64,000 bases of DNA from Flavihumibacter rivuli (lineage in GTDB: Bacteria; Bacteroidota; Bacteroidia; Chitinophagales; Chitinophagaceae). The notes beneath the pieces were generated by a model that made no database searches, was not told where the DNA came from, and saw only the letters and a list, made by a program, of their open reading frames with translations. The translations under genes and the position numbers were made by a program. Shown here piece after piece: positions 1-64,000 of the stretch; position 1 is the stretch's first letter; every line of letters begins with the position of its first letter. The stretch is taken from the NCBI RefSeq assembly GCF_018595685.2, contig NZ_CP092334.1, positions 3,500,001 to 3,564,000 on the forward strand. The letters run 5' to 3'.

Positions 1-168
1 TTCCAATAGCGGCAACAGAAAGGCAATGGTTTTTCCTGACCCTGTCCCGGAAAGCAGGATAATGTCCTGGTGTTCCCGGTTGGCTTTTATAGAGGCTTCC
101 TGCATCTCATTAAAAGCGGCTATGTTCAGGGCTTTAAGGATGGCTTCGGGATTATAGTGGCTTGGCAT
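1..168 (-). CDS. DEAD-box RNA helicase, N-terminal fragment (runs off window)
   Basis: The first 56 codons read from an ATG at 166-168 to the window edge. The translation has a Q-motif-like stretch (AAFNEMQEASI, residues 18-28) followed by the Walker A/motif I sequence SGTGSGKT (residues 40-47) and AFLLPLLE, the usual opening of a DEAD/DEAH-box helicase that unwinds RNA using ATP. Only the start of RecA domain 1 is present, so the subfamily cannot be told. The gene reads away from the repeat block to its right. Confidence 0.8.
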   Translation of the reverse strand, partial: MPSHYNPEAILKALNIAAFNEMQEASIKANREHQDIILLSGTGSGKTIAFLLPLLE

Positions 169-336
169 TTGGCAAAGGTATAGGATAGCAGCCGGTATTT
201 TTTACAAGGCTCCCGCCAGGGAACTTCTAAGGAGCAGTTGGGATCTTTTTTGCAATGAGCCTTCCTCAACAACATAACCGGAACACCCAGCCTTGAAAAA
301 TTTTTAATCCCAGCGGGCGCGGCCGAAAGGGACCCC

Positions 337-1502
337 GATGTATAAAAGGCGAAATATTTATGCATCTAACTGGTAATCTCATCTTCCAACTACCCGTTGG
401 TCATAAGACACAACGGGGGCGAAGGGGGTGAATCTTTTCACCCCATAGTGGTATTCTTCAAGAGACCCGATGAATATCTATCCTACTGTTCATCAGGGTC
501 CCCTGCGGGAGACCCTGATGGGGAGAGAGGGTATTAGCGTCGTTCATTGTAGCGATGCAACTATATTCTGCGCCGCTGTTGTGTGTTATCACCAACAGCT
601 CCTATACGTATACAGTCATCAATGTTAGCTGATAATGTGAAATATCTAACCTCATCAGGGTCTCCCGCAGGGGACCCTGATGTATAAAAGGCGAAATATT
701 TATGCATCTAACTGGTAATCTCATCTTCCAACTACCCGTTGGTCATAAGACACAACGGGGGCGAAGGGGGGTGAATCTTTTCACCCCATAGTGGTATTCT
801 TCAAGAGACCCGATGAATATCTATCCTACTGTTCATCAGGGTCCCCTGCGGGAGACCCTGATGGGGAGAGAGGGTATTAGCGTCGTTCATTGTAGCGATG
901 CAACTATATTCTGCGCCGCTGTTGTGTGTTATCACCAACAGCTCCTATACGTATACAGTCATCAATGTTAGCTGATAATGTGAAATATCTAACCTCATCA
1001 GGGTCTCCCGCAGGGGACCCCGATGTATAAAAGGCGAAATATTTATGCATCTAACTGGTAATCTCATCTTCCAACTACCCGTTGGTCATAAGACACAACG
1101 GGGGCGAAGGGGGGTGAATCTTTTCACCCCATAGTGGTATTCTTCAAGAGACCCGATGAATATCTATCCTACTGTTCATCAGGGTCCCCTGCGGGAGACC
1201 CTGATGGGGAGAGAGGGTATTAGCGTCGTTCATTGTAGCGATGCAACTATATTCTGCGCCGCTGTTGTGTGTTATCACCAACAGCTCCTATACATGTATA
1301 CAGTCATCAATGTTAGCTGATAATGTGAAATATCTAACCTCATCAGGGTCTCCCGCAGGGGACCCTGATGTATAAAAGGCGAAATATTTATGCATCTAAC
1401 TGGTAATCTCATCTTCCAACTACCCGTTGGTCATAAGACACAACGGGGGCGAAGGGGGTGAATCTTTTCACCCCATAGTGGTATTCTTCAAGAGACCCGA
1501 TG
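337..1502. repeat. Tandem intergenic repeat, about 343 bp, three full copies plus a partial fourth
   Basis: Near-identical units begin at 337, 679, 1022 and 1367 (spacing 342, 343 and 345 bp), each opening with GATGTATAAAAGGCGAAAT. The fourth is cut at about 1502. Each unit contains two hairpins of the form CATCAGGGTC-loop-GACCCTGATG (for example 491-520 and the related one at about 652-682), a CCCGTTGG/ACGGGGGC segment, and an inserted stretch with ATACGTAT. Copies differ by single bases (one has ATACATGTAT). Short open frames here, such as 1427-1612, lie inside the repeat and are not considered genes. Confidence 0.9.
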
Positions 1503-1745
1503 AATTTTCAACCTACTATTCATCAGGGTCCCCTGCGGGAGACCCTGCTGAGGTGAAAAATATCTATCCTACTGTTCATCAGGGTCCCCTTCGGGAGACC
1601 CTGCTGAGGTGAAACGGTGTACCTATATATTTTACCCCATCGGGGTCTGCAGGGGACCCTGATGAGGTGAAAAGATGGTAACTTACTGAAGATGGAAATT
1701 TGGAAAATCAACCCATCGAGGTATCCCTGGGGATACCTTCGATAG
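1503..1745. repeat. Degenerate hairpin cluster at the end of the repeat block
   Basis: Further copies of the GGGTC-CCCTGCGGGA-GACCC hairpin occur at about 1521-1550, 1578-1607 and 1643-1665, alternating with TATCTATCCTACTGTTCATC and GAGGTGAAA spacers. These are pieces of the 343-bp unit, shuffled and shortened. The palindrome ATCGAGGTATCCCTGGGGATACCTTCGAT at about 1716-1744 closes the block and could act as a terminator for the minus-strand regulator gene that ends at 1785. No gene is seen. Confidence 0.7.
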
Positions 1746-1784
1746 ATCAATGCATCAGAACCTTAACCTTCATTGATGCATAAA

Positions 1785-2543
1785 TTATAGATCGAGCCAA
1801 CATTTGAATTCCGTGATCCGGTCCTTGCTGACCACGATGCTGCCTTCTGCCGCCGGTGGATTCAACTGGATGCTGATATTCCTGCCGGCATATACTTCTG
1901 TCTTATCAATGGCTGCATGACTGATCAGGTAGTTCCTGTTCACCCGGATAAAATCAGCCGGGTTCAGCACAGCGCTCAGGTGATCGAGGCTTTCCGTATA
2001 AGGATATTTCTGCCCATCGAATAGCTGGATGAAGCAGGTCTTGTTCTGGAAGAAGAAATAGGCAATATCCTTTACGGGTATGGATAACAGTTTGTTGCCA
2101 ATGCTGATGGCAAATCTTTCCTTGTAATGGTTGCCACCCTTCTGCAATTCCAATATCCTGGAGTACAGGGATTCAAGATTGGTATTCAGGGAGGCGTTCC
2201 TGAATTTATCCAACGAAGCCTGCAGCTCTTCTTCATCAATGGGCTTGAGCAGGTAGTCAATGCCGTTTACTTTAAATGCACGGATGGCATAGGCGTCATA
2301 GGCAGTAATAAAGATGACCGGCTTTTTCCATTGCAGGGATTCGAAGATCTCAAAGGAAAGACCGTCTTCCAGGTGGATGTCCGCCAGGACCAGGTCGGGG
2401 TTGATGGCAGGTAACCGCTTTTTTGCATCAGCGATACTTTCCATGACCTCAACCACCTCCATGTCTTTAGCCAGGTCTTTGACCAGTTCCTTCAGGTAAT
2501 TGGCTGCATACTTTTCGTCTTCAATGATGACCAGTTTAAACAT
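1785..2543 (-). CDS. LytTR-family DNA-binding response regulator
   Basis: A 252-residue two-domain regulator. The receiver domain (about 1-115) has the acidic pair E8/D9, phospho-acceptor D55 (in LVLADIH), T80 (FITA) and K100 (LLKP). The C-terminal part (about 140-252) matches a LytTR domain, including the DFIRVNRNYLIS motif. It would be phosphorylated by the histidine kinase encoded 28 bp upstream in the same direction (2572-3609) and bind promoter repeats. The target genes are unknown; the hydrolase and barrel genes next door are candidates only by position. Confidence 0.92.
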   Translation of the reverse strand: MFKLVIIEDEKYAANYLKELVKDLAKDMEVVEVMESIADAKKRLPAINPDLVLADIHLEDGLSFEIFESLQWKKPVIFITAYDAYAIRAFKVNGIDYLLKPIDEEELQASLDKFRNASLNTNLESLYSRILELQKGGNHYKERFAISIGNKLLSIPVKDIAYFFFQNKTCFIQLFDGQKYPYTESLDHLSAVLNPADFIRVNRNYLISHAAIDKTEVYAGRNISIQLNPPAAEGSIVVSKDRITEFKCWLDL

Positions 2544-2571
2544 AAGCTCGCTTGGTATTTTTCAATTAAGA

Positions 2572-3609
2572 TCAGGTTAGGGGTACTTCAACGCAGAACC
2601 AATCGCCATCCAGGTATTTCACGGGTGATGCCGCTCCAAGGTGCTTATACCTCGATTCAATATTGAACCAACCTACACCCAGTCCATCTTCCTTATTCAT
2701 CTTCGGTTGGTAATTATTCTTCACCAGGAGCATATTGGGCTGCTTTATTTCAATGATGATCAATAATGGTTTGGACCGGCTGCATTCATTGTGCTTGATG
2801 ATATTTTCAATAATGGGCTGGAGGACAAATTCCGGTATCCTGTACTGCCCGGCATCTTCTTTGGAAATGTTGATCTCCGTTTTCAGCTTGTCTTCAAATC
2901 GCACACTCAATAGATGAAGGTAATACCTGATGGTTTTTAATTCTTCTTCCAGTGTGATCCAGCCGGTGTTCTCCGATTCCAGCACTTTCCTGTAGAAGTT
3001 GGCCATATTCTTTGTGAAATCGTAGGCCACCGTTGGGTTTGTTTTAATGGTGGATGCAATGATGTTCAGGTTGTTGAAAAGAAAATGCGGGTTCAGCTGC
3101 TGGCGAAGCATTTGTAATTGTGCTTCCATGAACGATTTCTCTGCAAGGTGCTTCTGGTCCTTTTCTTTCACATAAAGCTTGTAAAGATGTATACCAATGG
3201 CAATACAATAGAAAATGAAATTGATAAAGAAATAGTATACAAAGATGAACCGGAGTTGAGCAAAATCCTTCAGCTTGATTTGTGTTGTTCCCTTTGTGAC
3301 CAATATCAGTAGAATTCCAATCAGGAAAAGTAGCAGGAAGGATAGGACCTGTATCGTTCCAAATCCCAGCATTATCCTGCTGCTGGAAACTTTACCCGAT
3401 CGGGTTATGGGCGGAAAGACCTTGAACTGCATCCTGACCAGTAGCAGGTAAAGGGAAATATAAATAGTGGCATAAACGATCTCCCCTAAGAGTATTGGGT
3501 CCTTCCTGATCGGAAGGCCAAATAGTACCAACTGTTGGGTGATGCTGATCAGGGTACCCAGAATTACAGCAACTGCCAGGTTTAAAAAGTATGTAGGCAA
3601 TTTATTCAT
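2572..3609 (-). CDS. LytS/YehU-type sensor histidine kinase
   Basis: A 345-residue membrane kinase. Four hydrophobic helices lie within residues 8-145, followed by a short coiled linker and the His_kinase (PF06580-type) box QLNPHFLFNNLN with the phospho-acceptor His at about 175. The ATPase half has the N-box LQPIIENIIKHN near residue 260. There is no separate extracellular sensor domain, so the signal is probably sensed in the membrane. It is transcribed ahead of its cognate LytTR regulator (1785-2543), in the standard Bacteroidota kinase-then-regulator order. Confidence 0.9.
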   Translation of the reverse strand: MNKLPTYFLNLAVAVILGTLISITQQLVLFGLPIRKDPILLGEIVYATIYISLYLLLVRMQFKVFPPITRSGKVSSSRIMLGFGTIQVLSFLLLFLIGILLILVTKGTTQIKLKDFAQLRFIFVYYFFINFIFYCIAIGIHLYKLYVKEKDQKHLAEKSFMEAQLQMLRQQLNPHFLFNNLNIIASTIKTNPTVAYDFTKNMANFYRKVLESENTGWITLEEELKTIRYYLHLLSVRFEDKLKTEINISKEDAGQYRIPEFVLQPIIENIIKHNECSRSKPLLIIIEIKQPNMLLVKNNYQPKMNKEDGLGVGWFNIESRYKHLGAASPVKYLDGDWFCVEVPLT

Positions 3610-3661
3610 GGACAGTTGCTGTTTAGGTACTTAAAATTAGGGATCAAAGTATTATGTCAAT

Positions 3662-4507
3662 TCATTGAAGTAATAGCCAGGCAATTCCTGCTGCTGCCAG
3701 GTCCGGTTCTTCTACCTGGATATAATGGCCGCTGTTCACAGTAGTAACAAATTTGCCCTTATTCCCTGCTGCCCTGGCCCATTCCTCGTGGAGGGCAGCA
3801 ATGATCTTCTTGGTCTCAGCCGGTTCTTCATTGGTAGGCTTGATACTGGTAATGACATAGACCGGTATGTTGCTGATGGGCGGCTTAGCCTTGATCTGCT
3901 CATAGTTTGTCCTGAAATTGCTCCTCAGTTCTTCTTTCAAAGCGCCTTGCGGCATTTTGCTCAATAGTTCTTCCTGTTGTTGTTCCAGGTAGGTAATAAT
4001 ATTCTGCCTTTCCGTTTCAGGAACCATGCTCAGGAGGCTGTCCAGCTGGCGTTCATGGGTAGCGTCAACCAGGCAAAGCCCCTTAACCTTATTTGGGAAC
4101 AGGTGATAGTACATCCTGGCATATATGCCTCCCATGGAATGCGCCACCAGCACATAAGGTGGCTTTTGCCCTGATGCCTGGAGCACCTTGTCCAGCTCCA
4201 ATGCAATGGTCAGGGCATCCCTGGTGCCGGCAACATTTTCAGATTTTCCAATGCCAGGGCGATTATAGGTGAATACACCAGAAGATTTGTCGATCCTTTC
4301 ATTAATTGCGTTCCAGGTGGATAGCTCGCTTCCAAAACCACCGATCAGTACGATGGTGGGTGACTGGCCTTTCTTCCTGGCTATTTCCACTTTGCTGCCT
4401 TCAACGGTGACCAATTCCCTTTTTAAAGAGGGCAGGCTGTCGGATTTTTTCTCACAGGCAAAGAGCAGTGACGAAAGACCAATGCTGAATAGAAAAAGGT
4501 ATTTCAT
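3662..4507 (-). CDS. Alpha/beta hydrolase, predicted lipoprotein
   Basis: The start was placed at the ATG at 4505-4507 because it gives a clean lipoprotein signal (MKYLFLFSIGLSSLLFAC, lipidated Cys18); an upstream in-frame start would add an uncharged leader overlapping the neighbouring gene. The 281-residue product has the alpha/beta hydrolase fold: oxyanion segment LIGGFGSE (55-62), nucleophile elbow AHSMGG with Ser124, and the catalytic His in VNSGHY (His260). The substrate is unknown; an esterase, lipase or peptidase role at the cell envelope is possible. Confidence 0.85.
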   Translation of the reverse strand: MKYLFLFSIGLSSLLFACEKKSDSLPSLKRELVTVEGSKVEIARKKGQSPTIVLIGGFGSELSTWNAINERIDKSSGVFTYNRPGIGKSENVAGTRDALTIALELDKVLQASGQKPPYVLVAHSMGGIYARMYYHLFPNKVKGLCLVDATHERQLDSLLSMVPETERQNIITYLEQQQEELLSKMPQGALKEELRSNFRTNYEQIKAKPPISNIPVYVITSIKPTNEEPAETKKIIAALHEEWARAAGNKGKFVTTVNSGHYIQVEEPDLAAAGIAWLLLQ

Positions 4508-4517
4508 ATGGTTGGGT

Positions 4518-5084
4518 TTAGAATGAACCAAACAGTAACCCGATCCCGGCGGTGGCGCCATTCAGGTTAGAACGGGTATAGATCGCACCATTGGTATCAC
4601 CGGTAAAGCGGTAGCCTGCCCTTGCCTGCACTTTCATGTAGCGGAAGATGCGAACGTTCAGGTTGATGTCTGGCTGGATCACATAGGTCCAGTCGCCATC
4701 ACGCTTGTTGCCTTTTTCTAATTCACTCTGGTTATTGAGTTCTACTGTTCCAGCTCCGACCATCAGTCCAACAGATAGGTTAACGGGTTTGGAAGGCTGG
4801 AAATGGCGTGCACCATAGAGGCCGAAATGATTGAACCTCAGTTTGGCTTTTCCCTGCTCCATTTGCTTAGAGAAGAAGGTGGTATAGCCACTGATACCCA
4901 CCAGCCAATTATGGTTCAGTAATACACCGCCATGGCCGCCTACGCTAAGGGCAGCATTGCCATCAATCGCAGTGATCTCGGTTACCGCGGCGCCATAACC
5001 GCCGATATGGTTGCGCTCGCCTGATTGCGCTGATACGTAAGACAGGGAAAAGGCCAGCATCCCTGTGAGGATAAGTTTTTTCAT
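4518..5084 (-). CDS. Small outer-membrane beta-barrel protein
   Basis: A 188-residue protein with a signal peptide (MKKLILTGMLAFSLSYVSAQ) and alternating glycine/aromatic strands, ending in GLLFGSF with a terminal Phe, as in integral outer-membrane barrels of about eight strands. The ATG at 5082-5084 was chosen so that the signal peptide starts the protein. It lies 10 bp upstream of the hydrolase gene and probably shares its transcript. No more specific family is recognised; it resembles the outer-membrane protein beta-barrel group common in Bacteroidota. Confidence 0.75.
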   Translation of the reverse strand: MKKLILTGMLAFSLSYVSAQSGERNHIGGYGAAVTEITAIDGNAALSVGGHGGVLLNHNWLVGISGYTTFFSKQMEQGKAKLRFNHFGLYGARHFQPSKPVNLSVGLMVGAGTVELNNQSELEKGNKRDGDWTYVIQPDINLNVRIFRYMKVQARAGYRFTGDTNGAIYTRSNLNGATAGIGLLFGSF

Positions 5085-5276
5085 GATTCTCTTTTTAATT
5101 GTGTGCAAATTTCAAAAGGTGCAGCCGACCTAACGGCTAACTACTGAACCGATGCCCCATGTGGGCGGATAAATGCCCTTTTTTGCCGGTCGGGACCAAT
5201 GGTTATGGCCCGGGGTTTGCCTGAATTACATGGGTGGGGCTAGCTTGCCATGGCTTCTTTTTAATTTCGCCTTCTT

Positions 5277-5966
5277 ATGAATCGGATCGATCGCCTTTTT
5301 GGGATACTCACCATGTTGCAGTCGAAGAAATATGTGCCGGCTGAAAAGATCGCGGAGAAATTCGGGATCAGCATCCGGACCGTATACCGTGATATCAAGG
5401 CCATTGGTGAGCAAGGTGTTCCGCTGGGCTTTGAACAGGGCAAAGGATACTATGTGATGCAGGGATACTTCCTGCCCCCGGTCTCCTTTACGACGGAAGA
5501 GGCCAATGCGCTCCTGTTGATGGAAGCCATGGTGGGTGGTTTTGCCGACCTGTCGATCAAGAAGCATTATTCTTCCGCCCTCGGTAAGGTGAAAACAGTT
5601 CTGAGGCATCAACAGAAAGAGAAGCTGGAATTCCTTGACCGCAATATCAAGTTCCATTTGCCGGAATGCTTCATGCCCGATTATGCCTATCTCTCGAAGA
5701 TCCAGGCTGCTATTGCCGGTAGGACCATCCTGGAGATCGCTTATGAGAATAAGGAGGGGATTGCCAGCAGGAGAAGGGTAGAGCCCATCGGCCTGGTCTT
5801 TTATGCCTTTGCCTGGCACCTGATCGGCTGGTGCCATCACCGCAAGGATTACCGTGATTTCAGGGTGTCCAGGATCAAGTCCATGGTCAGCACCGACCTG
5901 CCTTTCCTGAATGAAAGCCTGATGGACCTGAATGATTATGTCAAGCTTTGCCCGATAGATCAATAA
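5277..5966 (+). CDS. YafY-type transcriptional regulator, HTH_11 plus WYL domain
   Basis: A 229-residue regulator. Residues 1-60 form a winged HTH of the DeoR-like HTH_11 type (RIDRLFGILTMLQ, KFGISIRTVYRDIKAI). Residues about 145-215 form a WYL domain whose eponymous triplet reads WHL (FAWHLIGWC), with downstream RVSRIKSM typical of the family. WYL domains sense small ligands or nucleic acid. It is divergently transcribed from the barrel/hydrolase genes with a 192-bp gap, so it could regulate them or itself; that is inference. Confidence 0.9.
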   Translation: MNRIDRLFGILTMLQSKKYVPAEKIAEKFGISIRTVYRDIKAIGEQGVPLGFEQGKGYYVMQGYFLPPVSFTTEEANALLLMEAMVGGFADLSIKKHYSSALGKVKTVLRHQQKEKLEFLDRNIKFHLPECFMPDYAYLSKIQAAIAGRTILEIAYENKEGIASRRRVEPIGLVFYAFAWHLIGWCHHRKDYRDFRVSRIKSMVSTDLPFLNESLMDLNDYVKLCPIDQ

Positions 5967-6029
5967 ACTTTTTCACCCCATCGTCCACTATAGGATTTAC
6001 GGAGTACTTGCCACAAAGGCTCAAAGGCA

Positions 6030-6063
6030 CGAAGGAGCACGAAGACGTCTTCGTGCTCCTTCG
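6030..6063. repeat. Perfect 34-bp palindrome
   Basis: The two 17-nt arms (CGAAGGAGCACGAAGAC and its exact reverse complement) abut with no loop. It lies between the convergent end of the WYL regulator gene and the DinB gene. As RNA it would form a long stem but is not followed by a U run, so it is a weak terminator candidate; a protein-binding site or a relic of an insertion are alternatives. Confidence 0.6.
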
Positions 6064-6190
6064 AGTCTTAGTGACTTCGTGGCCCCTAACCATCACCCCT
6101 TATCAATAAATTTTTACCCCTCTCAAACAGACTGCCATAGGGTTGTCAGTGACCAGTATTTGCTTTGTGGTTCAATTAAAACATGAACCT

Positions 6191-6688
6191 ATGACAATCT
6201 TAGCCAATTTGCTCCGTGAGCTGGAGCAGGAGTCAGTGACGACCAGGAAAATGCTGGAAAGGATCCCTGAAGACAAGTTCGACTGGAAGCCCCATCCCAA
6301 GAGTATGGACCTGCGTATGCTGTCCACCCACCTGGCAGAACTGCCTTCCTGGGTGCCGATGATCCTCCATACCAATGAACTTGATTTCGAAGTGATGGAC
6401 CATAAACTCCCTGTTATCAAATCCCGTGCGGAACTACTGGCCTTTTTCGAGCAATCGCTGGCAGAAGGCAAGAAGGCCCTGGCCGAAGGGAATGACGGGA
6501 TGCTGGAAGGCGACTGGACCCTTCGCAGTGGGGCGAAGATCCATGACGTATCTCCCAGGCCTGAAGTGATGCGCATGACCTATTGCCAGATCGTACACCA
6601 TCGCGCCCAATTGGGGGTATACCTGAGACTGCTGGACGTACCTATCCCCGGCAGCTACGGACCCAGCGCGGATGAGAATACATTCTGA
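6191..6688 (+). CDS. DinB-family protein
   Basis: A 165-residue protein with the four-helix DinB/YfiT layout: N-terminal LLRELEQESVTTRKML helix, metal-ligand-type His in LSTHLAELPSW, and the C-terminal IVHHRAQLGVYLRLL helix followed by IPGSYGPSADE, a very common ending in this family. The ATG at 6191 was preferred to an upstream in-frame ATG at 6143 because the DinB domain begins there. Members are thiol- or metal-dependent enzymes of mostly unknown substrate. The gene is followed by a strong terminator. Confidence 0.88.
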   Translation: MTILANLLRELEQESVTTRKMLERIPEDKFDWKPHPKSMDLRMLSTHLAELPSWVPMILHTNELDFEVMDHKLPVIKSRAELLAFFEQSLAEGKKALAEGNDGMLEGDWTLRSGAKIHDVSPRPEVMRMTYCQIVHHRAQLGVYLRLLDVPIPGSYGPSADENTF

Positions 6689-6704
6689 TCCATGTGATCT
6701 ACTG

Positions 6705-6755
6705 CCACTAAGGCCTTCGCTTTAATCTTCACAAGCTGGCCTTAGTGGTTTTTTA
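6705..6755 (+). terminator. Rho-independent terminator after the DinB gene
   Basis: Stem arms CCACTAAGGCC (6705-6715) and GGCCTTAGTGG (6738-6748) are perfectly complementary over 11 bp with a 22-nt loop and are followed by TTTTTTATT. It begins 17 bp after the DinB stop codon. Confidence 0.85.
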
Positions 6756-6787
6756 TTGCGGATATTTGATCCAAATCGATAAAGGGA

Positions 6788-7261
6788 ATGAAGTCCGCTA
6801 CTGTACATGAGATCAAACAGGAATTGCAGCAATTGCCAGCCCAGGAATTGGTGGAATTGTGTTTAAGGCTGGCCAGGTTCAAGAAGGAGAACAAGGAACT
6901 GCTTACCTACCTCTTGTTTGAAGCGCAGGATGAAGAGGGCTATATCCGTTTGGTGAAGGAGTCCATCAGTGCGGACTTTGGTGGGATCAACCGGTCCAGT
7001 TTATATTTTGCCAAGAAGACCTTACGCAAGATCCTCCGAACCATCAATAAGTACTGCCGATATACCGGTTCCAAACAGGCAGAAGTGGAATGGCTGATCC
7101 ACTATTGCCAGGAATTGAAAGCCTCGGGCATTGAATTTGAAAAGAGCCCGGCCTTATTGAACCTATACCAAGCCCAATTGAAGAAGATCAGCAAGGTCAT
7201 TGATTCCCTGCATGAAGACCTGCAGTTCGAATACCGCCGAGAATTAAAGAAGCTCGGTTAG
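6788..7261 (+). CDS. Conserved hypothetical protein, all-helical
   Basis: A 157-residue hydrophilic protein without signal peptide or membrane segment. It is rich in Leu, Lys and Glu with heptad-like helices (LQQLPAQELVELCLRLARF at 14-32; SKVIDSLHEDLQFEYRRELKK near the end). It resembles short helical proteins seen in Bacteroidota, but no named family is recognised. It stands alone between the DinB terminator and a convergent protease gene. Confidence 0.7.
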   Translation: MKSATVHEIKQELQQLPAQELVELCLRLARFKKENKELLTYLLFEAQDEEGYIRLVKESISADFGGINRSSLYFAKKTLRKILRTINKYCRYTGSKQAEVEWLIHYCQELKASGIEFEKSPALLNLYQAQLKKISKVIDSLHEDLQFEYRRELKKLG

Positions 7262-7284
7262 TCTTTGCTGTTAGCCTTCCCGTT

Positions 7285-10137
7285 TTATTGGATCACCAGT
7301 TTTTTGGTGAGTTGCCTTTGTCCGTCCTTGATGATGGTATAGATATAGATACCTGCCTGCAACCTGGATAGGTCGATGGATTGGATGGTGTTGCTCAGGC
7401 GCTGCTGGAAGAGGAGGCGGCCATTGATATCATACAATACAAAGGAAGTTCCTTCCGGGTCTTCCACCATTACTCTAAGCGACTGTCCTTTGTTGACCGG
7501 ATTGGGAAAGACATAGTAAGGATTCTCATTGAATTGGTATACGGATTCATTGGGGGTATATAGCCTGGTGCCATTCTCGAGTTCAACATAGGCCCTGAAA
7601 ATATTTAAGCCGTTTGAAGCAAATGTGGTAGTGATGTTTTGGAAGGTCACAACAGGGCTAACCGCTGATAACTCAATAAAGCCATTTTTGGTCAGTTGCT
7701 CAAAGCCGATCTTTTTTACGCTATAAGTGGTGCCCAATTCCAGTGTTAACCTTGCTTCATTGGGTTGACCTGCATCTGCCAGGAAGTTCCTGATATAACA
7801 GCCGGTCTGCTGCGTTTTGTAATTGAAGGTGTAGGCTTTCTCAGCTTCAACGCCGTTTGCTAATATGGGGGCGACAGTAAAATATTCATAGGGATTGTTG
7901 CTGGCATATTGTACCAATGCAGTATCTGTTAGTTCGGTAAAGGGTTCGAGGTAGCGATCACCAAGCCGGTACAACCTGTAGCCCTGTACAGCTGTTGGGG
8001 CTTTCTGCCAATAAATCAGGAAGGAGTCTACACAATTGAATCCTGTCCTGATCAATAAGTTATTGGAGATGCTGACGGTATCAGAATGGTAGGTGTTGGC
8101 GCCAATGGTCATCCTGAAGGTGATGCTGGCAAACTGGTCAGGAGCCTGCCACTTATAATGAGGTGTAGACAGGTCAACATTGGGATCCATCGACTGCCAA
8201 CTGCCACTATTGTTAAGCTGGTATTCCAGTTGGCCAGTTCCATTATAACCGGATTGCCACCTGAGGGTGTTGCGTTTGCCGGGAAGGAGGTTATCCCCTT
8301 TTACAGGGAAGGTGAACTGGAAAGTATTGAGGGTATCAAAATGCCAGCTTAGCGCATAGGCCTGCAGGTTAGTGGCTAGGTTGTTAGCGCGGATCTTCAC
8401 CAGGTAATTGCCCGCTGCCGGTATATCAAGGCTGATCATTTCCGTATTGTTCAGGCTATCCCTTTTCCTGGTGGCCAATTGGGTCAATGCATCAAGCGAT
8501 GGGGTGCTGTTGAGCACCCAGGGTTGCCATATTTCCCCGGTCAATTCGTTGACCAGCTCCAGGTCGAGGTCATTGACCAGCGCCGTATTGCTGTTGGTAA
8601 GGGCTGCGGGATCCAGCCAGGAGAGGACAATCCTCGCTTGACCGATATTTTCGGGTATGGTTAACCGGTAGCTATCCTGCTGTCCGGTATTGATCATGCC
8701 ATTATGGTATTGTCCTTTCTTTACCAGGGCGATCGCCCTGACAGCATTGACTGCCCCATAGCCGGAGGCGAAGTCGATGCCTCTCGCACCTATATCCGTT
8801 GCCGTGCTGGCCAGGATGGATTTTACCAGTGCCGCTGAAGGCAATTGGCCATGTTTGTCGCGGTAAGACTGCTGGATCAGAAGGGAGAAGCCGGATACCA
8901 GGGCAGCTGCACCGGAACTACCATCTTCCCCGAATGCTACCAGTTCGGGTTTGAGGCGGCCATCATAGGCCGGACCCCTGGAAATGGCAGCCGGAATATT
9001 ACCAATTGAATCCATTGCGGCCACCAGGATCACGTTCTTGGCCATCTTGAAACTCCCGGTCAGGTTGGCCATTTTTTCAATGCCGGCATAAGGACCACTG
9101 GTGCTGGTGAGGCTGCCGGAATTACCTGCAGAAAACACATGGACCAGGTAAGGGAGGGCGTTGACCTGCTGGTCATAGGCCCGGGCGTCTGCACCATAGA
9201 AGTTCTCGATGCCGGTGCCATAGGAATGGTTCTGGACCGAAATGCCTGTCCCGGTTAGGTTGGCATCATTATCAGGAAGCAGGTTGGCAAAATCGGAGGA
9301 GCTGAACTGGCTGCCCCTGGCCACCCCTGTCCCGGTAAAATAGGTATTGCCGCCACCGGCTATAATAGTGGTCATGGTGGTGGCATGTGCCTGCATCAGT
9401 TTTGCGGCATCGGGGGAAGACTTATAACGGCCTTTGAAATCAATATCGACCGTATCCATTATTTCTTCCTTGATGGATACGGTAAGACCACGGCCATCAA
9501 TGTCAGGCCATAGACGATGGGCGGCATTTACGGCATTGGCGCTCAGGTCGAAACCGGTCAGCTCCCTTTCCACAACAGGCTGGCGTTGGCGGGCAATGAA
9601 GCGTACCATTGTGTCCTGCAGGATATGCTTTTCCAGCCAATGGAAACTTGTCCGGATGATCGCTATGTTGTGTTGCCCGGAAACCTTGCTGAAGCTTATG
9701 TTGCGATTCCCTATGTAATGATCAGTGAATGCCTTTGGGTCACTCAGTTCCACTAAATAGGATTGTTGCTGGTCATCCTGCTTTGCTGCAAGGACAGTTT
9801 CTGCCAGCTCAGGGGATAGTTTCCAATAGTCGTTGACCGCAATGGGTTGAATGCCCTGCCGGATAAGTGAATTCCATTCCTGCTCCGTTGGGATGGCCAC
9901 AATCACATAGTCCTTGTTGAAGCTGCGTAACACGCGGATGCCTTTCGGTAAAGTTTGGCCCGGAATGGCGTAGGCCTTTTGGGAAGGATTGAATGGTTCC
10001 CTGATTGTTGTTCCCACTTTGTTTTCGGTTATCCCCCTCCGCAATAAGGAGAGGGAACTGTCCCTATCGGTCAGTCCCTGGGCCAGGGAACTCACTGAAC
10101 TGAAGGCGCAAAGGGCAAGGAACAGGGTGATTCGCAT
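7285..10137 (-). CDS. Secreted S8 (subtilisin-like) serine protease with type IX secretion tail
   Basis: A 950-residue protein from the ATG at 10135-10137, which opens a signal peptide (MRITLFLALCAFSSVSSLAQ). Residues 20-200 look like a propeptide. The S8 domain (about 205-505) has His251 (AHATTMTTIIAGGG), oxyanion Asn339 (SAGNSG) and nucleophile Ser408 (GSSGAAALVSG). The usual catalytic Asp motif is replaced by VSIKEEIMDTVDID, so D228 or D231 must serve or the site is altered. Ig/fibronectin-like modules follow, then a T9SS type A sorting domain (YVFPNPVNKGQ; ending KKLVIQ). It is expected to be exported and anchored or released by the gliding-type secretion system. Confidence 0.9.
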   Translation of the reverse strand: MRITLFLALCAFSSVSSLAQGLTDRDSSLSLLRRGITENKVGTTIREPFNPSQKAYAIPGQTLPKGIRVLRSFNKDYVIVAIPTEQEWNSLIRQGIQPIAVNDYWKLSPELAETVLAAKQDDQQQSYLVELSDPKAFTDHYIGNRNISFSKVSGQHNIAIIRTSFHWLEKHILQDTMVRFIARQRQPVVERELTGFDLSANAVNAAHRLWPDIDGRGLTVSIKEEIMDTVDIDFKGRYKSSPDAAKLMQAHATTMTTIIAGGGNTYFTGTGVARGSQFSSSDFANLLPDNDANLTGTGISVQNHSYGTGIENFYGADARAYDQQVNALPYLVHVFSAGNSGSLTSTSGPYAGIEKMANLTGSFKMAKNVILVAAMDSIGNIPAAISRGPAYDGRLKPELVAFGEDGSSGAAALVSGFSLLIQQSYRDKHGQLPSAALVKSILASTATDIGARGIDFASGYGAVNAVRAIALVKKGQYHNGMINTGQQDSYRLTIPENIGQARIVLSWLDPAALTNSNTALVNDLDLELVNELTGEIWQPWVLNSTPSLDALTQLATRKRDSLNNTEMISLDIPAAGNYLVKIRANNLATNLQAYALSWHFDTLNTFQFTFPVKGDNLLPGKRNTLRWQSGYNGTGQLEYQLNNSGSWQSMDPNVDLSTPHYKWQAPDQFASITFRMTIGANTYHSDTVSISNNLLIRTGFNCVDSFLIYWQKAPTAVQGYRLYRLGDRYLEPFTELTDTALVQYASNNPYEYFTVAPILANGVEAEKAYTFNYKTQQTGCYIRNFLADAGQPNEARLTLELGTTYSVKKIGFEQLTKNGFIELSAVSPVVTFQNITTTFASNGLNIFRAYVELENGTRLYTPNESVYQFNENPYYVFPNPVNKGQSLRVMVEDPEGTSFVLYDINGRLLFQQRLSNTIQSIDLSRLQAGIYIYTIIKDGQRQLTKKLVIQ

Positions 10138-10320
10138 AGTTTTCAAAGGACTAAATTTAGGTAAAAGCGGGATGCATGCGGTAAGCTTAAACAAACCGGG
10201 GTTTTTCGGTAATCTTTTAAAAACACCCGGCATTAATGTTGAAATTACCGGGAAAATAGTATTTTAATAAGCCAAACAATAATTCGTATTCTATTTCAAA
10301 CACCAAACAAACTAACACAC

Positions 10321-11121
10321 ATGCAAAACAAATTCCGTTTGTCAGCCTTAGCGCTGGCTTTGCTTATCGCAGGTGCTTCATGTAAGAAGGCTGCTACAGT
10401 GGCTGAAGAGCCAAATGCTGTAACCCAGGAAGTGGTGGATGGCATCAAGGCCATGGGTTTCACTACCACTGGCATCCAGGCCACCGATGGTGGTTACATT
10501 GTGGAAGGTGATATTTTCATCTCCAGGAATGACCTTGGCCGCAACATGCAAGGCGCTATCCTGCGTGTTGGCCAGTCAGAGCAGTACCGCACCACTAACC
10601 TGGTGACAGGTCTTCCCCGCGTGATCACCATTAGTGTTGATTCAAGGCTGGCTTCTTCCTATGTTGCCGCAACCGATGAAGCGATTGCCCGTTTCAATGC
10701 GGAGAACCTCCAGCTGACTTTCCAAAGGGTAAGTTCTGGTGCTAATATCGCGATTACCCAGGCTCCAAGGAATGCCCAGTACCTGGCTTCTGCCGGTTTC
10801 CCTACTGCGCAAGGCAATCCCCATAACCAGGTCCTGGTTAACACCCGTGCAATCGGCAGCCAGCCCCAGAGTACAGTGGCCACTATCCTGGCCCACGAGA
10901 TCGGTCATTGCATTGGTTTCCGTCATACCGACTACATGGATCGCAGTTATAGCTGTGGTGGTTCAACTGCCAATGAAGGTGCTTCCACTGTAGGAGCTAT
11001 CCTGATCCCAGGTACCCCTGCCGGTCCTGATCCAAACTCCTGGATGCTGGCTTGTATCGGTAGCGGCCAGAACCGTCCGTTCAATGCGAACGACAAGACT
11101 GCCCTCTCTTACCTGTATTAA
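10321..11121 (+). CDS. HEIGH-type zinc metallopeptidase, lipoprotein
   Basis: A 266-residue protein with a lipoprotein signal (LLIAGASC, Cys21). The zinc-binding motif HEIGHCIGFRH (His192, Glu193, His196, His202) is followed by TDYMDRSYSC, and the C-terminal FNANDKTALSYLY matches dual-action HEIGH metallopeptidases (PF12388-type) related to M10/M57 zincins. It would act on the cell surface. The gene starts 183 bp from the divergent S8 protease gene, making a two-protease locus, and is closed by a terminator at 11147-11174. Confidence 0.88.
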   Translation: MQNKFRLSALALALLIAGASCKKAATVAEEPNAVTQEVVDGIKAMGFTTTGIQATDGGYIVEGDIFISRNDLGRNMQGAILRVGQSEQYRTTNLVTGLPRVITISVDSRLASSYVAATDEAIARFNAENLQLTFQRVSSGANIAITQAPRNAQYLASAGFPTAQGNPHNQVLVNTRAIGSQPQSTVATILAHEIGHCIGFRHTDYMDRSYSCGGSTANEGASTVGAILIPGTPAGPDPNSWMLACIGSGQNRPFNANDKTALSYLY

Positions 11122-11146
11122 TTCATTCACTAGTTTGAAATAGTAG

Positions 11147-11174
11147 AAAAGGGACTGCAAATGCAGTCCTTTTT
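11147..11174. terminator. Bidirectional terminator between convergent genes
   Basis: The hairpin AAAAGGGACTGC-AAAT-GCAGTCCTTTTT sits between the metallopeptidase (ends 11121) and the minus-strand acyl-CoA dehydrogenase-like gene (ends 11175). An A run on one side and a T run on the other would allow termination in both directions. Confidence 0.8.
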
Positions 11175-12299
11175 CTATTGTGCCTGATCGTGGTCTTGAA
11201 TGGAGGCGAACAAGGCATGCTGACTGGCCGTATGCAGGTTGCGCCAAACCCGGTTGATCTCGGTAGCCGTGTTGGCAGCGGCGAGTCCAAGGAGCGGATA
11301 GATCTCATCTACATAATGCCTTGAACTATTGGCAAGTCCCCTGCTGCTTATTGCCAACAGATCTGAAAGTTCTTCCTGGAATATCCCAAAGGTGTTGCCG
11401 AATTTCCAGTAATCCTCAATGAGATCGTACCAAAGCTTTCGTAACGCGGTGATTTGTCGGTTGGATTCACTGATGGATCCCTTCACCATCCTGCCAAATG
11501 CTTCGTCTACCTGGCCTTTGGCGAGCCGCTCTTCATTGAGCTGCCCGGCCAATTCCAGGAATCGTATGGCCATTCCCGATAGATTGGCAGTGAGGGTAGC
11601 GGTGGCAAATGGCAAAAATGGAACCCGGAAGATCAGTCCATCGAGCCGCGCGGCGTCGGGTGTTATGACAAAACTCCTTGTTTCAGGAACTTCCAGTTCT
11701 TCTACTTCGTAACTGTTACTGGCAGTAGCGATCATGCCAATGGTTGACCAGTCATCGTTGATGATCACTTCTTCCTGTTTGAATACAAATGCCCTTATTG
11801 CCTGCTGTCCATTTGCATCCAGTATGGGTTGCCCATCTTTCTCCAGCAGGCAGTTGGCGGTGAAGGCAGTAGCGATCGGACTGCCTGTAGCGTATTTCCA
11901 CCGTCCATTAATGATATACCCATTCCCTGTGATTTGGGCCGTACCAGTGGGTGCACCGCTGCCGGCGAGACAAACATGCGAATCGCCAAAGAACTCCTTT
12001 GCTGTTTCATCGGGAAGGAATCCAATGAACCAATTGGCGCCACTGCACAAGGTGACGGTCCATCCTATGCTTCCATCCACCCATGCCAGGGCTTCTTCCA
12101 ACCTGATCACTTCAGGAAAGCCCAGCTCCAATCCTCCGTAGGCCTTTGGCACCATCATTCTCAACCAGCCCTCCTGGTGAAGAATGGCCACTTGTTCCGG
12201 GTGCAGTTGCCGCATTTGTTCGGCGCTTGCTGAATACCGGCGTATCCTTTCCATGATCGCTGCAGGGATGACCTGTTCCAATGCCAATGACTGGCCCAT
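11175..12299 (-). CDS. Acyl-CoA dehydrogenase-family flavoprotein
   Basis: A 374-residue protein with the acyl-CoA dehydrogenase fold: N-terminal helical domain ending in GWLRMMVPKAYGGLEL, a beta domain (INGRWKYATGSPIATAF, residues about 130-146) and a C-terminal helical domain. The order and spacing resemble the DszC/flavin-dependent monooxygenase (pigment hydroxylase) branch, where the catalytic Glu of true dehydrogenases is absent. Substrate unknown. It is alone on the minus strand, divergent from the VOC-family gene at 12407. Confidence 0.8.
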   Translation of the reverse strand: MGQSLALEQVIPAAIMERIRRYSASAEQMRQLHPEQVAILHQEGWLRMMVPKAYGGLELGFPEVIRLEEALAWVDGSIGWTVTLCSGANWFIGFLPDETAKEFFGDSHVCLAGSGAPTGTAQITGNGYIINGRWKYATGSPIATAFTANCLLEKDGQPILDANGQQAIRAFVFKQEEVIINDDWSTIGMIATASNSYEVEELEVPETRSFVITPDAARLDGLIFRVPFLPFATATLTANLSGMAIRFLELAGQLNEERLAKGQVDEAFGRMVKGSISESNRQITALRKLWYDLIEDYWKFGNTFGIFQEELSDLLAISSRGLANSSRHYVDEIYPLLGLAAANTATEINRVWRNLHTASQHALFASIQDHDQAQ

Positions 12300-12379
12300 A
12301 ATGCGTTTTTTTGATTGGCTACAAAGCTATAGGTTGGCGGTGAACACTACTGTTTTTCCCATGGATGGACCGGAACCTT

Positions 12380-12387
12380 TAGTTTTG
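12380..12387 (+). promoter_or_regulatory. Bacteroidota-type -7 box upstream of the VOC gene
   Basis: TAGTTTTG matches the Bacteroidota sigma-A -7 consensus TAnnTTTG exactly and lies 20 bp before the ATG at 12407. No clear TTTG -33 box is visible at the expected spacing, so the call is tentative. Confidence 0.4.
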
Positions 12388-12406
12388 CCCTCACTATTCA
12401 GTTGAT

Positions 12407-12796
12407 ATGAACCAAAGACTTGTCCAGATAGCCATTGTTGTAAGGGATTACGATGAAGCCATCCAATTTTATGTGCATACACTTGGTTTTGAACTGGTGG
12501 AAGATTCTGTAATGAGTCCCACCAAGCGCTGGGTGGTGGTTAGGCCAAAGGGGAGCGGAGGTGCCAATGTGCTATTGGCCAAGGCCGCTAATCCTGAACA
12601 GGAGAGCGTTGTCGGTCGCCAGACAGGTGGGCGCGTATTCCTTTTCCTGCATACCGATGATTTTGACCGTGATTATGAGCGCTATCGCGACGCGGGCGTG
12701 AAATTCATCCGGGAGCCGGCCGTTGAGGACTTTGGTAAGGTATCTGTTTTTGAAGACCTGTACGGGAACCTCTGGGACCTGATCGAGCCGAGATAA
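12407..12796 (+). CDS. VOC (glyoxalase/bleomycin resistance) family protein
   Basis: A 129-residue single VOC module. It opens with QIAIVVRDYDEAIQFYVHTL, the standard beta-alpha start, and ends with FGKVSVFEDLYGNLWDLIEP, where the Glu/Asp-rich closing strand holds a typical metal ligand. Members bind divalent metal and act on small glyoxal- or catechol-like substrates, or bind drugs. The specific substrate cannot be inferred. A terminator hairpin follows at 12803-12835. Confidence 0.9.
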   Translation: MNQRLVQIAIVVRDYDEAIQFYVHTLGFELVEDSVMSPTKRWVVVRPKGSGGANVLLAKAANPEQESVVGRQTGGRVFLFLHTDDFDRDYERYRDAGVKFIREPAVEDFGKVSVFEDLYGNLWDLIEPR

Positions 12797-12802
12797 AAAA
12801 TT

Positions 12803-12835
12803 AAGGAGCCATCCTTTTCCTGATGGCTCCATTTA
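12803..12835. terminator. Terminator hairpin between VOC gene and haem ATPase gene
   Basis: GGAGCCATC (12805-12813) pairs with GATGGCTCC (12822-12830), with A-rich sequence before it and ATTTATGTT after it. It serves the convergent ends of the VOC gene (12796) and the haem ABC ATPase gene (12845). Confidence 0.75.
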
Positions 12836-12844
12836 TGTTATTGA

Positions 12845-13621
12845 TCAATATACAATTACCGGCCTGTTGGCTGCATGAGGCTGAATGATGCTTGCCTCTA
12901 CATCAAAAACATCGCGGATCATGGCCGGGGTAAGGTTATGGGGTTGATCCAATCGATACACCATGGACCCTTCCTTCATCATCAATAAGGAATCTCCATA
13001 TTGCAACCCCAGGTTGAGGTCATGAAGGATGCAAACAACAGTGACCCCTTGGTTGACCAAAGCTTTTGCTTCTTTCAAAACCTGGTGCTGGAATTTAATG
13101 TCCAGGCTGGCAACGGCTTCATCCAACAATAATAACTTGTTGGAGGGTTCTCCATCTGATTCCAGCTGGGCCAAGACCCTGGCAAATTGGACCCTTTGTT
13201 TCTCTCCTCCTGAAAGGGTTAAGTAGTCGCGCCCCGCCAGGTGCCGTACGCCTGTTCTTTGCATGGCCGTTTCCACAATACTTTCGTCAGCGGCGGATGG
13301 CCTGATATCAAAGAAGGGGTACCTGCCCATCATTACTACCTCGCCAACAGGTAGGGGAAAACTGAGCTGGGCATGTTGGCTCATTACTGCACGGAACCTG
13401 GCCAGTTCAGCTTTCCCGATGTTCTTCAGGTCGATGCCATTGAGAAAGACCTTTCCGCTGGTTGGGTTCAACTCACCGGCTATGAGTTTAAGTGTAGTGG
13501 ATTTGCCGGAGCCATTCGGTCCAATGATCACATGCAGCTTGCCGGCTTCGAGGCAAACATCCAGTTTTTGGATGATCCTTTTTTTTCCTGAGCTGTATTC
13601 AACCTGTTCCAGTTTAACCAT
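12845..13621 (-). CDS. hmuV: Haem/iron ABC transporter ATP-binding protein
   Basis: A 258-residue ABC ATPase with Walker A GPNGSGKST (34-42), signature LSGGEKQRV and Walker B LLLLDEAVASLD. Its length, the FPLPVGEVVMMGRYP segment and the context fit HmuV, which energises periplasm-to-cytosol haem transport. Its start overlaps the end of the permease gene by 8 bp, so the two are translationally coupled. It is the last gene of the receptor-lipoprotein-permease-ATPase operon. A siderophore or cobalamin cargo cannot be excluded. Confidence 0.88.
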   Translation of the reverse strand: MVKLEQVEYSSGKKRIIQKLDVCLEAGKLHVIIGPNGSGKSTTLKLIAGELNPTSGKVFLNGIDLKNIGKAELARFRAVMSQHAQLSFPLPVGEVVMMGRYPFFDIRPSAADESIVETAMQRTGVRHLAGRDYLTLSGGEKQRVQFARVLAQLESDGEPSNKLLLLDEAVASLDIKFQHQVLKEAKALVNQGVTVVCILHDLNLGLQYGDSLLMMKEGSMVYRLDQPHNLTPAMIRDVFDVEASIIQPHAANRPVIVY

Positions 13622-14672
13622 GATGCTCTCCTTTCGTGACCGCCAGTTGCGATCTCTTTAGCAGGATGATGAATATTGGTGCGCCAACCAAAGAGGTGAT
13701 GATCCCGATCGGGATCTCTGCTGGCGCCAATAGAAGCCTGGCGGCCATATCGGCCAGGTTGAGCAGGATAGCCCCGGCCAATGCTGCAGCTGGCAACAGT
13801 TTCCGGTTATCACTACCCATGAGCAGGCGCAGGATGTGTGGAACGATCAGGCCGACAAAACTGATCACGCCAACGAATGCAGTGGCAATGGCTACCATGG
13901 CGGTATTCAGGATCATGATCTTTCGCTTAAGCATCACCGTATCAACGCCAAGGTAATTCGCATCTTCCTCGCCCAGCAATAATGTATTCAGTTGTTTGGC
14001 ATAACGGAAAGCAAGCAGGCAGCCTGAAATTCCTGTAGTGCCAACGATCACTACCTGCCACCAGCTGGCGCCTGAAAAGGTTCCCAGGCTCCAGAAGGTG
14101 ATGCTCCTGGCCTGGGGGTCACGGGCTATATAAGCCAGGAAGCCGGTTCCACTCAGGCCGATCGCATTGACTGCAATGCCTGCGAGTAAGAGGGATACAA
14201 CCGATGAGCCTTTTCCTTCACCGGCCAATGTATACACCAGAAGGGTGGCCAGCATTGCCCCACCAAATGCAAATAGTGGGGCCAGCCATGCACCCAGGTT
14301 GGCCTTCAAGCCGGGATCTATCCCTGCTGCGAGCACAAATACCAGGGCGGCCCCGCATGCAGCGCCGGAGCTGGTGCCAACCAATCCCGGTTCAACAATG
14401 GGATTTCGAAATAGCCCCTGCATCAGCACACCGCTGACGGCCAGGATGGAACCAACCAGGCAACAAAGCAAGACCCTCGGCAGGCGAAGTTCAATGAAGA
14501 CATTCTCCTGCAGGCCAATGAGCTCCTCGCCACTTAACCAATGCTGTATTCCCGAGACCATTGCTGTAACGGGGATCTGCACCGCCCCTTCTGCTATGGC
14601 TGCCACTGTTGTGACCACAAGGATCACGGCAAGTGCAGGGATAACTTGACGCTTATTTTTCATTGCTGCCAT
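13614..14672 (-). CDS. hmuU: Haem/iron ABC transporter permease, FecCD family
   Basis: A 352-residue polytopic protein with about ten hydrophobic helices. FecCD hallmarks are present: ELRLPRVLLCCLVGSILAVSG near the N-terminus (in part) and the coupling region GVISFVGLIVPHILRLLMG near residue 270. It starts inside the last codons of the binding-lipoprotein gene (overlap 14653-14672); a second ATG three codons in is an equally possible start. It forms the membrane channel paired with the ATPase at 12845-13621. Confidence 0.88.
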   Translation of the reverse strand: MAAMKNKRQVIPALAVILVVTTVAAIAEGAVQIPVTAMVSGIQHWLSGEELIGLQENVFIELRLPRVLLCCLVGSILAVSGVLMQGLFRNPIVEPGLVGTSSGAACGAALVFVLAAGIDPGLKANLGAWLAPLFAFGGAMLATLLVYTLAGEGKGSSVVSLLLAGIAVNAIGLSGTGFLAYIARDPQARSITFWSLGTFSGASWWQVVIVGTTGISGCLLAFRYAKQLNTLLLGEEDANYLGVDTVMLKRKIMILNTAMVAIATAFVGVISFVGLIVPHILRLLMGSDNRKLLPAAALAGAILLNLADMAARLLLAPAEIPIGIITSLVGAPIFIILLKRSQLAVTKGEHHG

Positions 14673-15540
14673 TTGGGTGGATCTGCTGGATCAATTGAAT
14701 GATATTCTCGCCGGTCCTTGGACCAAAGTAAACCAGGTCATGCTCCTCAAAACGGATGATGCGTTTGTTTTTACCGGCCTTGGTCAGGGCAACACCTGGC
14801 ACGGTACTGATGAACTTGTCCATGCTGCCCATCTGGTCATAGCCATAGTCTGTTGCTATGATGATATCAGGATCGGCAGCAGCAACCGCCTCCGCACTTA
14901 ACTGGCGTGCCCCCTTGCCATCGTATCCTGCCACTTTCCCGCCCGCCAGCTCGATCATCTTATCGCCAGGACCTTTCCTGCCACTCATGACAAAATAGAT
15001 ATTCATGGCCCGGCCAAAATGAATGATCATTACTGATGGCGTGTCTGTAATGGCCCTTGATTGAAGGAATGCCTCCGCCTTTTGTAAATCGCTATCCATT
15101 TTGGCCACCAGTGAGTTGGCCATTTTTTCTTCATGGAAGAACTGTCCCAGTTCACGGATCAGCATCCTGGTGCTGTCGATGGTGTTCGCCCCACCAAAGC
15201 TTTTGACGCTTAGACCGGCTTTGGTGATCTGTGGCAGTACATTGTCAGGTCCGATATCATTACTGTGGACTACCAATCCGGGGTTCGCGGCAATGATGCC
15301 TTCCGGGTTCAGGGCACGGTGATAGCCCACGGTTGGTAATTGTTTGGCGCTGTCGGGATAGGTACTGCTAAGGTCTACTGCCACCAGCTCATGCCCTTTA
15401 CCCAAGGCAAAGATGAATTCAGTAAGGTGCTTCGATAGACTGACGATCCGCATGCCTGCACCATCTTTTTCCTTCTTTCCAAAACGGCCACAGGCTGTCA
15501 ATGTCCCGATGGCCAAAATGATCACAAGTATTTTTTTCAT
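14653..15540 (-). CDS. hmuT: Haem/iron ABC transporter substrate-binding lipoprotein
   Basis: The start was set at the ATG at 15538-15540 because it gives a lipoprotein signal (MKKILVIILAIGTLTAC); the longer open frame upstream is not translated as a leader. The 295-residue product has the class III periplasmic binding fold: RIVSLSKHLTEFIFALG, then VGYHRALNPEGIIAANP, and the long helix linking the lobes. The YxRALxxEG motif is typical of HmuT-like haem binders. In a Gram-negative cell it would be anchored in the periplasm and feed the permease encoded immediately downstream. Confidence 0.82.
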   Translation of the reverse strand: MKKILVIILAIGTLTACGRFGKKEKDGAGMRIVSLSKHLTEFIFALGKGHELVAVDLSSTYPDSAKQLPTVGYHRALNPEGIIAANPGLVVHSNDIGPDNVLPQITKAGLSVKSFGGANTIDSTRMLIRELGQFFHEEKMANSLVAKMDSDLQKAEAFLQSRAITDTPSVMIIHFGRAMNIYFVMSGRKGPGDKMIELAGGKVAGYDGKGARQLSAEAVAAADPDIIIATDYGYDQMGSMDKFISTVPGVALTKAGKNKRIIRFEEHDLVYFGPRTGENIIQLIQQIHPNGSNEK

Positions 15541-15557
15541 TGGTAAACAGTTGAAAG

Positions 15558-15580
15558 GGGCGATGGACCTGCCATCGCCC
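15558..15580 (-). promoter_or_regulatory. Hairpin between receptor and binding-protein genes
   Basis: GGGCGATGG and CCATCGCCC form a 9-bp perfect stem with a 5-nt loop in the 46-bp gap after the TonB receptor stop codon. It lacks a strong U run in the direction of transcription, so it may stabilise or attenuate the polycistronic message instead of ending it, which could set receptor levels above those of the ABC genes. Confidence 0.5.
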
Positions 15581-15586
15581 TTGTGG

Positions 15587-18001
15587 TTAAAAATGGTAAG
15601 CCAGGTTGACGCCCCCAAAGACCAGTGCGTTCCTCGCTGCCGGCACATAAGCATCGGGCAATTGGTTCGCGAATACCATGATATAATACCTGGTATTGGT
15701 CATATTGCTGATTCCCGCATAGGCATGGACGTTAAAATGCCTGCCCAGCATTTGCTGGATACCGATCTTGCCGTTCAGCAGGTTATAGCTGCTGGCGTAA
15801 AAGTCATTCAATGAAGTGATGGGCATCCTGTCGCGGTAATTGTACACCAGGTTGGCATAGATGCCATGACCGAATTGCAGGTCAACGCCCAGGTTGGCCA
15901 CCACCCTGGCCACAGCCGCCACTTCCTTGTTGCTATAATCCTCTTTCACACTAACTGATTTCTGGATGGTGAATCCATCGCCATATTTGAAATCCGAAAA
16001 GGTCAGGTTGGCAAATGGACGGATGCTACGGACGAACTGCTCCTTGGATTGCCATACCATATAGTGTACCGATGCTTCCAGACCCTTGTGGATCTGCTTG
16101 CCCCCGTTCACCATATAGGAATAGAGGGTAGTATTGGGGGATGCGGGTGATTGAACGGCAACTGCAGTCATTTTATCTGCAAAGACTGCATGGAACAGGC
16201 TGAATTCATACTGGAGCCTTTTGTCCACTAATTGCCCTTTACTGCCGATCTCGAACTGGTTGCCGATCTCAGGTTTCAGGTCTTCATTCACCCTGCCGGT
16301 CGGTGGTGTGGCCGGGTTGGTCACGGCAGGTGTGGTGATATAGAAGTAGGAACTGACCGGGGCCTTGTAGCCCTTGCTGTAGGACGCATAAAGGGAAACA
16401 TTCTTATTGATCACTTTATTGATGGCCAGGTGCGGGGACAACATGCCACTATAATTCCGTTGGTAACGGGTTGGCCTGGTTGGCAAGGCTGCATTGAAGC
16501 GATCGTTCAACTCCAGGTCCATCTGGCTCAGGCTGATGCCTCCGGTAATGGAAAGGTCCTTGGGAAGGGCGAGGGTCCATTCTGTAAAGACCGTACTGGT
16601 CTTACTGATGGTGGACACATTGGAGGTAGTGGCGTTGATCACCCAATAGGGACTTTGGCCATACACCCAGTTGTTGCCCGTATCATTGGGATCCTGTTTC
16701 ATATTGTAACCAATGACCTGTGCATCCTGGCGCTGGGCTTCCACGCCGGTAATACCGTTAAGGCTGGTACCGCTGTTCAGCGCGAACCTGGTATTAAAGG
16801 TGGAGCGCAGGCCGTAATTGATGGAGGTCTTGTCCGTCCAACCGCCGGCACTGCTGGCATTACTGTTCAGTCCGGTTCCGTAGATGGAGGTGGTGTTGGA
16901 GAACTGCTTGGAGAACTGGTAAGTATGACCGATGCCTGCACGAATGGTGATCACATTGCTGTGTGCGTCACGCTTGATGTATTCAGGGTTGCCGGAATAA
17001 TCCCCATTGTTCCATTGGTCAATGGTCAGTTCCCCAAACCTTTCATCGTAGCTGTTGGCATAACCCACAAAGGCATTGATGCTTTGTTTCTCATTGGGCT
17101 GGAAATTACCTGCAAAGTTCACGAAGTCCTTGCTGGACTTGTTATGGATACTATAGCCATCGGATTGCTGGTTGCCGTAGTTCAGCAGGATAGAAGAACG
17201 GTCGCTGCCCGACTGGAACTGCGTAGTGTAACGGCGAAGGCCATAGTTGCCAAACATGAGTTCCTGGCTCAGGCTGCTGCCTTTACCCGGTTTGATAGTA
17301 TTCAGGTTCACGGCACCGGCGATGGCCAATCCATATAGGGTTCCTGCCGGTCCTTTGGTGACTTCCACATTACCAATAGAACTGAAGTCAATATCATCCA
17401 TCACGGTAATGCCCTCGGCATCGGTAAGGGGGATGCCATTCAGGTATACTTTATAACCCTGGCCATCGAAATTGCTGCTGATGCCCCTGGTTCCCCTGGC
17501 ACCATTGCCGTAACCCCTGATATTGAATTGCTGGCCTGCTGATACCGTTCTCCTGTTCATGGTTACCCCTGGGACATTGGTGTTGATGGCATCATCGAGG
17601 TAGAGGCCCACTGAACGTTTCAGTTCCGTTTCGGACAATTTGGTCAATGAAACAGGCTGGTAAAGCAATTGCCTGTTCTGGTTGGAAATTGCGGAGATCT
17701 CCACTTCGTCGAGCTGCTGGCTTCTGGGTGTCATCCCGATGGCTAATGGCGTATTACAATCCTTTATCGTAACGGTAATGGTTTCATAGCCGACAAAGGA
17801 TACGGTAAGGCTCTTGGCAGTACCGCAGTTAAAGTTGAAGGACCCGTTCTTGTCGCTTGTCCTGGCCTTGCTTCCCTGCATCCTGATGGTAGCACCTGAG
17901 AGCGGTTGCTGGCTTTGTATGTCAAATACTTTTCCCTGCTGTTCCTGGGCAAAGGCAATGCTTGTCCCCAGCGCCAGCAAGGCACTAAATAATGTTCTCA
18001 T
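15587..18001 (-). CDS. TonB-dependent outer-membrane receptor for haem or siderophore
   Basis: An 804-residue receptor. It has a signal peptide (to about residue 19), a carboxypeptidase-regulatory-like domain (GKVFDIQSQQPLSGATIRMQG), a plug domain with IRGYGNGARGTRG and VEVTKGPAGTLYG, and a 22-strand barrel ending GGVNLAYHF with the terminal Phe. It heads the operon with the lipoprotein, permease and ATPase genes, so it probably imports the same iron ligand across the outer membrane. The ligand (haem versus a siderophore) is inferred from the HmuT-like neighbour only. Confidence 0.88.
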   Translation of the reverse strand: MRTLFSALLALGTSIAFAQEQQGKVFDIQSQQPLSGATIRMQGSKARTSDKNGSFNFNCGTAKSLTVSFVGYETITVTIKDCNTPLAIGMTPRSQQLDEVEISAISNQNRQLLYQPVSLTKLSETELKRSVGLYLDDAINTNVPGVTMNRRTVSAGQQFNIRGYGNGARGTRGISSNFDGQGYKVYLNGIPLTDAEGITVMDDIDFSSIGNVEVTKGPAGTLYGLAIAGAVNLNTIKPGKGSSLSQELMFGNYGLRRYTTQFQSGSDRSSILLNYGNQQSDGYSIHNKSSKDFVNFAGNFQPNEKQSINAFVGYANSYDERFGELTIDQWNNGDYSGNPEYIKRDAHSNVITIRAGIGHTYQFSKQFSNTTSIYGTGLNSNASSAGGWTDKTSINYGLRSTFNTRFALNSGTSLNGITGVEAQRQDAQVIGYNMKQDPNDTGNNWVYGQSPYWVINATTSNVSTISKTSTVFTEWTLALPKDLSITGGISLSQMDLELNDRFNAALPTRPTRYQRNYSGMLSPHLAINKVINKNVSLYASYSKGYKAPVSSYFYITTPAVTNPATPPTGRVNEDLKPEIGNQFEIGSKGQLVDKRLQYEFSLFHAVFADKMTAVAVQSPASPNTTLYSYMVNGGKQIHKGLEASVHYMVWQSKEQFVRSIRPFANLTFSDFKYGDGFTIQKSVSVKEDYSNKEVAAVARVVANLGVDLQFGHGIYANLVYNYRDRMPITSLNDFYASSYNLLNGKIGIQQMLGRHFNVHAYAGISNMTNTRYYIMVFANQLPDAYVPAARNALVFGGVNLAYHF

Positions 18002-18103
18002 ATACTGTGTTAACTGGATGGAATAGTTATGGGCAGGTGGATTCCCTTCCTGCCGGAATACATGTTTTGATTGTTGGAATGATAGTATTAAAAATGGGAA
18101 GGG

Positions 18104-18619
18104 TCACCCGAACAGGGGAGGTGGGGTGGGGATATCAAGCGTGGGACCGGGCTCCCAGCAGTCGTTGAAGAAGAAGGTGTTGATGTGAACGAAGTATGGT
18201 GGAATACTGATGGTTTCCGGTAAAAGGAAGGGCGCACTGATCGCATTCAGCAATTGTACAGCCTTCTTCTTTCCACCCTTGGCAAAGAAATCCGAGTTGA
18301 ACGCTTTTGTGCGGGCGATCAGTTCATTTTCCTTTTTATCGTTGATACATTTCACAATGACCTTGCCGTTCTCCCTTTTCATTTCCAGCACATCATACAT
18401 GCTGTTCCTGTAGGAGAACTCGTCCTTGTGCTTTTCCAGGCCAAGCCATTCCTGTTCCTCAAAGACCAGGTATTCGGCGTTGCGATGGTTGCGTGGATTG
18501 CGAAGGCTTTGCTTTACCGATCTTTTGACCTGCCAGTGCCAGAAGGAGAAAAACAGCTTATAGCCGGTGACCTCCACCAGCATGGTTAGCAGTACAATTA
18601 TGGTTATGGCCTTTTTCAA
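18104..18619 (-). CDS. Hypothetical protein with N-terminal membrane anchor
   Basis: A 171-residue protein beginning MKKAITIIVLLTML followed by a hydrophobic stretch to about residue 28, which may be a signal anchor. The remainder is basic and hydrophilic, ending in a proline-rich tail (PTLDIPTPPPLFG). The initiation codon is TTG at 18617-18619, chosen because the MKKAIT leader is typical. No family is recognised. It precedes the TonB receptor operon by 103 bp in the same direction and may be part of it. Confidence 0.55.
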   Translation of the reverse strand: MKKAITIIVLLTMLVEVTGYKLFFSFWHWQVKRSVKQSLRNPRNHRNAEYLVFEEQEWLGLEKHKDEFSYRNSMYDVLEMKRENGKVIVKCINDKKENELIARTKAFNSDFFAKGGKKKAVQLLNAISAPFLLPETISIPPYFVHINTFFFNDCWEPGPTLDIPTPPPLFG

Positions 18620-18748
18620 AGCGGAATCTAAAATAGGGATTTATTCCGCCCGTCGATTGATTATTGAGGTTTCCTGGTTGGGTTCCTGAAGATTAATGGA
18701 TGAATGGGGAATTAGAATGGCAAATAGATTCAATATGTGCCAGCCTTA

Positions 18749-19519
18749 TTATTTATTCAGCCATTCCTTGAAATCGCCCGCCTTTAACCTACTGATCACG
18801 ATATCCTCAAAAGGGGTGGGTTTGACCATGATCTTGAGCTTGCCATCAAACCAGGCATGCACTTCCTGGATGGTATCGTAGTTGACGATAAACTGCCGGT
18901 TGACCCGAAAGAAATGGTCAGGTGACAATTGCTCTTCCAGTTCATCGAGGTTGTTGTCGATGATATAGTCTGTCCCATCCTTGGTCTTGATAAAATGAAC
19001 CCTATCCCTGGTATACACATGCGCCACTTCTTTGGCTTCTATAGAGAAGTACCTTGTCCCTTTCTTTACCAGGAAGCGGTTCTTGTACACCTTGTTCCCC
19101 TTGGGTTGCAGGTTGTCCAGTAAGGCGGCCAGGTCAACTGTTGGCTGGCTGGCCCCCGACATGTTCCTGAACTTGTCCAGGGCGTAATGCAGTTCGTTCT
19201 TCTTCAGGGGTTTGAGCAGGTAGTCGACACTGTTATACTTGAATGCCTGGATGGCATATTCATTGAATGCGGTTACAAAAATGATATAACTGTTGATTTG
19301 GATACGGGAGAAGATCTCAAAACTCCTTCCATCCCCCAGTTCAATATCCAGGAATACCAGGTCGGGAGACCCATGTTGCGAGAACCAGTCCACTGCCGAT
19401 TGAACTGTATCCAGCCTGGCCTGTACCTGCATGGCCGGGTCATATTCCTTCAGCATTTTGATCAGGCGCTCTGCGGCCGGCGCTTCATCTTCAACGATTA
19501 CAATATTCAAAGGTTTCAT
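18749..19519 (-). CDS. LytTR-family DNA-binding response regulator (second copy)
   Basis: A 256-residue regulator. The receiver has E10/D11, phospho-acceptor D58 (LVFLDIE), T83 (FVTA) and K103 (LLKP). The LytTR domain occupies about 150-256 with the DHFFRVNRQFIVNYD motif. Its ATG overlaps the kinase stop codon by 4 bp (ATGA at 19516-19519), so the pair is translationally coupled. It is clearly paralogous to the regulator at 1785-2543, sharing layout but not close identity. Confidence 0.93.
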   Translation of the reverse strand: MKPLNIVIVEDEAPAAERLIKMLKEYDPAMQVQARLDTVQSAVDWFSQHGSPDLVFLDIELGDGRSFEIFSRIQINSYIIFVTAFNEYAIQAFKYNSVDYLLKPLKKNELHYALDKFRNMSGASQPTVDLAALLDNLQPKGNKVYKNRFLVKKGTRYFSIEAKEVAHVYTRDRVHFIKTKDGTDYIIDNNLDELEEQLSPDHFFRVNRQFIVNYDTIQEVHAWFDGKLKIMVKPTPFEDIVISRLKAGDFKEWLNK

Positions 19520-20607
19520 GATGCTTGGTTTGGGAAATTAGCCGGGTCCTTTTTGGGAAGCCCCAGTGATTGGTAAATACTGCTTTCAATCAAAGGCAAC
19601 ACCACTTTAAAGATCTGGTCATTATCGGTGATGGAGAGTTGGTTGTCCATCTTCAATAACTGGTAACGGGTAATAAGGTTGTTCAACCCGGTCTTTTCCG
19701 AAGGTTCCGGGTTGGCCTTTCGCTGGATATTATTGGTCACGATCAGGCTGTGTTCCCCGTCTGTTTCAATGGAAACAAAAAGGGGTCTGTCCCTGGAAAC
19801 GATATTATGCTTGACGGCATTCTCTACCAGCAATTGCAATACCAAGGGAGGGATCAGCATTTGGTATTCCCTTTCCGGGATCCTGATGTTTACTTGCAGG
19901 GAGTCTGCAAACCTGGTCTTCAATAAATGTATATAGGAATGAAGGAAATCCAGTTCTTCCTTCACCGTTGAGAGTTCCTTATCCTGGTTGGTAAGCAGGT
20001 AACGATATACGGAAGACATTTCCACTGCGAATTGTTCAGCCCTTTCCGGATCTGTGCCGATCAGGGAGGTAAGGGTATTGAGGCTATTGAACAGGAAATG
20101 TGGTTTGATCTGTTCTTTCAGGAATTGGAACTGGCTGTTGAGCGTGATCTTTTTCAGCTGTTCCGATTCATCATATAATTTTTTCCAGTTCTCAATATAG
20201 TAGATACCCTCATACACGGCAACCACTATTACCGTGCAAAGCAGGTTCAAGCCCACCATGGTAAGGTAATCCCGGAACAGGAGCCCCCATTTGAGGTTGT
20301 CAACAGTGAAGAACCCTACCAGGAAAGTGACTGCTTCATCAAGCATGGGTACAAGTACCAGGAAAGGAATGCTGATCAGTGCCATATACCTGAGCCTTTT
20401 CCGGGTCAGGGCAAGCCCCGGGTGTTTCAGGCGTGAGGTCAGGGCCAGCCAACGGGCCGTTTCGCAGGAAGCGAGGGAATAGAAAAAACTCAATGCAATG
20501 ATCTGGATACCTGACTTGAGGTCCCGGATATAGATGCCATAAAAGAAAAGCAGGATAAAAACCAGCAGTATCAATGGTAGCCAGGTCCTGATCTTTCTTT
20601 CATTCAT
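19516..20607 (-). CDS. LytS/YehU-type sensor histidine kinase (second copy)
   Basis: A 363-residue kinase counted from the ATG at 20605-20607; a TTG nine codons upstream is a weaker alternative. Hydrophobic helices lie in the first 150 residues, then the phospho-acceptor box QIKPHFLFNSLN (His about 170) and the N-box LQLLVENAVKHN near 260. It lacks a recognised extracellular ligand domain. Partner of the overlapping LytTR regulator. Confidence 0.9.
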   Translation of the reverse strand: MNERKIRTWLPLILLVFILLFFYGIYIRDLKSGIQIIALSFFYSLASCETARWLALTSRLKHPGLALTRKRLRYMALISIPFLVLVPMLDEAVTFLVGFFTVDNLKWGLLFRDYLTMVGLNLLCTVIVVAVYEGIYYIENWKKLYDESEQLKKITLNSQFQFLKEQIKPHFLFNSLNTLTSLIGTDPERAEQFAVEMSSVYRYLLTNQDKELSTVKEELDFLHSYIHLLKTRFADSLQVNIRIPEREYQMLIPPLVLQLLVENAVKHNIVSRDRPLFVSIETDGEHSLIVTNNIQRKANPEPSEKTGLNNLITRYQLLKMDNQLSITDNDQIFKVVLPLIESSIYQSLGLPKKDPANFPNQAS

Positions 20608-20674
20608 GAGGAGGGTGTTAGAGACTGGTATCAAGTTACATTTTAGTGGTGAATATTCAGGGTTTGGTTAAGCC

Positions 20675-21481
20675 CTACCATTGCAGGACCAATAAGACCA
20701 GGACCCAGCCTTTATCCCCGTATTGCCAGACCTTCAGGAAATTATTGGTCCTGCCATTATAGTGGACATTACCATAAACGTAGCAGAGGTCACCAGCCTG
20801 GGCCATGCCTCCATCTACCGGTTCAAAATCCAGTTGATCAGGAATGGTTGGGAGAACGGCCCTTGATTGTTCAGCCCCCAAGGCCGGATGGCGACCATCT
20901 ATGCAGAACCAGGTCTGTTGGCCAATAAATTGCCCGATCCCCTTACTGCCCTGTGACACATAAGCATCCAGGAATGCTTTTTCCGCTTCCTGCCAACCAT
21001 CATGCTGGCCTGTCTTGCCGGTAAGTAAGGGGCCTTTTGGCCAATCCTTGTTTTCCAGGCTGGTGCCAAACAAGGAAGGTGAATATCTTATGCCCAGGTC
21101 CACCATCACTTTCCATTCCTTTTCCCCATCCCTTACCCAGATGGAATTATAACTCCCGGCAGCAACAGCGCTATCCCTCCCGGGGATCCTGATCTCATAG
21201 GGTCCAGTTGAAAATCCCAGGTCGCCGGATTTGGATAGGCCGGTGTACCAGGGTTTCCAATAGAGTTTGGCATTGCTTTCGGGTGTCTTCTCCCAAATGC
21301 TGATGCCGTTCAGGATCCTGCCTTCATCAAAGATGACCCCTTTGGGGTGAAGGTTTTCCAGGAAGGCCCTTTTCATTCCTTGCTCGATGGCCTTATTGGC
21401 AAAAGCCTGTTCTGCCCTCGCTACCTCATCATGTTGTGCAGAAGCGATGCCGCCCAGCAGGAGGCTTGCCATCAACATCAT
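20675..21481 (-). CDS. Exported NTF2-like (DUF4440/SnoaL-type) protein
   Basis: A 268-residue protein from the ATG at 21479-21481, which starts a signal peptide (MMLMASLLLGGIASAQ). The open frame also extends 14 codons to a GTG, but that leader spoils the signal. The N-terminal half reads VARAEQAFANKAIEQGMKRAF ... PYEIR ... WVRDGEKEWKVMVDLGI, the pattern of a cone-shaped NTF2-like fold. The C-terminal half (DLCYVYGNVHYNGRTNNFLKVW) may be a second such module. Function unknown. Confidence 0.7.
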   Translation of the reverse strand: MMLMASLLLGGIASAQHDEVARAEQAFANKAIEQGMKRAFLENLHPKGVIFDEGRILNGISIWEKTPESNAKLYWKPWYTGLSKSGDLGFSTGPYEIRIPGRDSAVAAGSYNSIWVRDGEKEWKVMVDLGIRYSPSLFGTSLENKDWPKGPLLTGKTGQHDGWQEAEKAFLDAYVSQGSKGIGQFIGQQTWFCIDGRHPALGAEQSRAVLPTIPDQLDFEPVDGGMAQAGDLCYVYGNVHYNGRTNNFLKVWQYGDKGWVLVLLVLQW

Positions 21482-21523
21482 TTCCTTCAGGCAATGGTTG
21501 GGGAATGAAAATATGCTTGCCAC

Positions 21524-21882
21524 GGTATGGTTATTTTGTTTGGGTCAGACAGATATAGCCGTCCGACAGGAAAAGATTTTACCCAAAGCTAGATTTGAAA
21601 ATTGTCCGTCCATCCGGCCCGGGTATCCAATTGCTGTTTATGTTGATTTAAGTGCGGAGGGAAGGTCCCGGATTATTAAGGGGCAGTTGTTTGAACTGGC
21701 CTTTACTCTAGCCCGGTCTGGTGATGACTGTAATACTACCAGGGTGAATGGCACCTGAGGTCTGTGGCAGGATGGGTAAAGAAGTATAGGAATCCCTTTG
21801 TTTCCTGCGATTGTTACTGCTGTGGTCCGCCGGGAAGAAATGAATGCAGCAAGGTTGATGAAAAGGCTTATGAAAACCGGGT
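21524..21882. other. Gene-free stretch of about 360 bp
   Basis: This lies between the divergent-side start of the NTF2-like gene and the end of the next receptor gene on the same strand. An open frame on the plus strand (to 21758) overlaps the NTF2-like gene and looks like its shadow. No repeat or clear hairpin was noticed. Confidence 0.4.
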
Positions 21883-24294
21883 TCAGAACTTGAAATGATA
21901 GCCCAGCCTGATCACCTGGGTTTCATAATAATCACTGCTGGTATAACTAAATCCATCCCCTTTGATCTCTTTCCTTATTACCATGGTATTGAACAGGTCC
22001 GTCGCATTCAGGTAAAGTTCCCCTTTGCCTTTCTGGATTTGTTTTTTGATGCCTGCATCCAGGGTAAAGCGTCCGTCGATCCTGCCCTGGGGAATAATAT
22101 CTGGCGCCAGGTAGATCGCGGTTAGCTGCAGGTCAAGCTGTTTGGGGAGGTGAATGAAGGCATTCAACTTGATGTTCCCTGAGTTGATCCTGCTAGTAGG
22201 TGCGCTGAAAGTATTTGGTGAAGGGTAGAGGTTTTCAACCGTGAATGAGTCGATCTGGTTTCGGTAAAGATTAAGGTTGAGGTTAAAGGAAAAGCTTTTG
22301 GAAACATCTCCTGATAATAGCATTTCCACGCCTGTCGCCCTGCTTTTTCCTGCATTCTGCATGATGTTGTAAATGATCGTACTGCCTGGTTGAATACTGC
22401 CGATCCTGGTGATGGTTCCTTCTGATGCCTTGTGGTAGAGGGCCGAATAAAGCGATCCTCCTGACCAGCCCGTTTTATAGCCCAATTCGTAGGTGTTGGT
22501 GTATTGTGGTTGTAGTGCAGGGTTACCAACCTTTATGATCTCGGCATCATCATATTTGGGAAATACCCTGATATCGAGCTCTGCGGGCCTGTCTACCCTG
22601 CGATTAAAGAAAAAACTCAGTTTGTTGCGTTCATTGAACTTATAGGCCAATCGAAGATTGGGGAAGGGTTTGGTGTAGGAATAGCCATCGCTTTTATAGG
22701 TATTGTGATTGGGGTCGACATCGTAGTTGACGCTAACATATTCCATCCGTAGCCCCGCCTCCAGTTCATAACGGTCATTTTCAAATACATAATTGCCGTA
22801 TAGCGCGGGGATATGTTCTTTGTAAACTGCCCATCCGCCGGCAGTGCTGTCAATTGGGGAGTTAAGCCCGGGATAAAAGATCATTTCAGTAGGGATATTT
22901 CGCCACCTGTATTTGATCCCTGTTTCCAGCCTGCCATGCTTCAGCGGACGGGTATAATCCAGGCTGAAATCCGTAACATGTTCATCGGACAGCAATTTAA
23001 ATGCATCATAACCTGTGTAATCGGGCATTTGATTGGTAAAGAAGTATTTCTCATCTTCCCGGTGGAAGGTATAGTTGAGTCCGATGTTCAACAGATGCCC
23101 TGGTTGACTGAACTTATGCTGGTAAGCGGTTGCAGCAGTAACAGTCGTTTTGACCTCATCTTCCAGGAATTGCCAGAGTCGCTTTAATTCAGTCAGGTCC
23201 TTGTTGTAAAATGGCTCATCGCCGTTATCAATGATTTTTTCACTGCTGAAGAGTCCGGAAAAAGAAAGCTGGTTGTTGTTATTGATGGTCCAGTCCATTC
23301 CTGCTTTGACCGTGCTGATGGTGGTTTCCCTGTTCCGTTTGGTTTGTTGGAGGATAGTGTCACCATTTTCGTAGGTACGGGTTACAAATTCGTTCTTGTT
23401 CAGTGTCGGGTTGTAGAACAGGTCACCCTGGAAAAAGGTATTGATATTTTTCTTTCGGTTGTTCAGGGCAAGTGAAGGGTTGACCTTTGGGGTTCCCTGA
23501 AATTGCGGCCTGATGCCAGGAAGGTTTTCCTGCTTTTCCCATAATGCGCCGAGACCCAGTGCTATTCCTGCCCTCCCGTTGAATCCTTCCTTCTTGTTTT
23601 TCCTGAAAATAATATTGATGATCCCTGCATTTCCGTTAGCGTCATATTTTGCCGAAGGGTTATTGATGATCTCGATTCGCTCTATGGCTGATGCGGGAAT
23701 ATTGTCAAGACTGGCTTGGTTGTCGAATCCTGTGAGCGCAGTTTGCTTTCCATCCACCAATACAGCTACTTTGTCACTACCCCTTAATTGCACCTTGCCT
23801 TCCTGCACCGTTACCCCTGGTAAGTTTTGCATGGCCTGAAGTACAGAGCCGCCTCCCTGGGTAATATTATTGTCCAGGGTAAATGTCTTCTTGTCCATTC
23901 TGGCAGCTACTCCTTCCTGCTTTCCGGTCACTACTACTTCACCCAGCAACAGCCTGACGGGTTCGAGTTCAATAGCTGCAAGGTCGAGGTATGGGGACAG
24001 ATTACCAATGAAGACCGGTTGCAGGATGGTGCTGTAACCGCTATAAGAGAATTCTAAAAGGTATTTGCCAGGTTGGATATTTGGAAAGGAAAACCTCCCC
24101 TTATCATTGGTAATGGTTCCTGTAATAAATATACTGTCCTTGCTGGTTTTTAGTAACACATTCACATAGGGTAGGTTTGTTTTGGAAGACTTATCCCTGA
24201 CAAGTCCGGAAAGGGTGATAAGGGAGTATTGTGCGAATGTGATTGACTGTACCAACAAGAGCCAGGCTAACAACAGCTTTTTTTGTTTTGACAT
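21883..24294 (-). CDS. TonB-dependent receptor-like outer-membrane barrel (OMP_b-brl_3 type)
   Basis: An 803-residue protein from the ATG at 24292-24294, giving the signal peptide MSKQKKLLLAWLLLVQSITFAQ. It has a carboxypeptidase-regulatory-like domain (TLSGLVRDKSSKTNLPYVNV), a plug (LQAMQNLPGVTVQEGKVQLRG; IERIEIINNPSAKYDANG) and a barrel ending VIRLGYHFKF. The plug sequence and lack of a SusD partner place it in the outer_membrane_beta-barrel family rather than the SusC group. The substrate is unknown; no transport genes adjoin it. Confidence 0.87.
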   Translation of the reverse strand: MSKQKKLLLAWLLLVQSITFAQYSLITLSGLVRDKSSKTNLPYVNVLLKTSKDSIFITGTITNDKGRFSFPNIQPGKYLLEFSYSGYSTILQPVFIGNLSPYLDLAAIELEPVRLLLGEVVVTGKQEGVAARMDKKTFTLDNNITQGGGSVLQAMQNLPGVTVQEGKVQLRGSDKVAVLVDGKQTALTGFDNQASLDNIPASAIERIEIINNPSAKYDANGNAGIINIIFRKNKKEGFNGRAGIALGLGALWEKQENLPGIRPQFQGTPKVNPSLALNNRKKNINTFFQGDLFYNPTLNKNEFVTRTYENGDTILQQTKRNRETTISTVKAGMDWTINNNNQLSFSGLFSSEKIIDNGDEPFYNKDLTELKRLWQFLEDEVKTTVTAATAYQHKFSQPGHLLNIGLNYTFHREDEKYFFTNQMPDYTGYDAFKLLSDEHVTDFSLDYTRPLKHGRLETGIKYRWRNIPTEMIFYPGLNSPIDSTAGGWAVYKEHIPALYGNYVFENDRYELEAGLRMEYVSVNYDVDPNHNTYKSDGYSYTKPFPNLRLAYKFNERNKLSFFFNRRVDRPAELDIRVFPKYDDAEIIKVGNPALQPQYTNTYELGYKTGWSGGSLYSALYHKASEGTITRIGSIQPGSTIIYNIMQNAGKSRATGVEMLLSGDVSKSFSFNLNLNLYRNQIDSFTVENLYPSPNTFSAPTSRINSGNIKLNAFIHLPKQLDLQLTAIYLAPDIIPQGRIDGRFTLDAGIKKQIQKGKGELYLNATDLFNTMVIRKEIKGDGFSYTSSDYYETQVIRLGYHFKF

Positions 24295-24476
24295 CAGGAA
24301 CGATCTGTTTAAAAGTTTGTTGGCATTTTGAAGGTTGTCCTTACAATTTAATCCGCGCACCTTGATTTGGACTATAGCAAATTAAAGCAATTTAAAGGCA
24401 TCTGGCTCCTGATCAGTGGCTATAGTGCAGCAAATAGCCCTTGGCATTGCCGGGTATAGCATGGTTGCCAAAATTT

Positions 24477-24511
24477 AAAAAGCCCGGACGCTCAAAACGA
24501 CCGGGCTTTTT
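24477..24511. terminator. Strong bidirectional terminator
   Basis: AAAAAGCCCGG (24477-24487) and CCGGGCTTTTT (24501-24511) form an 11-bp perfect stem with a 13-nt loop and A/T runs on both sides. It lies downstream of the lipoprotein gene that ends at 24577 on the minus strand and upstream of the receptor gene, insulating the two. Confidence 0.88.
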
Positions 24512-24576
24512 GTGCCATTTTTATGCTAATGCCTCTCCTGGATTATATTAGTCATTATCACGATGGGATATAGGGA

Positions 24577-25857
24577 TCAATTGGTCCTTCTTAACCTGAA
24601 TTTGCCTTCAATAGTAGAGGTCTTGATCTGTTTGCCTGTTGTTGGGGAAAAGGTGGCGGCTGGGGAACAATAGAAACTGCCGGTAATCCATTCGCCGATA
24701 TTTACCCATTTATCGATCGTCACTGAACCACCACTATTTTGGATCTGTTCGTTCGCGTCTTCATAATAGGAATTGAAATTATAGTTAAAGGGGATATTGG
24801 CCAGGGTCAATTCAGTATTCTGTTCTTCCGCATCTGCACGCCAATTAAAACTACCTGCTCCTCCCGGCCAGCCAATGGAGAGTGCCGTATCGCCGGAAAC
24901 GCCCGCGATCATGCACAATGATTCACTTATCCGGGCAACATTGCCTGGCCAGGTTTTCCATTCCCCGCCATCGATACTGAAGGTGACGCCATCTTGCAGG
25001 AATTTGATATGGGCCAGTAGCAACAATTGGTGTTGATTGCTGGCGATCTCCGCAACAACTGTCGCTCCGCCATTATTGGTAATGGATGCCGGTGCTTTGT
25101 AGGTGGTTTTACTGCCTTGGTTAGTGAGATTGCCTTTGCCGTTAAGTGTCCATTTTTTGATTAAGTTAGCCGGTACAGGAACCCCCGCGCCTAATGGAAG
25201 TGTGGTATTGTCTGACGGGGAAAGGGGAGCCAGCAGGTCATCGGCATAGGGGTGGAAGTTGACCACCTGGAGGGTCTTGCTTTCATTGGCTCCCAGCACG
25301 GCAGTACCAGGGTTTATCTTGAGCCAGGTGATCAGGATCCAGTCACTAAAATGATCAGTGGTTACAGATAGCTTTTTGTTTGCTTTATCAATGACCGGCT
25401 TTTGGATCATCTGCCAAACTCCCTGCTGGTCCTGGTAAGCCACAGCCAACGCATCTTCAGCAGCAATGGAATCAGTGAGTGATTCGTAGTGAAACCTGAT
25501 GGTGACTGGCTTATTGAATTGTTGTCCATGTGGCAGCAGCCTGTAGCCATTGCCAACACCAGCATCACAGGTGCTGTTGATGGGCTGTAACTGGAAACTC
25601 GTGTTCTGGGCTACCGCACCCGCCGGAATAATTACAGTAATCCTGCCGTCCGTTGAGCCGAATTGTCCGCCTCCGGCACCAATGGTAAAGGTTTGTAAAG
25701 CGCCGGATGGCATACCAACAGGTTTGGGTGCGGGCTGGTGGGGAACGGGTTGCTCTGTTGCTGTGCCATTGTCTTTTGAACAACTGCCAAGAGTCATTAC
25801 GAGCAGGGAGAAGGAAAGGACAAGGTTTAATAGTTGCTTTGTTTGCATTGGTGTCAT
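24577..25857 (-). CDS. Lipoprotein with ZU5-like domain, unknown function
   Basis: A 426-residue protein with lipoprotein signal (LVMTLGSC). An ATG three codons further in (25848) is an equally good start. Residues about 55-175 match a ZU5-like module: a glycine-rich FGSTDGRITVIIPAGAV strand, LLPHGQQFNKPVTIRFHY, then TDHFSDWILI. The remainder has immunoglobulin-like strands. Such lipoproteins are frequent in Bacteroidota and probably surface-exposed. It is a single-gene unit closed by the terminator at 24477-24511. Confidence 0.7.
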   Translation of the reverse strand: MTPMQTKQLLNLVLSFSLLVMTLGSCSKDNGTATEQPVPHQPAPKPVGMPSGALQTFTIGAGGGQFGSTDGRITVIIPAGAVAQNTSFQLQPINSTCDAGVGNGYRLLPHGQQFNKPVTIRFHYESLTDSIAAEDALAVAYQDQQGVWQMIQKPVIDKANKKLSVTTDHFSDWILITWLKINPGTAVLGANESKTLQVVNFHPYADDLLAPLSPSDNTTLPLGAGVPVPANLIKKWTLNGKGNLTNQGSKTTYKAPASITNNGGATVVAEIASNQHQLLLLAHIKFLQDGVTFSIDGGEWKTWPGNVARISESLCMIAGVSGDTALSIGWPGGAGSFNWRADAEEQNTELTLANIPFNYNFNSYYEDANEQIQNSGGSVTIDKWVNIGEWITGSFYCSPAATFSPTTGKQIKTSTIEGKFRLRRTN

Positions 25858-25954
25858 TGCAGTTTAATGAATAGGATACCTTCCTGAGGGTTGGTCTCAG
25901 TGTGGGTCAGGAAGACCCATCATGCCGGGAAATTGGGTGTTCTTGATGGTAAGT

Positions 25955-26602
25955 TTAGAACCTGTAACCGGCGTAAAGCTGTACCAGGTTGTTTTTCAGC
26001 TTTTCTGAGGAAGGGATGAAGTCAGGGATCGTGCCGGTAAAGGAAGATGCATTGATCGGGGTGATGTTCGCAGTGAACCTTCCACCGATGATCAGCCCCT
26101 TGAATGGGTACACCTCCACACCGCCAGCCATGGAGATCCCGTACTTGTTGTAGTATTCGTTTACTTTATTGACCACGCCATCTACACCAGTGGTTTTCGT
26201 TGAATCATTTGCCTTGCTGCTGAGCAGGAAGTTCACCTGGGTACCCACCTGCAGGTTAAGGAATTTGGTGATCCTGATATTCATGAATTGGGGAAGGATA
26301 AGGTAATCCAGTTGAACCTTGCCATCCGTTGCACCGGATGTGTAATTATACCCCTGGCGGGAGAACAATACTTCCGTACGGTAACCAATTGAGCCCCTGC
26401 CACCGGGGGCAAGGAAACCGCCCACCAGGAAACCATTGGTATTGCTGGTATTCAGTTGGTCAGCCTTGGTAATGCCGACAAAATTATAACCACCGATAAT
26501 GCCGATCCGGCGGCCAAAGGATCGGTCGGATTCCTGGGCAACAGTGGTTAAAGAACTAATTACTAGTAAGCTGAAAAGGAAAAGGTTGTAGAAAAGTCTC
26601 AT
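25955..26602 (-). CDS. Outer-membrane beta-barrel protein (OMP_b-brl_2 type)
   Basis: A 215-residue protein with signal peptide (MRLFYNLFLFSLLVISSLTTVAQ), then FGRRIGIIGGYNFVGI, paired amphipathic strands, the central YLILPQFMNIRITKFLNLQVG strand pair (written here in part as FMNIRITKFLNLQVG) and a C-terminal LVQLYAGYRF with terminal Phe. This is the PorT/outer-membrane beta-barrel pattern of about eight strands. No specific function. A 196-bp gap without a gene separates it from the GMC oxidoreductase upstream. Confidence 0.8.
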   Translation of the reverse strand: MRLFYNLFLFSLLVISSLTTVAQESDRSFGRRIGIIGGYNFVGITKADQLNTSNTNGFLVGGFLAPGGRGSIGYRTEVLFSRQGYNYTSGATDGKVQLDYLILPQFMNIRITKFLNLQVGTQVNFLLSSKANDSTKTTGVDGVVNKVNEYYNKYGISMAGGVEVYPFKGLIIGGRFTANITPINASSFTGTIPDFIPSSEKLKNNLVQLYAGYRF

Positions 26603-26798
26603 CTTTTTTCCGGCAAGCTACTGCAGGGGCAAAGGTTATGGAGTTCGGTTTTGTCCAATTGGCAGTAATGGCTGTTGAAATGTTGATAGCAGTCCATGAA
26701 TGGAGGGAAACTTGATAATTTCGTCCAATCTTTTCCGCTAGCATGCCTTGCTGCAGGAAGCATTGCAGGTAAGTTTCTTATCAAGTAACCTCGGGCAA

Positions 26799-28499
26799 TC
26801 AAAGATTCCCTTTCTTCAGTTCCTTCATCGCGTGATCACAGGCCCTTGCCGTTAATGCCATATAGGTGATGGAAGGATTGACACAAGAGCCTGATGTCAT
26901 GCAGCTGCCATCCGTAACAAATACATTGGGTACTTCATGCAGCTGGTTAAAGGCATTGAGCACCGATGTTTTGGGATCGCGGCCCATCCTGGCCGTACCC
27001 ATTTCATGGTTGGCATTGCCGGGAAAGGATATACTGCCATTGACCTTTACGTTCTTGTATCCTGCTGCTTCGAGCATGGCCTTTCCTTCCACTGCAATGT
27101 CCGCATGCATCTTCTTTTCATTCTCCCTGAAGGAGCAATCGATAGCGATCATGGGCCTTCCCCATTGGTCCTTGTTGTTGTGGTCAAGGGTAATGCGGTT
27201 GTCGGCATAGGGTAAGCATTCACCGAAAGCATAAAGGCTGATCCTCCAGGGGCCGGGAACGGTAAGGGCTTCCTTGAAAGCATCCCCTATTCCTTCGGGC
27301 AGGCTGTTCTGTGGACGGGATGCCCCGCCGCCAAAATGATAGCCGCGTAAGAATTTCCCGTTTTGCTCATTGACATTGGCGAAGCGGGGAACATAAATAT
27401 TGGTAGGCCTTCTTCCTGAATAATAGCTGTCCTCGAATCCTTCCACATCTGCTACAATGGAGAGGCCTTTGTGATGGTCCATGAGGTTGCGGCCCAATTG
27501 GTCACTGCCATTGCCCATGCCGTTGGGGAATCGACGGGAAGTAGAGTTCAGCAGGATGGCTGTAGTAGCTACCGTGGCAGCATTGATGAAAATGATCCGG
27601 GCATAATATTCCCTCACCTGCCTTGTTTCGGTATCGATCACTTCGACCCCTATGGCCCGCTGTTGCTGCTCGTCATATAATACACGGTTCACCAAGGAAT
27701 GGGGTTTCAATTCCAGGTTGCCGGTGGCGTGCGCTGCAGGTAAGGTGCTGGCATTGGTGCTGAAATAAGCACCAAAGGGGCAGCCACGGTGACAAAGGTT
27801 CCTGGCCTGGCATTGCCCCCTTCCCTTTACCGGTTGGGTGAGATTGGCACTCCTGCCGATGATCACCCTGCGGTCGGCATATTTGGCTGCGACCTGGTCG
27901 CGGAAATGCTTTTCCACCAAATTCATTTCAAAAGGCGGCAGGAATTCTCCATCCGGCACTACAGCGATGCCGTCGCGATTCCCGTTCACGCCAATGAATG
28001 ATTCTACATAATCATACCAGGGAGCCAGGTCCTTATAGCGGATCGGCCAATCCACCCCATGGCCATCTTTCAGGTTGGCTTCGAAATCAAGATCGCTCCA
28101 GCGGTAACAGGCCCTTGCCCAGAGCAATGACCTGCCCCCGACAACATCACCCCTGATCCAGTCAAACCTTTTTGTTTCGGTGTAGGGATTTTCCTGGTCG
28201 TTGATATAGAAATGCTTGTTGTCTTCCGCGATGGAATAATGCCTCGACTGCACATAATATTTTTCCTTGTCGGCCCTGGTGAGCCTGCCGCGATGCGGGA
28301 ACTCCCATGGGTCCTTATTGGCCGTCGGGTAGTTGGGATGTTCTACCGGACGTCCCCTTTCCAGCATCAGCACCTTCAGTCCCTTCTCGGCAAGTTCCTT
28401 AGCGGCCCAGCCGCCACTGATGCCTGAGCCCACTACAATAGCGTCGTAGGTGTGTTGTTGTCTGGCCTTGGTATTGAGGTAAAGCGAATCTCCGGGCAT
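26799..28499 (-). CDS. GMC-family FAD oxidoreductase
   Basis: A 566-residue flavoprotein. The FAD-binding Rossmann motif is AIVVGSGISGGWAA (about 20-33); VVGGRSLLWARACYRW, QARNLCHRGCPFGAYFSTNA and the C-terminal NPSITYMALTARACDHAM are typical of the gluconate-2-dehydrogenase/3-keto-sugar-forming branch. The usual small partner subunit with a Tat signal is not seen next to it. It lies 21 bp downstream of the TIM-barrel isomerase gene, so the two are likely co-transcribed and act in sugar or sugar-alcohol oxidation. Confidence 0.88.
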   Translation of the reverse strand: MPGDSLYLNTKARQQHTYDAIVVGSGISGGWAAKELAEKGLKVLMLERGRPVEHPNYPTANKDPWEFPHRGRLTRADKEKYYVQSRHYSIAEDNKHFYINDQENPYTETKRFDWIRGDVVGGRSLLWARACYRWSDLDFEANLKDGHGVDWPIRYKDLAPWYDYVESFIGVNGNRDGIAVVPDGEFLPPFEMNLVEKHFRDQVAAKYADRRVIIGRSANLTQPVKGRGQCQARNLCHRGCPFGAYFSTNASTLPAAHATGNLELKPHSLVNRVLYDEQQQRAIGVEVIDTETRQVREYYARIIFINAATVATTAILLNSTSRRFPNGMGNGSDQLGRNLMDHHKGLSIVADVEGFEDSYYSGRRPTNIYVPRFANVNEQNGKFLRGYHFGGGASRPQNSLPEGIGDAFKEALTVPGPWRISLYAFGECLPYADNRITLDHNNKDQWGRPMIAIDCSFRENEKKMHADIAVEGKAMLEAAGYKNVKVNGSISFPGNANHEMGTARMGRDPKTSVLNAFNQLHEVPNVFVTDGSCMTSGSCVNPSITYMALTARACDHAMKELKKGNL

Positions 28500-28520
28500 G
28501 GATATAGGGCAGTTTTTCGG

Positions 28521-29438
28521 TTATTGATCAAGGTGAGCTTTCATGACCTTCGGGAAATCGGCAAAAGCGATCTCGGGTTCAGCGATCTCGGGATGCCAGA
28601 GTTTTTCCCATTCGAAACTGTAGAAGCCTTTGTAGTTGTCCTTTGCCAACAGGCTGATGGCTTCCATGATGGGGATATCCCCTTTTCCGAGCAGGCAATA
28701 TTCCAGCTTGCCATCTTTGAGTTTGGCATCCTTGATATGGGTATGGCGGATATAAGGCTTGAGGTCCTTGTACACTTCCGCAGGCGCTTCCCTGGTGATG
28801 GACCACATATTGGTAAGGTCCCAAACCAGTCCGGTATGCCGGTGTTCCGCTGCCTTCATGATGCGCAGCAGGTCGGCTTTGTACACCAGGTCGCCATGGG
28901 TTTCCATCAATACCGTAACCTTCGATCCCTTGGCGTGATCGGCCAGTTCCAGCAAGCCCCTGGTGATCAGGTCCATGGTCTGTTCCTTCTCCTGGTCCTT
29001 CGGGAAATTGTTGGGGAAGACCCTCACATAGGGACAATTGAGTTTGGCAGCGAGGTCAATGAAGCGACGCCCGTCATCCAGTTGCTGCTGCCTTTTTAAC
29101 GGGTCTGCAAAATGCAGGGTGGAAGAAGAGCCCAGCCCAACGAATTGCAGGCCATTGGCTTTCATGCGGTCAAGGGTAGCCGAAATGGCTGCAGGGGAAT
29201 TAAAATAGGGACTCTTGGTCAGGTCAAGTTCCCTTTGGATACCCCTGACCTCAATGCCGGTATAGCCATGTTCCCTGGCAAAGCCGGTGATCTTTTCCAG
29301 TGGCCAGTCGGGGCAGCCCAGCGTGGAGAAAGCCAGTTTGGGTGGCTTCTTCCCAAAGGGCAATTTGCCGAAGCTTGCTGCTCCCCCGAGCAACAAGGCT
29401 GTGGTGAACAGGAACTCTTTGCGGGAATAGGAATGCAT
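28521..29438 (-). CDS. Sugar phosphate isomerase/epimerase-like TIM-barrel protein
   Basis: A 305-residue AP-endonuclease-2-type TIM barrel. Metal-ligand-type acidic/His motifs are visible: VLMETHGD, LVWDLTNMW, YIRHTHIKDAKL and YSFEWEKLWHPEI. The N-terminus MHSYSRKEFLFTTALLLGG resembles a Tat signal (S-R-K-x-F-L), suggesting a periplasmic protein. The ATG at 29436-29438 was preferred to an upstream TTG. It is first in a two-gene unit with the GMC oxidoreductase; such pairs act in 3-keto-glycoside metabolism in related organisms, which is inference here. Confidence 0.82.
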   Translation of the reverse strand: MHSYSRKEFLFTTALLLGGAASFGKLPFGKKPPKLAFSTLGCPDWPLEKITGFAREHGYTGIEVRGIQRELDLTKSPYFNSPAAISATLDRMKANGLQFVGLGSSSTLHFADPLKRQQQLDDGRRFIDLAAKLNCPYVRVFPNNFPKDQEKEQTMDLITRGLLELADHAKGSKVTVLMETHGDLVYKADLLRIMKAAEHRHTGLVWDLTNMWSITREAPAEVYKDLKPYIRHTHIKDAKLKDGKLEYCLLGKGDIPIMEAISLLAKDNYKGFYSFEWEKLWHPEIAEPEIAFADFPKVMKAHLDQ

Positions 29439-29808
29439 AATCAGCAAGCTAAATTTGATTTGGTAAAAATGGAAATTAAATTTCAGGCATTTGATCGGCC
29501 AGCCATTGCCATTCTTTACCTCTTCTGGAGAATTATATAGGCCGCTAAGAATAACAGTAAAGGGGATATAGGATGGTCAGCTATCAGGTTAAAAGGCGAA
29601 CACTCTTGCTGTAAATAGTGGTTGCCGTAAAACCGGGGCTTCTCCGATTAACCGCTAAACAGGGTATAGGATGAATTTGCTGCAGGAGTATTCATCAAAA
29701 TAACTTAGTTTGTTACCAGGAATTGGCTGGCCGGATGGCATTGATCCAACCCCTGCTGTTGCCAGGTGCTTTCAAGGCGCTTATTGCATCAAAGTCAAAA
29801 ACAATATT
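29439..29808. other. Divergent intergenic region, about 370 bp
   Basis: This separates the minus-strand isomerase gene from the plus-strand ROK kinase gene and must hold both promoters. TTAGTTTG at 29705-29712 is one base from the Bacteroidota -7 consensus for the plus-strand gene. The open frame that starts at 29710 is the same frame as the kinase but carries no domain before residue 34. No repeats noticed. Confidence 0.4.
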
Positions 29809-30465
29809 ATGAAGGTCCTTGTACTGGATATTGGAGGTAATAATGTGAAGATGCTGGTTACCGGCGCAGAAAAAGTCAGGAAGTTCCCTTCGGGCAGTGA
29901 ACTGATACCGGAGGATATGGTAGAAGAAGTGAAGCAACTGACAAAGGATTGGGAATACGATGCAGTATCGATCGGTTACCCTGGTGTGGTAAAGCATAAC
30001 AGGGTGGTGGTGGAGCCGCATAACCTTGGGCCAGGCTGGACAGATTTCGATTTCGAGGAGGCATTTGGTTGTCCCGTAAAACTGATCAATGATGCAGCCA
30101 TGCAGGCCCTGGGAAGCTATAAGGCAGGGGTGATGTTGTTCCTGGGACTGGGCACCGGACTGGGAGCAGCAATGGTGATCGATGGGGTGGTGCTGCCTAC
30201 CGAGATAGCCCATATGCCCTACCGGAAAGGCACATTCGAAGATTACCTGGGTGAGCGGGGATTAAAAAAACTGGGGCAGAAGAAGTGGGAAAAGCACCTG
30301 CATGCCTGTGTGGAAATATTACGTCATGGCTTCCATCCTGATGACATTGTCCTGGGAGGTGGTAACTCAAAGATAGTTTCCAGCCTGCCTGAGGGTTGCC
30401 GCCTGGGCAGTAACAAATTTGCTTTTGAAGGAGGCTTCCGGTTGTGGAACCAACAGGGCTTGTAA
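29809..30465 (+). CDS. ROK-family sugar kinase, polyphosphate glucokinase-like
   Basis: A 218-residue protein. It opens with the phosphate-1 motif VLVLDIGGNNVKML and contains SIGYPGVVKHNRV, the catalytic-type VKLINDAAMQALGSY (Asp in NDA) and phosphate-2 FLGLGTGLGAAMVIDG. It is shorter than typical ROK kinases (about 300) and lacks the zinc-binding GHxxxxxxxxxCxCGxxGC motif, as do polyphosphate glucokinases. It is the first gene of a run of glucose-handling genes, supporting glucokinase activity. The upstream in-frame start at 29710 adds no recognisable sequence. Confidence 0.8.
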   Translation: MKVLVLDIGGNNVKMLVTGAEKVRKFPSGSELIPEDMVEEVKQLTKDWEYDAVSIGYPGVVKHNRVVVEPHNLGPGWTDFDFEEAFGCPVKLINDAAMQALGSYKAGVMLFLGLGTGLGAAMVIDGVVLPTEIAHMPYRKGTFEDYLGERGLKKLGQKKWEKHLHACVEILRHGFHPDDIVLGGGNSKIVSSLPEGCRLGSNKFAFEGGFRLWNQQGL

Positions 30466-30843
30466 AGGATTGTCGGTTGAACGGCAGTAAATACCTGCAA
30501 CTAAGGCTGCAATACACAAGGCCCATCCAGCTGTTTTTTAGACGTATCCTTTAGTAAGATGCCCACCCTGGTATCGATTTGTAATGGGTAAAGCCAGTCG
30601 GTGACACTGTCCATCGAAGCCTTCCGGATGACATATGTCATTTCATCCCTTGAGGACTGTCAATGAAGCGCTGTTGGTGATGGATTATTTTTATTGCCTT
30701 GTTAGTCCCGTTAGGTATTCATTGATCCGGGTGCCATTTACCCTTTGAAGGTTTACAGCTCCATTATCTATTCTAACCATCCATTACAGAAAGGTCATCC
30801 TGGATCTTTCCATTTCAATACAACTTACATAATAGCCTTTTCA
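30466..30843. other. Gene-free stretch of about 380 bp
   Basis: This lies between the ROK kinase and the glucosidase gene. No coding sequence, strong hairpin or repeat is evident. The open frame from 30745 is in frame with the glucosidase but its first 33 codons show no family sequence, so the gene start was put at 30844. Confidence 0.4.
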
Positions 30844-33588
30844 ATGGAGACAAAAAGACTTAGCGAAGCCAGGGAACAGCAAATACCCTGGAAAAAATGG
30901 GGGCCTTACCTGAGTGAACGGCAGTGGGGAACCGTTCGGGAGGATTACAGCGAAAACGGCGATGCCTGGAATTTTTTTACCCATGACCACGCCCGTTCGC
31001 GCGCTTACCGCTGGGGGGAAGATGGCATTGCGGGCATTTCGGATAATAAGCAGCATCTATGCTTTGCCCTGGCTTTATGGAATGGCAAGGATGCTATCCT
31101 GAAGGAAAGGCTTTTTGGACTTACCAATACCGAAGGCAACCATGGCGAGGATGTGAAGGAGTATTACTTCTACCTGGATAATACGCCTACCCATTCCTAT
31201 ATGAAGTATCTGTATAAGTATCCACAGGCTGCTTTCCCCTATGGGGACCTTATCCAACAAAACAAGCAACGTACCCGCAAGGATATGGAGTATGAATTAC
31301 TGGATACCGGTGTATTTCAGGAGGACCGCTATTTCGATGTCTTTATTGAATATGCCAAAGCCGGTCCTGAAGATATTCTGATCAAGGTCACCGCCTTTAA
31401 CCGGGGACCTGAGGCAGCCGACCTGCATTTGTTGCCGACCTTATGGTTCCGGAATGACTGGTCAGAGTGGATAGCAGCATCGAACCGTGCAAAGAAAAAG
31501 CCCGGAATAGCTAGCTTTGAAGCGGGTAAGGGTTTCAGGGCTGTTCTTGCTGATCATGAGCGTTTGGGTGAAATGGTATTATGTTGTGAAGGGGAAGTGC
31601 CTTTGTTATTCACCGAGAATGTTACCAACCATGAAAAATTATTCCCCGGAACGCCAAATGAATTTCCCTTTGTCAAGGATGGGATCAATGATTTCGTGGT
31701 GAATGGCGTCCAGGGTAAAGTGAACCCGGAACAAAAGGGAACCAAGACTTCGGCCCATTACACGCTGACCATCGGTGCGGGCCAGTCCTCCACCATCCGG
31801 CTCAGACTGGCCAGGAAGGACCTTGACATCTACAAGGAACCTTTTGGCAAGGGGTTCGATCAGGTATTTCTTGACCGGCTGAAAGAGGCCGATGAATTTT
31901 ATCAATCTGTAACGCCTCCATCCATCAGTGAGGACGAGGCCATGGTCATGCGCCAGGCCATCGCCGGTATGTTATGGAGCAAGCAGTTCTTTTTCTTTGA
32001 TGGGTACAACTGGTTGGATGAACACAATTCCAACCCCCTTCACAGAGGGTATAAGAATGCCAGGAATTCCGATTGGTACCATATGCTGAATGAGGACATC
32101 ATTTCAATGCCCGATAAATGGGAGTACCCTTGGTATGCCGCCTGGGACCTGGCCTTTCATACCCTTCCCCTATCCATCGTTGATCCTGATTTTGCCAAGG
32201 AGCAAATGGTGCTGATGCTCAGGGGGCTTTATATCCATCCAAACGGACAGTTGCCAGCCTATGAATGGAACTTCAGTGATGTGAATCCCCCGGTCCACGC
32301 ATGGGCGACATTGTTCCTGTACAGGACTGAACACGCTTTAAAAGGCAAGGCAGACCTGAATTTCCTTAAAGCTACCTTCCATAAGTTGTTGTTGAACTTC
32401 ACCTGGTGGGTGAACCGAAAGGACCGTTTTGGCAAGAACATCTTTGAAGGCGGTTTCCTTGGCCTGGATAATATCGGCATCTTCGACAGAAGTGCCCCGT
32501 TGCCAACTGGCGGTAGCCTGGAGCAGGCCGACGGAACCGCATGGATGGCGCTTTTCAGCCAGAATATGGTGGAGATAGCCAGCGAACTGGCCGCCTGGGA
32601 CCCGATCTATGAAGATATGGTCGTTAAGTTCATTGAACACTTCCACTTCATTGCTGCTGCCATGAACAAACCTGGTACCGATGGAATGTGGGATGAAGAA
32701 GATGGGTTCTATTATGACCTGCTCAGGCTTCCTGATGGCCGTGGCGAAAGATTGAAAGTAAGATCACTGGTTGGCCTTCTGCCTTTGTGCGCAGTAACGG
32801 TGGTAGAAAAGGAGCAGCGTGACCGAATTCCTCGCGGTTTTGCGCAGTTGGTGGAACGCCGACGCAGGATGCCCGATTTACTGGAAGCTATCCACCCTGC
32901 TGGTCCGGGCCATTACGGTGTAGCTGAAAGGGGAATTCTTTCGCTGCTTAATCCCGACAGGCTGAGGAGGATACTTACCAGGATGCTGGATGAAAATGAA
33001 TTCCTGGGTCCGCACGGTATCCGTTCGATCTCGAAATACCACGAGCATCATCCCTATGTACTGCAGGTGGATGGAAAGGAATTCAGGGTGGACTACCTGC
33101 CTGCTGAATCGGATTCCGGGATGTTTGGGGGAAATTCTAATTGGCGGGGCCCGGTATGGATGCCGGTGAATGCCTTGCTGATCAGGGCCCTGCAGCAGTA
33201 CTTTTTGTTTTATGGGGACAGTTTTACCATTGAATGCCCTACAGGATCAGGGAATAAGATGAACCTGTTTGAAGTAAGCCAGGAGCTGGCCAGGCGACTG
33301 ACCAGTATCTTTACCAGGGATGAGCATGGAAGACGTCCGGTATTTGGGGGTTCAGAGAAATTCCAGACAGATCCGCACTGGAAGGACTATGTCCTTTTCT
33401 ACGAGTATTTCCATGGTGATAATGGCGCCGGACTGGGTGCTAGTCACCAGACAGGATGGACCGGCCTGGTAGCCAAAATGATCCAGTTGTATGGAATACT
33501 TGATCCGAAAGAATTGCTTAATGTGGGTAAAGAAGCAGCATTTGCCAAAGACCCCGGCCATCTTCAGCAAAACCCCGGTAAGCGCTGA
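30844..33588 (+). CDS. GH63-type glucosidase (MGH1-type glycoside hydrolase)
   Basis: A 914-residue cytosolic enzyme from the ATG at 30844. It has the N-terminal WKKWGPYLSERQWGTVREDYS and WNFFTHDHARSRAYRWGEDG blocks that mark the bacterial GH63-like glucosidase family, and an (alpha/alpha)6 C-terminal barrel with GTDGMWDEEDGFYYDLLRLP and WRGPVWMPVNALLI. There is no signal peptide. These enzymes release glucose from alpha-glucosides. It lies directly before a GH13 enzyme (63-bp gap) and a glucose dehydrogenase, suggesting cytosolic oligosaccharide breakdown. Confidence 0.88.
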   Translation: METKRLSEAREQQIPWKKWGPYLSERQWGTVREDYSENGDAWNFFTHDHARSRAYRWGEDGIAGISDNKQHLCFALALWNGKDAILKERLFGLTNTEGNHGEDVKEYYFYLDNTPTHSYMKYLYKYPQAAFPYGDLIQQNKQRTRKDMEYELLDTGVFQEDRYFDVFIEYAKAGPEDILIKVTAFNRGPEAADLHLLPTLWFRNDWSEWIAASNRAKKKPGIASFEAGKGFRAVLADHERLGEMVLCCEGEVPLLFTENVTNHEKLFPGTPNEFPFVKDGINDFVVNGVQGKVNPEQKGTKTSAHYTLTIGAGQSSTIRLRLARKDLDIYKEPFGKGFDQVFLDRLKEADEFYQSVTPPSISEDEAMVMRQAIAGMLWSKQFFFFDGYNWLDEHNSNPLHRGYKNARNSDWYHMLNEDIISMPDKWEYPWYAAWDLAFHTLPLSIVDPDFAKEQMVLMLRGLYIHPNGQLPAYEWNFSDVNPPVHAWATLFLYRTEHALKGKADLNFLKATFHKLLLNFTWWVNRKDRFGKNIFEGGFLGLDNIGIFDRSAPLPTGGSLEQADGTAWMALFSQNMVEIASELAAWDPIYEDMVVKFIEHFHFIAAAMNKPGTDGMWDEEDGFYYDLLRLPDGRGERLKVRSLVGLLPLCAVTVVEKEQRDRIPRGFAQLVERRRRMPDLLEAIHPAGPGHYGVAERGILSLLNPDRLRRILTRMLDENEFLGPHGIRSISKYHEHHPYVLQVDGKEFRVDYLPAESDSGMFGGNSNWRGPVWMPVNALLIRALQQYFLFYGDSFTIECPTGSGNKMNLFEVSQELARRLTSIFTRDEHGRRPVFGGSEKFQTDPHWKDYVLFYEYFHGDNGAGLGASHQTGWTGLVAKMIQLYGILDPKELLNVGKEAAFAKDPGHLQQNPGKR

Positions 33589-33651
33589 TCTGGTAGGCCT
33601 TCTAACCTAATAATCAATAACGAATGGCGGGTATATCCTGCTGATGAGAAT

Positions 33652-35148
33652 ATGCAACCACTCAAATATCCCTCCTTATACCAGGTCAATACCAGGGTAT
33701 GGCTGACCCAATTGTCAGTGGAACTTGGCAGGAAAGCAACACTTGATGATATCCCGGATGCCGAACTGGATCGATTCGTGGAGCTCGGCTTTGACTGGAT
33801 CTGGTTCCTCAGTGTCTGGACCACCGGTGAGCGTGCACAAAAAGTATCGCGGGAGAATCCTGATTTTCGCCGCGATTTCGAAGCTACCCTTCCCGATTTG
33901 AAAGAGGAGGACATTGGAGGTTCAGGTTTCGCCATTGCCGACTACCGGGTGAGTCCCGGGATCGGTGGCGATGAAGCCCTGAAGCGGCTTCGTGAAAGGC
34001 TGCGCCAGCGGGGCCTGCGCCTGATGCTCGATTTTGTCCCCAATCATATGGGGCCTGATCATCCATGGGTCGAACACCATCCGGAGTATTTTGTCGCGGG
34101 TACTGCCCAGGACCTTGAACAGCAACCACAGAATTATCACCTCGTTAAACGAAATGGTGGGGAAAGGATCATGGCTTTCGGACGCGATCCCTATTTCACC
34201 GGCTGGCCGGATACAGTGCAGCTGGATTACAGTAATCCTGCAACAGTGGAGGCCATGACCCAGGAGTTGCTGCGGATCGCCGGGCAATGTGATGGGGTAA
34301 GGTGCGATATGTCCATGCTGGTCCTGCCCGATGTCTTTGAACGGACATGGGGAAAAAAGGCCCAGCCCTTCTGGCCCATTGTTACAAAGCTGGTCAGGGA
34401 GAAGGTCCCCGGCTTTTTATTCATGGCGGAAGTGTACTGGGACATGGAATGGGAGATGCAGCAGAATGGTTTCGATTATGCCTACGATAAGCGTTTATAC
34501 GACCGGTTGGTGGAAGGCCACGTCAGGCCGGTAAGGGAGCATTTTTACGCCAGTCCGGGTTACCAGGATAAGCTGGCCAGGTTCCTGGAGAATCATGATG
34601 AGCCGAGGGCTGCCGCCACCTTTGCAACAGAAAAACATATGGCAGCTGCTGTCCTGACCTTCCTTTCTCCAGGATTACGGTTCTTCCACCAGGGGCAGTT
34701 CGAAGGAAAGCGATTGCGGATTTCCCCGCATTTGGTGAGGGGGCCTTTGGAGCCTTTGGATACTGCTGTCCAACAGTTTTATGCTTCATTGTTGGAGGTG
34801 CTGAAGCAAGCCCTGTTTCGGGAAGGGCAATGGCGCTTGCTGGAATGTGTACCGGCATGGGAAGGCAATGACAGCTGGGATAATTTTATTGCATTTGGTT
34901 GGGAAGGTAATGATGGCAGGAAGGCACTGGTGGCGGTTAACTATGCCCCGTACGAAGGCCAATGTACCGTTAAGTTACCTTATGCTGGCTTTGAAAACCA
35001 GACCGTCCGGCTAACGGAAAAGATGGGACAGGCCTCTTATGACTGGGATGGCAATGAAGTGGCATCAAAAGGGATCTTCCTGTCGCTTCCGGCCTGGGGC
35101 TATCACTTGTTTGATGTTTCGGTCGTAACAGCAGAGAAGACCAGCTGA
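33652..35148 (+). CDS. GH13-family alpha-amylase/alpha-glucan-active enzyme
   Basis: A 498-residue protein without signal peptide. The four GH13 regions are present: DFVPNHMG (region I), DGVRCDMSML with the nucleophile Asp (II), FMAEVYWDMEW with the acid/base Glu (III) and FLENHDEPR (IV). A C-terminal beta domain (ALVAVNYAPYEGQCTV) follows. Region II departs slightly from the usual GxRxDAA. The substrate may be a short alpha-glucan or trehalose-like sugar. It sits in the same direction between the glucosidase and glucose dehydrogenase genes. Confidence 0.88.
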   Translation: MQPLKYPSLYQVNTRVWLTQLSVELGRKATLDDIPDAELDRFVELGFDWIWFLSVWTTGERAQKVSRENPDFRRDFEATLPDLKEEDIGGSGFAIADYRVSPGIGGDEALKRLRERLRQRGLRLMLDFVPNHMGPDHPWVEHHPEYFVAGTAQDLEQQPQNYHLVKRNGGERIMAFGRDPYFTGWPDTVQLDYSNPATVEAMTQELLRIAGQCDGVRCDMSMLVLPDVFERTWGKKAQPFWPIVTKLVREKVPGFLFMAEVYWDMEWEMQQNGFDYAYDKRLYDRLVEGHVRPVREHFYASPGYQDKLARFLENHDEPRAAATFATEKHMAAAVLTFLSPGLRFFHQGQFEGKRLRISPHLVRGPLEPLDTAVQQFYASLLEVLKQALFREGQWRLLECVPAWEGNDSWDNFIAFGWEGNDGRKALVAVNYAPYEGQCTVKLPYAGFENQTVRLTEKMGQASYDWDGNEVASKGIFLSLPAWGYHLFDVSVVTAEKTS

Positions 35149-35221
35149 CTTGTTTTGCCAGGATAGTTGATGAGGCCCTACGAACAGTTCTATAGCGCAT
35201 TAAAACAAAAGGAGGGATTCA

Positions 35222-36271
35222 ATGAAAGCCATCATTGTAGAACCAGGAAAGCCCGGAACGGCCAGGCTGGGTGAGGTGCCGGAGCCTGATGCCAGCCAGG
35301 GCACATTACTTGTTGAAGCAGTTGCTGTTGGTGTCTGTGGTACCGATGTAGAGATAGTGGAAGGCAAGTATGGCTGGGCACCAAAAGGAGATGATCATCT
35401 TGTTCTGGGCCATGAATCCCTTGGCCGGGTGATCGATCCAGGTCCTTCCGGCGGTTTTAAAAAAGGCGACCTGGTAGTGGGTATTGTGCGAAGGCCGGAT
35501 CCAGTTCCTTGTCCGAATTGTGCCGTGGGGGAATGGGACATGTGCCGCAACGGATTGTATACAGAACGGGGCATCAAGGAGATCCATGGGTTCATGTCGG
35601 AGCGTTGGCGGATCGAACCGGAATACGCCATAAAGGTAGATCCTTCATTGGGTTTGCTCGGGGTGCTGCTCGAGCCGACTACTGTAGTGGCAAAAGCATG
35701 GGAGCATATCGCCTATATTGGCCGGAGGTCCTACTGGGAACCAGAAAATGTGCTGATTACAGGCGCTGGACCGATTGGCTTGCTGGCGGCGCTGATCGCC
35801 AGTATGCATGGATTGAAGGTGCATGTACTGGACAGGATGGTATCGGGCCCTAAGGTGAACCTGGTGCGGGCACTCGGTGCTACCTATCATTCAGGCAAAG
35901 TGACCGATATTGGGTTTGAGCCGGACCTGATCATGGAATGTACCGGTGTTGGCCAGGTGATCGCTGACTCCATCCATCAGCTCGGCGCCAATGGGATTCT
36001 CTGCCTGGCGGGCATTGGTCATGGCAGTACCGCCAGGATGGCGGAGATGACCGACCTGGCATCCGCCGCGGTTTTAAGGAATAACGTTATCGTGGGCAGC
36101 GTCAATGCCAACAAGCGCCACTGGTTCAAGGCAGGACAACACCTTGCCCGTGCGGACAGGTCATGGTTATCCAAACTCATCACACGGGTAGTGGCTCCAC
36201 AGGATTTCCTTAGCGCATTGCAACGGCAGCCGGATGATATCAAGGTGGTCATTCAATTTTCCGCACTTTGA
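35222..36271 (+). CDS. Zinc-dependent glucose 1-dehydrogenase-like MDR protein
   Basis: A 349-residue medium-chain dehydrogenase. The catalytic zinc site uses Cys in GVCGTDVEI and His-Glu in LGHESLGRV. The structural-zinc lobe PCPNCAVGEWDMC is reduced compared with four-Cys members. GAGPIGLLAAL is the nucleotide-binding turn, and the HGFMSERWRIEPEYAI segment is typical of the glucose dehydrogenase branch known from archaea. It oxidises glucose to gluconolactone with NAD(P). It begins 73 bp after the GH13 gene, within the same run. Confidence 0.85.
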   Translation: MKAIIVEPGKPGTARLGEVPEPDASQGTLLVEAVAVGVCGTDVEIVEGKYGWAPKGDDHLVLGHESLGRVIDPGPSGGFKKGDLVVGIVRRPDPVPCPNCAVGEWDMCRNGLYTERGIKEIHGFMSERWRIEPEYAIKVDPSLGLLGVLLEPTTVVAKAWEHIAYIGRRSYWEPENVLITGAGPIGLLAALIASMHGLKVHVLDRMVSGPKVNLVRALGATYHSGKVTDIGFEPDLIMECTGVGQVIADSIHQLGANGILCLAGIGHGSTARMAEMTDLASAAVLRNNVIVGSVNANKRHWFKAGQHLARADRSWLSKLITRVVAPQDFLSALQRQPDDIKVVIQFSAL

Positions 36272-36325
36272 TAGGGTGTAGTCTTATTGATGGAATGATT
36301 ATTTCCTTGTTATAAATTATCAGCA

Positions 36326-37111
36326 TTGAAGAAGAAGTCAATTTTCCCCTGGCGATTATTCTGGTCGGAGTTGTTGGGAACAGCCCTGTTGTTATTAATA
36401 GGCCTATCGCTGGTTATCTTCATGTTTGGCGAAGGCAGTCCCATGGCTGCGCTTATTCCTGAGGTGTGGATCCGCAGGACCATTACCGGGTTCCTGTTTG
36501 GCGGCACAGGGGCATTGATCGCCTTATCGGCCATCGGCAAGGAAAGCGGTGCACATATCAATCCAGTTGTAACCATGGTCTTCTGGTTGTTCCGGAAGAT
36601 CGATCACCGCACCGTCGGCATCTATGTGATCGCCCAATTGATAGGCGCAATAGTTGGCTGCCTGCCTTTATTGTTGCTCTGGGGAAAGATGGGCAGAAGC
36701 ATTGCATTTGGCGCTACTTACCCGGGCGAGGGCTATACTGAAATGAATGCCCTGGCCGGTGAGGTCCTGACCACCTTCATCATGGTCGCTTTGCTTGCCG
36801 TATTCCTGGGATTCAGGAGTACCCGTCCTTATACCCCTGCTATTTTCCCAGTCTTATATTCGATCATGGTTCCCCTTGAAGCGGCCATATCCGGTACCAG
36901 TACCAATCCTGCACGCAGCTTAGGTCCTGCCGTGATCTCAGGGGTGTGGCAAAGCTGGTGGATCTACCTGGCAGGCCCGCTGATAGGTGCATTGTTGGCA
37001 GCACTGCTCACCAGTTTTCTTGCCAGGAAAATTACCGTGGCCAAACTCTATCATTTCGACAGTGACCGCGATGGATTGTTCCGTAGAATGGGCAACAAGG
37101 AATCGGCCTGA
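36326..37111 (+). CDS. MIP-family channel (aquaporin/glycerol facilitator)
   Basis: A 261-residue protein with six transmembrane helices and the two half-helix signatures: HINPVVTM (first, NPV instead of NPA) and NPARSLGP (second). The start codon is TTG at 36326; no ATG precedes the first helix, so TTG is accepted. The first-loop NPV variant and the long EGYTEMNALAGEVL loop differ from standard AqpZ, so the permeant (water or small polyol) is open. It follows the glucose dehydrogenase by 54 bp. Confidence 0.85.
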   Translation: MKKKSIFPWRLFWSELLGTALLLLIGLSLVIFMFGEGSPMAALIPEVWIRRTITGFLFGGTGALIALSAIGKESGAHINPVVTMVFWLFRKIDHRTVGIYVIAQLIGAIVGCLPLLLLWGKMGRSIAFGATYPGEGYTEMNALAGEVLTTFIMVALLAVFLGFRSTRPYTPAIFPVLYSIMVPLEAAISGTSTNPARSLGPAVISGVWQSWWIYLAGPLIGALLAALLTSFLARKITVAKLYHFDSDRDGLFRRMGNKESA

Positions 37112-37237
37112 ACATTACACTATTTACCGCATAGGGATTTGTATCTTTACGATGAGGGGTTGAGGCCACCATTCACCTAAGTGAAGGTGGTTCAAGCCGG
37201 TAGTTTCTTATTGTTCATCGTCGTGAAATCCTGCAAT

Positions 37238-38398
37238 ATGTTAGCCTGCTCCATGCTTATACCGATTCGTTTAATGCTATTCGCGTTTTTGTTTTCTTCC
37301 TGTGGGGGCAGCTCCGATACTGCCACCCCGGAAGTTCCGGTTGCCGGTGAGCCGGAGACCGAGACAAATGTGGTCGTAACCGGCTATGAGGTCATCTGGG
37401 GAATGGACTTCCTGCCCAATGGCGACCTTCTCTTTACGGAGAAAAGGGGAAAGCTCTACAGGAGAAGCAATGGCCAGGTTACGGAACTGACCGGCTTCCC
37501 TGCAGTACGTACAGGTGGACAGGGTGGACTCTTGGATATCAGGGTGCATCCCAACTATGCCCAGAATGGCTGGATCTATGCGAGCTATTCCGCCAATGCC
37601 GCCAATGGCAGCGGCGAACTGCGATTGGTCCGTTTCAAGTTGAATGGTAATGCCATCCAGGAGGTGCAGCAGTTATTCTCTACCAATGGGGGCAATACCT
37701 GGGCCAACCACTGGGGCAGCAGGATCGCTTTCGATGGGAAGGGCCACCTTTTCCTAAGTGTGGGCGAAGGCGGCACCACCAGTTATGCCGGTCCGCAGGC
37801 TCGCAACCGCAATGCGCAGGATCTGGCTTCGCCCTGGGGCAAGATCCACCGGATGACCGATGATGGTAAAGTGCCAACAGATAACCCGGTGATGCCAGGA
37901 GCGACTGCCCCTTCCACCTTGTATGCTTACGGGGTAAGGAACCCTCAGGGACTGGCCATCCATCCCACCACCGGTGAACTCTGGGAAACCGAGCATGGCC
38001 CCAGGGGCGGTGATGAGATCAATATCATCAACAAGGCTGCCAATTACGGCTGGCCCAATTACTCGATAGGTGTCAATTATGATGGCACCACCATTTCTTC
38101 CGGTCACGATGCACCGGGCATTACCCCGCCCATCCATACCTGGACGCCTTCTGTAGGTACCTGTGGCATGGCCTTCATCACCAGCGCCAGTTTCAAGGAT
38201 TGGAAAGGCGACCTCTTGGTAAGCGGTCTCGCCAGCGGCAAGCTCTACCGGGTAAAGCTGAAGGGCAACCAGGTGGAATCTGTTCATGAGATGCCGGGCA
38301 TCAAAGGCAGGACCCGCAATGTGGTGCAGGCACCCGATGGATCGATCTATGTATCCATGGAAGGTCCGGGCAGGATCCTTGCCATCACCGTGAAGTAG
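37238..38398 (+). CDS. Soluble PQQ-dependent sugar dehydrogenase, lipoprotein
   Basis: A six-bladed propeller of the aldose sugar dehydrogenase (YliI) type: GLLDIRVHPNYAQNGWIYASYS (in part LLDIRVHPNY), HWGSRIAFDGKGHLFLSVG, YGVRNPQGLAIHP, ETEHGPRGGDEIN and LLVSGLASGKLYRVKL. These carry the PQQ- and calcium-binding positions. Start codons at 37181 (GTG), 37238 and 37253 are in frame; the latter two give a lipoprotein signal ending LFAFLFSSC. It oxidises aldoses in the periplasm, complementing the cytosolic enzymes upstream. Confidence 0.85.
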   Translation: MLACSMLIPIRLMLFAFLFSSCGGSSDTATPEVPVAGEPETETNVVVTGYEVIWGMDFLPNGDLLFTEKRGKLYRRSNGQVTELTGFPAVRTGGQGGLLDIRVHPNYAQNGWIYASYSANAANGSGELRLVRFKLNGNAIQEVQQLFSTNGGNTWANHWGSRIAFDGKGHLFLSVGEGGTTSYAGPQARNRNAQDLASPWGKIHRMTDDGKVPTDNPVMPGATAPSTLYAYGVRNPQGLAIHPTTGELWETEHGPRGGDEINIINKAANYGWPNYSIGVNYDGTTISSGHDAPGITPPIHTWTPSVGTCGMAFITSASFKDWKGDLLVSGLASGKLYRVKLKGNQVESVHEMPGIKGRTRNVVQAPDGSIYVSMEGPGRILAITVK

Positions 38399-38400
38399 GA

Positions 38401-38916
38401 TAGATATTCAGCAGGGCCTCTCTCTACCCCATCAGGGGCTCCCGAAGGGGCTGCCGTGTTCCCACATCTTCACCTCATCAGGGTCTCCCGAAGGGGCTGC
38501 CATGTATCCACATCTTCACCTCAGCAGGGTCTCCCGCAGGGGACCCTGATGAATAGTAGGATAGATATTCAACGGGCCTCTTGAAGCGTACCACTATGGC
38601 CTGAAAAGATTACCCCCGACGCCCCCGTTGTGTTTGATGACCAACGGGTAGTTGGAAGATGAGATTATCAGTTGGATGCATAAATATTTCTACCCCAGCA
38701 GGGTCTCCCGCAGGGGACCCTGATGAATAGTAGGATAGATATTCAACGGGCCTCTTGAAGCGTACCACTATGGCCTGAAAAGATTACCCCCGTCGCCCCC
38801 GTTGTGTTTGATGACCAACGGGTAGTTGGAAGATGAGATTATCAGTTGGATGCATAAATATTTCGCCTTTTGTACATCGGGGTCCCCTTCGGGAGACCCC
38901 GCTGAGGCATAAACAT
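38401..38916. repeat. Inverted copy of the hairpin-rich intergenic repeat
   Basis: This is the reverse complement of the family at 337-1745. It has two tandem 173-bp units (starting 38551 and 38724, both GAATAGTAGGATAGATATTC), preceded by three hairpins of the GGGTCTCCCGMAGGGG type at about 38425, 38478 and 38526. The CCCGTTGTGTTTGATGACC and ATGAGATTATCAGTTGGATG segments are the complements of those on the left. The 157-bp insert found in each left-hand unit is missing here. No gene is present in 38399-39116. Confidence 0.88.
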
Positions 38917-39116
38917 CGGGTTGGTGATGCTACCCAGACCCTACGGGGCTCGGGGAGCCTTATCAGATCCGCCATCATGCTACAAATAAGGAGACCCTCT
39001 GGGTCTCCAAATGCCAACCACAGCTTAATACAAGAGATAAAGGCCCCGTTTCTTGCCGAAAAATCGCTAACTTATCGTAGCCTTAACACATTCCACGGCT
39101 AACAAACCAGATCGCC

Positions 39117-39977
39117 TTGTTTTCCATCGACAGCATAGGGGCCCCGATCATTATCATCGCCTTCCTGGTGGAATATGTCATTGCCTTACGGTCAGGCATG
39201 AACGAAGACCTGCCCAAGGATATGCTGGCGAATTTTGCCCTGGGTCTGGGTGTGCTGGTGACCGGCCTGCTGATGAAGGGGGTGGCATTTGCGTTATACT
39301 CCACCATCTATTCCAAAGCGCTCTTCCAACCTGCACTTTCCGCGGGACTTTGGGTGGCCGGCTTGCTTTCCTGCGACCTGGTCCTGTACTGGTACCATCG
39401 GTTGGGGCATCAAACAAGGTTGTTCTGGGCCGCGCATGTCACGCACCATTCTTCCCTGCATTTCAATCTCTCTGTTGGCTTGAGGGTCAATTGTATCCAT
39501 TCTTTCTATCGCTTCCTGTTTTGGTCGCCCCTCTGTTGGTTGGGTATACCGCCCTGGATGATCCTCTTCTTTGAATCGGCCACCGCTATGTGGAATGTCT
39601 TTATCCATACCGAGCGGGTGGGTAAGCTTGGCCCGCTCGATTGGATCTTCAACACGCTCTCCAATCACCGCGTGCACCATGCCAGTAATCCTGAATACAT
39701 CGACAAGAACCTGGGTGGTATTCTCATAATTTATGATCATCTCTTCGGTACCTACGTGCCTGAAACCGGCAAGGTGGACTATGGCATCACGAAGAATATC
39801 CATACCCATGACCCACGCGAGATATTGTTACATGAGTACAAGGCGCTATTCCGTGAATTGAAACAGGTAAAGGGATGGAGGGACAAACTGAGCTATCTAT
39901 TCAGTCCACCGGGAACTTCCCCGAAGCCGGAAACTGCAGGGGCTACCATAGGACAGGAGGTGATGGAAGCCGTGTAA
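39117..39977 (+). CDS. Sterol desaturase / fatty acid hydroxylase family protein
   Basis: A 286-residue membrane protein with the eight-His di-iron signature of the superfamily: HRLGH (about 99-103), HVTHHS (about 112-117) and NHRVHH with ASNPEYIDKNLGG near residue 185. Helices lie before and after these clusters. It starts with TTG at 39117; the next Met (residue 28) would cut into the first helix. It would hydroxylate or desaturate a membrane lipid using O2. It is transcribed away from the repeat block. Confidence 0.88.
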   Translation: MFSIDSIGAPIIIIAFLVEYVIALRSGMNEDLPKDMLANFALGLGVLVTGLLMKGVAFALYSTIYSKALFQPALSAGLWVAGLLSCDLVLYWYHRLGHQTRLFWAAHVTHHSSLHFNLSVGLRVNCIHSFYRFLFWSPLCWLGIPPWMILFFESATAMWNVFIHTERVGKLGPLDWIFNTLSNHRVHHASNPEYIDKNLGGILIIYDHLFGTYVPETGKVDYGITKNIHTHDPREILLHEYKALFRELKQVKGWRDKLSYLFSPPGTSPKPETAGATIGQEVMEAV

Positions 39978-40114
39978 AATTTCTCCCTTTGCAGGTAAGC
40001 GGTGATCAATTGAAGCGCCAGATGGCATCAGGTTATTTGGGATTTTTCGCGGGATCAGCAATATATTATGTAAATTTTGAAGGTGAAGTGCCCTCCATTC
40101 TAACCCCCTAATGC

Positions 40115-42595
40115 ATGCATCATCATTTCCTCGCCAAGACATTCCTGCTCTTGCTCCTCCTTTGCGGCAGTTATAAAGCTTTGTCCCAACAGGATAGTTC
40201 TGCTACCCCATTGCCAAAAGACAAGGTGAAGACCAATTTCGTTGGTAAAGTCCAGGAACTTGCCGAGCAGGAAAAGGCCAGGAGTGTAGAGCGTTACAAT
40301 GCCGGCAGGGTAGCCATCCGCCAGCAGCAAGTGATGAATGAGATCAAGCGGACAGAGCAACAGGTGCAGGCTTACCTCAAGAAAGGTATCGATACCGCGA
40401 GGGTGAAGCAGGAAATGGACTTTGTGCGGAATGCACTGGCAGTGGTCAGGGATGGCATATTCGTCAATAAGGGTTCGGCCCAAACCCAGCGGAACCTGGC
40501 CGTATCATCGAGTGTGCTGAAGGACCTGATCTCCCTTACGGTCCAGGACAAAGAACGTGTAGATGAGCATGTGGAAGACCTGGTCCGTTTCAAGGACAGG
40601 ATCGATTCGCTCAATAGCGATCCTTCATTATATGCTTTCCCCTCCGATTCTGCGCAGATCCTGAAACTGGTGAAGCGAATGGGTGTGGTGGTTAAGGAGA
40701 TCGCGCCAATAGATACCGCACTCGACAAATCCTTCAATAGTGTTCGTGACCTGCAGACCGAGGTAGACCTTTTGGTCTATGAGTTGCGGTCAACCCTCGT
40801 GGATATTGACCTCTACGAGAATGAACTGGCGGATCACCTGGCGGACCGTGATTTTGTCAATATCTGGGAGCCTTCTACCTATGACCGCCCACTGGGGGAG
40901 ATCATCAATTTTTCCAGGGCCAAGGAAAGGATGGCATTGAATTTTTACCTGGCCGATAATAAGTTCAAGTTGTTGATGCTCTTGCTGGCAATGCTGGCCA
41001 GTTACTATCTCTACCGGACCATCAGGGAAAGAATGGAAGGGGAAGGAAGGCTGGAGACCAATAGCCGAAGTCAACTGGTCTTGCATGCTCCTTTGCTGAC
41101 TTCCTTAGTGATCGTGCCCAGTTTGCTGCAGTTCATCTTTTGGGAACCACCCTTTGTCTTTGCCTGGCTGGGTTGGCTGGTGGCTGCCGTTAGCCTTGGT
41201 TTGCTTTTCAGGAACTTCATCACGCCCTATTGGAAAAGATTCTGGTGGGTGTTCATTGGCTTATTTGTATTGGCCGGCCTCGATAATATGGTACTCCAGG
41301 CTTCTCGTACGGAGCGATGGTTCATGTTGTTCCTTGCCATCATTGGACTTGTTTATGGGGCTTCCCTGTTGTGGGGAAAGCACAAGCATGAATTAAAGGA
41401 GAGGGGTATCCTCTACTTCATTGCTTTCATGACCATCATGGAGGCGGCATCTGTTTTATTGAATGTGATGGGTCGGTATAACCTGGGTAAGATCTTAATG
41501 GTGACAGGGTATAGCGGGTTGATCATCGCCATCCTTTTCCTTTGGACAGTGCGCTTGATCAATGAGACCCTGCGGCTGATTTCCATGATCTACCGGCAAC
41601 CCGACAAGAAGCTCTTATATATTGATTTTGCCCGGATCGGGGAAAAGGTCCCATCTATCTTTTATGTATTGCTGGTGATCGGCTGGTGTATACTGGTAGG
41701 CCGGAATTTTTACAGCTTCCGCCAGATGGCCGCGCCGTTCAATGCTTTCCTGAATGAAGAATGGTCCATCGGCGATTATTCCTTCAGCATAAATAAGGTG
41801 CTCCTATTCCTGCTCGTATTCGCCGGCGCCTTGCTGACCTCTAGGATCGTTTCCTTCTTTGCCTCAGATGCCAATGATAACGCTCATGGTACAACGAACA
41901 GGCATAAGGTGGGATTGGGCAGCTGGATATTGCTGGTGAGGATCATGATCATCAGCCTGGGACTCTTCCTGGCCTTTGCCGCTTCGGGCTTCCCGCTTGA
42001 TAAGGTAACGATAGTATTGGGGGCGCTGAGTGTGGGTATTGGCCTGGGCTTGCAGGGCCTGGTGAGCAACCTCGTGAGCGGCCTGATCATTGCCTTTGAG
42101 AAGCCGGTAAATGTGGGGGATATCATTGAGTTGAATGGCAAGACCGGCGTGATGAAATCCATCGGCTTCAGGAGCAGTGTCATTGCCATGGCAGATGGCG
42201 CTCATGTGGTGATGCCGAATGGCGACCTCCTGAACAACCACCTGACCAACTGGACCCTGGGCAAGAACATGAAAAGGCAGACCCTTTTGGTGGGGCTTGC
42301 TTATGGCACCGACCTTGCACAAGCCAGGCAATTGGTGGAGCAGGTGTTAGCGGAAGAAGAACTGGTGATCCATCACCCGCCACCGCAGGTAGTGGTCAAG
42401 GATTTCGCCAGCAGTTCCATTGACCTGGAACTGCATTTCTGGGTACGGCACCTGAAGGATGCGGCCCAGGCGAGGAGCCAGGTGATCAGTGGGATCGATA
42501 AGGCCTTTGCCAATGCGGGAATTGTGATTCCCTTTCCCCAGCAAGAGGTTATTGTGCATGGATTGAAGGGAGAGGAAGGGAAGGGGGATTCATAA
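40115..42595 (+). CDS. Large MscS-family mechanosensitive channel
   Basis: An 826-residue protein with an N-terminal signal-like segment (FLLLLLLCGSYKALSQ), a periplasmic alpha-helical region rich in coiled coil (about 30-270), about eleven transmembrane helices (about 290-640) and a C-terminal MscS domain: GLGLQGLVSNLVSGLIIAFE pore helix (about 645-664), VGDIIELNGKTGVMKSIGFRSS and VVMPNGDLLNNHLTNW. This is the architecture of MscK/YbdG-like long channels that release solutes on hypo-osmotic shock. It lies close to the aquaporin-type gene but is probably a separate unit. Confidence 0.9.
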   Translation: MHHHFLAKTFLLLLLLCGSYKALSQQDSSATPLPKDKVKTNFVGKVQELAEQEKARSVERYNAGRVAIRQQQVMNEIKRTEQQVQAYLKKGIDTARVKQEMDFVRNALAVVRDGIFVNKGSAQTQRNLAVSSSVLKDLISLTVQDKERVDEHVEDLVRFKDRIDSLNSDPSLYAFPSDSAQILKLVKRMGVVVKEIAPIDTALDKSFNSVRDLQTEVDLLVYELRSTLVDIDLYENELADHLADRDFVNIWEPSTYDRPLGEIINFSRAKERMALNFYLADNKFKLLMLLLAMLASYYLYRTIRERMEGEGRLETNSRSQLVLHAPLLTSLVIVPSLLQFIFWEPPFVFAWLGWLVAAVSLGLLFRNFITPYWKRFWWVFIGLFVLAGLDNMVLQASRTERWFMLFLAIIGLVYGASLLWGKHKHELKERGILYFIAFMTIMEAASVLLNVMGRYNLGKILMVTGYSGLIIAILFLWTVRLINETLRLISMIYRQPDKKLLYIDFARIGEKVPSIFYVLLVIGWCILVGRNFYSFRQMAAPFNAFLNEEWSIGDYSFSINKVLLFLLVFAGALLTSRIVSFFASDANDNAHGTTNRHKVGLGSWILLVRIMIISLGLFLAFAASGFPLDKVTIVLGALSVGIGLGLQGLVSNLVSGLIIAFEKPVNVGDIIELNGKTGVMKSIGFRSSVIAMADGAHVVMPNGDLLNNHLTNWTLGKNMKRQTLLVGLAYGTDLAQARQLVEQVLAEEELVIHHPPPQVVVKDFASSSIDLELHFWVRHLKDAAQARSQVISGIDKAFANAGIVIPFPQQEVIVHGLKGEEGKGDS

Positions 42596-42737
42596 TTTTA
42601 CACTAGTTAGATAAATTTGACTTGCCCTTACCCTTTTCTTTTATGGGATCATTAGTAGATTATTCTTCCTGGGTATGCTGTTTATTGCTTCGTTAGTAGA
42701 ATTTTATGGGGTCTTTGTATTTTTCTGTTTAGGAAAA

Positions 42738-44201
42738 TTATTTGCCTTTTGAAAACTTTAGGATGCGCTCATCGTTGTCGTCAGCTACATAAACGTTTCC
42801 TTGTCCATCTACGGTTATTCCGGTGGCAAGAGATAACATGCCTTTGCCAAATCTGGCTTTTACGCTTCCATCGGGCCCTAACTTGACTACCTCTGTTTGT
42901 ATTGAAACATAGAGATTGTCTTCGGCGTCTTTTGCAATGCCAAGACCAACAAATGATCCCTGGAAAAGGCTTAAGGGATAAGAACTCAGGAGGTTTCCTG
43001 AAGGCGAGAAGGTTTGAATTCTCCTGTTAACGCTTTCAGTAGCATCAGTTACAAGAACATTTCCACTATTGTTGATCACAAGACCGAAAGGGTATTCAAA
43101 ACTGCCGGGATTTGTACTGGGTCCGCCTCCCCATGTCAAAAGGAAATTGCCATCATTGGTGAACTTCTGAACGCGATGGTTATTATGGTCTACTACATAT
43201 ACATTGCCGTTGCGATCACATGCTATTGCCCTCATGTAATTGAATTGCCCAGGTCCGGTTCCCGTCGTTCCCCAACTTGATATAAGTATTTCATTTGGTG
43301 AGTACTTCTGAATATTGTTTACTGCCGAATTGGCAATAAATAGATTGCCATTATTGTCAAATGCAATACCCCTAGGGTAATATAATTCATTGCCAAATTG
43401 ACGTTGAAATACCCCTTCTGGGCTAAGTACCTGGATTCTATTGTTGCCATAATCAGACACATACAATAATCCATTATTATTATTGAATGCTAATCCATAT
43501 GGCCGATTGAATTGTCCGGGTAAACTACCGGGACTTCCAATTATTTTCACAAGTTTATAAGAGCCTTGTTTGTATCCGCTGTCAATATTTGAATATGCGC
43601 TTAGTCCCAGTCGGTTGTTGAAAGCTTTGACCTTGTAATAGTAGCGCAGTTCATTAGTCACTGATGTGTCTCTATATATACTATCAGTAGTTCTGTGTAC
43701 TTCATTAAAGCTTCCTGATTCAGTTGTTCCCCTGTATACTACATACTCTAATGCCCCTTTTGTACCCTTCCAATTAACAACAACCTGGTTATCCTCTGTT
43801 CCATCAGTAGCATGTAAGTTGGTGGGGGCTCTGAAGAAATCGGCATATCCGTCATTGTAGGGCGTAAAATCGCTAAACTCCTCAGCCGTATTCTCAACCC
43901 TCACCTTGTAATATTGGATTTTACCTGGTGATATGTTCAAGGTGTCCTCAAACAGGGTTTTTTCTGTTGTTGCCAGAAGCTTATATGACGAAGAAGCGCT
44001 ATCATACCTGTAGATCAGATAATTTCTTGCATTAGGTGCAGGGCTCCAGGATAAAGCAATCCGGTCTACAAATTCACCATCACTAGCGGAGAAGTTTATT
44101 GGTGCTTATAGGGTTGGCTTGATCTCCTCTGGTTCGGGTGTTGACTTTTTGCAACCAAATAGGGTAAGTATTGTCATTAATAGGATAAAAGGGTGCTTCA
44201 T
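42738..44201 (-). pseudogene. NHL-repeat / fibronectin type III lipoprotein, interrupted by an in-frame stop
   Basis: Reading from the ATG at 44199-44201 gives a lipoprotein signal (MKHPFILLMTILTLFGC, Cys17), then a linker ending PTL and a TAA at codon 32 (44106-44108). The same frame then continues without interruption for 455 codons: two fibronectin type III modules (ADGTE-like VNWKGTKGALEYVVYRG) and at least five NHL repeats (for example LLYVSDYGNNRIQVLSPEG) ending at 42738. No ATG follows the stop before the domains begin. It is probably a surface protein inactivated by one nonsense change, unless the stop is a sequencing error. Confidence 0.8.
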
Positions 44202-44409
44202 AGATGAACAAAAATGGAAAATTTTGTACAAAACTCCTAGTAGACTTGAGCGTTTATCATTGAATTTTGGCGGTTATAATTTTATTTATTTGGGTAGTTT
44301 TTAGGCCTGGAGGCTGTATTATGGAGGTTGTTAAGGATAGTCTGCGAGCAGAAGTAACTTTCAGTCTTTTTATTCCCAGAAGGCGAATTATCTTTTAAAA
44401 ATCATCCTA

Positions 44410-44745
44410 TCAGCAATTGATGCCAGAAGCACCCCCCAATGCATACATCATATAATCCACCGGGTCAAATACAGTTGCCAGGGCGTAAATGCCGACATAC
44501 TGCAAAGTCTCAGCTAGGGAGCATAGTGCAAAGATGGCCATCGCTTTTATATACCATTTGCGGAAAGGCTCATATTTGTCCTCTACTAGCACCAGGAGGA
44601 AATAAAAGCTAAATGGGATAACAATGTCGGCAAAGTAACTCTTAAAGAAGCGATGGATGTTGTCACTAGCCCCATCGGCGCCGACAATAAAATGACCAGC
44701 TATGATGAGGTTGGTGATGATCACAACCAGTCTTTTGTTTTTCAT
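44410..44745 (-). CDS. Small integral membrane protein, VanZ-like ending
   Basis: A 111-residue protein from the ATG at 44743-44745 with four hydrophobic helices. LQYVGIYALATVFDPVDYMMYALGG near the C-terminus (in part VFDPVDYMMYALGG) resembles the conserved motif of VanZ-like/DUF2809 proteins. The role is unknown. The gene is chromosomal in style but lies at the left border of the cassette region and could be its outermost member. Confidence 0.5.
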   Translation of the reverse strand: MKNKRLVVIITNLIIAGHFIVGADGASDNIHRFFKSYFADIVIPFSFYFLLVLVEDKYEPFRKWYIKAMAIFALCSLAETLQYVGIYALATVFDPVDYMMYALGGASGINC

Positions 44746-44880
44746 GTGTTGGGCTGCTTTCAATGAAAATGATATGATGATCAGGATTAGGGCCTTTAAT
44801 ATTTGTCAATTTTTTGGTTTCCCCCTATTTTCAATAACAGAGGGTTTGTTTGCTCCTCCGACAATATAGTGAACTGAAAT

Positions 44881-45351
44881 CTATAGTAATTTAATAGCTG
44901 TGCTTTTATTTTCAAGGATATCTTTTAGGGTTATTGCAGCCTCTTTCATGTACTCCCTGTGCTCGTATTGCCCGAAGCTTATGTAATCCTTTTCGAGTTC
45001 AGTAGAATCGTAGTTGTTGCTTAGATACTTTGATAAAAGCGGCTCGATCCGGTCTTTTTGGGTTTGAAGGATGGATTTCATTATGTTGCTATATGCTGAA
45101 ATGACCAGATAGTTATCCTGTTTATTGCATTGCTCTATATAGACCCAGGGTAGTTCGGAACTGCTTTCAAACATGATTTTAATGTCGATTATCATGTTTG
45201 TATAAATGGTCCAAAACTCTCTACCATGGAATCCATTGCTTTTTAAATGGAACCCGTAGTCGGTTAGTAGGAAATTGAAGTATTGGTGGAGGCAGTCGAG
45301 ATGGGTTTTCAATCCCGTGTTCTCTGTTTCTTGAAAGTCCCGTTCAATCAT
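44881..45351 (-). CDS. Hypothetical protein (possible cassette gene)
   Basis: A 156-residue soluble, acidic protein with no signal peptide or membrane helix; HLDCLHQYFNFLLTDYGFHL near the start suggests a helical fold. Not recognised. It is followed on its right by a 270-bp stretch containing GTTATGCGCA at 45608-45617, the end core of the next unit. Its own cores are not clear, so its membership of the cassette array is by position and base composition only. Confidence 0.6.
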   Translation of the reverse strand: MIERDFQETENTGLKTHLDCLHQYFNFLLTDYGFHLKSNGFHGREFWTIYTNMIIDIKIMFESSSELPWVYIEQCNKQDNYLVISAYSNIMKSILQTQKDRIEPLLSKYLSNNYDSTELEKDYISFGQYEHREYMKEAAITLKDILENKSTAIKLL

Positions 45352-45622
45352 GTATTTGGCTTGTCAAAAAATGTTTAAAGGTGTTTTAAATGGAATTCAG
45401 GGGGGTAATATGTATCAAGCAGCAGCCGGGTATTTTCGATTTGTTGGATTTTTGATCCTGAAGTTTTAGAAATTAAAATATAAGTTGTTGGATGATGTTG
45501 GTAATCCTTGATTGTCGGTCTAAGCAGGACATTCAAATAACCACTGCCAGGTAGAATGAGAATGATGCAGAACGGTTTTCACCAGCCATACCTTTGCAAT
45601 TACTTTTGTTATGCGCAGGTAT

Positions 45623-45907
45623 CTATTGGCCTTTAGATGAGAGAATTCTAATAGAAAATACAAATAAGAATATTGACAACGAGAATATAGTCAGCTTTTG
45701 CAACTTATTACATATAGTCTTTAATTTTTTATCTTCTTCTGCTACTTCTTTATTATAGGGAAGAAAGCTTACATGTCCCCACGCACTGCCATATACAATT
45801 GGGTAGCCGTTTCTTCTATCTAAAATAATTTGAATGATGATTTTGGCTATGAAAATTGTTATAAAGGCTAATAAGAAAAAAATATAAAGCCAGTCAAGTA
45901 TTTTCAT
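45623..45907 (-). CDS. Hypothetical small membrane protein (cassette gene)
   Basis: A 94-residue protein with two hydrophobic helices (residues about 5-27 and 72-88) separated by a basic, Tyr/Gly-rich loop. Family not recognised. It is flanked by a matched pair of cores: TGCGCACAAC (45970-45979) before its start and GTTATGCGCA (45608-45617) after its stop, on the plus-strand reading; these are near-perfect complements (one mismatch). The predicted cassette is therefore about 45608-45979. Confidence 0.6.
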   Translation of the reverse strand: MKILDWLYIFFLLAFITIFIAKIIIQIILDRRNGYPIVYGSAWGHVSFLPYNKEVAEEDKKLKTICNKLQKLTIFSLSIFLFVFSIRILSSKGQ

Positions 45908-45969
45908 TTTTTGAGATTAAATCTCCTGCTTGGAGGTTAATAGTTAATCGCAGGTTTTCAATTTACGAT

Positions 45970-46184
45970 TGCGCACAACGTCTAGGGATTTGGTTCGACA
46001 GGACCATTACTAACGTCCCGAAGGGGTCTGCTGATTTGTTATTTGCGAAAGTCTTTGTTTATATTCAAAAGACAAAATGAAACCGGACAATCCTTAGCCT
46101 GTATACATCAATGATTTATCGTTGAAGTTCCAACGACCCGCCCTGGTAAGCCAAATGCTCTTCTTATATGCGGGTTGTTTAGTG
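45970..46184 (-). repeat. attC-like imperfect palindrome
   Basis: Core TGCGCACAAC on the right of the 45907 gene, outer arm GATTTGGTTCGACAGG (about 45988-46003), partner arm CCCTGGTAAGCCAAATGC (46141-46158) and a far core GTTGTTTAG (46174-46182). The arms pair imperfectly; the centre is unpaired or forms minor stems. It separates the 45623-45907 and 46223-46657 genes. Confidence 0.4.
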
Positions 46185-46222
46185 TTTACACAAAAATTCA
46201 AAATACAAACTCAAGATTAATT

Positions 46223-46657
46223 TTACGGATAAACCGAAATGAAAGGTGGTTTAACTTGAATTTTCACTTTTTTATCCTTCGGAATTATATCTCTATGCAA
46301 AAAACAGATAGTTGTAATTAGGAAGTATGAAAGTCCAGTGGAAAATACTAACCCCCAATTTCCACTAACGGTATCCATTCTCGATACACCAGGGCAAAAT
46401 ATGAGATATCTAATTGGTATATTGCCATCATTATTTAGATATCCATTCCTTAGATAGACACTATTGAATAGCTCATTGTTTACTTCATAATTGGCCTCTA
46501 CAAATGATAGGCTCTTTGATTTTCCAACTCCCCTGGAATATTGAACAATTTTACCATTGACCGTACTGCTAAATAGCCAAACAGTTTGATAGAATAGGGC
46601 AAGTGCAATGAAAGCACTAATTAATAGTAAATAAGCCTTGGGTTTTGATAAGACCAT
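46223..46657 (-). CDS. Hypothetical membrane protein (cassette gene)
   Basis: A 144-residue protein with an N-terminal helix (residues 9-30) and a second near residues 108-124. The central part (VEANYEVNNELFNSVYLRNGY, in part YEVNNELFNSVYL) followed by IPIRYLIFCPGVSRMDT resembles DUF3592-like beta domains between two helices. Function unknown. It is in the cassette region, minus strand. Confidence 0.6.
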   Translation of the reverse strand: MVLSKPKAYLLLISAFIALALFYQTVWLFSSTVNGKIVQYSRGVGKSKSLSFVEANYEVNNELFNSVYLRNGYLNNDGNIPIRYLIFCPGVSRMDTVSGNWGLVFSTGLSYFLITTICFLHRDIIPKDKKVKIQVKPPFISVYP

Positions 46658-46714
46658 AAAAGTTTACGCTAATTTATGTTTAGGCATATTTCCACTGGCA
46701 ATCAGGTTTCAAAA

Positions 46715-46928
46715 TGGCATATTACGTTCAGCACTTGTCGGTCGGGAGGACATTCATAGCTGTGTCTGCCTACCATACCACTGCCCGATAGAGATAATTA
46801 GTTTAAGGCTCAGCTGCAAAATTTGAGCGATGAGCGTCCCTTTGAAGCCACCGCTGAATAACCGACTACTGGCCAATATCCTGTTCTGTGTTCCCCCGAC
46901 TGCCGCCAAACCCTTTGTTGGGTGCTGC
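46715..46928 (-). repeat. attC-like palindrome, poorly conserved
   Basis: GTCGGTCGGGAGGACA (about 46737-46752) pairs imperfectly with TGTTCCCCCGACTGCC (about 46889-46904), and GTTGGGTGCTGC (46917-46928) forms the core at the end of the following gene. The second core is degenerate. The 290-bp region 46658-46948 holds no gene. Confidence 0.35.
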
Positions 46929-46948
46929 TTTTCGTCGTAAAGAAAATA

Positions 46949-47461
46949 TCACCTGAATTGTAAATTGTATTTTCCGTTCCAGCTATAAGGGTCTGTCTGT
47001 TCGTTGTCATAATATAATTTGATGGACATTTCATCCTTGTCTATCGAGATGGTTCCTGTCGGCTTGTATCGGCCCTGCAATTCTTTGATTTCATTGCTTT
47101 GAATAACCCCTTTATTTCTTGGTAATAAGAAGGTAAGACTGTCTTCATAAGTCTGTCGAAGGAATGCTGAAATAGGGTCATGAGCCATTAAAACTCTTTT
47201 GCCTTTAACTGTCACTTTAAGCACTCCTTGTTGATTCTCAATATATGCTGTCTTATAATTTTTTGCTGGAGTCGAAAAGAGTATAAAGTATAAAGAAATT
47301 CCTGCAACAAAAAACGAAACAGCAAATACAGCAGTATTATTTACTGTTAAGTTTGGATTTAGGAGGTTGCCTATAATTCCTGCTATGAATTTTATTAAGA
47401 GGTAACAAATCCATGTCCACAAGGAAAGTAAAAGCACTGCAATCATTAGTAGTAATGCCAT
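46949..47461 (-). CDS. Hypothetical membrane protein (cassette gene)
   Basis: A 170-residue protein from the ATG at 47459-47461; a TTG further upstream lies inside the palindrome and is rejected. It has two hydrophobic helices (about 1-30 and 45-70) followed by a beta-rich soluble domain ending WNGKYNLQFR. That domain has LKVTVKGKRVLMAHDPISAF and DKDEMSIKLYYDNEQTDPY. No family recognised. It is preceded by GTATAACACAAC (47479-47490), the cassette start core read from the minus strand. Confidence 0.6.
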   Translation of the reverse strand: MALLLMIAVLLLSLWTWICYLLIKFIAGIIGNLLNPNLTVNNTAVFAVSFFVAGISLYFILFSTPAKNYKTAYIENQQGVLKVTVKGKRVLMAHDPISAFLRQTYEDSLTFLLPRNKGVIQSNEIKELQGRYKPTGTISIDKDEMSIKLYYDNEQTDPYSWNGKYNLQFR

Positions 47462-47478
47462 TGAGAGGGTCGTATTCA

Positions 47479-47682
47479 GTATAACACAACGGACACGGTT
47501 TGGCAATGTGGCGGAGTGTAATGATATTTTTCCATTAGCGCAGCTAAGTCTATAACTGAAATTTTATTGTTTAATCTGTTGTTTGGCGTTATTCGTCTAC
47601 TTAAGCCGAAGCTGAATAGCGAACAAAATGCTGAATATAGGTACGTCGTCCTGCCATATTGCCAAACTGAATGTTGTGTGCA
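47479..47682 (-). repeat. attC-like imperfect palindrome
   Basis: Outer arms GTTTGGCAATGTGGCGGA (about 47498-47515) and TCCTGCCATATTGCCAAAC (47649-47667) are complementary at all but about three positions. Flanking cores are GTATAACACAAC on one side and GTTGTGTGCA (47673-47682) on the other. Total length is about 204 nt. This is one of the clearest sites in the left block. Confidence 0.55.
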
Positions 47683-47687
47683 GTGGG

Positions 47688-48212
47688 TTACTCTAAAGTA
47701 AGCGTAGGCAAAACACCTTTAAAAACTTGGACAGCATTCTTACGAAATTCTAGAAAGTCTTTTCGATTTAGAGTATAGATATGCTTTCTGACTCGATAAC
47801 ATTTCCCATTACTTAGATCCAACTTGATACCGTTGTAGATATTGTGTGCATGTGGACATGACGGAAATGGATCTTGGTCATACTTATGTATTACCCAAAT
47901 GTCCCCTTTAAATTTGACTCTGGCTTTACGATTGATTCTCAAGTCTGATGGTAGTAGGGAAATGTCCGTCTCAATCACGTCGCGTAGGATGGCAAAGTCG
48001 AAATCTTCGAGAATATGTTTCGCATCGTCAAACGAAAGATTTAAATTCCATATGTCGCCCGCCCACTCAAAATTATATTTATGATCCAGCCTCAAATACA
48101 AAGCATCTAAGATTTCAGATTCTTGAACGTTGAAATGCTTTTGAAGTTTATCGAACAATTCTCTCAATTCTTCAATATGCTTAAGTTGAGGATCCACGTT
48201 TTCTTTACTCAT
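47688..48212 (-). CDS. Hypothetical protein (cassette gene)
   Basis: A 174-residue soluble protein. The N-terminal half is helical and acidic. The C-terminal half has VKFKGDIWVIHKYDQDPFPS and CPHAHNIYNGIKLDLSNG, a His/Cys-containing motif followed by YRVRKHIYTL. This second half looks like a small conserved domain, but no name can be given. The gene is bounded by GTTCACAAC (48228-48236) at its start and GTTGTGTGCA at its end, complementary over the inner GTTGTG/CACAAC. Confidence 0.6.
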   Translation of the reverse strand: MSKENVDPQLKHIEELRELFDKLQKHFNVQESEILDALYLRLDHKYNFEWAGDIWNLNLSFDDAKHILEDFDFAILRDVIETDISLLPSDLRINRKARVKFKGDIWVIHKYDQDPFPSCPHAHNIYNGIKLDLSNGKCYRVRKHIYTLNRKDFLEFRKNAVQVFKGVLPTLTLE

Positions 48213-48227
48213 ACAATATGGTTAGTT

Positions 48228-48390
48228 GTTCACAACGGACGGGAATAGTCGGTCAGGCGGATTTAGTATACCATCCGCCTGGTTGCGGCGAATTTCTTTC
48301 CTACCGCAGCACTATTCCACAGCTGATTTATAAATAATGTTGATGGCATGGCCGTCCCGCCCGCTTGTCGCCTATGCCTTTGTTGGCGGC
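48228..48390 (-). repeat. attC-like imperfect palindrome
   Basis: This begins at core GTTCACAAC (48228-48236) with CGGACGGGAATAGTCGGTCA next to it and ends with CGCTTGTCGCCTATGCCTTT and core GTTGGCGGC (48382-48390). The arms pair imperfectly. An internal stem GGCGGAT/ATCCGCC (about 48256-48280) is also present. Confidence 0.45.
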
Positions 48391-48401
48391 TGAAATGTTT
48401 T

Positions 48402-48896
48402 TTACTTTTTGATAAGTAATTTGAGCTGTGAGTTTTGATTAACAAAATCAATGTCAAAGCCATCTGTTATCATTTTCAATCGCCCTTTGAATTGTTTATT
48501 TTCTTTTGTATAAAAATATTTGATTAACCTTTCTTTCGAATTTAAATATATACTGTCACCTACAGACAATCCTGAGGGAACATATTCATAAATTTCAGCG
48601 AAATCATTTTCTAAACTGTATGGGAATAACATACTTCTATCATCGGACGAGTTTTGATTAAAAATAGTCGATTGATTTTCTACGACGCTGAGAGTTATTA
48701 TTCCGAAACGATGGTTATTGGAAACCTTTAAACTTTTAACAATACCGCCAAATTGAACATCATTATTTAAATAAATTTCGTTTTCTTCCTCAACCTTATT
48801 TAGAGTTGAAAAAAAATAATTAAACACAAAAAAAGCAACTGTAATAAATACGGCGAATCGCAACAAGATTCTCAATGGTTTCATTTCTATTTTCAT
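48402..48896 (-). CDS. Hypothetical membrane-anchored protein (cassette gene)
   Basis: A 164-residue protein with a single hydrophobic segment (about residues 9-27) after MKIEMKPLRILL, then a beta-rich polar domain (VQFGGIVKSLKVSNNHRFGI; SGLSVGDSIYLNSKERLIKY). It is probably anchored in the inner membrane with the domain outside. No family recognised. It is followed by core GTTGGCGGC at 48382-48390. Confidence 0.6.
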   Translation of the reverse strand: MKIEMKPLRILLRFAVFITVAFFVFNYFFSTLNKVEEENEIYLNNDVQFGGIVKSLKVSNNHRFGIITLSVVENQSTIFNQNSSDDRSMLFPYSLENDFAEIYEYVPSGLSVGDSIYLNSKERLIKYFYTKENKQFKGRLKMITDGFDIDFVNQNSQLKLLIKK

Positions 48897-49073
48897 ATTT
48901 GAAAATTGCTTGTCGGGTTTTCATAGTATCCGCTTACGTTTTACGTATTGGCGATGGTGGTACATTTAAAAAACGTCAGCCCAATAATTGCACAAATGGT
49001 CAAAAAAAATATAAGTGTTGAGTTTGCAACTGTCAGCCCCACTAGTACCAATACTATGTTGGTGGTAGTGGTT

Positions 49074-49457
49074 TTATTTCTTTGTCTTATATCCATAGTA
49101 TTGATCAAGTCGTTTCATTTGATTTTCGTCCGCTCTGTGGTTTAATAGATCTCTTATGTCAAAATAAATTTTTTTCGATATCCAATTTGTAAACTGTAAA
49201 TATGTTTCGTCTGTGTCAACCAAATGTTCATAAAAACAAACTCCGACTGAGTTCCATAGTTTTTCATCCTTTTGTCGGTGACACCATTCAGCAAATGAGT
49301 AAATTTTAGTCAGCTTATCATTGTCGTTGTCTAAATGTGCTTGGCGTGTTATAGGCAAAAGCTCCATAAAAACAGTATAAGGTGTTAGATCTGAGGCTTG
49401 AAATACTGCTCTTAATTCAGGTGCACATTCTATCGCTTTTTTTCTCCAAACGCTCAT
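49074..49457 (-). CDS. Hypothetical protein (cassette gene)
   Basis: A 127-residue all-helical soluble protein: WRKKAIECAPELRAVFQ at the start, IYSFAEWCHRQKDEKLWNSV in the middle and CFYEHLVDTDETYLQF afterwards. It resembles small helical proteins annotated only as domains of unknown function in Bacteroidota. The preceding 176 bp (48897-49073) hold no clear core pair. Confidence 0.6.
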   Translation of the reverse strand: MSVWRKKAIECAPELRAVFQASDLTPYTVFMELLPITRQAHLDNDNDKLTKIYSFAEWCHRQKDEKLWNSVGVCFYEHLVDTDETYLQFTNWISKKIYFDIRDLLNHRADENQMKRLDQYYGYKTKK

Positions 49458-49824
49458 ACTTGTCTTATCTTGTTTTTCATTTTTAAAATTTTCAATAATT
49501 TCAAACAGAAAAGTACAAAAGTATTGGCATCATAAATAAATACAGATTGTACATGATAAACAAAAGCTGATTTTATATATATAACCCTTCGGAATTATAG
49601 TCCATTGTTAAACGACTATAGAATGTCCAACCAAATATTGTTGTCACAATTGGCAGAAAAGAAGTTAGTATTTTAGGTGTTAAGGTTTTCATTTTTGTGT
49701 GAGGTCTGTCGTACCAATATCATCAACGGTGAGGTATTGGCGAAGGCGAGCGCATTATAAATATGAATTTCGCTTGGGTGTTGGCAGCCCGCTTTTTCTA
49801 ATTCCCATGTTGTATGCAGTACAT

Positions 49825-50217
49825 TCAGCAATGCTCCAGTTTTTGAATTGCAAATGATGCAATTGTCGAAACAGAATAAACAAATATGAGCTTATACATC
49901 TCAGAACCATTAATTAGAAAAAAAGTCACAACAATTCCAATAATTGAAATTGCGCAGCACAATACTCTTACTGCTACCTTGGAATATTCATATTTGGTAA
50001 ATAAGTTAAATGCAAAATATGTCACAGCTAATGTCGGCAATGAAAAATACATCCCAAAAACCACAAATAGAATAAGGAGGAACCAATTGTCACCTTCACG
50101 AAAGAAATTTTTATCCATTATTGTTGCGCCTATCAAAATTACCAACGGTGCAATAAGAAATATATCTAGTACCCATACTCTTAAGGGATATAATTTGTCA
50201 GTATTTGGCTTTCTCAT
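49825..50217 (-). CDS. Hypothetical four-helix membrane protein (cassette gene)
   Basis: A 130-residue protein from the ATG at 50215-50217 (a GTG four codons upstream is the alternative). Four hydrophobic segments cover most of its length, beginning LRVWVLDIFLIAPLVILIGA. Function unknown. GTTGTATGCAG (49809-49819) follows its stop and is a core-like sequence; the corresponding start core is degenerate (CCTAACAC at 50222-50229). Confidence 0.6.
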   Translation of the reverse strand: MRKPNTDKLYPLRVWVLDIFLIAPLVILIGATIMDKNFFREGDNWFLLILFVVFGMYFSLPTLAVTYFAFNLFTKYEYSKVAVRVLCCAISIIGIVVTFFLINGSEMYKLIFVYSVSTIASFAIQKLEHC

Positions 50218-50449
50218 TGGCCCTAACACGCTTACGGTTTAATTTTCCAGCTGTTTTTTATTGCAGTACTATCAAGGACGTTCTGCCTATTGCCTACAAC
50301 GTACCGGGCTTGACTCAGTCCGGGCCCGGCACGAACCAGGCTGGCGAAATTGGCTATTTTTCCTTTTCAGCCAATTTAAGCCAGCCGTTGAATTAAACCA
50401 AACCCAGTGGTCCCGCTTTATGCCAAGCTTCATGTTATTTGCAAGTTTA

Positions 50450-50686
50450 TTACTCAAAAATCTCAATAGGTGTACCAATTAAGACTCTATCATACAGTTG
50501 GCAGACTTCTTCGTTAGTAAGCGCAATACAGCCATTTGTCCAGTCATAAAATCTATGAAAGCGCCCTATAAACGCCTTGCCGTTGGGCAAACCATGAATT
50601 TTAATCTCTCCGCCAGCACTCTTGCCAAGTTGTCGTGCATTATTCAAGTCAGCGGCATTTGGGTAGGAAACTCCAAGATTGTAGAT
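50450..50686 (-). pseudogene. L,D-transpeptidase (YkuD) C-terminal fragment, cut by IS21
   Basis: The readable frame runs from the IS border to the stop at 50450. It encodes the C-terminal half of a YkuD domain: GIYNLGVSYPNAAD, IKIHGLPNG with the active-site-region His, and WTNGCIALTNEEV with the catalytic Cys. The N-terminal part and start codon are missing. The sequence on the far side of the IS element (53332 onward) does not supply them, so the insertion was accompanied by deletion or rearrangement. The remnant would not be expressed as an active cross-linking enzyme. Confidence 0.8.
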
Positions 50687-50907
50687 TCCGGACCAAGCTG
50701 ACCCCCTTCCTGGTGTTTAGTTGATGGGGATTCCGGGGCAAATTGACCCCCTTTTTGGGTCAATTCCGGTTTGCCCGCCCTGTTTACAACATGATTTTTC
50801 CACTGTCATTCCGGCACATGTTGACCCCCCTTTTGCATAGCTGAGCTACTGTTACAAGATCGGTTGTTGGTTGCTGTTGTAGCATTGCCCCCCTAAAATA
50901 GAACGGG

Positions 50908-52455
50908 ATGGCAGCCAATCCGATAAAAATGGACCAGTTAAAACAAGTATTATCCCTTCATCAGCAAGGCAAATCCATCAAGGCGATTGCCCGGCTTACC
51001 GGGATTGCCCGTAATACCATCAGGGGATACCTGCGCCGCGGGCAAGCCAATGAGTGCAATCCCCTGTTGGATAACGATAAAGAACTTGCCGCAGCCCTGT
51101 ATAACCAGGATAGTTCTACCTATAAAAGCAAAGCCTACCAGTGCCTGCTGTTGCATTTTGAAGGCATTGAGCAGGAACTGGCGAGGCCGGGCGTTACCCG
51201 CCTGCTGCTGTGGCGGGAGTATCGCGAACAACACCCGGATGGTTATGAGTACAGCCAGTACTGCTACTACCTGAAGGCATTTTTGCGCAATAAGGATGTC
51301 TCCATGCACCTGGAATACCGGGCGGCCGAACAGATCATGATCGACTTCGCCGGCAAGAAGCAGTATTACATTGATAGCACATCTAAAGAGCGGATCAGCT
51401 GTGAAGTATTTGTAGCTACGCTGCCCTTCAGCGGACTGATCTTCTGTTATGCCGTTCCCAGCCAGAAGACGGCCGATTTTTTGGAGTGCTGCAACCAGAT
51501 GCTGCGGTATTTTGGTGGCAGCCCCCAGACCATTCTCTGTGATAACCTCAGCACTGCTGTTACCCGTTCCGATAAATACGAGCCTGTCTTTACGGATCTC
51601 TGTTACCAACTGAGCGAGCATTATGGCACCACTTTTAGTGCTACGCGACCCTATGAGCCGCGGGACAAGGCCATGGTGGAGAAGGCGGTGCGTATTGTAT
51701 ACCAGAATGTATATGCCCCCTTGCGCAAACATACCTTCCACTCCCTTGCCGAGCTCAATCATCATTTTCTTCAGCAGTTGGAGCGCCTGAACAAACTTCC
51801 TTACAAGGGATCCTCTTTCAGCAGACAGGATCTCTTCCTGGCAGAAGAGCAGCCCCTTCTAAAAACCCTTCCTTCAGCCCCCCTTTGCCTTAAAAAAGGA
51901 ACCGTACTGACCGTACAGCGCAACTACCATATACAACTGCGGGAAGACGGCTTGTACTACAGCGTGCCCTGGCAATATGCAGGCCAGAAGGTCAAGGTCT
52001 GGTATGACCACCGCTCCGTAGAGATCTACCATGACCACCAACGCATTGCCTGGCATCCACGCAGTGTCAACGGCAGGGGATACACCACCCTTGGGGAACA
52101 CATGCCACCCAACCACCAGGCCATGGCAGCCAGGAAGGGCTGGACGCAGGAAGGCTTGCTAAGTAAGGCTTACCGTATAGGCCCCTGTGTGGGCAGTGTG
52201 GCAGAGAAAATACTAGGCAACAGTGTTTACATGGAGCAGAACTACAAGTCCTGTTATGGCATGCTGATGCTGGAAAAACGGTACGGGTCGCAACGCCTGG
52301 AAGCAGCCTGCCAACTGGCACTGACGGGTATGCGCATTAATTACACGATGATCAAGAACATCCTGCATTGCGGTAAGGATAAACAGGTCCGCATACCCAA
52401 TGACACCCCACTGCCATCCCATACCAATATCCGAGGTCCCCAACAATATCAATAA
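50908..52455 (+). CDS. istA: IS21-family transposase IstA
   Basis: A 515-residue transposase. N-terminal HTH (SIKAIARLTGIARNTIRGYL, about 20-39). The DDE catalytic core has D in MIDFAGKK, D in ILCDNLSTAV and E in RDKAMVEKAVRIVY. The C-terminal beta domain holds PWQYAGQKVKVWY. Length is normal and the frame is intact. It starts 24 bp downstream of a run of terminal motif repeats. The partner ATPase gene begins 24 bp after its stop. Confidence 0.95.
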   Translation: MAANPIKMDQLKQVLSLHQQGKSIKAIARLTGIARNTIRGYLRRGQANECNPLLDNDKELAAALYNQDSSTYKSKAYQCLLLHFEGIEQELARPGVTRLLLWREYREQHPDGYEYSQYCYYLKAFLRNKDVSMHLEYRAAEQIMIDFAGKKQYYIDSTSKERISCEVFVATLPFSGLIFCYAVPSQKTADFLECCNQMLRYFGGSPQTILCDNLSTAVTRSDKYEPVFTDLCYQLSEHYGTTFSATRPYEPRDKAMVEKAVRIVYQNVYAPLRKHTFHSLAELNHHFLQQLERLNKLPYKGSSFSRQDLFLAEEQPLLKTLPSAPLCLKKGTVLTVQRNYHIQLREDGLYYSVPWQYAGQKVKVWYDHRSVEIYHDHQRIAWHPRSVNGRGYTTLGEHMPPNHQAMAARKGWTQEGLLSKAYRIGPCVGSVAEKILGNSVYMEQNYKSCYGMLMLEKRYGSQRLEAACQLALTGMRINYTMIKNILHCGKDKQVRIPNDTPLPSHTNIRGPQQYQ

Positions 52456-52479
52456 GCACATTAAAACCTATCATTAGCA

Positions 52480-53205
52480 ATGAACACAACATCCACATTG
52501 GAACAGATGAAAGAGCTCCGTTTAATGGGTATGGCCCAAACTTACCAGCAACAACTGGAGCTGCCCTTGCATCAGCAACTGGAATCACATGAACTGGTGG
52601 CACACCTGCTCCAGCATGAACAGCTCTACCGCCGCCAGGAAAAGACAGCCTACTATCTTAAACTGGCTAAGCTAAGGCTGCAGGCCATACCGGAACAGAT
52701 CAACTGCTCCGCAGCAAGGAACCTGACCAAGCAGCAGCTCACTACACTGCTCGAAGGGCAGTACCTGAAAAACGGGGACAATATCCTGGTAACAGGGGCG
52801 ACAGGCTGTGGAAAATCCTACCTCGCCTGCGCTCTCGGCCACCAGGCATGTTTACAGGGACACAAGACCATTTACCTGAGCATGAATCGTTTTATAGAGA
52901 AAATAACCCTGTCCAAACTGGACGGTACTTACTTGAAACTATTGAACCACCTGGAACGCCAGTCGCTGATCATACTCGATGACTTTGGCTTACAACCCAT
53001 GCAGCAGGACATCAAGCTGGCCCTTTTACAAATCCTGGAAGAACGCCATGGGAGAAGATCCACTATTGTTACCTCACAGCTACCTGTAAGCGCCTGGTAT
53101 GAATACATCAATGAACCTACCGTAGCGGATGCCATAATGGACAGATTGACAGCCAGCGCACATCGCATAGACCTGAAAGGGGAATCACTGAGGAGAAAAA
53201 AATAA
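52480..53205 (+). CDS. istB: IS21-family helper ATPase IstB
   Basis: A 241-residue AAA+ ATPase. Walker A GATGCGKSYLACALG (about 105-119), Walker B LIILDDFGL, arginine-containing RRSTIVTSQLPV, and the C-terminal DRLTASAHRIDLKGESLR found in nearly all IstB proteins. It assembles on target DNA and stimulates IstA. Intact. Confidence 0.95.
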   Translation: MNTTSTLEQMKELRLMGMAQTYQQQLELPLHQQLESHELVAHLLQHEQLYRRQEKTAYYLKLAKLRLQAIPEQINCSAARNLTKQQLTTLLEGQYLKNGDNILVTGATGCGKSYLACALGHQACLQGHKTIYLSMNRFIEKITLSKLDGTYLKLLNHLERQSLIILDDFGLQPMQQDIKLALLQILEERHGRRSTIVTSQLPVSAWYEYINEPTVADAIMDRLTASAHRIDLKGESLRRKK

Positions 53206-53513
53206 CCGGAAAAACTATAGCCTATTTAAATTTGAATAGCAACCCACCGCTCTTTGTCTTACAGTACCTCAGCTAACTATCAAGGGTGGGGTCAGTTTGC
53301 CCCGGAATACGGGGGTCAATATCAGCGGAATTTATAGGAATGGCAAGTCCGGTACATCGGCAAGCCCTCCACGTTAGTGGCAATGCTGAAAAGACATGAA
53401 AGAAGAAAAGCCTAAAATAGAACTATTCTCAAAGTTTCATAAAGTGTTTCAGGACGAGGCGGACTACATTAACACGGAAATCCTGGACTGCATAAAGCCC
53501 TTTTCGTTATATT

Positions 53514-53698
53514 GAACGCTTCAACCGACTTTACCGGGAAGCAATACTGGATGCATTTATCTTCTTTGACCTGGATCAGATCCGGGACTTTACAGGTGAA
53601 TAGGTGGACGAATATAATAATCGAAGACCGCATGTATCCTGGAATAATATTACTCCGGTAGAATGGGGAATAATGACAAAAAATAGGCATTTAATCTG
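53514..53698 (+). pseudogene. IS3-family transposase OrfB remnant
   Basis: The frame reads ERFNRLYREAILDAFIFFDL, then QIRDFTGE, a TAG stop where Trp is expected, VDEYNNRRPHVSW and NNITPVEW. This is the conserved C-terminal end of IS3-family OrfB integrase cores (IERFNRxYRE ... EYNxxRPHxSL). The catalytic Glu region survives, but the first two Asp motifs are missing; the sequence in front of it (53396-53513) is another, shifted frame. A dead relic, different from the intact IS3 at 58205. Confidence 0.75.
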
Positions 53699-53732
53699 CC
53701 AAAATGCTGTCTGATTTATGGGGGGCTTATTT

Positions 53733-53846
53733 TATTGGTACCAAGGCGGGATTTAGAGTCAAGTCCCAGTATTGGGAACTATACTGGACAAGAGGATAAT
53801 TCATCATGCGGGGAAACACATGGATTCCCCCGGCACCTATCCCCCG
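53733..53846. repeat. attC-like site remnant, related to those at 57326 and 62001
   Basis: TATTGGTACCAAGGCGGG (53733-53750) and CCCCCGGCACCTATCCC (53827-53843) are the arms. The middle, with GGGAACTATACTGGACAAG and TAATTCATCATGCGGG, aligns with the corresponding middle of 57326-57466 (CGGAACTATATTTGACAAC; ATAAATCATCAGCCAGGG). No intact gene is attached; 53850-54374 shows no convincing coding sequence. Confidence 0.5.
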
Positions 53847-54432
53847 GCATAAGCCTACTTCATCCCATTACCCTTTTCCATTAAGGTTTCCCCGGGTTGA
53901 GCAAATCCGTAAGTATGGGATCCTGCCAAATGTTAAAAGAGCCAGAACTTGGATTTTTCCACTTGCAATATTGAGGGCCGCTTGTTATTTTAAGTGGGCT
54001 GTTAAACTTATCCTTCTGGGGGTGAGGGGGCGAAGCTTTGGGTAATGGTGGTTAGGGGGAGGTTTTTTTTGAATGTTTTTTATGGACTGTGTATGTATCC
54101 AATTTTTCCCCGCTACAGGCCTAAACCAGGTTATTTGAGGTCTTTTGGTGGTGTTAACATTAGTTTTATGAACCGTGTTTTGCTTCATTAGAAGGCGTGT
54201 ACATTGGGTCGTTAATTGAAAAGAGGGTATTTATCCCTGATCATTCTGCTTAATTAATTTTAAATGATCATTGTGTATTGATGCTAGGTAAATGTGTTTT
54301 GTATAACCATAACAATTTGATTTCCAAGCAATAATTTTAGTCCAAACCCAGCGCTTAATTACATAAATAAACGCGTTGTAGGCAATATTAATACCCTCTG
54401 TTCGGCACCAAGACACTATAAATAAGCAAATA

Positions 54433-54873
54433 ATGACTTTGAAGACGATAGTGATATTAGTTCTTTCATTGTTTCCAATTTATTTATATTTTTTTCGAAC
54501 TCAAGAAATTTGGAAGAAACGTAATTACTCTATGTGGTTGTTTATTCTATTATCACTAACTGGAATTTTATATTATTTTACTGATCAAATTGAAAATAAA
54601 CTCAAATTAGTACTTCTCCTTCCTTCTTTCATTTGGTTAGTATTGGCATATTTATTCGATAAAATATTTTTGTGGAGATATTCTAAAAGTTTCAGGGATG
54701 GTTATATTAATCCAGACTATTTAGTATTTATATACTATGATAAAGTACTTGCTCGAGAAATATATGAGAAGTCATTGATTAGTCATACTCGGACAATTGA
54801 TAAGTTGTTTTCCAATGGCCTATTAATTATGACCTATTTTATCTGGACATTTTTAATTGAATTATTCATTTAA
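54433..54873 (+). CDS. Hypothetical membrane protein (cassette gene)
   Basis: A 146-residue protein with four hydrophobic helices (about 5-20, 34-50, 59-77 and 126-145). Family not recognised. The unit is cleanly delimited: start core GTTGTAGGCA at 54375-54384, 48 bp before the ATG, and TGCCTACAAC at 54884-54893, ten bp after the stop. The two are exact reverse complements. Base composition is much more AT-rich than the chromosomal genes to the left. Confidence 0.65.
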   Translation: MTLKTIVILVLSLFPIYLYFFRTQEIWKKRNYSMWLFILLSLTGILYYFTDQIENKLKLVLLLPSFIWLVLAYLFDKIFLWRYSKSFRDGYINPDYLVFIYYDKVLAREIYEKSLISHTRTIDKLFSNGLLIMTYFIWTFLIELFI

Positions 54874-54883
54874 ATTCAAATAC

Positions 54884-55084
54884 TGCCTACAACAATTGCA
54901 TTAGTGTAAGCACGGCGGACGTAATACGCTTTGGCGATAATTTCACTGATCAGCTGTAGTTGCGGCGACAGTGGTCCTACTGAAAATTTGAATTAATTAA
55001 TCAGCTATTTATAGACGATCAGCATTTGGTCAAGCAGCATAGAATAAATGCCGCGCCTACACCAATGCATGTACGTTGTACGCC
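54884..55084 (+). repeat. attC-like imperfect palindrome
   Basis: Core TGCCTACAAC at the left, core GTTGTACGCC (55075-55084) at the right, the latter belonging to the next unit. The outer arm TTGCATTAGTGTAAGCACGG (about 54895-54914) pairs with CGCGCCTACACCAATGCAT (about 55051-55069) with a few mismatches. The centre carries no gene. Confidence 0.6.
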
Positions 55085-55089
55085 ACTTT

Positions 55090-55713
55090 ATGAGACCTCA
55101 AATTTTAGCATACTTACTTTTTACTTTAACTGCTTGCGGACAGACAAAAGACAAGTCGCAAAAAGGTACTGGCATTCCTAAAATTACCACTACCCAAAAG
55201 CAAACAAAAAATATGTCAGACTATTCACCCACTTTTGACAAAGCTCATCCAAAAGCCAAAGTATTATTGAAAGAAGATTTTTATTTCAGCCCTATTGACG
55301 AAACCGGACCTTTTGGTAATGACGATGGAGCAGATACATATGCCGGCTTTAAAGACTGGAGAACAAATCACATAAATGATGACCCAGCAGATTTCTTATT
55401 TGATCAAATAAATAAATGGGGATATCCAAAATTTGACATTTATGAAACAGATATAAATAAATTGACTCCATATTTAAAGGAAAGTGAGTTAAGTAGTCGT
55501 TATATGTCGGGCATTGACGCAGCAATTATTTCAATCGCTTTTGGACAATTTTATTTAGAAGGAACTATTTATTCTAGTTTTAAGGAAACGGCTATCATTG
55601 CAATCAAGCGTCAACTCATGCCGGAAATACTTTCGCTTTGGGGTGACACATATAAAATTGAACGGGAATTGAAGTTAAATAAAATGTTAGCAGTTCTAAA
55701 TCAAATTAACTAA
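55090..55713 (+). CDS. Hypothetical lipoprotein (cassette gene)
   Basis: A 207-residue protein from the ATG at 55090, which gives a lipoprotein signal (MRPQILAYLLFTLTAC); an upstream in-frame ATG at 55048 lies within the attC-like site and is rejected. The soluble part includes LLKEDFYFSPIDETGPFGND, then GFKDWRTN and INKWGYPKFDIYET, and has a helical C-terminus. This domain recurs in Bacteroidota but has no function known to me. Flanking cores are GTTGTACGCC (55075) and GGCGTACAAC (55718), exact complements. Confidence 0.65.
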   Translation: MRPQILAYLLFTLTACGQTKDKSQKGTGIPKITTTQKQTKNMSDYSPTFDKAHPKAKVLLKEDFYFSPIDETGPFGNDDGADTYAGFKDWRTNHINDDPADFLFDQINKWGYPKFDIYETDINKLTPYLKESELSSRYMSGIDAAIISIAFGQFYLEGTIYSSFKETAIIAIKRQLMPEILSLWGDTYKIERELKLNKMLAVLNQIN

Positions 55714-55717
55714 AAGC

Positions 55718-55920
55718 GGCGTACAACATTCGTATTGCTGCAAGTGGGGCGGACGAACGCTTAATAGGCGGTTGTGCGCTATTCATCTTCGGTTCCGGGC
55801 AGACACAGCAACTATTAACTTTAGTTAATAACTTCAGCTAAATAATTTCAATCGGCAGCAGTTATGGGCAGACGGAATCCTATTTCCCCACCTGCAAAGC
55901 AATACCTGGCCGTTACCTGC
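55718..55920 (+). repeat. attC-like imperfect palindrome
   Basis: From core GGCGTACAAC (55718-55727) to core GTTACCTGC (55912-55920). The outer arm GTATTGCTGCAAGTGGGG pairs with CCCCACCTGCAAAGCAATAC with small bulges. The middle contains CAGTTATGGGCAGACGGAAT, which recurs in the next site as CGGTTGTGGGCGGACGAAT. Confidence 0.62.
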
Positions 55921-55925
55921 AAGGC

Positions 55926-56483
55926 ATGACACTAAACTTCAAACATACATTTGCAATACTTTCAGTTGTTATTTTGACACACTTAACGACACCAACTTTT
56001 GCTTGTACTTGTATTGGCAAAGACAAACAGACAACAGAAAACGTGTTAAACTTTGCAGACATTGCAGTTAAAGGGAAAATTATTTCCGTGACAAACTTTG
56101 ACTATTATGACACTACAGCTTATTCTGTAGCAGGACTAAAGTTTGACCCAAAGCAATCAGGTTATTTAATTCGCAAATACAAAGTTTTCACTCTTGTTGT
56201 TGACACAAAATTCAAGGCAACAAAAATCACAAGCGACACAATTCAAATTGTGACAGGTTTTGGCGGAGGTGACTGTGGCTATGAATTTGAAGTTGGTAAA
56301 GATTATATTGTTTTTGCTGAAGCATGGAAAGAGAAAATCATAAAACTTCGAAACAAAAAAAGAAAAGTAAAACGTAAACTGACTGAAGTTACAATTGCAA
56401 ACAAGTTCTATACGGACATTTGTAGATTGACACAAGACTCAAACGAAAAAGAGTTGACAAATTTGAAACGGCTGACAGAATAA
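55926..56483 (+). CDS. Secreted NTR/TIMP-like domain protein (cassette gene)
   Basis: A 185-residue protein with a signal peptide ending at TFA|CTC. The mature N-terminus CTCIGKDKQTTENVLNFADI, followed by AVKGKIISV and VTGFGGGDCGYEFEVGKDY and IVFAEAW, is the pattern of NTR/TIMP-like (netrin-module) beta barrels, with the N-terminal Cys free after cleavage. Such modules bind metalloproteases or other proteins in animals; in bacteria the role is unknown. Start core GTTACCTGC (55912-55920) and end core GCAGGTAAC (56492-56500) match exactly. Confidence 0.6.
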   Translation: MTLNFKHTFAILSVVILTHLTTPTFACTCIGKDKQTTENVLNFADIAVKGKIISVTNFDYYDTTAYSVAGLKFDPKQSGYLIRKYKVFTLVVDTKFKATKITSDTIQIVTGFGGGDCGYEFEVGKDYIVFAEAWKEKIIKLRNKKRKVKRKLTEVTIANKFYTDICRLTQDSNEKELTNLKRLTE

Positions 56484-56491
56484 TTGCCCAT

Positions 56492-56690
56492 GCAGGTAAC
56501 ATTGGGTTTTATGCAAGTTGCGCGTGACCAGCAAACATCAGCTAATTGCAAATCCAGGCTGTGGTTCGGGCAGGACAAACAACATTCAACTTTAATTATT
56601 AAATTCAACTTTATATTTTCAATCAGCAGCGGTTGTGGGCGGACGAATAACAATTCCCAACCTGCATAAAGCCCAGCTCGTTATGTGCCA
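56492..56690 (+). repeat. attC-like imperfect palindrome
   Basis: From core GCAGGTAAC (56492-56500) to core GTTATGTGCCA (56680-56690). The outer arm TTGGGTTTTATGCAAGTTGC pairs with CCAACCTGCATAAAGCCCAG with few mismatches. The central GCGGTTGTGGGCGGACGAAT segment is shared with the preceding site. Length about 199 nt. Confidence 0.62.
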
Positions 56691-56728
56691 CTATATGGAA
56701 ACCTACTAACTGTGCATCCTATATAAAA

Positions 56729-57334
56729 ATGACAGTGGAAAGAATATGGCTTTTATGCCTAATAATTTGTTTGGGATGTTCATGCAGGACAAACGATAAA
56801 GAAATAAGTTTAGCTATACCAGAGATAGGCAAGGCTACAGACCCAAAAGAGCCGCCGCCACCGCCGTTAAGTCCTTATGCTTATTACGGATGCTTCAATT
56901 TTATTTTTGATTCAACTGGCGCAATTTATTTTTATCAGCATTTCTACGACAGAGATAAAAAGCCAATAAGAGTTATTGACTTTGACAGTAATGCTCCGAT
57001 TTTTATTAATCTAAATCCTGACAAAATAATAAGTATACCAGCGGACGGTGTTAAAAGCTTTGTTGAACAAAACGTGCTAAAAGCAGATGCGGCTTTTAGA
57101 AGTGTAACAGTAATTGGCCTGACAGATACAATTAAGTCAAAAAGTCTTATACCACTAATGAACATTTTGACCGACACATTAAACGACATTGCTTATTTGG
57201 TGAGAAAAACGACTTTTGAAGAGAACGTTGTACTTGACTATAAAAGAAAGCAAAAGTTCTATTATCCAGACAAAGTGAATTGGGACTCCACTAAAGTATT
57301 GTTTGACCGAAAGCGAAAGAATAGCGGCACATAA
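56729..57334 (+). CDS. Hypothetical lipoprotein (cassette gene)
   Basis: A 201-residue protein with lipoprotein-type signal (LLCLIICLGCSC), a proline run (PPPPPLSP at about 45-52) and a mixed alpha/beta domain. PADGVKSFVEQNVLKADAAF and FRSVTVIGLTDTIKSKSL (in part) resemble ExbD/TolR-like periplasmic folds only loosely. Not recognised. Its stop overlaps the end core GGCACATAAC (57326-57335), the exact complement of the start core GTTATGTGCC (56680). Confidence 0.62.
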   Translation: MTVERIWLLCLIICLGCSCRTNDKEISLAIPEIGKATDPKEPPPPPLSPYAYYGCFNFIFDSTGAIYFYQHFYDRDKKPIRVIDFDSNAPIFINLNPDKIISIPADGVKSFVEQNVLKADAAFRSVTVIGLTDTIKSKSLIPLMNILTDTLNDIAYLVRKTTFEENVVLDYKRKQKFYYPDKVNWDSTKVLFDRKRKNSGT

Positions 57335-57466
57335 CAGGGGTATTGGTGCCATGGCGGGCTTTCTATCAAAAGCTCAGCATTCGGAACTATATTTGACAAC
57401 AGCATAAATCATCAGCCAGGGTAACACGGGAACCGCCCCGGCACCAATCCCTTAACGTTGTATGCC
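57326..57466 (+). repeat. attC-like imperfect palindrome (clearest example)
   Basis: 141 nt from GGCACATAAC (57326-57335) to GTTGTATGCC (57457-57466). GGGGTATTGGTGCCATGGCG pairs with CGCCCCGGCACCAATCCC allowing one bulge and a few mismatches. A near-identical site occurs in reverse at 62001-62132 and a decayed one at 53733-53846, so one site type is attached to different genes. Confidence 0.65.
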
Positions 57467-57480
57467 ATAACAAACCATCA

Positions 57481-58029
57481 ATGCGAACAGCTTTCACAAT
57501 TATCATACTCCTTTTATTGACAGCGACTTTTTTTGGACAACTTCCAAAAAATGCAATGAAAAAAATGGGACAAAACCCTGTTCTATTTATTGACAGCACT
57601 GAAGTTGATATGACTGCATTTCAAGCTCTCAATCAGTTTGACATTTCAAATATTAGCATTGTTAAACCTAAAAAAGCAAAGAAGCTGCTTGGTGACAAAG
57701 GAGTTGACGGAGGTATTTATGTGACTACAATTAAATCAGCAAAACAGAGTTACTGGAATTTCTTGAGCACAAAATCAGAGAAGTATAAACAACTAATTCC
57801 GACACCGATTGCTGATACTACAGTACAATATATTTTAAATGGACAAGCTTTATCTGACAGTTCTGCGACCGGGACGTTGTTTCTATTAACTGACAAAAAC
57901 TTTAAGTCATTAGACATGATTGATAAAGAAGACGGCAAGTTTCTAATGGACAATGCATATCCCAAACGCTATATCGTAATTATCACTGCAAAACGCTTCA
58001 AAGGACAGGTAAAAACAAAGCCATCATGA
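57481..58029 (+). CDS. Secreted TonB-receptor plug-like protein (cassette gene)
   Basis: A 182-residue protein with signal peptide (MRTAFTIIILLLLTATFFGQ). Residues about 55-80 read ISNISIVKPKKAKKLLGDKG, then VDGGIYVTTIK, closely matching the SIxVLKDAxAxxxYGxxGxxGVIxItTK plug motif of SusC/TonB-dependent receptors, but there is no barrel. It may be a stand-alone plug or carry a degenerate second repeat. Flanked by GTTGTATGCC (57457) and GGCATACAAC (58040), exact complements. Confidence 0.6.
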   Translation: MRTAFTIIILLLLTATFFGQLPKNAMKKMGQNPVLFIDSTEVDMTAFQALNQFDISNISIVKPKKAKKLLGDKGVDGGIYVTTIKSAKQSYWNFLSTKSEKYKQLIPTPIADTTVQYILNGQALSDSSATGTLFLLTDKNFKSLDMIDKEDGKFLMDNAYPKRYIVIITAKRFKGQVKTKPS

Positions 58030-58039
58030 TAGGATATAC

Positions 58040-58204
58040 GGCATACAACATGGTTATTGCCAATATTGGGGCTTGACATTGGAGCAATCCTCAGCGGTAA
58101 TTCTGCTGTGCGATGGTTCGGGGCTTTACGACTAAAGCCCAGCTTTAGTTCTTAATATTTAACTTTATCAAAAAGCCAGGCAGTTGTTCCGGGCGGAAGG
58201 AATT
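58040..58204 (+). repeat. attC-like site truncated by the IS3 element
   Basis: Core GGCATACAAC (58040-58049) and the left outer arm GGTTATTGCCAATATTGGGG are present. The expected complementary arm and the GTT core are absent because the IS3 element begins at about 58205. The missing half is not found on the other side of the IS. Confidence 0.5.
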
Positions 58205-58212
58205 CTATTGTC

Positions 58213-59268
58213 TTAACCCCCTATAAACTGGACAGATTTTTCAAAATGGTTTGCTACTGATTCGTTGATGTCCTGGTCATCCGTAAGGCAAAGATAGGCC
58301 GGTTCGGTGTGCTGGTCAAGGCTATACAAAGCGGACGCCGTCCGCATACCCTCGCTGTCCGGCCTTGACAAGCCCACCGTCCCCGGCGCAAGTTGTGGCC
58401 TAACAGCTGACAAGGACATACCTTGTGCCCATTTTTGCATTGGTGTGAGGAAGCCGATAGCCCCGTGTTTGCGCTTAACGTTATACCAGTGCATGTACTT
58501 CTCTATGTGCTGCTTTGCATCATAAAAACTGGAAAAGGAATGCCGGTCAATCAGCTCGCTTTGCTGAATGGAATGAAACGCTTCGATGTAAGCATTTTCC
58601 TCCGGAGTGGCAACATGTGTAAACTCTTGCTGTGCTTCCAGTGCTTTTAGTGCGGCTCGAACCTTATTTGCAACAAATTGGGAACCGTTATCATTTCGTA
58701 TGATGACGCCCTTCAGTCCGAATCGAAGGTCCAGCCAGCGCATCAGGGCAATGACATCCGTCTGGCGAACACTTCGTTGAAAAATCCAGCACAGGATCCG
58801 GCGACTGAAAACATCCATAATAGCCAGTTGGTAATACCACCGGTTTTCACCCTGTACCCAAACGTATTTGATATCCAGGCACAAATATTCCATTGGGTAC
58901 CTGGCTTCAATACGTCTATGCTGTACCCATTTTCTTTTGCCCTGCACTTTTATTCGAGCACCACATAGCAAATGATGTTCTTTCATTAAGCGATACACCT
59001 TCTTATGATTGATCAGGTATTCCATATCGCGCAGGCTCTCGGTCACTTTCCGGTACCCATACACGCAGTAGTCCATCGAAACAACTGCCCGGATCTGCTC
59101 TACCACCAGGCTGTTTTCAACCAGGCTATTATTTCCTACGATGGTATGGCTGCTGGGCTTCATGCCCCTTTCTCCGGGATGGGACTGATAATACAAGCTG
59201 CTCCTGGCTACGCAGGCCCATTGACAAAGCTGCTCAATACTTACCCTGTTTTTGTAACGTGCTATCAT
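58213..59268 (-). CDS. IS3-family transposase OrfB (DDE integrase core)
   Basis: A 351-residue protein. N-terminal HTH_21-like region (VARSSLYYQSHPGERG, then YGYRKVTESLRD), and catalytic Asp in YLCLDIKYVWV, Asp in IIRNDNGSQFVANK and Glu in EENAYIEAFHSIQQ, i.e. the DDE triad, followed by YNVKRKHGAIGFLTPMQKW. Its ATG overlaps the orfA stop as ATGA (59265-59268), so it may be translated by coupling instead of the programmed frameshift usual in the family. Confidence 0.93.
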   Translation of the reverse strand: MIARYKNRVSIEQLCQWACVARSSLYYQSHPGERGMKPSSHTIVGNNSLVENSLVVEQIRAVVSMDYCVYGYRKVTESLRDMEYLINHKKVYRLMKEHHLLCGARIKVQGKRKWVQHRRIEARYPMEYLCLDIKYVWVQGENRWYYQLAIMDVFSRRILCWIFQRSVRQTDVIALMRWLDLRFGLKGVIIRNDNGSQFVANKVRAALKALEAQQEFTHVATPEENAYIEAFHSIQQSELIDRHSFSSFYDAKQHIEKYMHWYNVKRKHGAIGFLTPMQKWAQGMSLSAVRPQLAPGTVGLSRPDSEGMRTASALYSLDQHTEPAYLCLTDDQDINESVANHFEKSVQFIGG

Positions 59269-59582
59269 TTGCCTGCTTTCCGGTAATGGGCATCGCTTTT
59301 TTTTAAAAGCTCGGTTTTAAATTCCAGTTCGAGTGCCTGGTTAGCAATGATCTTTTTTAAACGTGCATTCTCTTCCTCCAGGGAGCGTACCAGTGGATCA
59401 ACCTTTTTGTATCCCGGCTTTAAGCCGTCTTTGCCTTTTACCAGGTACTTCCTCTTCCAATAGTTAAGTACCGAATGCGCAAGATTGTATTTGCGGGCTG
59501 TTTCTGTTACACCTTCCCGTTCAGCTTCTTGAAGAATGCTATACTTCTCTTCAGGTGTAAATTGACGTTTTGTTTTTGCCAT
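59265..59582 (-). CDS. IS3-family transposase OrfA (HTH protein)
   Basis: A 105-residue protein: HTH_8/IS911-type helix-turn-helix (FTPEEKYSILQEAEREGVTE, then ARKYNLAHSVLNYWKRKY), followed by a leucine-zipper-like helix (VRSLEEENARLKKIIANQAL). It binds the terminal repeats together with OrfB. Confidence 0.92.
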   Translation of the reverse strand: MAKTKRQFTPEEKYSILQEAEREGVTETARKYNLAHSVLNYWKRKYLVKGKDGLKPGYKKVDPLVRSLEEENARLKKIIANQALELEFKTELLKKSDAHYRKAGK

Positions 59583-60408
59583 GTTCCTTAAATTTACTGT
59601 GACTAAATTGATTTACAATTTTTGTCCAGGCTTCTAAGGGGCTAAGACAATAGTCATATTCATTCCTTTCCCAGTATTTGTCAATTGTGTCTTGTGATTG
59701 GTATCCAAGCATTGTTACTTTTGAAACCTTTCCATCACTGCCAATTGTTACTAAATATTTTTCAGAGCAATTAATGCTGTCAATGTTAATCCATTTTGCT
59801 TTTGAAATTTTCTTGAACAAAATGTCTGATACTTTGTCCTTATCTTTTCTGTCAATAGCTCTTGGATTGTCAACGTAATTCTCAACATCTTCTGTGTTTA
59901 AAATCTTGCCGAAAGCAATATTTATAACTGTTTCTTTTTCGTAAATTTTATAAAAAACTCCGTCCCACCTTAATACTTTATTGGTCAATGGAAAATTTAT
60001 GTCGCCTGAAAACCAGTTGATGTATACTCTATCATTAATGAGGTTGGTACCAAAAACTTCCTTCATCTTTTTTTTTGAAGCCACTTTATCTATACTGCCG
60101 TTTCTTCGCTCCCCACAATTTATTATTTCCACAAGAAAAAGGCTGTCATTGTCAATTTTATATATTGCCTGATAACCTCTCCAGCAATTGAATGAAAAAT
60201 TTCCGTCTGGGCTATTTCTAAAGCTTAAATCAAATAACTGTTCAGTTTTTGTAGTCTCATGTCTTTGTAAATACTGCTCTAAAATCAAGTTGTAAGTCGC
60301 AATAGTGTCGCCCTTGAAAATAATGTAGTCTGGCATTTGAGGACTGGCGAAAAGTCTGAATGAGCAAAGTGTCAACAAAAAGAAACAAACTGAAATATAC
60401 TTAGTCAT
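59551..60408 (-). CDS. Hypothetical secreted protein with C-terminus replaced by IS sequence
   Basis: A 285-residue open frame with signal peptide (MTKYISVCFFLLTLCSFRLFA). Residues about 210-250 (KYLVTIGSDGKVSKVTMLGY) resemble the beta-hairpin of TonB C-terminal-like domains. The last about 35 codons, from the Tyr-Cys-Leu-Ser-Pro-Leu stretch onward, lie inside the IS3 terminal repeat (59653 and below) and overlap orfA, so the native C-terminus is lost. Its cassette start core on the right is weak (CACGTT at 60472-60477). Confidence 0.6.
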   Translation of the reverse strand: MTKYISVCFFLLTLCSFRLFASPQMPDYIIFKGDTIATYNLILEQYLQRHETTKTEQLFDLSFRNSPDGNFSFNCWRGYQAIYKIDNDSLFLVEIINCGERRNGSIDKVASKKKMKEVFGTNLINDRVYINWFSGDINFPLTNKVLRWDGVFYKIYEKETVINIAFGKILNTEDVENYVDNPRAIDRKDKDKVSDILFKKISKAKWINIDSINCSEKYLVTIGSDGKVSKVTMLGYQSQDTIDKYWERNEYDYCLSPLEAWTKIVNQFSHSKFKEHGKNKTSIYT

Positions 60409-60472
60409 GATTTTTTGTCAAGATGATACGGCTCGTCAAATTACATACGGTGTCCGAAAAAAATTACCACCA

Positions 60473-60601
60473 CGTTAAAAGGTTTTATGCAGTACATGAA
60501 TTCTGGATCCAGCTGCCTAGCCTATATTCTGCAATAAAATAGTGATTTGTTGTTGAATTTAATACTTCAGCCTGTATTGCATGAAGCCTATGTTAGCGCA
60601 C
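60473..60601 (-). repeat. attC-like imperfect palindrome (copy 1)
   Basis: 129 nt between CGTTAAAAGG and core GTTAGCGCAC (60592-60601). Arms AGGTTTTATGCAGTACATG and CCTGTATTGCATGAAGCCT pair at most positions. It is part of the duplicated 764-bp unit; the second copy starts at 61237. Confidence 0.62.
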
Positions 60602-60602
60602 G

Positions 60603-61211
60603 TCATTTGAGTTGTCCTACCCACACATCTCCCCTTTTTATATAAAGCATCTTTTCTGGTTCTCCTTCTGAATTAGCAACCAAGTTGAATTGATTATTCT
60701 GAATTAATCTATTATAAAACCTGCCATTTCTTTCTGATTCCTCAAAATCACTTTCCCAGAAGTAATCGTAATTTTCACTATGGAACCACTCAATTGAATT
60801 GATGTTTTTTGCTTCACTTGCAAATAAATTAAGAGGGAACTGCTTTTGTTTGTCAGTTGGTTTAAAAAGATTCTTATAATGAAGTTGTCTTTCGCCTATT
60901 GATGCTACGACTTGCGATTCAATAAAATTTGGCCAAAGCAGCCAAACTTCTAACCTGTACTCATAATCTTTCTGGTCCAACTGTGCTTTCCATGAAGATA
61001 AGAGGTTTAGTAGCATTGAGAACAGCATTATTCGATAACCAGCAGGGTATTGTTGATGATTGTATAAGTTTGACCAAGGAGCAATCTTGGCCTTTGTATA
61101 ATAGTAATTGTGCTTTTCTAAAACATTAAAATTTATTAGCTCGTTTGATTCGAACCATTTAATAATAGCTTTCCTTCTTCTTGCGAGTCCTCTGATTTTT
61201 TTTCCTTTCAA
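60603..61211 (-). CDS. Hypothetical protein, duplicated cassette gene (copy 1)
   Basis: A 202-residue basic soluble protein starting MKGKKIRGLARRRKAIIKWF (TTG initiation at 61209-61211; no ATG nearby). The central block LLSSWKAQLDQKDYEYRLEV and FIESQVVASIGERQLHYKNLF suggests a family-level match to DUF3916-like proteins, but this is a weak recollection. Cores on either side are GTTAGCGCAC (60592) and GTGCACTAAC (61228-61237). It differs from copy 2 by only a handful of residues (for example Asn/Asp, Ser/Thr, Leu/Phe changes). Confidence 0.65.
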   Translation of the reverse strand: MKGKKIRGLARRRKAIIKWFESNELINFNVLEKHNYYYTKAKIAPWSNLYNHQQYPAGYRIMLFSMLLNLLSSWKAQLDQKDYEYRLEVWLLWPNFIESQVVASIGERQLHYKNLFKPTDKQKQFPLNLFASEAKNINSIEWFHSENYDYFWESDFEESERNGRFYNRLIQNNQFNLVANSEGEPEKMLYIKRGDVWVGQLK

Positions 61212-61236
61212 GGTGACTGTTTATGATGTGCACTAA

Positions 61237-61365
61237 CGTTAAAAGGCTTTATGCAGTACAGTAATTTTGGATCCAGCTGCCTAGCCTATATTCTGCAATA
61301 AAATAGTGATTTGTTGTTGAATTTAATACTTCAGCCTGTATTGCATGAAGCCTATGTTAGCGCAC
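61237..61365 (-). repeat. attC-like imperfect palindrome (copy 2)
   Basis: Same as 60473-60601, displaced by 764 bp, with better pairing of arms: AGGCTTTATGCAGTACAG against CTGTATTGCATGAAGCCT (16 of 18 positions). Core GTTAGCGCAC at 61356-61365. Confidence 0.65.
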
Positions 61366-61366
61366 G

Positions 61367-61975
61367 TCATTTGAGTTGTCCTACCCACACATCTCCCCTT
61401 TTTATATAAAGCAGCTTTTCTGGTTCTCCTTCTGAATTAGCAACCAAGTTGAATTGATTATTCTGAATTAATCTATTATAAAACCTGCCATTTCTTTCTG
61501 ATTCCTCAAAATCACTTTCCCAGAAGTAATCGTAATTTTCACTATGGAACCACTCAATTGAATTGATGTTTTTTGCTTCACTTGCAAATAAATTAAAAGG
61601 GAACTGCTTTTGTTTGTCAGTTGGTTTAAAAAGATTCTTATAATGAAGTTGTCTTTCGCCTATTGATGCTACGACTTGCGATTCAATAAAATTTGGCCAA
61701 AACAGCCAAACTTCTAACCTGTACTCATAATCTTTCTGGTCCAACTGTGCTTTCCATGTAGATAAGAGGTTTAGTAGCATTGAGAACAGCATTATTCGAT
61801 AACCAGCAGGGTATTGTTGATGATTGTATAAGTCTGACCAAGGAGCAATCTTGGCCTTTGTATAATAGTAATTGTGCTTTTCTAAAACATTAAAATTTAT
61901 TAGCTCGTTTGATTCGAACCATTTAATAATAGCTTTCCTTCTTCTTGCGAGTCCTCTGATTTTTTTTCCTTTCAA
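61367..61975 (-). CDS. Hypothetical protein, duplicated cassette gene (copy 2)
   Basis: A 202-residue near-identical copy of the product at 60603-61211, in the same orientation and with the same TTG start. The few substitutions are scattered and both frames are open, so either both copies are maintained or the duplication is recent. Flanking cores GTTAGCGCAC (61356) and GTGCACTAAC (61992-62001). Confidence 0.65.
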   Translation of the reverse strand: MKGKKIRGLARRRKAIIKWFESNELINFNVLEKHNYYYTKAKIAPWSDLYNHQQYPAGYRIMLFSMLLNLLSTWKAQLDQKDYEYRLEVWLFWPNFIESQVVASIGERQLHYKNLFKPTDKQKQFPFNLFASEAKNINSIEWFHSENYDYFWESDFEESERNGRFYNRLIQNNQFNLVANSEGEPEKLLYIKRGDVWVGQLK

Positions 61976-62000
61976 GGTGACTGTTTATGATGTGCACTAA

Positions 62001-62132
62001 CGTTAAGGGATTGGTGCCGGGGCGGTCCCCGTGTTACTCTGGTTGATGATTTATTCTAATGTTAATTATATTTCTGAATGCTGAGCCCTTGATCGAAAGC
62101 CCGCCATGGCATAAATACCCATGTTATATGCC
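62001..62132 (-). repeat. attC-like site marking the right end of the array
   Basis: This is the reverse complement of the 57326-57466 site with few changes: TAAGGGATTGGTGCCGGGGC at the left arm, CGCCATGGCATAAATACCC at the right arm, ending with core GTTATATGCC (62123-62132). Beyond it no cassette gene is found. Confidence 0.62.
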
Positions 62133-62455
62133 GCAGCCTCCCGAAATGTCTCAGGATAATAATTGCTGGCATGGCTTCGCCTGCTCAGTCCCAAGGGATG
62201 GAGCATTAAGGTGACTCTAATTTAATCAGGGCTTTGGTTTGGTGCAAGGATTGAATACTTCTATTTTACCCTCATCACTATTTTCCGTGAAAACACGGGA
62301 GTGGTTTTGGGTAGGTGGTTGTGTGAAGCAGGAATGGTATAGTGGAGGGCAAGGAAGTGCTGAGTATGGTATGCCTTTTTTATCGTCCATCTTTCCGATT
62401 GAATAGACCCAAGATCGCTGTCCTATTGTAATGAAATATGGTACCGGATCACCAC
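62133..62455. other. Gene-free stretch after the cassette array
   Basis: No open frame with coding character and no repeat from the array was noticed. A short hairpin GTGAAAACACGGGAGTGGTTTT-like area at about 62287-62310 is weak. The minus-strand cassette that should belong to the core at 62123 is missing here, so this may be the old chromosomal junction. Confidence 0.4.
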
Positions 62456-63514
62456 CTATTTGATGGGCATGAGCTTTTCTGCCTTATCCACTTCTTCCTT
62501 CAGCCATTTGGGGGAATGCAGTCGGTATCCGAGGAAGAGCTGTACTGAACTCCTGGCATTCTCCGTGATCACCGTGGTGTTCTGCTGTTTAAAGGAAGCG
62601 GCCGATAACCTGCCATACAGGCCGGCAAATAACCTCCTGCCATTGTAGCCTATCCCGGCCCTACCATCCAGCCGGAAGATGAAATTGTCCTGGGCCGATT
62701 GTTGGGAGTCCTCATCATAGAATCGGGTGGTGAGCCAGGTATGCACATAACCTATGCCCGGCGTGAGGCCGGCCGCCAGGTAAAACTTTTCCTTTAGCAC
62801 AAAACTGTGGTAATACCCTGCCCCCAATACCAATTCCAGGTTTTGGGCCCTCTGTGAGGAACCACCTGGACCCAATTCTACCTTGTTATCGGTTATATAG
62901 TACCGGTAGAGCAGCTGGGGGATAAAGCTCCCGGCACTCTGGGTTTGCCTTTCGGTTTGCGTGGCCAACGCATTGATGGAAAAGTCCGGATTGAACTTGT
63001 AGGCCGTGATGCCCTGGAAGTTCTTATACACCAGCTCGGGGGCTTGTAAATAGGGATCCCCTTCCTGCCAGCCGGGATCAAAGTCCTTCGTGTTCTCCAG
63101 GTAATAGCCCTGGGTCCGGGAATAGGAGAACTCCTGCAACCACCGCTTGAAATTCATGTTCAGGCCAAAGCTTTTGCCCTTGGTCTTCCCCCGGATGGCG
63201 TCATCATCATTGCCCGGCAGGAACTTGGCGATGAACCCATAACTGAAGGATAGCCAGCGATAGTTGACACTCAGTCGGGTTACGCTGTTGGCATTCGGAC
63301 TCAGGTTAATATCCTGTTGGTTCGACTTGACCGCAAAGGTCTCGAGGTCGGTGTTCTGGGATAGCTTCAGGATGATGTAATGGCTCATGTATTCGATCTT
63401 GCCCAACCTGTGGGATCGGCTAGCCGTATCCGTTACAGCAGGCTGCGCAAGGGTACACAGGCTCACCAGGCTTATGGCCAGGCAAAGGGAGATGGTTAAA
63501 GCAGGACGGGGCAT
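62456..63514 (-). CDS. DUF4421-family exported protein
   Basis: A 352-residue protein with signal peptide (MPRPALTISLCLAISLVSLCTLAQ), then many amphipathic strands typical of the DUF4421 outer-membrane family of Bacteroidota: SVNYRWLSFSYGFIAKFLPG, FGLNMNFKRWLQEFSYSRTQGYY (in part) and FSINALATQTERQTQSAGSF followed by IPQLLYRYYITD. It probably forms a beta-barrel. Function unknown. Codon use is like the chromosomal genes on the left, marking the return to core genome. Confidence 0.8.
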   Translation of the reverse strand: MPRPALTISLCLAISLVSLCTLAQPAVTDTASRSHRLGKIEYMSHYIILKLSQNTDLETFAVKSNQQDINLSPNANSVTRLSVNYRWLSFSYGFIAKFLPGNDDDAIRGKTKGKSFGLNMNFKRWLQEFSYSRTQGYYLENTKDFDPGWQEGDPYLQAPELVYKNFQGITAYKFNPDFSINALATQTERQTQSAGSFIPQLLYRYYITDNKVELGPGGSSQRAQNLELVLGAGYYHSFVLKEKFYLAAGLTPGIGYVHTWLTTRFYDEDSQQSAQDNFIFRLDGRAGIGYNGRRLFAGLYGRLSAASFKQQNTTVITENARSSVQLFLGYRLHSPKWLKEEVDKAEKLMPIK

Positions 63515-63679
63515 GGTCCGATGATGTATTACGAATCTACTTCATATCTTCAAGTAATCGTGGTTCAGGAAGGACTTTTATGGCTCCGGAGTGGAAGCCT
63601 GCTACCAACTGGTAGCCATTTAGCTTTTACCCGATTCTGGCAGAATTGGTTAATTTGGCCTGCTCAATACCATTGCCAC

Positions 63680-64000
63680 ATGCCTTTTGATTTGCAACCC
63701 GTTCTGGAGAATGAATTCCTGCGTTTGGTCCCCTTGAAGGAAACTGATTTCGAGGCCCTCTATGCGGTGGCCTCCGATCCCCTGCTCTGGGAGCAACACC
63801 CCAATCCCGATCGCTGGCAGGAACCGGTGTTCAGGGGCTATTTCAAAGGCGCCATGGAATCGGGCGGGGCCTTGCTGGTACTGGACCGCCAAACAAATGC
63901 CGTCATTGGCTGCAGCCGCTTTTATGACCTCGATGAAACCAATGGTACGGTGTTGATCGGGTATACCTTTATCGGTCGCGACTGGTGGGGAAAGCAATAC
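63680..64000 (+). CDS. GNAT-family N-acetyltransferase, N-terminal part (runs off window)
   Basis: The first 107 codons from the ATG at 63680 to the edge: FLRLVPLKETDFEALYAVAS, then LLWEQHPNPDRW, ALLVLDRQTNAVIGCSRFYD and the beta-4 strand IGYTFIGRDWWGKQY. This matches RimJ/RimL-like acetyltransferases that acetylate an amino group using acetyl-CoA; the GxGxG/A loop lies beyond the window. TTAATTTG at 63650-63657 is a possible -7 promoter box (one mismatch). Confidence 0.85.
   Translation, partial: MPFDLQPVLENEFLRLVPLKETDFEALYAVASDPLLWEQHPNPDRWQEPVFRGYFKGAMESGGALLVLDRQTNAVIGCSRFYDLDETNGTVLIGYTFIGRDWWGKQY

Follow-up and report, generated by a model that had tools for sequence, protein, structure and literature searches.

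The window, a 64,000-nt stretch of the Flavihumibacter rivuli genome, carries five consecutive plus-strand cassettes, and a first-pass annotation had described their genes as lying between a core and its exact reverse complement. All five core pairs were exact over 10 nt (54375/54893, 55075/55727, 55912/56500, 56680/57335, and 57457/58049); the core of cassette 3, GTTACCTGCA, is one base longer than noted. Cassette 1 (54375..54893; core GTTGTAGGCA/TGCCTACAAC) contains an ORF of 146 aa (54433-54873) and is followed by attC-like site A (54884..55084; 201 nt, both cores counted). Cassette 2 (55075..55727; core GTTGTACGCC) has an ORF that ends at 55713 and, in our reading, most likely starts with the ATG at 55090. 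AttC-like site B (55718..55921) leads to cassette 3 (55912..56500; ORF 55926-56483, 185 aa). Beyond it, attC-like site C (56491..56689), whose AAC-to-GTT segment (56498-56682) has homologues across many genomes of the family, is followed by cassette 4 (56680..57335; core GTTATGTGCC; ORF 56729-57334, 201 aa). Attc-like site D (57326..57466) belongs to the short class, with 121 nt core to core, and precedes cassette 5 (57457..58049; core GTTGTATGCC; ORF 57481-58029, 182 aa), and attC-like site E (58040..58205) is interrupted by an insertion sequence; all of these features lie on the plus strand. The DNA between units is palindromic, as previously annotated, with AAC-to-GTT gaps of 181, 184, 179, and 121 nt. 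No Rfam family reached its gathering score in the window.

The unit consists of one or a few genes and one foldable site, with joins at CGTT. The two halves of a core are found on one and the same cassette, which would be expected of a unit that was once circular. In the whole window, nine pairs of 10-mers (GTT/AAC, 250-1600 nt apart) were found, compared to a mean of 1.27 and a maximum of 5 in 30 first-order Markov simulations; five of the nine are the consecutive, non-overlapping cassette units. Chance repeats as the origin of the core pairs were ruled out by the Markov simulations and by the independent core-match test described below.

The array had been placed at 54375..58049. Five units do lie there, but the array extends past those coordinates and includes minus-strand sites. 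Sites of the same type occur on the minus strand at approximately 45.97-49.82 kb and 60.4-62.1 kb of the window, and several have homologues elsewhere in this genome or genus. These include the sites at 45968..46167 (many homologues in genome G586), 47481..47682 (core GTTGTGTGCA), and 61999..62132 (87% to site D). A minus-strand cassette and its site are duplicated in tandem (copy 1, 61237..62000; copy 2, 60473..61236), each copy having a 202 aa ORF (61367-61975 and 60603-61211, respectively), and the junctions of the duplicate (60473-62000) are AACG|T. One site scan of the window gave five sites and another six, with 0-1 in shuffles; two sites of the six-site scan fell inside cassettes and were hence false, so that the minus-strand sites rest mostly on their homologues. 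An additional site of this type at 50.2-50.4 kb was recognised by eye only.

The array is broken by two insertion sequences, each with 100% copies elsewhere in the genome. The minus-strand element at 58206..59652 encodes an rve/HTH_21 transposase (copies at C1:2436417 and C1:660888), and the plus-strand element at 50684..53336 (copy at C1:2931812) encodes a transposase with rve and Mu-transpos_C_2 domains at 50908-52455. We read the latter element as IS21-like. Its second gene (52480-53205) appeared ATPase-like by eye.

Cassette copies and changes of neighbour

Two cassettes of the window have further copies in another array of this genome (array 2). Cassette 2 and site B are present at 100% over 842 bp (G000:C1:657045-657886, minus strand), cassette 4 and its site at 98% over 795 bp (C1:646920-647713, minus strand), and cassette 5 has a 75% relative there. 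The neighbours of the two cassette 2 copies differ from CGTT onward at both ends, and on the left side the adjoining site arms of the two arrays look unrelated. For cassette 4, the left end is exact at CGTT and the right end continues 16 nt further. Genome G068 has two non-adjacent copies within one array, 100% over 475 bp, with both ends at CGTT. The full-length copies found span CGTT to CGTT with the palindromic site included, and none of them stops at the second repeat. Judging by these alignments, the gene or genes together with one site, with the GTT core as boundary, appear to be copied as a unit, as in integrons. The exchange at the core that had been anticipated for sister strains is thus supported by copies within the same genome, where the neighbours change at CGTT.

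Core matches and folding of the sites

The cores had been said to differ between units and to match within them. This was assessed with 49 independent cassettes of related loci, neither flanking site of which was first found through cores; the set includes L106, L109, and L119, loci chosen as array-bearing by core chains. A match at 6 or 7 of the 7 variable core letters was observed in 31/49 cassettes, compared to 2/49 within one site and a shuffled mean of 3.4, in agreement with the annotation, and 18/49 fell short of it. The rate was higher in the pooled test (119/140 neighbouring site pairs), which is partly circular because 92 of the 203 sites are query sites that core matches had initially brought up; 74 of its pairs join such sites. 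Shuffles for the core pairs, the chain test, the first-core test, and the second site scan were first-order Markov simulations.

The core consensus is GTTRNNNG, approximately 10 nt long, with RNNNG after GTT in 129/140 pooled and 46/49 independent cores. The integron R box is given as GTTRRRY / RYYYAAC (PMC7370490), a pattern that these cores do not follow: only 14/140 pooled and 4/49 independent cores fit GTTRRRY.

The array sites are repeats homologous to one another and fall into length classes of approximately 118, 150, and 182 nt. Among 53 non-redundant sites of 92, 701/789 cells were paired, compared to a maximum of 0.592 in 200 reshuffles. Many of these pairs are compensatory, which amounts to strong covariation of the fold. 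In integrons, the form of attC that recombines is its bottom strand, folded and with extrahelical bases. For the sites here, covariation supports the folding, and it alone suggests that one folded strand may be used in recombination.

The recombinase at the head of fuller arrays

The first-pass annotation found no integrase in the window and proposed a CALIN-like cluster. The whole genome (G000) likewise yielded no cognate integrase and contains two tyrosine recombinases only; the window array is CALIN-like for this reason, and the label fits this genome. In fuller relatives, including two of the same genus, the gene for a tyrosine recombinase immediately precedes the array, shares its orientation, and is followed by an attI-like site. 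Flavobacterium difficile and Ilyomonas limi are examples of strains with both integrase and array. The integrase stands immediately before the array in L051, L053, L054, L050, L080, and L131, and in the same-genus loci L267 (chains of 5 and 11 units) and L270 (6 units); at two further integrase loci of the genus, L271 and L272, the scan gave no chain. The first-core test was positive at 15/59 integrase loci, compared to 7/320 upstream windows and 0/295 shuffles. This strict test yielded no first cassette at the other 44/59 integrase-family loci, some of which (e.g., L080, L131, and L133) are array-bearing by the chain test while others show none. An attI-like motif preceded the first core at 20/88 loci downstream of the integrase and at 3 loci upstream. 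Array adjacency requires 10 changes on the tree, with adjacency labels that we assigned from the locus tests. L059, whose short integrase frame has 246 codons, was for that reason not included among the complete systems, and short recombinases (~300 aa) near some arrays (L057, L061, and the G586/G583 copies) were set apart, given the pairing of such recombinases with an IS91-type transposase noted below. Arrays were also present in G578, G579, and G580, which, like G000, lacked the array-head integrase family at E 1e-60; another enzyme or recent loss must be invoked for these four genomes. An SSB gene that immediately follows the integrase was a candidate for a further part of the system, but it occurred at 3/83 loci, while a control search upstream, on either strand and up to 1.5 kb away, gave 4 matches, and hence no association was shown.

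The first-pass annotation had proposed a search for a tyrosine recombinase with the integron-specific insert; the array-head recombinase of the relatives lacks this insert of approximately 40 residues. The KxDR-to-HxLRH spacing is 54-59 in the non-IntI recombinases wherever measured and 96 in 23/23 measurable IntI loci (of 32), and the alignment of the recombinase has a gap at 2a3v residues 186-246. This additional domain near patch III, absent here, is presented as specific to IntI and as required for integron recombination (PMC9668308). In the phylogenetic tree, 15 IntI proteins including IntI1 lie on one side of a branch with support 100/99, and the recombinase falls outside the IntI clade. 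Four extended proteins scored 164-192 bits with TIGR02249 (cut-off 265), 159-202 bits with the XerC/XerD equivalogs TIGR02224/TIGR02225 (335/330), and 189.6-218.7 bits with the best family, NCBIfam NF040815, just below its cut-off of 220. NF040815 bears the name 'site-specific tyrosine recombinase/integron integrase'. In the PDB, archaeal XerA and other simple Xer recombinases are nearest to the catalytic part, both by sequence (4a8e and 5hxy) and by fold. The recombinase has an extra N-terminal domain, for which a PDB fold search of the domain alone gave nothing at E 0.001, with SMARCAL1 HARP at rank 2 (E 0.27). Pfam DUF5710 was matched weakly in 11/44 members and HARP in 1/44. Because of this E value and the few or weak Pfam matches, a HARP-like domain is a lead and not a result.

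A probable integron-like cassette system and its alternatives

We consider it probable (about 0.85) that the array in the window, itself without an integrase, belongs to an integron-like cassette system that occurs in several Bacteroidota families and is driven by a recombinase. In our reading this would be an integron-like Bacteroidota system, known here from its sequence; no description of it was found in the literature searched. The mover would be the tyrosine recombinase that fuller relatives encode just upstream of the array. Acting on a folded single strand, it would insert cassettes in circular form at an attI-like site, approximately TGCGTATATTTATG|GTT, that lies roughly 100-250 nt past the recombinase stop codon, and excision would take place between two attC-like sites. 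In this genome, the recombinase gene may have been lost, or the cassettes may have come by other means. More tentatively, and with somewhat less than even odds, this gene-capture system may have arisen independently of IntI from an Xer/XerA-like recombinase. Single-strand cassette recombination would then have originated twice, with the insert-less enzyme recognising folded sites by another route, possibly through its HARP/DUF5710-like N-terminal domain.

The IntI-type cassette reading of the first-pass annotation is supported for the geometry, the missing integrase, and the exchange at the core, but not for the relatives, which have a non-IntI recombinase, a longer core, and an attI-like site of their own. 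The evidence lies closer to its alternative, another kind of system that shares this geometry. An ordinary CALIN, that is, a classical IntI integron minus its integrase with somewhat diverged attC sites, is improbable. It would account for the GTT crossover, the self-matching cores, the foldable sites, and the one main orientation per array, and true IntI genes do occur in 105/395 genomes of the phylum sample; however, the IntI genomes listed are outside the window's class except for one of the same order, the family sample has 1/195 genomes above the IntI cut-off with a copy that carries a stop, and both the array-head recombinase and the rarity of GTTRRRY cores speak against it. Marginally less probable again is movement in trans by host XerC/XerD, of the CTXphi type: this genome has just two tyrosine recombinases, and a 100% identical cassette is nonetheless present in both of its arrays, but fuller arrays are headed by a dedicated recombinase and the sites look unlike dif sites, which are 28 bp long.

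Two further explanations were considered. If homologous recombination or gene conversion had copied cassettes between arrays by way of the repeated sites, with no site-specific enzyme, this would suit the homology of the sites and a genome without integrase. Such a route is very unlikely, given that both breakpoints of cassette 2 are at CGTT, where the left site arms look unrelated, and that arm covariation and core match would need a separate explanation. An origin of the units as small transposons or MITE-like elements, bounded by terminal inverted repeats, is hardly credible: a 10-nt inverted repeat does flank each gene, but it varies between units while matching within them, and the full-length copies found run from CGTT to CGTT through the site instead of ending at both repeats.

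The integron-like system shares with integrons (class 1 and the Vibrio superintegron) tandem cassettes mostly in one orientation with one foldable site each, a GTT crossover core with halves that match within the cassette, and a tyrosine recombinase heading the array beside a putative insertion-site motif. It differs in the insert-less recombinase outside the IntI clade with its extra N-terminal domain, in the longer GTTRNNNG core, in the length classes of the sites, and in an integrase oriented as the cassettes. Such an orientation is uncommon, although some integrons of spirochaetes and planctomycetes have it. Both arrays of this genome, that of the window and array 2, resemble CALINs in that they have sites while the genome yielded no integrase, but the sites are not of the canonical attC type. 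Compared to archaeal XerA/simple Xer, the nearest match of the catalytic part, the recombinase has its own N-terminal domain, a place at cassette arrays, and variable sites. For insert-less members of an 'integron-like' tyrosine recombinase subgroup, the available excerpt of PMC8138268 describes no cassette arrays.

Integrons have been reviewed as present in Bacteroidota, among other phyla (PMC8618304), and the IntegronFinder 2.0 paper reports that one genome of the Bacteroidetes, that of Salinibacter, has a complete integron, where earlier finds had been integrase-only elements (PMC9024848). IntegronFinder detects integrases through protein profiles and sites through an attC covariance model (PMC9024848), and in other surveys the additional domain of IntI is what integrases are selected by (PMC2426708). 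If our reading is correct, large cassette arrays in a phylum common in soil, in water, and with animals would be expected to escape such surveys, and the system would be a direct test of whether recombination of folded single-stranded DNA requires the IntI insert.

On viral contigs, chains of at least 3 units beside integrase relatives were found at 0/80 loci (the best 80 of 529 relatives). A Chryseobacterium plasmid encodes an integrase relative, with no chain found on it; this short recombinase and that of L264 pair with an IS91-type transposase (L264 by eye). Site C has a single match among plasmids, on a conjugative plasmid of Emticicia that carries a two-unit chain.

Extent of the arrays and copying of their units

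Comparison with a Markov model demonstrated that core pairs of the cassette type are enriched in the 64-kb window, with nine observed against a mean of 1.27. The window spans bases 3,500,001–3,564,000 of the F. rivuli genome, a single contig of 4.3 Mb. The five pairs claimed in the first-pass annotation, bounding consecutive plus-strand cassettes at 54375–58049, were all confirmed as exact, 10 nt long and consecutive. The array extends beyond these coordinates and carries on along the minus strand to the left and right of the plus-strand part. It is interrupted by two insertion sequences, each with 100% identical copies elsewhere in the genome. In the right minus-strand part, a unit of 764 bp, made up of a cassette and its palindromic attC-like site, is duplicated in tandem (740 of 753 aligned columns identical over the compared stretch), with the junctions AACG/TTAG, AACG/TTAG and AACG/TGGT. 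A dispersed repeat of approximately 220–400 bp at window positions 38465–38907 and 311–1682 is apparently not related to the arrays; it has dozens of matches in the genome in both orientations, the longer ones at approximately 80–91% identity.

A second array (array 2) at approximately 641–664 kb of the F. rivuli genome forms one chain of 17 consecutive units, and sites scattered over 3.38–3.40 Mb, including two 2-unit chains, suggest a third. Cassette 2 of the window with its site (55075–55911) matched array 2 at 100% identity over 842 bp, and cassette 4 with its site (56680–57456) matched it at 98% over 795 bp. The DNA flanking the cassette 2 copies diverges at CGTT on both sides. The cassette 4 copies likewise diverge at CGTT on the left, and the right-end match extends 16 nt further because the following core is similar. 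A 475-bp unit was also present twice within one array of a related genome (G068), 100% identical and with breakpoints again at CGTT. Among the 37 matches of this comparison, some were identical DNA under two locus identifiers and thus uninformative, and several at one locus (L062) were partial, to homologous sites. These results indicate that cassettes are copied as whole units.

Cassette ends and site folding

The matching of cassette ends was analyzed with sites located by homology of the site interior; of the 46 loci given, 42 yielded sites, 203 in total. The seven letters after the starting GTT were compared with the complement of the seven before the terminal AAC in 140 neighboring same-strand site pairs. 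Six or seven letters agreed in 119 of the 140 pooled pairs, a figure that includes 92 query sites first found via core matches: agreement was 74/74 where both sites were queries and 14/17 where one was. Where neither was a query, 31 of 49 pairs agreed, whereas comparison within one site gave 2 of 49 and shuffled ends averaged 3.4; loci without any query site gave 25/40 against 2.9 shuffled. Because this independent fraction exceeds both controls, the self-match is genuine. About a third of the independent cassettes have weaker ends or intervening sites that were missed. The consensus GTTRNNNG fits 129 of the 140 cores (46/49 in the independent set), and GTTRRRY fits 14 (4/49).

Covariation was examined in 53 sites remaining from 92 after removal of near-copies. 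The consensus fold consists of a 9-bp stem and, beyond it, paired segments of 2 bp and 4 bp, set apart by single mismatches. The arms were paired in 701 of 789 cells, with the structure derived from the same sequences; in 200 re-dealings of the arms, the paired fraction averaged 0.543 and reached at most 0.592. Many base pairs show three or four standard pair types, and therefore the structure is conserved rather than one sequence. The base preceding GTT was C in 52/53 sites, and that following AAC was A in 49/53. Site lengths, taken as core-to-core gaps, group near 118, 150 and 182 nt, in steps of approximately 32 nt, as though the loop were enlarged by modules.

The recombinase at the array head

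A Pfam search detected two tyrosine recombinases in all in F. rivuli, and the integrase profile matched only those same two, with lower scores. In related genomes, a recombinase of 350–430 aa is encoded immediately upstream of the first cassette and is oriented like it (loci L050, L051, L053, L054, L080 and L131). This integrase occurs in 8 of 15 genomes of the genus, accompanied by chains of 5 and 11 cassettes in G577 and of 6 in G576; no chain was found beside it in the same-genus loci L271 (G581) or L272 (G586). The best 80 of 584 loci, from named genomes, were sampled, and 59 of these had 900 nt or more of downstream sequence. In 15 of the 59, the integrase was followed by a canonical core with its mate, beginning no more than 400 nt after the stop, compared with 7/320 upstream windows and 0/295 shuffles. 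Some of the 44 loci failing this strict test have arrays by the chain test. Contigs ended less than 900 nt from the integrase at 21 loci downstream and 7 upstream among the 80, a pattern that assembly breaks at repeats would produce. Chains of two units discriminated weakly (16/50 downstream, 16/70 upstream) and those of three or more better (9/50 against 5/70; shuffles 0/150). Between the integrase stop and the first core, a recurrent attI-like motif, about TGCGTATATTTATG and then GTT, was found at 9 or more of 12 letters downstream at 20 of 88 loci and upstream at 3; G577 and G576 share it identically as TTGCGTAAATAAACGC directly before GTT. A single-strand DNA-binding protein gene lies 4–34 nt 3′ of the integrase at L103, L119 and L133. 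This arrangement would suit a single-strand mechanism and may be chance, with 3/83 loci downstream against four matches in the upstream control.

The array-head recombinase of relatives is not IntI, the classical integron integrase. The KxDR-to-HxLRH spacing is 96 residues in IntI (23 of 32 loci measured, including IntI1) and 54–59 wherever measured in other recombinases. Short IS91-partner-like recombinases (L057, L061) have 56–57, and therefore the spacing divides IntI from the others and does not define the integrase family. In a 65-row tree, 15 IntI fell on one side of one branch (support 100/99); two Xer rows lie on long branches, which makes the group order provisional. The closest solved sequences were archaeal XerA (4a8e, 5hxy), followed by VchIntIA (2a3v), to which the integrase aligns in two blocks flanking the absent IntI insert. 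The predicted structure (pLDDT 87.6) agreed with these results. The N-terminal domain has the order beta-beta-alpha-beta-beta-alpha and matched DUF5710 weakly in 11/44 members and HARP in 1/44.

A different tyrosine recombinase of approximately 260–313 aa, with a partner gene, lies beside or inside arrays at L264:9084–11177, L265:7590–9683, L266:8838–10931 and L274:16942–18884, and has multiple copies in G586. In L274 the partner carries an IS91 family transposase annotation, and in L264 it resembles such a transposase by eye. This pair may target array sites preferentially.

Distribution and relation to integrons

The first-pass reading of these units as cassettes was upheld, and their assignment to IntI integrons was not: the apparent way of working seems the same, but the system departs from IntI integrons in the three defining features tested. 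An independent origin, if shown, would make it more than a variant of integrons. No description of such a cassette system appeared among the matches listed from open-licence PMC papers. PMC8352920 presents 11 taxon models, Bacteroidota not among them, and PMC8138268 already notes incomplete conservation of the CAT insert within its integron-like subgroup.

The array query matched 84 of 195 family genomes, F. rivuli included. A 13-row integrase profile matched 114 of 395 phylum genomes at 1e-60, a figure that does not measure how common the array type is, since many matches lack the N-terminal part. True IntI exceeded the cut-off in 105 of the 395; among the matches listed, all but one of these genomes belonged to classes other than that of F. 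rivuli, and the exception was from the same order. IntI is thus frequent in the phylum yet nearly absent, among those matches, from the class that is home to the other recombinase, and replacement is possible. Chains were found, among others, in named loci of Flavobacterium difficile (12 units), Ilyomonas limi (8), Arundinibacter roseus (6) and a Paludibacter MAG (4). The conjugative plasmid pEMTOL01 of Emticicia oligotrophica carries a two-unit chain (L355:5700–9067), in which one cassette-like unit comprises an ATP-binding protein gene and an RloB family gene; judging from this unit, defence genes may be among the cargo that cassettes bring from one bacterium to another.
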